DNA of 11,764 nt from an uncultured Victivallales bacterium (lineage in GTDB: Bacteria; Verrucomicrobiota; Lentisphaeria; Oligosphaerales; JAFGRS01). Below are positions 1 through 11,764 of the stretch, in pieces. Position numbers and translations under genes: made by a program. The stretch spans positions 1 to 11,764 of the forward strand of contig CAILKC010000933.1 in assembly GCA_903834675.1 (NCBI GenBank), given 5' to 3'. Within the stretch, counting starts at the first letter, position 1. Each line of letters starts with the position of its first letter. The notes under the pieces were generated by a model. That model was given only the letters and a program-made list of their open reading frames with translations. It was not told the origin of the DNA and searched no databases.

Positions 1-3000
1 AGCGCCTCGGCGTCAAGCCCGCCCAGAGCGGGGTGGTCAGCCAAGGTTGGGAAACCGCGTCGGGTCAACTGCCGCGCGACGCGCAGTCCGAGCCGTCCAC
101 GCAGCCACTCGGGGTCCTGAGCCATGAGCAAGACGGGGCCGCCGCGGCGCAAGTGCCCTTCGATCAGGGCCAGGTCGGCGCCGCCCTTCGCCAGGGCATT
201 GCGACCGACCACCAGCAGGCGGCCAGTGGCCGCCCCATCCCAGGGCGTTGCGGCGACGCCGAGGCTCTTGAGTAAGGCGGCGGTGTCGCCCAGCGGGTCG
301 AGCAGGGCCACTGCGGGGAGCTCTCCTTTGGCGGGTCGGAAGACGCGGAAGGGGAAGCTGTCAGAGTGTCTGGCCTCGCCCATCGAGCACTCGAGTTGGA
401 TAACGCCATAGACGTTGTCGGCGGCCAGCGCTGCGGGCAGGGTGAAGTTCAGGGGGAGAAGCCTGGTGGTAGCGGCGGCGAGTTCGCCCTCCTGCCGCCC
501 CTCGGCGATGCGTTTACCGCCCATCTCCACCTGCCAGGTGGCGCGGAAGCGCTGTGGTGCGCGGCTGTCGTTGAGCAGCGCCAGTTGCTTCGCGACCTTC
601 TCGCCGGTGCGGTAGTGGTGGGTCTTGTCGACGAAGTCGGGCGCGCCGCCGATCCAGGCCAGGGTTGGCTGGTTGGCGGACGAGAGGGCCTCCGACACCG
701 GGGTGGGGATCATGCCTTCCGGCTGGAGGAAGTGCGCGATGTCAGCATCGGCGCTGGCACGCCAGGTGCCCCGCAGGCCGGGCGCGAACGCGGGCATGGT
801 CACGGCCGGACGCGGCTTGAGACCCATGGCCACGGCGGCGGGGCCGGAGTCCTTCTGCCATCCCTGGTTCGACCACGGCACCATGCCGCCGGTGACACCC
901 CAGGTACGCCAGGCACGCCAGGTGTGGCGCGCGAACCGTGCCTGGAGCTGCAGGTAGCCGGGGTGCAACTGCTCCGCGTCGATGGGGTGCCAGGTGCGCC
1001 AGAGTTGCTCCTTCTCGAACGTGGCCGCGAGGGTGGCGCGGTAGGCCGGGGTTTCGGTGCGGTAGGCGTCCGCGCCCTGGTAGATGGCGCAGAACTCCGA
1101 GTACAGCGGTTCGCTGGTCGAGGCCTGGCCGTAGCCTTGACGACCGCGGTGGAAGGAGGTGTAGAGAGGCGTGCCGAACTCGACCATCAGCAGCGGCATA
1201 TCGCCGTCGGTAACCCAGCGCGAGGGCCATTCCTCGCGCTCTTGCAGAGCGGTGAGGCAGAGGTAGGTGTTGGCGGTGTAGATGTCGCCGACCGGGCCGC
1301 CTGCATGCAGCAGCACCGGCCGGCTCGGGTCGACCTGCTTGATCATTGCCACCGCCTCCTCGCCGAAGGCGGCATTGCGGCGCCACTGGGGATCGTCGAT
1401 CCAGGCCCGGCTCTTGGCGCCGATCAGCTCGGGATTCTGGTCCTGGCCATGTCCGAAACGGTTGGCGCCGGTGGCCCAGGCCACCACCGACGGATGGTTG
1501 CGCAACGCCTTGAGCTGGGGCGTCATGCGCTTCTGCCATCCTTCCTTCACCCCCGGCTTGTTCCACTCGCCCAGCAGGCGACCCTGGCACAGGGCGGGGC
1601 AGATGACGAGGAAGCCGAGGCGGTCGGCCTCGATGCACCAGAGGTCGTCGAACTCGGGCCGGCCCCGCTCGTCCCGGTCCCAGGGCCAGAGTTCGATAGC
1701 GTTGAAGCCGTTGGCGCGGAGCCCGGCAAAGAACGCGGCCATCAGCGCGCGGTTGCCGTTGACCAGTGCCTCCGCGTTGACGTGCGTGGGCCGGAGGCGT
1801 ATCTCCTTTTCATTCAGCAGGAAGCGTTTGCCATCGAGGCGGAACTCGCGGACGCCGAAGGGCTCCAGCAGCGCATCGTCGAGGCCGGGCCCCCGAGCGG
1901 TGAGTTCGAGGGTGTAGAGGTTGGGCGTGTCGGTATCCCACAGCCGCGGCTCGGCCCAGTTCCAGGTGGTGGCGAGGGTGCCGATACCAGCGCTGGCGGC
2001 GAGGTTCGCGCTGAACCGCTGGGCCACCGCTCCCTGGGCGTCGCGCACCACGGCGCTCAAGGCGACGGTCCCCGCCGTCGCCAGTCCGGCGTAGTCCAGT
2101 TCGAGCGCGAGGCTGTGTTCGCGTACGGAGGTGCGGATACCGCAGTTTGTGAGATAGGCGCCGGCCGGCCGGCTGGAGAGCTGCGCGTCGCCAATCACGC
2201 CGCGGGTGCCCAGAGTCGCAGTCTCCTTGATGACCTGGCCCTCGCCCGTGCCCATGAAACGGGTGACCTCAGCGGCATCGGTCACCGCCACCAGCTTGAG
2301 GCGCAGGCGGTGGGTCTGCCCGGGGCGGATTGCCGTGGTGAGATCGACCTCGCCACCGGGCCAGGCTATGCGCCCGACCTCCCGGCCGTCGATGAACACC
2401 GCGGCATCGGTCGAAACGCGCTGGAGGTCGAGCAGGATGGCACGTCCAGACCAGGCCGCCGGAATCGTCAGATCGCGCTCGTACCAAGCGGCCGGGGTTT
2501 CGCCGTCGAAGCCATCCCAGGACGGGCCACTGGCTCGAGTTACCCCCTCGAACGCGCCCCAGGCCCGCCAACTGCCGGGCACCCGGACCCAGCCCCAGCC
2601 GGTGTTCTGCGGGGTGACCACCGCGGGACCGAGAGCGGGCTGGAAACGCCAGAGCCCGTTGAGGCAGATGCTGGCACGACGCGGCCCCCGTTCCTCGAGC
2701 GGCTCCTGGCCCCAGGTCAACAACTGACCGGCGGGCAGGCGGCTATCGATGCCTTCGCCACGTTTGGCGAGCAGTTCCACGCGCAGGCCCCGCAGCTCCC
2801 ATTCGCCCACCGCTTCGAAGATGGCCGGCGAGATTTTCACCCTTGCCGCTCCGACCGGGATGGGCACATCCTGCTCGCCCGCGACCCAGCCCTCGGTGGG
2901 CTTCTGCCAATTGCCCGCGACGAGGTGGATGACCTTGTCGTCAGGGCCGAGGAACGTGAGGGCGATGCGGGCGTCGTTCCAGCTTTCCCGCCCGGGAGCG

Positions 3001-3329
3001 AGGGCTCTCACCTGCACCTGGTAGGTGAAGCGCAGGACACTCCAGGCGGGATCGAGCACAAGCTCCTGCGTGGCGGAGGTCGAGGACGGCGCCGTCGTCT
3101 TTAGCGCCAGCGTGGTGGTGTCCCCCTCGGTTACGATCGTCACGCCGGTATCGGCCAAACGCCATCCCGCCGGGCGCCCAGACGCGTCGAGCGCCTTGAA
3201 GTCGCCGTTGGTGATGAGCGATGCCCTCGCTGCAAGACCCTCGCCCGCGGCGGCGGCGCGGGCGGCAAACCCACCCAGCAGCAGAGCGGCAGCGAGAGCG
3301 GAAGCGATGCGCATACGGCGTGTTCTCAT
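1..3329 (-). CDS. Secreted GH2-like glycoside hydrolase (C-terminus cut by window edge)
   Basis: I translated the minus strand from ATG at 3329 and found it open to base 1, giving 1109 residues with no stop. A signal peptide (MRTRRMRIASALAAALLLGG, then an Ala-rich cleavage region near residue 28) predicts export. Residues ~35-190 look like a beta-sandwich binding module (NGDF..., ...GWRL). A GH2 sugar-binding-like domain follows (~220-380; LNGLWRF near N224, VPGSW at 250-254), then an Ig-like domain to about 490. The TIM barrel spans ~491-830 (FGVREFRLDGKRFLLNEKEI, HPSVVAW from H612, MVEFG with candidate nucleophile E717). A C-terminal Ig-like region and a Rossmann-like, glutamine-amidotransferase-like domain (~1010 on) run off the edge. 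At the usual acid/base site (Asn-Glu in GH2) the protein reads GANRFGHGQ (N623, R624). The start is supported by GGAG at 3335-3338. Substrate is unknown; a beta-galactosidase, beta-glucuronidase or related activity on pectin side chains is plausible from context. The gene lies 82 bp after the preceding hydrolase, with no terminator seen between them. Confidence 0.85.
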   Translation of the reverse strand, partial: MRTRRMRIASALAAALLLGGFAARAAAAGEGLAARASLITNGDFKALDASGRPAGWRLADTGVTIVTEGDTTTLALKTTAPSSTSATQELVLDPAWSVLRFTYQVQVRALAPGRESWNDARIALTFLGPDDKVIHLVAGNWQKPTEGWVAGEQDVPIPVGAARVKISPAIFEAVGEWELRGLRVELLAKRGEGIDSRLPAGQLLTWGQEPLEERGPRRASICLNGLWRFQPALGPAVVTPQNTGWGWVRVPGSWRAWGAFEGVTRASGPSWDGFDGETPAAWYERDLTIPAAWSGRAILLDLQRVSTDAAVFIDGREVGRIAWPGGEVDLTTAIRPGQTHRLRLKLVAVTDAAEVTRFMGTGEGQVIKETATLGTRGVIGDAQLSSRPAGAYLTNCGIRTSVREHSLALELDYAGLATAGTVALSAVVRDAQGAVAQRFSANLAASAGIGTLATTWNWAEPRLWDTDTPNLYTLELTARGPGLDDALLEPFGVREFRLDGKRFLLNEKEIRLRPTHVNAEALVNGNRALMAAFFAGLRANGFNAIELWPWDRDERGRPEFDDLWCIEADRLGFLVICPALCQGRLLGEWNKPGVKEGWQKRMTPQLKALRNHPSVVAWATGANRFGHGQDQNPELIGAKSRAWIDDPQWRRNAAFGEEAVAMIKQVDPSRPVLLHAGGPVGDIYTANTYLCLTALQEREEWPSRWVTDGDMPLLMVEFGTPLYTSFHRGRQGYGQASTSEPLYSEFCAIYQGADAYRTETPAYRATLAATFEKEQLWRTWHPIDAEQLHPGYLQLQARFARHTWRAWRTWGVTGGMVPWSNQGWQKDSGPAAVAMGLKPRPAVTMPAFAPGLRGTWRASADADIAHFLQPEGMIPTPVSEALSSANQPTLAWIGGAPDFVDKTHHYRTGEKVAKQLALLNDSRAPQRFRATWQVEMGGKRIAEGRQEGELAAATTRLLPLNFTLPAALAADNVYGVIQLECSMGEARHSDSFPFRVFRPAKGELPAVALLDPLGDTAALLKSLGVAATPWDGAATGRLLVVGRNALAKGGADLALIEGHLRRGGPVLLMAQDPEWLRGRLGLRVARQLTRRGFPTLADHPALGGLDAEA

Positions 3330-3334
3330 GGTGA

Positions 3335-3338
3335 CTCC
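3335..3338 (-). promoter_or_regulatory. Ribosome binding site of the GH2-like gene
   Basis: Read on the minus strand this is GGAG, five bases before the ATG at 3329. It favours that start over the in-frame ATG five codons later, and it leaves a normal n-region (RTRR) on the signal peptide. The 82-bp gap between genes (3330-3411) shows no convincing promoter or terminator. Confidence 0.55.
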
Positions 3339-3411
3339 AGGGAGTGGTTGTGAGCGCGTCGCGCCACCGTATACTCAGGAACTGGCGCCTGCATTCGCTT
3401 GCCGCCGGGGA

Positions 3412-4383
3412 TCACCCCAGTCGGCGCAGGAAGTCTGTGGCCAGGCGGGCGAGTTGTGTTTTCAGGGCCATGGAAGGGAAGTTGTGGGTGGCGTTGGGGA
3501 TCTCCAGAAACTCGATGGGCAGCTTCTTCTCGCGAGCGTAGTCGCCGAAGTAGGCGAGGGCAGCCGGGGCATCGGGGTCGGCGGTGCCGTAGACCATCAA
3601 GGCCGGCAGGTCGGAGCGCAGATTGGCCAGGTGCTTCTTGGGCGGCTCTTTGGCCTGGCCGCGGCTTTCGGTGGCGGTGGCCTTGGCCGTACGCCCGAGC
3701 CCGGCGGCTGCAGGCGGGGCGGGTGGGGCACCGGCGCCCTCTTTGCGGCGGTTCTGGCCCTTTTTCAGAAAGTGTCCGAAGAGCACATTGGCGACCTGGC
3801 GGAGGTGAAGGTCTCCGCGGCAGAGTCGGCGCCAGGTTTCTCCGTGCAAGGCCTTGCGCAGGTAGACGCCGCCGTAGTGCCAGGTGCGGTGCAGGTCGCG
3901 GCCGAAGGCATCGCCGTCGGAGAATGGGTAGACGCTGAGCAGGATCAGGCCGCGGGCGAGCGGCAGACGCGGCAGGGTGCCGATGGTCACATTGCCGCCC
4001 GAACAGAGGCCGATGTAGACCAGGCGTTTGACGCCGCGGCTGGCCAGCCAGGCCGAGGCCGCCACCAGGTCGTCGGCCATGGTGACGAGGCTGCTCTCCA
4101 GGCCCTCGCCGCCGCTCTCGCCGCGCCCGCGGAAGTCGAAGCGTAAGGTGGCATAGCCCGCGGCGGCCAACTCGCGGCCAAGGAAGGTAAGGACGCCGTG
4201 CGGGCCGCTGCGGTAGCCGCTCCAGCCATGCACCAGCACGACGCCGGTGGGGCACGGCTCGGCGGGCAGGGCCAGGTTGCCGCAGACGAGGGCGCCGCCG
4301 ACGGTCAGGGTGACGACTTCCTCGATCACGTCCGGGGCCAGGTCGAGGCGTGGTTCAAGCCTTGCGGTCAGATCATTTTCCAT
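3412..4383 (-). CDS. Alpha/beta hydrolase with complete catalytic triad
   Basis: This 323-residue protein has no signal peptide and is predicted cytoplasmic. It shows the alpha/beta-hydrolase fold in order: VLVHGWSGYR (oxyanion-hole strand, ~49-58), the LRFDFRGRGESGG loop (~80-92), nucleophile elbow GLCSGGN with S128, acid strand MVYGTADPD (D269 or D271), and NATHNF with catalytic H300. The GLCSG form, with Leu two residues before Ser, recalls S33-type hydrolases and exosortase A system-associated hydrolase 1. A low-complexity Ala/Pro/Lys insert (~205-250) sits before the last strands, where cap domains or linkers often occur. The ATG at 4383 is chosen because it lies in an 11-base overlap (ATGGAAAATGA) with the upstream stop; an upstream in-frame TTG at 4449 would give an odd Arg/His/Pro-rich leader. 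There is no clear Shine-Dalgarno, so translation probably depends on reinitiation after the upstream gene. Substrate is unknown; esterase or deacylase activity on imported oligosaccharides is a guess from context. Confidence 0.85.
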   Translation of the reverse strand: MENDLTARLEPRLDLAPDVIEEVVTLTVGGALVCGNLALPAEPCPTGVVLVHGWSGYRSGPHGVLTFLGRELAAAGYATLRFDFRGRGESGGEGLESSLVTMADDLVAASAWLASRGVKRLVYIGLCSGGNVTIGTLPRLPLARGLILLSVYPFSDGDAFGRDLHRTWHYGGVYLRKALHGETWRRLCRGDLHLRQVANVLFGHFLKKGQNRRKEGAGAPPAPPAAAGLGRTAKATATESRGQAKEPPKKHLANLRSDLPALMVYGTADPDAPAALAYFGDYAREKKLPIEFLEIPNATHNFPSMALKTQLARLATDFLRRLG

Positions 4384-5677
4384 GGGGCAACCCCGGGGGC
4401 TGTGGTGTCGGCGCGGCCAGGCGGTCTTTGCCGTCATCGGGAGGCACAAAGCGGTAGGCGAACCGGCCCAGTCGTCGCATGGCCTCCTGGGCGGGGGCGG
4501 CGGTGAGGGTATCGGTGAAACCGCGCTGGGTGCCGGGGGGGATTTCCAGGATAGCTTCCTGTCCGGCCTGGCTCAAGCGCGCCAGGACCTCGCGGTGCGA
4601 CTCTTCGGCCAGGGTCCCGAGGTTCGCTTCAGGCAGGAGCATAAGCACGGGGCAGTGGATGGCGGCGGCTTGCAGCACCACGCTGCGCTGGGCCATCCAG
4701 GCCAATTGAGCGGCTGGCTCGCGGTTGCAGAACGACTCCCAGTCCGGCCAGCGGTTCTCGCGGCGGGCCAGGCGGTTCCAGTACTCTCGGAAGGGGTCCA
4801 GCCGCTCGGCCTCGGCGACGGCCACACAGGCGGGCAGGGCGGAGCGGGTGGCTGCGAGCAGGGCACTGGTGGCGCCGCGACCGAGGCCGAGCAGGGCGCA
4901 GGAGTGGGGCCGGACGACGGGCAATCCGGCGGCGCCCTGCATGGCGGTGAGAACGTCGGTACACTCGCCGGCCAGGTCTGCCGCGAGGCCCTCGCTGCGG
5001 TATGAGGTCAGGCTGGGGATGTCCGGAGCCGTCAGGCGCTGGCCGCGCAGGCCTGGCGCCATCACGGCGTAACCCTTACGGCACTGCTCACTCAGCCAGG
5101 CAATCTCGTCGGTGCAGATGCCGTCCTGGCCGCGATGCACATAGACCAGGAGCGGAAAGCTGTGCCCCGGCGGGATGGACTGCGGGACCATGAGCAGGCC
5201 ATACTGCGCCCCGGCGTCCGTGGTCCAGGTGACCACAAAGGCAGTCACCAGGTACAGGTCCCGCCCCTCGACCTGATGCAGCGGCTTCAGGCGCCCGTCG
5301 CGCAGCGCGGGCCAGGTCGGCGCGGGCAGGGCCTGGATGCCGTTCAGGGCTTTTCTGCCCGCGGCCCAGGCTGCCGCCGCGGTGTCTCTGGCGTCCTTCG
5401 CCGCGGCTGTGCGGCCGTCGAACCAGCACTGCAGGGCCGCGGCGCAGTCCAGGGCCCCCAGCAGCGGCTGGCGCAGCGCCTCGACCAGGGGCCGCTCGCT
5501 CTCGTGGATGCTGTCTGGCGACTGCCAGGCCAGCCCTTCGAGCCCGGTTCGAACCGAGTCCTGCGCCGCCAATGGGAGCAGGCCGAACGCCAGGCATAGG
5601 CAAAGAACCCGGCTGTGGCCGGAGAGGCCAGAGGCTGAGGCGCCGCGGCGGCGCGGGGATTTCGCCTGGGGGCTCAC
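4373..5677 (-). CDS. Secreted alpha/beta-hydrolase-fold protein lacking the catalytic triad
   Basis: This 434-residue protein starts at GTG 5677, with GGAGG ten bases upstream. A basic N-terminus (KSPRRR) followed by a hydrophobic stretch (~22-38, VLCLCLAFGLLPLAA) predicts a signal peptide cleaved near AAQD. An N-terminal helical region (~45-115) leads to a hydrolase core resembling the acetyl-xylan-esterase/dienelactone-hydrolase superfamily: FPLLVYVHRGQDG (~174-186), GYAVMAPGLRGQ (~202-213), elbow LLGLGRGATSAL (~262-273), LMLLPEANLG (~345-354) and ILEIPPGTQRGF (~376-387). At the elbow GxSxG reads GLGRG, with G266 at the nucleophile position. The expected His in the last motif reads R385 (or Q384), and the acid strand has Glu, not Asp. 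All three positions look substituted, so it is probably a non-catalytic binding or scaffold protein, or uses other residues. The reading frame is intact, which argues against a decaying pseudogene. It shares GTGA with the upstream gene and 11 bases with the downstream one. Confidence 0.8.
   Translation of the reverse strand: MSPQAKSPRRRGASASGLSGHSRVLCLCLAFGLLPLAAQDSVRTGLEGLAWQSPDSIHESERPLVEALRQPLLGALDCAAALQCWFDGRTAAAKDARDTAAAAWAAGRKALNGIQALPAPTWPALRDGRLKPLHQVEGRDLYLVTAFVVTWTTDAGAQYGLLMVPQSIPPGHSFPLLVYVHRGQDGICTDEIAWLSEQCRKGYAVMAPGLRGQRLTAPDIPSLTSYRSEGLAADLAGECTDVLTAMQGAAGLPVVRPHSCALLGLGRGATSALLAATRSALPACVAVAEAERLDPFREYWNRLARRENRWPDWESFCNREPAAQLAWMAQRSVVLQAAAIHCPVLMLLPEANLGTLAEESHREVLARLSQAGQEAILEIPPGTQRGFTDTLTAAPAQEAMRRLGRFAYRFVPPDDGKDRLAAPTPQPPGLPHGK
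5674..5677 (-). other. GTGA start/stop overlap between the first two hydrolase genes
   Basis: The TGA of the upstream hydrolase (5676-5674) overlaps the GTG of the next (5677-5675). A GGAGG lies within the 3' end of the upstream gene at 5688-5692. This arrangement indicates translational coupling of the two products. Confidence 0.8.
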
Positions 5678-6522
5678 GGCGAGCGAGCCTCCGGCGGGCT
5701 GGCCGGTCCGTGCAGCGCTTCGATAAAGGCCAGCACTGCGTCCTGGACCGCATCAGACTCGTAGTACTCGAGTTGGCCCCAGAAGGGCTTATCACGCACG
5801 ACCTCGGCCCGGCCCGGGGCTGGCGCCGCCGCGCGCTCGGTCAGCGATTTCCAAGCCGGCGGAAAGGTCTTCGATCCCGAGACACGCAGCACTTGCAGCG
5901 GGCAGTCCGGGCTCAGGCTTGCCAGGCGGGAGGCCAAGCTCTCGGGACGCAGCTCGGTGGCCAAGCGGGCGCTGACCTCGAAACCGCCAAAGTCGACCGT
6001 CTCGCCGCGGCTCCAGCGCGCGGCACTGTCGTCGGCGCCGGCGTGGGTGCCGGAGACGACCTGTTTGAGGCGCTCACGGCGGTCCAGGTCCCGCAGGCAT
6101 TCTTCGCCTGAGAGCACGGGCTCCACCAGGGCCACGGCTCGGGCGCCGCGGTGGGTGGCCGCGTGCAGCGCCTGGAAGGCGCCCAGGCGGACGCCGACGG
6201 CCACCCAGGCGCCGACTGCGGTCTGGGTTTGGGCAAAAGCGCCCGCGGCGACGGCGTCGTCCTGCCAATCCTGCCAGGTAGCGGCGGCGTGGGTGCCGGC
6301 GCTCTCGCCGGTGCCGCTGAGATCGAAGCGCAAGGTGGTGAAGCCGCGCTCGGCACAAGCGCGCGCCAGGCGCACCAGCACTCGGAAGGCGCTCCTTTTC
6401 TCCTCACCGAAGGCATCGTAGAGCACGACTGCCAGCGCTCGCGGGCGGGCTGGCCGGAAGACCGTTCCGTACAGCCGTCGCGACCCGACAGTCAGATAGC
6501 CACTGGTCTGCGTCTGACCCAT
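5674..6522 (-). CDS. Exosortase A system-associated hydrolase 2-like protein (Arg at nucleophile site)
   Basis: This 282-residue alpha/beta-hydrolase-fold protein has no signal peptide or membrane segment. From family knowledge I match it to the hydrolase 2 family linked to exosortase A systems (TIGR03101). Shared features are an early FGEEKRSAFR motif (~38-47; the family has FAEEMNKSR), LRFDLSGTGESAG (~64-76), a WQDWQDD segment (~83-89), elbow VGVRLGAFQAL (~109-119; family GLRLGALLAL), EPVLSGEECL (~134-143) and a late PFWGQLE (~246-252). At the elbow, GVRLG puts R112 where Ser normally lies. From memory this substitution is common in the family, so it is likely ancestral. I chose ATG 6522 because GGGAG sits seven bases upstream (6530-6534); the longer GTG start at 6567 has no comparable site. 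The gene begins 66 bp after the lyase and overlaps the next gene by GTGA. No exosortase, glycosyltransferase or PEP-CTERM tail is seen in the window. Function is unknown. Confidence 0.8.
   Translation of the reverse strand: MGQTQTSGYLTVGSRRLYGTVFRPARPRALAVVLYDAFGEEKRSAFRVLVRLARACAERGFTTLRFDLSGTGESAGTHAAATWQDWQDDAVAAGAFAQTQTAVGAWVAVGVRLGAFQALHAATHRGARAVALVEPVLSGEECLRDLDRRERLKQVVSGTHAGADDSAARWSRGETVDFGGFEVSARLATELRPESLASRLASLSPDCPLQVLRVSGSKTFPPAWKSLTERAAAPAPGRAEVVRDKPFWGQLEYYESDAVQDAVLAFIEALHGPASPPEARSP
5688..5692 (-). promoter_or_regulatory. Ribosome binding site of the second hydrolase
   Basis: GGAGG on the minus strand, ten bases before the GTG at 5677 and inside the upstream coding sequence. 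It supports use of this rare-class start codon. Confidence 0.55.
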
Positions 6523-6529
6523 GCACGCA

Positions 6530-6534
6530 CTCCC
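6530..6534 (-). promoter_or_regulatory. Ribosome binding site deciding the first hydrolase's start
   Basis: GGGAG on the minus strand, seven bases before ATG 6522. It decides between that start and the in-frame GTG at 6567. Confidence 0.6.
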
Positions 6535-6558
6535 GGCGGGACGGTGCCCGCGGCTCTC

Positions 6559-6588
6559 GACCGGCACTTTTCGGCGCTTTCCGGCGCT
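6559..6588 (-). repeat. Three imperfect decamers after the lyase stop codon
   Basis: Immediately after the lyase TAG the minus strand reads AGCGCCGGAA, AGCGCCGAAA, AGTGCCGGTC: three tandem ten-base units with one to three differences. No hairpin with a T-run follows, so it does not look like a terminator. Confidence 0.4.
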
Positions 6589-9552
6589 CTACTTCACCGG
6601 CACGAACGCCAGGTAATCGAGGTTCATTCCCCGGCCGTCGGGGTTGGTGATGGCAATGACGTGTTCGCCGGCGGTCAGCGGGATATTGACCCGCTGGCTC
6701 TTATCATCGCGGAAGCACTGGTGTGCCCAATCGCTCTGGGTAGGACTGCCGAAACCCCCGGTGGCGCCGAAGACGGTGTGACTCACGACGGCGCCGTCGA
6801 GGCTGAGGTCGCGGGCCGCGCTGCTGGGCGCACAGTAGCGCAGCACCAGCCAGTACTTGCCTGCGGTGGGGACGCTGAGCTTCCAGGTCAGCACGTGGTT
6901 CTTGCTGTCCCAGTGCGAGATGGCCTGCCCCACGGCGCCGAGTTTGTCCGCGCGCATTTGCACCTGCCCGCCGGTCTGTTCGGCAAAGGCTTCCGCCTGG
7001 ACCAGCGGCACCTCGGTCAGCGGCAACTCCTCGCTGCGGAAAGCGGCGCTGGCGGTGATGGCGAGCTCGCCGCCGAGGGTAGCGCTGAGGCTGTGCTGTT
7101 TACCGCCGTAGAGCAGGGCCGGCGCCTGCTTGAGCGCCACCGTGAAGCTGGCCTCGGCCATCTGTCCCGGTTCGGCGCGCAGTTCGACCGTCTCGGGGGT
7201 GACGGTCAGCCCTTCGTCGGCAGTAAAGGTCACCGGCCCCGCCGCCGCCAGGCCGGGAGGCGCGGACAGTGTCACCGTCATCGGCACCGGCTGACCGATG
7301 AGCAGGGTTGTGGTGGGGCTGTTGAGCCAGAGGGCCGGACCGGTCTGGCTCAGGAAGGTGCCCAGCATGGGCGTCTGGTGGTAGCCCATCGCATTGTGCG
7401 CCACGTCGGCTCGGTAGATCGGGTCCTGGAGCAGGCAGACGCGCCGGTCGGTCGCCGGAATCGTGGTGGTGTAAACCCGCAACTCACCCTTGACCGAGGT
7501 CACCAGCTCTTCCCGCCAATCGCCGCCGACGTCCGCCCAGAAGCTCTGCGAGCCCTCCACATCCTGGGCCACGGCGGCGCCTTTGTACTTGCGGATGACG
7601 CGGCCGGTGACCACTTCGCGCTGTGAATCGGCGTCCCAGTACACGGCGCAGGCGGAGGGGACCTTTTCATCACGCGCCAGGATGTCGCCCTTGCAGGAGA
7701 GCAGCCAGCGCGGCGGGTTGCCGCCGTAGTTCTTGCCGTCGGGGTCGCCCTTGCCATCTTCCGCGGCCCAGACCTCGATCCCGGGCACGGTGGGGTCGAT
7801 GTCCGCCGCCAGGCCGGAGCCGACGTGCCGGGTCGGTTCCGGCAAGCCCCAGATGATCTTGCCGGTCAGGGCGTCGACCAGGCAGAGGCCGTTGCGCTTC
7901 TGGGCCGGTTCGATGTGGTAGAAAATCTCGAGGCCGGGGCGGCTCGGATCGAGGTCTCCCAGGAAGCAGCGGTCCGGGTGTCCGAGGCCGGTGGACCAGA
8001 GGCCCTTGCCATCGTCGTCAAGCAGGCAGGACCCCAGCAGCACCTCGTCGCGCCCATCGGCGTCGACATCGCCGCAGTGCATCAGGTGCGCCCCCTGGCC
8101 CGCCCAGCTCGGCCGCCGCGTTTCCTCGCGGTTGTCCCAGGCCCAGAGTTCCCGCAGGGCGCCGTCATGGTACTGGTAGGCGATGACCTTCATGACCGTG
8201 TAGGTGCCGCGGGCGACCAGCAGGCAGGGCGTCTTGCCATCCAGGTAGGCGATACCCAACTGGTTGCGCGAAGCGTAGTTGTAGCCACTCGCACCACTGC
8301 CATAGTCGGTCCTCTCAATCCACGGTATCCGAGTCTCTTCCTTGCCGGTTTCGCCATCGAGGATACTGAGGTACTCCGGCCCGCTGGTAACGCGGCCATC
8401 GGGATCGCGCGGATCGCCCTCGCTGGTCTTGGCGGCCACTTCCGCTTTGCCGTCGCCGTCGAAGTCGAAGACGAGGTAGGGCGAGTACCAGATGCCGCGT
8501 TCGATGCCCCAGCCCAAATCGTAACGCCAGAGGAAGCGGCCGTCGCCGGTGTAGGCCTCGAGGGTGTAGGTATCGGGGCTCTTCTCCCAGTAGCTGGAGG
8601 CGGGATCGATGTTCTCCCCGGGTTGCTTGATGACATAGTCGAGTCGGCCATCGCCATCGAGGTCGCCCAGGCCGACCTTCTGAAAGGTGGTGTCGCCCTG
8701 CAGCTTGAAGGACTGGTAGCTCTTCACTTCAGCCTTGGCAGGCAACGCTGCGGTCTCGGAGGCCGCCAGTTCCTGGCCGTCCAGCACTGGCCTGACGAAC
8801 CAGGTGTTGTCCTGGTCCAGCGGCGCCTTGGCATCGACGAAATCGGTAGTCCGGGTGAGGGGCTTGTCGTTGAGCTTCAGTGGGGTCGCCCCAGCGCTGC
8901 TGCGATAGAGGTTAAAGGCGAGGGAGGCGGGGTCGGAGGCGAGCCAGCGCCAGCCGAGGTAGACCTTGCCGCCCGCGACGGGCATGGCCAGCAGGCCGCG
9001 GTTCAGCTTCTCCTCGACGCGGGTGGTGGCGTAGCCGGTCACCTTGGCCTTGGGCCGGGCCACCGGGGCGGGCGACAGCGTGATCGTATCGAGGTAGCTC
9101 GAACCCGGACTGTTGCGGTCGGCGTAGCGATCATCGGCCCAGAATTCGAAGGCGCCCGTGGCGATTTCGAAGCGGCCCAGATGGCCGCCCATTTCGGCCA
9201 GGCGTTGCCAGTCCTTGCCGTCCAGCGAGATCGCCGGGTCGCGGCCGTACTTGAGGTCGATGAAGTAGGCGCCCGGCGGGATGCCGGTCAGGCGCAGGTG
9301 CAGGACGGGCGCGCCCTCCTCGGGCGTGGCCCGGTCGGTCCGCACCTGCGGCGATTGCAGCACCACGCCGCCGGACCACTTCGCCATGGCGTCTTTGTCC
9401 GTGCTCCAGATATTCCACTTATCCAGAGCGCTGGTGTTGCTGGCCATGGCCTCTTGATTGACCACGGCCGTCTCCGCCTCGAACACCAGCGGCTGGGCCC
9501 CGACGTGCAGGGCCAGAACCAGTAGCCCACTGCTCAGCGTTGCCATTCTCAC
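6589..9552 (-). CDS. Secreted multidomain rhamnogalacturonan lyase, PL11-type
   Basis: This 987-residue protein starts at GTG 9552. Signal peptide MRMATLSSGLLVLALHVGA is probably cleaved before Q20. Residues ~22-160 form a beta-rich, CBM-like module (FEAETAV..., YLDTITL at the end). The family's N-terminal Fn3-like region starts with VEEKLNRGLLAMPVAGG (~179-195) and GWRWLASD..AFNLYR (~200-217). The beta-propeller core (~280-740) has Ca-binding-type loops GDLDGDGRLD (296-305), DFDGDGKAEV (363-372) and DVDADGRDEV (495-504), plus YNYASRNQLGIAYLDG (~424-439). Residues ~745-835 look like an Ig-like domain, and ~845-987 like a CBM35/CBM6-type module (VQAEAFAEQTGG, MNLDYLAFVPVK). PL11 enzymes cleave the rhamnose-galacturonate backbone of rhamnogalacturonan I by beta-elimination, with calcium. 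It is much longer than Bacillus YesW (about 620 residues) because of the extra terminal domains. Its GIERGIWYSPY segment departs from the IRAGAHYT form I recall for classical YesW, suggesting a divergent clade. The gene lies 33 bp after gatA. Confidence 0.92.
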   Translation of the reverse strand: MRMATLSSGLLVLALHVGAQPLVFEAETAVVNQEAMASNTSALDKWNIWSTDKDAMAKWSGGVVLQSPQVRTDRATPEEGAPVLHLRLTGIPPGAYFIDLKYGRDPAISLDGKDWQRLAEMGGHLGRFEIATGAFEFWADDRYADRNSPGSSYLDTITLSPAPVARPKAKVTGYATTRVEEKLNRGLLAMPVAGGKVYLGWRWLASDPASLAFNLYRSSAGATPLKLNDKPLTRTTDFVDAKAPLDQDNTWFVRPVLDGQELAASETAALPAKAEVKSYQSFKLQGDTTFQKVGLGDLDGDGRLDYVIKQPGENIDPASSYWEKSPDTYTLEAYTGDGRFLWRYDLGWGIERGIWYSPYLVFDFDGDGKAEVAAKTSEGDPRDPDGRVTSGPEYLSILDGETGKEETRIPWIERTDYGSGASGYNYASRNQLGIAYLDGKTPCLLVARGTYTVMKVIAYQYHDGALRELWAWDNREETRRPSWAGQGAHLMHCGDVDADGRDEVLLGSCLLDDDGKGLWSTGLGHPDRCFLGDLDPSRPGLEIFYHIEPAQKRNGLCLVDALTGKIIWGLPEPTRHVGSGLAADIDPTVPGIEVWAAEDGKGDPDGKNYGGNPPRWLLSCKGDILARDEKVPSACAVYWDADSQREVVTGRVIRKYKGAAVAQDVEGSQSFWADVGGDWREELVTSVKGELRVYTTTIPATDRRVCLLQDPIYRADVAHNAMGYHQTPMLGTFLSQTGPALWLNSPTTTLLIGQPVPMTVTLSAPPGLAAAGPVTFTADEGLTVTPETVELRAEPGQMAEASFTVALKQAPALLYGGKQHSLSATLGGELAITASAAFRSEELPLTEVPLVQAEAFAEQTGGQVQMRADKLGAVGQAISHWDSKNHVLTWKLSVPTAGKYWLVLRYCAPSSAARDLSLDGAVVSHTVFGATGGFGSPTQSDWAHQCFRDDKSQRVNIPLTAGEHVIAITNPDGRGMNLDYLAFVPVK

Positions 9553-9556
9553 GATG

Positions 9557-9564
9557 CACCTCCC
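9557..9564 (-). promoter_or_regulatory. Strong ribosome binding site of the lyase gene
   Basis: GGGAGGTG on the minus strand, with four bases between it and GTG 9552. The next in-frame ATG (9546) would leave ten, so the GTG is preferred. It sits in the 33-bp gap after gatA, which has no room for both a terminator and a full promoter. Confidence 0.65.
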
Positions 9565-9585
9565 GTGCGCTTGCCTGGTCTAGCC

Positions 9586-11055
9586 TCACAACTCCGCAAA
9601 ACGCGGGCCGCCGATGGCCTGTTCGAGTAGAGCCGCGGTCTGCAGCAGGATGACCTCGCCCAGAGCCGGGCCGAGAATCTGCACCCCCAGCGGCAGACCC
9701 GAGGTCGAGTGCCCGCACGGCACGCTGATGCCCGGGATGCCGGCCAGGTTGGCCGAGATGGTGTAGATGTCGGAGAGGTACATTTCCAGGGGCGAGCTCA
9801 TCTGGCCGACCCGGAAGGCCGACGTCGGCGCCACCGGCGCCAGCATCACATCGCAGGCGGCGAAGGCCCGCTCAAAGTCAGCGCGGATGAGGGTGCGCGC
9901 CTGCTGGGCCCGGCGATAGTAGGCATCGTAGTAACCGCTGCTCAAGACGTAGGTGCCCAGGATGATGCGGCGTTTGACTTCCGTCCCGAAGCCGCCGGCG
10001 CGGCTGCGGCGGTAGAGCTCCGGCAGTCCTTCCGCCTCAGCCTGCGCGTCGCGGAAACCGTAGCGGATGCCATCGAAGCGCGCCAGGTTGGCGCTGGCCT
10101 CCGCCGTGGCAATGATGTAGTACGAGGCAATCGCGTAACGGGTCCGCGGCAGGGACACGTTCACCACCGTCGCCCCCATCTCCCGCAGCCGGGCAGCCGC
10201 GGTTTCGACCGCACCCCGGACTTCGGCGGAGAGGCCGTCCACCTCAAAGTACTCGAGCGGCAGGCCCACGCGCAGGCCCTTGGCCGTGGCCTGGCTCAGG
10301 CTGGCCTCGTAAGCCGGCGGCGGCTCGGGCCAGGAGGTGGCATCGTGCTCATCCGGACCGGCAATCAGGTCGAGCACGATGGCGGCATCGCGCACATCGC
10401 GGGTGATGGGTCCGATCTGGTCCAGCGACGAGGCATAGGCCACCAGGCCATAGCGCGAGACCCGCCCGTAGGTAGGCTTCAGCCCAACCACGCCGCAGAA
10501 CGCCGCGGGTTGGCGGATTGAGCCGCCGGTATCTGAGCCCAGGGCGGCGACCGCTTCGCGGGCGGCGACGGCCGCCGCCGAACCACCGCTCGAACCGCCT
10601 GGCACATGGGCCGGGTTCCAGGGGTTGGCCGTACGCTGGAAGCCGCTGTTCTCCGTGGACGAGCCCATGGCGAACTCGTCCATGTTGGTCCGGCCGGCCG
10701 GGATGAGCCCCGCGGCCCGAAGCCGCGCCACCACCGTGGCGTCGTAGACCGCCGTGTAGCCCGACAAGATGTGCGAGGCGCAGGTGCAGGGCTGTCCCTC
10801 GACGCTGAGGTTGTCCTTGATCGCCAGGGGAATGCCGTCAAAACGGCTGAGGGGCCGCCCGTCGCGTCGGCGCTGGTCGGCGGCGTCGGCGGCAGTCCGT
10901 ACCGCCTCGTCATCGGTATGCAGAAAGGCTTGGATGCCAGGGTCCAGGCGCTGCCGCCGGGCAATAAGGGCGTCGCAGAGGTCGCGGCAGGTCAACTCGC
11001 CCAGGCCCAGCGCCGTGGCGGCGGCAGACAGCGTGAGATCGGTGGGGGCGACCAT
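9586..11055 (-). CDS. gatA: Glutamyl-tRNA(Gln)/aspartyl-tRNA(Asn) amidotransferase subunit A
   Basis: This 489-residue protein matches the usual GatA length. It is the glutaminase subunit of cytoplasmic GatCAB: it hydrolyses glutamine and passes ammonia to GatB, which amidates mischarged Glu-tRNA(Gln) (and often Asp-tRNA(Asn)). The amidase-signature triad is complete: K80 in IPLAIKDN, cis-Ser S155 in PGGSSGGS, and nucleophile S179 in GSDTGGSIRQPAAFCG. The downstream GLKPTYGRVSRYGLVAYASS and MDEFAMGSSTENS segments are typical of GatA rather than of general amidases. ATG 11055 begins two bases after the gatC stop, and GAGGAGG within the end of gatC (11066-11072) provides the ribosome site. gatB is not next to it on the downstream side, where the lyase begins. 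The organism presumably carries gatB elsewhere and uses the indirect route to Gln-tRNA. Confidence 0.97.
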   Translation of the reverse strand: MVAPTDLTLSAAATALGLGELTCRDLCDALIARRQRLDPGIQAFLHTDDEAVRTAADAADQRRRDGRPLSRFDGIPLAIKDNLSVEGQPCTCASHILSGYTAVYDATVVARLRAAGLIPAGRTNMDEFAMGSSTENSGFQRTANPWNPAHVPGGSSGGSAAAVAAREAVAALGSDTGGSIRQPAAFCGVVGLKPTYGRVSRYGLVAYASSLDQIGPITRDVRDAAIVLDLIAGPDEHDATSWPEPPPAYEASLSQATAKGLRVGLPLEYFEVDGLSAEVRGAVETAAARLREMGATVVNVSLPRTRYAIASYYIIATAEASANLARFDGIRYGFRDAQAEAEGLPELYRRSRAGGFGTEVKRRIILGTYVLSSGYYDAYYRRAQQARTLIRADFERAFAACDVMLAPVAPTSAFRVGQMSSPLEMYLSDIYTISANLAGIPGISVPCGHSTSGLPLGVQILGPALGEVILLQTAALLEQAIGGPRFAEL

Positions 11056-11057
11056 GG

Positions 11058-11372
11058 TCAGGACGCCTCCTCGAGGACCACGGGGACGCGCACCCCGGTG
11101 CCCCCCACCACGGCCGGCGCGTTGGCCAGCACCCGCTCGCGCTGCAAGGATTGCCCAGAGGCCTCGTCCTCCCGCATGACATTGGCGCGTGGCCTGGCGT
11201 GGGCGGTCGGCTCAACCCCCTCGACGTCGAGCTCGCGGAGCTGGTCCACGTAGCCCAGAATGTCATCCAACTCGGACTGAAAACGCGCCACTTCCGCGTC
11301 GGTCAGTTCGAGGCGGGCCAGAGCGGCGATGTAGCGCACGTCCACCTGCGCCAGGTCGGGTTGCGGTGCCAC
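11058..11372 (-). CDS. gatC: Glutamyl-tRNA(Gln)/aspartyl-tRNA(Asn) amidotransferase subunit C
   Basis: This 104-residue protein is close to the family's ~95-100. GatC is the small subunit that wraps around and stabilises the GatA-GatB interface. Conserved features are an N-terminal helix (VRYIAALARLELTDAEVARF), the ILGYVDQLRELDVEGVEP segment (~39-56), REDE, then VLANAP and a final VPVVLEE. The start is GTG 11372, with AAGGA at 11382-11386 nine bases upstream. The stop lies two bases before gatA, so the pair is co-translated. It is the first gene of the minus-strand series, so the promoter should lie in 11387-11764. I see no confident -35/-10 pair there. Confidence 0.95.
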   Translation of the reverse strand: MAPQPDLAQVDVRYIAALARLELTDAEVARFQSELDDILGYVDQLRELDVEGVEPTAHARPRANVMREDEASGQSLQRERVLANAPAVVGGTGVRVPVVLEEAS

Positions 11373-11381
11373 GTCTAGCTG

Positions 11382-11386
11382 TCCTT
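11382..11386 (-). promoter_or_regulatory. Ribosome binding site of gatC
   Basis: AAGGA on the minus strand, nine bases upstream of GTG 11372. It supports the GTG start, which also matches the expected GatC N-terminus. Confidence 0.45.
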
Positions 11387-11528
11387 GTTAAGTCTGCCGG
11401 CTGCCTGCCGGGTTGGGTCTGATTTCGGGGCTTGACCGGGCGGCGGTAATGTGTCTCCGCGGTCGGGGGAAAACAACCGCTCCCGCCGGGGTGCACAGGG
11501 CTGTTTCTTCTTCCGGGTGGTAGGCACG

Positions 11529-11573
11529 CTGGAGCCGGCGGTCCGCACCGGCCCTGCCGGGGCTTCCGCCGTA
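11529..11573. repeat. Long palindromic relative of the edge repeat
   Basis: It begins ctggagccggcgg and ends tccgccgta, the same ends as the 28-base unit of the tandem array at the right edge, but has a longer middle. The outer arms cggcgg (11536-11541) and ccgccg (11566-11571) pair. Inside them ccggc (11548-11552) and gccgg (11556-11560) form a perfect five-pair stem around a three-base loop. The whole could fold as one interrupted hairpin on either strand. Confidence 0.6.
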
Positions 11574-11617
11574 CATGGGGATACCGCGAACCCGCCCGCA
11601 AGGGGCTGGGCATCGCG

Positions 11618-11662
11618 GGCTCCAGGGCCGCACAGCGCACGATAACGCAATCCCCTGGAGCC
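11618..11662. repeat. Ten-base inverted repeat at the array's inner edge
   Basis: ggctccaggg (11618-11627) is the exact reverse complement of ccctggagcc (11653-11662), separated by 25 bases. The right arm is the start of the tandem array, so an inverted copy of the repeat head faces the array. Confidence 0.55.
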
Positions 11663-11764
11663 GGCGGTCTCCGCCGTATCCCCTGGAGCCGTATCCCCTG
11701 GAGCCGGCGGTCTCCGCCGTATCCCCTGGAGCCGTATCCCCTGGAGCCGGCGGTCTCCGCCGTA
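11651..11764. repeat. Perfect 43-bp compound tandem repeat, 2.65 copies, running into the edge
   Basis: The array alternates a 28-base unit (11651-11678, 11694-11721, 11737-11764) with a 15-base unit (11679-11693, 11722-11736). Both begin tcccctggagcc and end gta; the short one lacks the middle of the long one. All copies are identical. Each long unit contains a six-pair hairpin, cggcgg-tct-ccgccg. The 43-bp period is not a multiple of three, so no single frame codes through it. The window ends exactly at a unit boundary, which may mark a contig end at a repeat. The copies are too short and too close together for a CRISPR array. Confidence 0.9.

What the first reader, a model, noticed from the sequence alone, without database searches (positions are those of the whole stretch)
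3412..6522. Three translationally coupled alpha/beta hydrolases, two without a nucleophile, inside a pectin cluster
Three different hydrolase-fold genes follow one another with GTGA and ATGGAAAATGA overlaps. The first has Arg (R112) and the second Gly (G266) at the nucleophile elbow; only the third keeps Ser-Asp-His. The order is cytoplasmic, secreted, cytoplasmic. Tight coupling of two apparent pseudoenzymes to one intact enzyme suggests a fixed stoichiometry, for example a sensor, chaperone or binding partner plus an esterase. They sit between a rhamnogalacturonan lyase and a GH2-like enzyme, so an ester-decorated pectin fragment is a plausible ligand. No such three-gene module is known to me.
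Basis: partly seen in the sequence, partly recalled or inferred. Interest (0 to 1): 0.72.

Follow-up and report, generated by a model that had tools for sequence, protein, structure and literature searches.

The report
Paired hydrolases with dedicated carrier protein
Two of these three neighbouring genes encode a catalytically dead hydrolase and a cysteine-type hydrolase that stay together, sometimes fused into one protein, in distant bacteria and tend to occur with a special acyl carrier protein, which points to a two-part enzyme that moves acyl or amino-acid groups rather than a pectin-digesting esterase.

Summary
The third protein has no Ser nucleophile: its elbow is G-L-C-S-G, so position 127 is Cys, invariant in 121 of 121 homologue rows. 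H1-H2-H3 follow one another in 19 of 27 genome loci found with H1, but not beside pectin lyases. H1 (Arg, non-catalytic) and H3 (Cys) are the core: both occur in 35 of 41 genomes having either, they are fused in several lineages, and they are distant relatives, below cut-off, of NCBIfam 'hydrolase 2' and 'hydrolase 1, exosortase A-associated'. H2 is a secreted S9-like protein with Ser and His in most genomes read; only the window's clade lost them. In 9 of 12 non-trio loci of the phylum a carrier protein gene is directly upstream of H1. That carrier protein, unlinked in trio genomes, is in 36 of 41 H1/H3 genomes and 1 of 156 others. A fused proteobacterial relative stands beside an amino acid:[carrier protein] ligase operon in 4 of 7 annotated loci. 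Best reading: a carrier-protein-dependent Cys acyl(aminoacyl)transferase or thioesterase with a dead partner subunit. The chemistry is inferred.

The parts
5674..6522 (-). H1: cytoplasmic alpha/beta-hydrolase-fold subunit, Arg112 at the nucleophile elbow (G-V-R-L-G); Trp248 in the conserved DKPFWGQ stretch lies about where a catalytic His is expected (inferred); distant TIGR03101 (hydr2_PEP) relative
   Evidence: 109.9 bits, cut-off 202.75; R 55/55; R aligns with Ser of 9pir
4373..5677 (-). H2: secreted S9/acylaminoacyl-peptidase-like alpha/beta hydrolase; Gly266 replaces Ser and Arg replaces His here
3412..4383 (-). H3: cytoplasmic alpha/beta hydrolase with Cys127 at the nucleophile elbow (G-L-C-S-G), D269/D271 and H300; distant TIGR03100 (hydr1_PEP) relative
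   Evidence: 79.8 bits, cut-off 168.45; C 121/121
5674..5677 (-). GTGA overlap: H1 stop and H2 start
   Evidence: a 4-base overlap also in L001
4373..4383 (-). ATGGAAAATGA overlap: H3 start and H2 stop
   Evidence: an 11-base overlap also in L001
6589..9552 (-). rhamnogalacturonan lyase PL11 with C-terminal CBM35; neighbour, not part of the conserved module
3..3329 (-). GH2-like protein (runs off the window); neighbour, no BLASTP similarity to the GH2 of the proteobacterial ligase operon

Best explanation
H1 and H3 form one two-subunit unit. H3 is a Cys-Asp-His alpha/beta hydrolase that takes an acyl or aminoacyl group from the phosphopantetheine thioester of a dedicated small carrier protein onto Cys127 and hands it to an acceptor (or to water). 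H1 is a catalytically dead sister subunit that docks the carrier protein or acceptor. The acceptor is probably a glycan or envelope lipid, given the GT2 encoded with the carrier protein. H2 is an accessory that some lineages have and others lack (gain or loss not resolved): a secreted hydrolase that may act on the exported product; in the window's clade it lost Ser and His but is still kept by selection and probably only binds. Shown: pairing, fusion, residue conservation, carrier-protein adjacency and co-occurrence, loss of H2 residues. Inferred: physical complex, thioester chemistry, acceptor, H2's role.
For: H1 and H3: both in 35, H1 only 3, H3 only 3, neither 156 of 197 genomes of the class. 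H1-H2-H3 order in 19 of 27 loci found with H1. Single-chain H1-H3 fusions in L007, L031, L073, L075 and in Proteobacteria; the H1 tree needs 4 changes of the fusion label, 3 forced by well-supported branches. Elbow residues: 54 H1-type domains R 50, G 3, S 1 (the S in a lone hydrolase outside any pair); 50 H3-type domains C 50. Carrier protein directly upstream of H1 in 9 of 12 non-trio loci of the phylum. Profile of such carrier proteins (E<=1e-13): 36 of 41 H1/H3 genomes, 1 of 156 others; the DS attachment site is present in the 24 sequences printed. A fused proteobacterial relative adjoins ACP / acyl-CoA dehydrogenase / amino acid--[ACP] ligase / DUF1839 / GH2 in 4 of 7 annotated loci read, on the same strand in 3. 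The carrier-protein gene run of the window's relatives G001 and G002 has a GT2 37-41% identical to those beside ACP-H1-H3 in L031, L032 and L039.
Against: No structure or complex could be predicted. In trio genomes the carrier protein is unlinked; in 20 regions read it recurs with TRAP-transporter, sugar-isomerase-like and Usp genes, not with a recognised activating ligase. Amino acid:[carrier protein] ligase was not found at E<=1e-5 in 37 of the 38 H1 genomes (one, G046, not searched; the matching control record had supplied a row to the profile), nor DUF1839 in 197 (no control rang): the loading enzyme here is unknown. Four of the 36 positive genomes supplied rows to the carrier-protein profile, and the 1e-13 line was drawn after seeing scores (one search gives other lines). 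Fisher counts ignore kinship. Three rhizobial N-domains have Gly, not Arg. In the H1 tree the trio label is not one clade (8 changes).
Confidence: 0.58

Rival explanations
1. Pectin side-chain esterase module: the three proteins de-esterify acetylated or methylated pectin fragments, with two carbohydrate-binding pseudoenzymes and one active enzyme.
For: PL11 and GH2-like neighbours in the window; PL11 is commoner among H1/H3 genomes, 22 of 41 against 24 of 156 others, Fisher p 1.5e-6 ignoring kinship; in G018 a PL11 lies 3.3 kb from H2.
Against: H1 and H3 show no obvious export signal on reading (no predictor run). No other of the 41 genomes has PL11 within 10 kb of one of the three genes, as far as contigs reach. 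Genes upstream of H1 vary: methyltransferase, PhoU-like, BNR, TPR, Kdo-kinase-like, lnt or MsbA-like ABC. Nineteen of the 41 have no PL11 found. Proteobacterial relatives adjoin carrier-protein operons or exopolysaccharide genes in 6 of 7 annotated loci.
Confidence: 0.1
2. An exosortase/PEP-CTERM accessory pair: these are simply hydr2/hydr1 of an exosortase A locus.
For: Best NCBIfam hits are TIGR03101 and TIGR03100 for H1 and H3.
Against: The window's scores are about half the curated cut-offs and 0 of 337 phylum genomes exceed that of TIGR03101. Exosortase occurs in 23 of 41 H1/H3 genomes and 67 of 156 others, p 0.16, on other contigs or, in G011, megabases away.
Confidence: 0.08
3. A cytoplasmic thioesterase or editing unit: the Cys enzyme only unloads mis-charged carrier protein (hydrolysis), and H1 is its carrier-protein docking subunit.
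For: Same carrier-protein evidence; editing thioesterases beside carrier proteins are common (recalled).
Against: A Cys nucleophile on this fold is, as I recall, more usual in acyl transfer than in plain hydrolysis (not tested); GT2 and exopolysaccharide neighbours suggest an acceptor.
Confidence: 0.2

Closest known systems
NCBIfam TIGR03101 / TIGR03100, hydrolase 2 / hydrolase 1, exosortase A system-associated
   Same: H1 and H3 hit them best, one each; the family names describe a two-hydrolase set.
   Different: Scores are about half the cut-offs (109.9 of 202.75; 79.8 of 168.45); no association with exosortase; a third, secreted member lies between the two here. The elbow residues of the curated members were not read.
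Proteobacterial fused alpha/beta hydrolase beside the amino acid--[acyl-carrier-protein] ligase operon (Mycetohabitans, Azospirillum, Rhizobium rhizoryzae)
   Same: N-domain without Ser (Arg or Gly), C-domain with Cys, same order as H1-H3; TIGR03101-like then TIGR03100-like in the two scanned.
   Different: One chain; carrier protein, ligase, DUF1839 and acyl-CoA dehydrogenase next to it; the ligase was not found in 37 H1 genomes here. In R. rhizoryzae the fusion is on the opposite strand to the operon.
Dienelactone-hydrolase-type Cys hydrolases and Cys alpha/beta acyltransferases (for example PhaC, recalled)
   Same: Cys at the nucleophile elbow with Asp and His.
   Different: H3 is nearest by profile to Ser hydrolases such as 9pjb (MHETase) and cinnamoyl/feruloyl esterases, with its own conserved stretch SVYPFSDGD.
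S9 prolyl-oligopeptidase / acylaminoacyl peptidase catalytic domain
   Same: The H2 profile matches 5l8s, DPP4 and related chains; 23 of 39 rows have an HSFG elbow and a His.
   Different: No Pfam family reached E 0.001 for the window's H2; in the window's clade Ser and, in all but one readable row, His are gone.

Membership tests
TIGR03101 (hydr2_PEP) | score above the curated cut-off | tested here: not met
   109.9 against 202.75 bits; 0 of 337 phylum genomes over cut-off
TIGR03100 (hydr1_PEP) | score above the curated cut-off | tested here: not met
   79.8 against 168.45 bits
TIGR03100/TIGR03101 pair | both hydrolases together | tested here: met
   H1 and H3 together in 35 of 41 genomes having either
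TIGR03100/TIGR03101 pair | association with exosortase | tested here: not met
   23 of 41 against 67 of 156, p 0.16
amino acid:[carrier protein] ligase operon module | carrier protein dedicated to the unit | tested here: met
   adjacent to H1 in 9 of 12 non-trio loci; in 36 of 41 H1/H3 genomes, 1 of 156 others; none within the window or the 27 loci
amino acid:[carrier protein] ligase operon module | ligase and DUF1839 present | tested here: not met
   ligase not found in 37 H1 genomes; DUF1839 0 of 197 without a ringing control
Ser-Asp-His esterase | Ser at the nucleophile elbow of H3 | tested here: not met
   Cys127 in 121 of 121, aligned with the Ser of solved hydrolases
S9 peptidase | intact Ser and His in H2 | tested here: not met
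   Gly and Arg in the window's H2; Ser in 23 and Gly in 16 of 39 rows
pectin esterase | activity on pectin esters | not testable with these tools
   needs an assay

The most novel reading that the evidence does not exclude
A previously unrecognised class of carrier-protein-dependent acyl or aminoacyl transferase, built from a Cys alpha/beta hydrolase and an obligate Arg-elbow pseudo-hydrolase, which decorates a glycan or lipid. Its fused proteobacterial form would be the missing transfer enzyme of the amino acid:[carrier protein] ligase pathway, whose end product I recall as unknown; the Lentisphaeria trio would be a variant with an exported S9-like partner that became a pseudoenzyme in one clade.
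Probability: 0.35. Interest if true: 0.85.

Novelty: new variant of a known kind. Interest (0 to 1): 0.62.

Why it matters
It turns a local curiosity into a testable enzyme system with a named substrate carrier. The pair was read in Lentisphaeria, in other genomes of the phylum and in Proteobacteria, in each pair or fusion read with a non-Ser domain and a Cys domain, and in the class searched its carrier protein tracks it across genomes. If the carrier protein is its substrate, the role of the uncharacterised hydrolase 1/hydrolase 2 families and of the amino acid:[carrier protein] ligase operon becomes directly testable. H2 gives a clean natural contrast for loss of catalysis with retention of the gene.

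Tried and rejected
Pectin-module idea: tested by a PL11 search and by reading some genes upstream of H1; setting not conserved where visible, though PL11 is commoner in H1/H3 genomes. Exosortase link: no association. The window's GH2-like gene as the GH2 of the proteobacterial operon: no similarity (BLASTP E 1.0). Viral contigs: 5 pattern matches, none a relative. Literature: searches (62, 63 and 64 returned no paper) listed no paper on a hydrolase 1/hydrolase 2 pair; I saw listings only. In PMC1569441 a find for hydrolase, acyl carrier, ligase and the two family names gave 0 passages. Statements on PhaC, on Cys hydrolases favouring transfer, on editing thioesterases and on the ligase pathway's unknown end product are recalled.

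Rows dropped before counts: 12 loci that repeat a genome region already counted, 7 repeated or fragment loci, the H1 hits of G045 and G047, because they are the H3 gene seen by the H1 profile. Protein searches scored only the roughly 8000 candidates sharing most words. Several further frames of 557-679 residues (G331, G336, G350, G369) may be fusions but were not read.
Full report
What is in the window. The run on the minus strand is GatC, GatA, PL11 lyase, H1 (6522-5674), H2 (5677-4373), H3 (4383-3412) and a GH2-like gene that leaves the window. H1 has R112 at the elbow, H2 has G266. H3 has G-L-C-S-G, so the canonical nucleophile position is Cys127, not Ser. By profile alignment to solved structures the H3 Cys sits on the elbow Ser of 9pjb, 9pir and 9w30 and the H1 Arg on that of 9pir. 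Homologue searches gave 56, 16 and 176 proteins for H1, H2 and H3 (for H3 the 120 listed were used). With the queries, R is found in 55 of 55 readable H1 rows of 57, G in 17 of 17 H2 rows and C in 121 of 121 H3 rows.

Conserved trio. One scan of genome contigs with the H1 alignment gave 27 loci; 26 record titles name Lentisphaerae, Lentisphaeria, Victivallales, Oligosphaera, Oligosphaeraceae, Verrucomicrobia or Kiritimatiellota and one is an uncultured bacterium. H1-H2-H3 follow one another on one strand in 19 of 27. In 2 more the contig ends after H2 (L003, L017), in 1 H1-H2 are together and H3 is elsewhere (L014), in 1 H1 and H3 are a single 610-residue protein without H2 (L007), and in 4 H1 stands without H2 or H3 (L012, L015, L018, L025). 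In three of those last four genomes H2 and H3 are neighbours elsewhere (G012, G015, G025). In the closest relative, L001, the overlaps have the same lengths, 4 and 11 bases.

Co-occurrence. In 197 genomes of the class, H1 is in 38, H3 in 38, both in 35, neither in 156; H2 is in 31, all of which have H1 or H3. Fisher p values ignore kinship and are only a guide. Of the six genomes with one of the two, four have the gene at or near a contig end (G003, G017, G045, G047).

H2 is usually enzyme-like. H2 is S9/acylaminoacyl-peptidase-like. Among 39 H2 rows (some near-copies), 23 have GHSFG or AHSFG and a His, and 16 have Gly at the elbow; the two groups lie on the two sides of one branch (100/100), and of 15 Gly rows readable at the His column one (P0012) has His. 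The loci with Gly, L001-L004, form with the window one clade of the H1 tree (100/97). Ser is the rule in the wider fold, so G266 is taken as a clade-specific loss. H2 is still under selection there: dN/dS is 0.31 (window-L001) and 0.25 (L002-L003), against 0.12 and 0.15 for H1 and 0.16 for H3 (window-L001 only).

Beyond the trio. In more distant genomes of the phylum H1 and H3 occur without H2. I read 12 such loci (L031, L032, L033, L038, L039, L040, L041, L060, L061, L066, L073, L075). H1 and H3 are adjacent or fused in 10; in L040 they are 2.7 kb apart and in L041 H3 is on another contig. A carrier protein gene is directly upstream of H1 in 9 (in L033 cut by the contig end); it was not seen within about 1.4 kb in L073 and L075, and L040 begins inside H1. 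No such gene was found in the 27 loci or in the window. A GT2 stands before the carrier protein in L031, L032 and L039. Fusions were read in L007, L031, L073, L075 and in Proteobacteria; the H1 tree needs 4 changes of that label, of which 3 are forced by well-supported branches. The trio label needs 8 changes, and trio rows L020, L028 and L029 fall at the base of the pair group with partly weak support, so whether H2 was gained or lost is open.

Proteobacteria. A protein search in plasmids and chromids with the Mycetohabitans fusion found 54 records, 50 covering at least 80% of the query. In the two fusions scanned the N-half resembles TIGR03101 and the C-half TIGR03100. In 4 of 7 annotated loci that carry the fusion (L051, L052, L053, L056) the neighbours are acyl carrier protein, acyl-CoA dehydrogenase, amino acid--[acyl-carrier-protein] ligase, DUF1839 and GH2; in three the fusion is the last gene of that run, in L053 it is on the opposite strand next to it. 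In Shinella and R. tumorigenes the neighbours are exopolysaccharide genes, in Caballeronia neither; three further loci had no annotation. Over 54 H1-type domains the elbow is R in 50, G in 3 (all Rhizobiaceae) and S in 1, a lone Deinococcus hydrolase outside any pair; over 50 H3-type domains it is C in 50.

The carrier protein tracks the pair. A profile made from seven carrier proteins beside pairs was run on the 197 genomes. At E<=1e-13 it is in 36 of 41 genomes with H1 or H3 and 1 of 156 others. At 1e-16 the counts are 34 and 1, at 1e-20 28 and 0, at 1e-12 36 and 2, and at 1e-11 36 and 9, as general carrier proteins begin to appear; at 1e-8 139 of 197 genomes match. The line was drawn after seeing the scores, and 4 of the 36 genomes contributed to the profile. 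The five without it are G014, G033, G047, G052 and G071. In trio genomes it is unlinked to the trio. I read 20 of these regions (19 H1/H3 genomes and G059): the same clusters recur around it, in 15, 11, 10 and 10 of 20, and their annotated representatives are a Usp, a TRAP DctM, a TRAP DctP and a TIM-barrel sugar isomerase. In the window's relatives G001 and G002 that run also has a GT2, 37-41% identical to those beside ACP-H1-H3 in L031, L032 and L039. A scyllo-inosose-dehydrogenase-like gene follows the carrier protein in G016 and G027 (a 78% identical frame also in G018) and precedes H1 in G014, at about 81% identity.

What it is not. PL11 is in 46 of 197 genomes and in 22 of the 41 (p 1.5e-6 ignoring kinship), but is within 10 kb of one of the three genes only in G018 (3.3 kb from H2); in G001 it is 21.5 kb and in G015 78 kb away on the same contig, and many contigs are too short to tell. 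Neighbours upstream of H1 differ between loci; recurrent ones are a gene whose annotated member is lnt, in seven loci, and two MsbA-like ABC transporter genes in three. Exosortase shows no association. Amino acid:[carrier protein] ligase was not found in 37 H1 genomes; the control record that matched had supplied a row to the profile. DUF1839 was not found in 197, with no control ringing.

Mechanism. Shown: a conserved pair of a non-Ser and a Cys hydrolase fold, repeated fusion, a carrier protein that is adjacent in some lineages and co-occurring in others, and an accessory H2 that lost its catalytic residues in one clade. Inferred: that the pair is a physical complex, that Cys127 receives an acyl or aminoacyl group from the carrier protein, that the acceptor is a glycan or envelope component, and that H2 acts outside on the product. 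No structure, complex or activity was tested.

Verdict. A real, conserved module, distantly related to the exosortase-associated hydrolase pair but not a member by score or by association.

Noticed in passing
window 11650-11764: A perfect 43-base tandem repeat (2.7 copies) at the right edge of the window, upstream of gatC.
   Followed up: no
L051, L052, L053, L056: A gene set acyl carrier protein / acyl-CoA dehydrogenase / amino acid--[ACP] ligase / DUF1839 / GH2 next to the fused non-Ser plus Cys hydrolase on proteobacterial plasmids. The one literature search that ran on it returned no paper; another failed.
   Followed up: partly
L076, L078-L086, L088, L090-L092: In trio and related genomes the dedicated carrier protein gene lies by Usp-like and often TRAP-transporter and TIM-barrel isomerase genes, an odd setting for a carrier protein (representatives annotated).
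   Followed up: partly
L095 (G059:C312): The only one of 156 genomes without H1 and H3 that has the dedicated carrier protein at E<=1e-13; a GT2 of the same cluster lies near it. Assembly gap or true loss is unknown.
   Followed up: no
L053, L054, L059: Rhizobiaceae fusions have Gly instead of Arg at the N-domain elbow (AQGIG, GHGIG, GHGVG).
   Followed up: no
L010, L016, L019, L022, L023, L026, L027: A gene of one cluster (annotated in L019 as apolipoprotein N-acyltransferase lnt), mostly after hisD and argS, lies just upstream of H1.
   Followed up: partly
L013 H2, 10870-12225: This H2 has a lipobox-like N-terminus (LISSC), unlike the signal-peptide type of the others.
   Followed up: no
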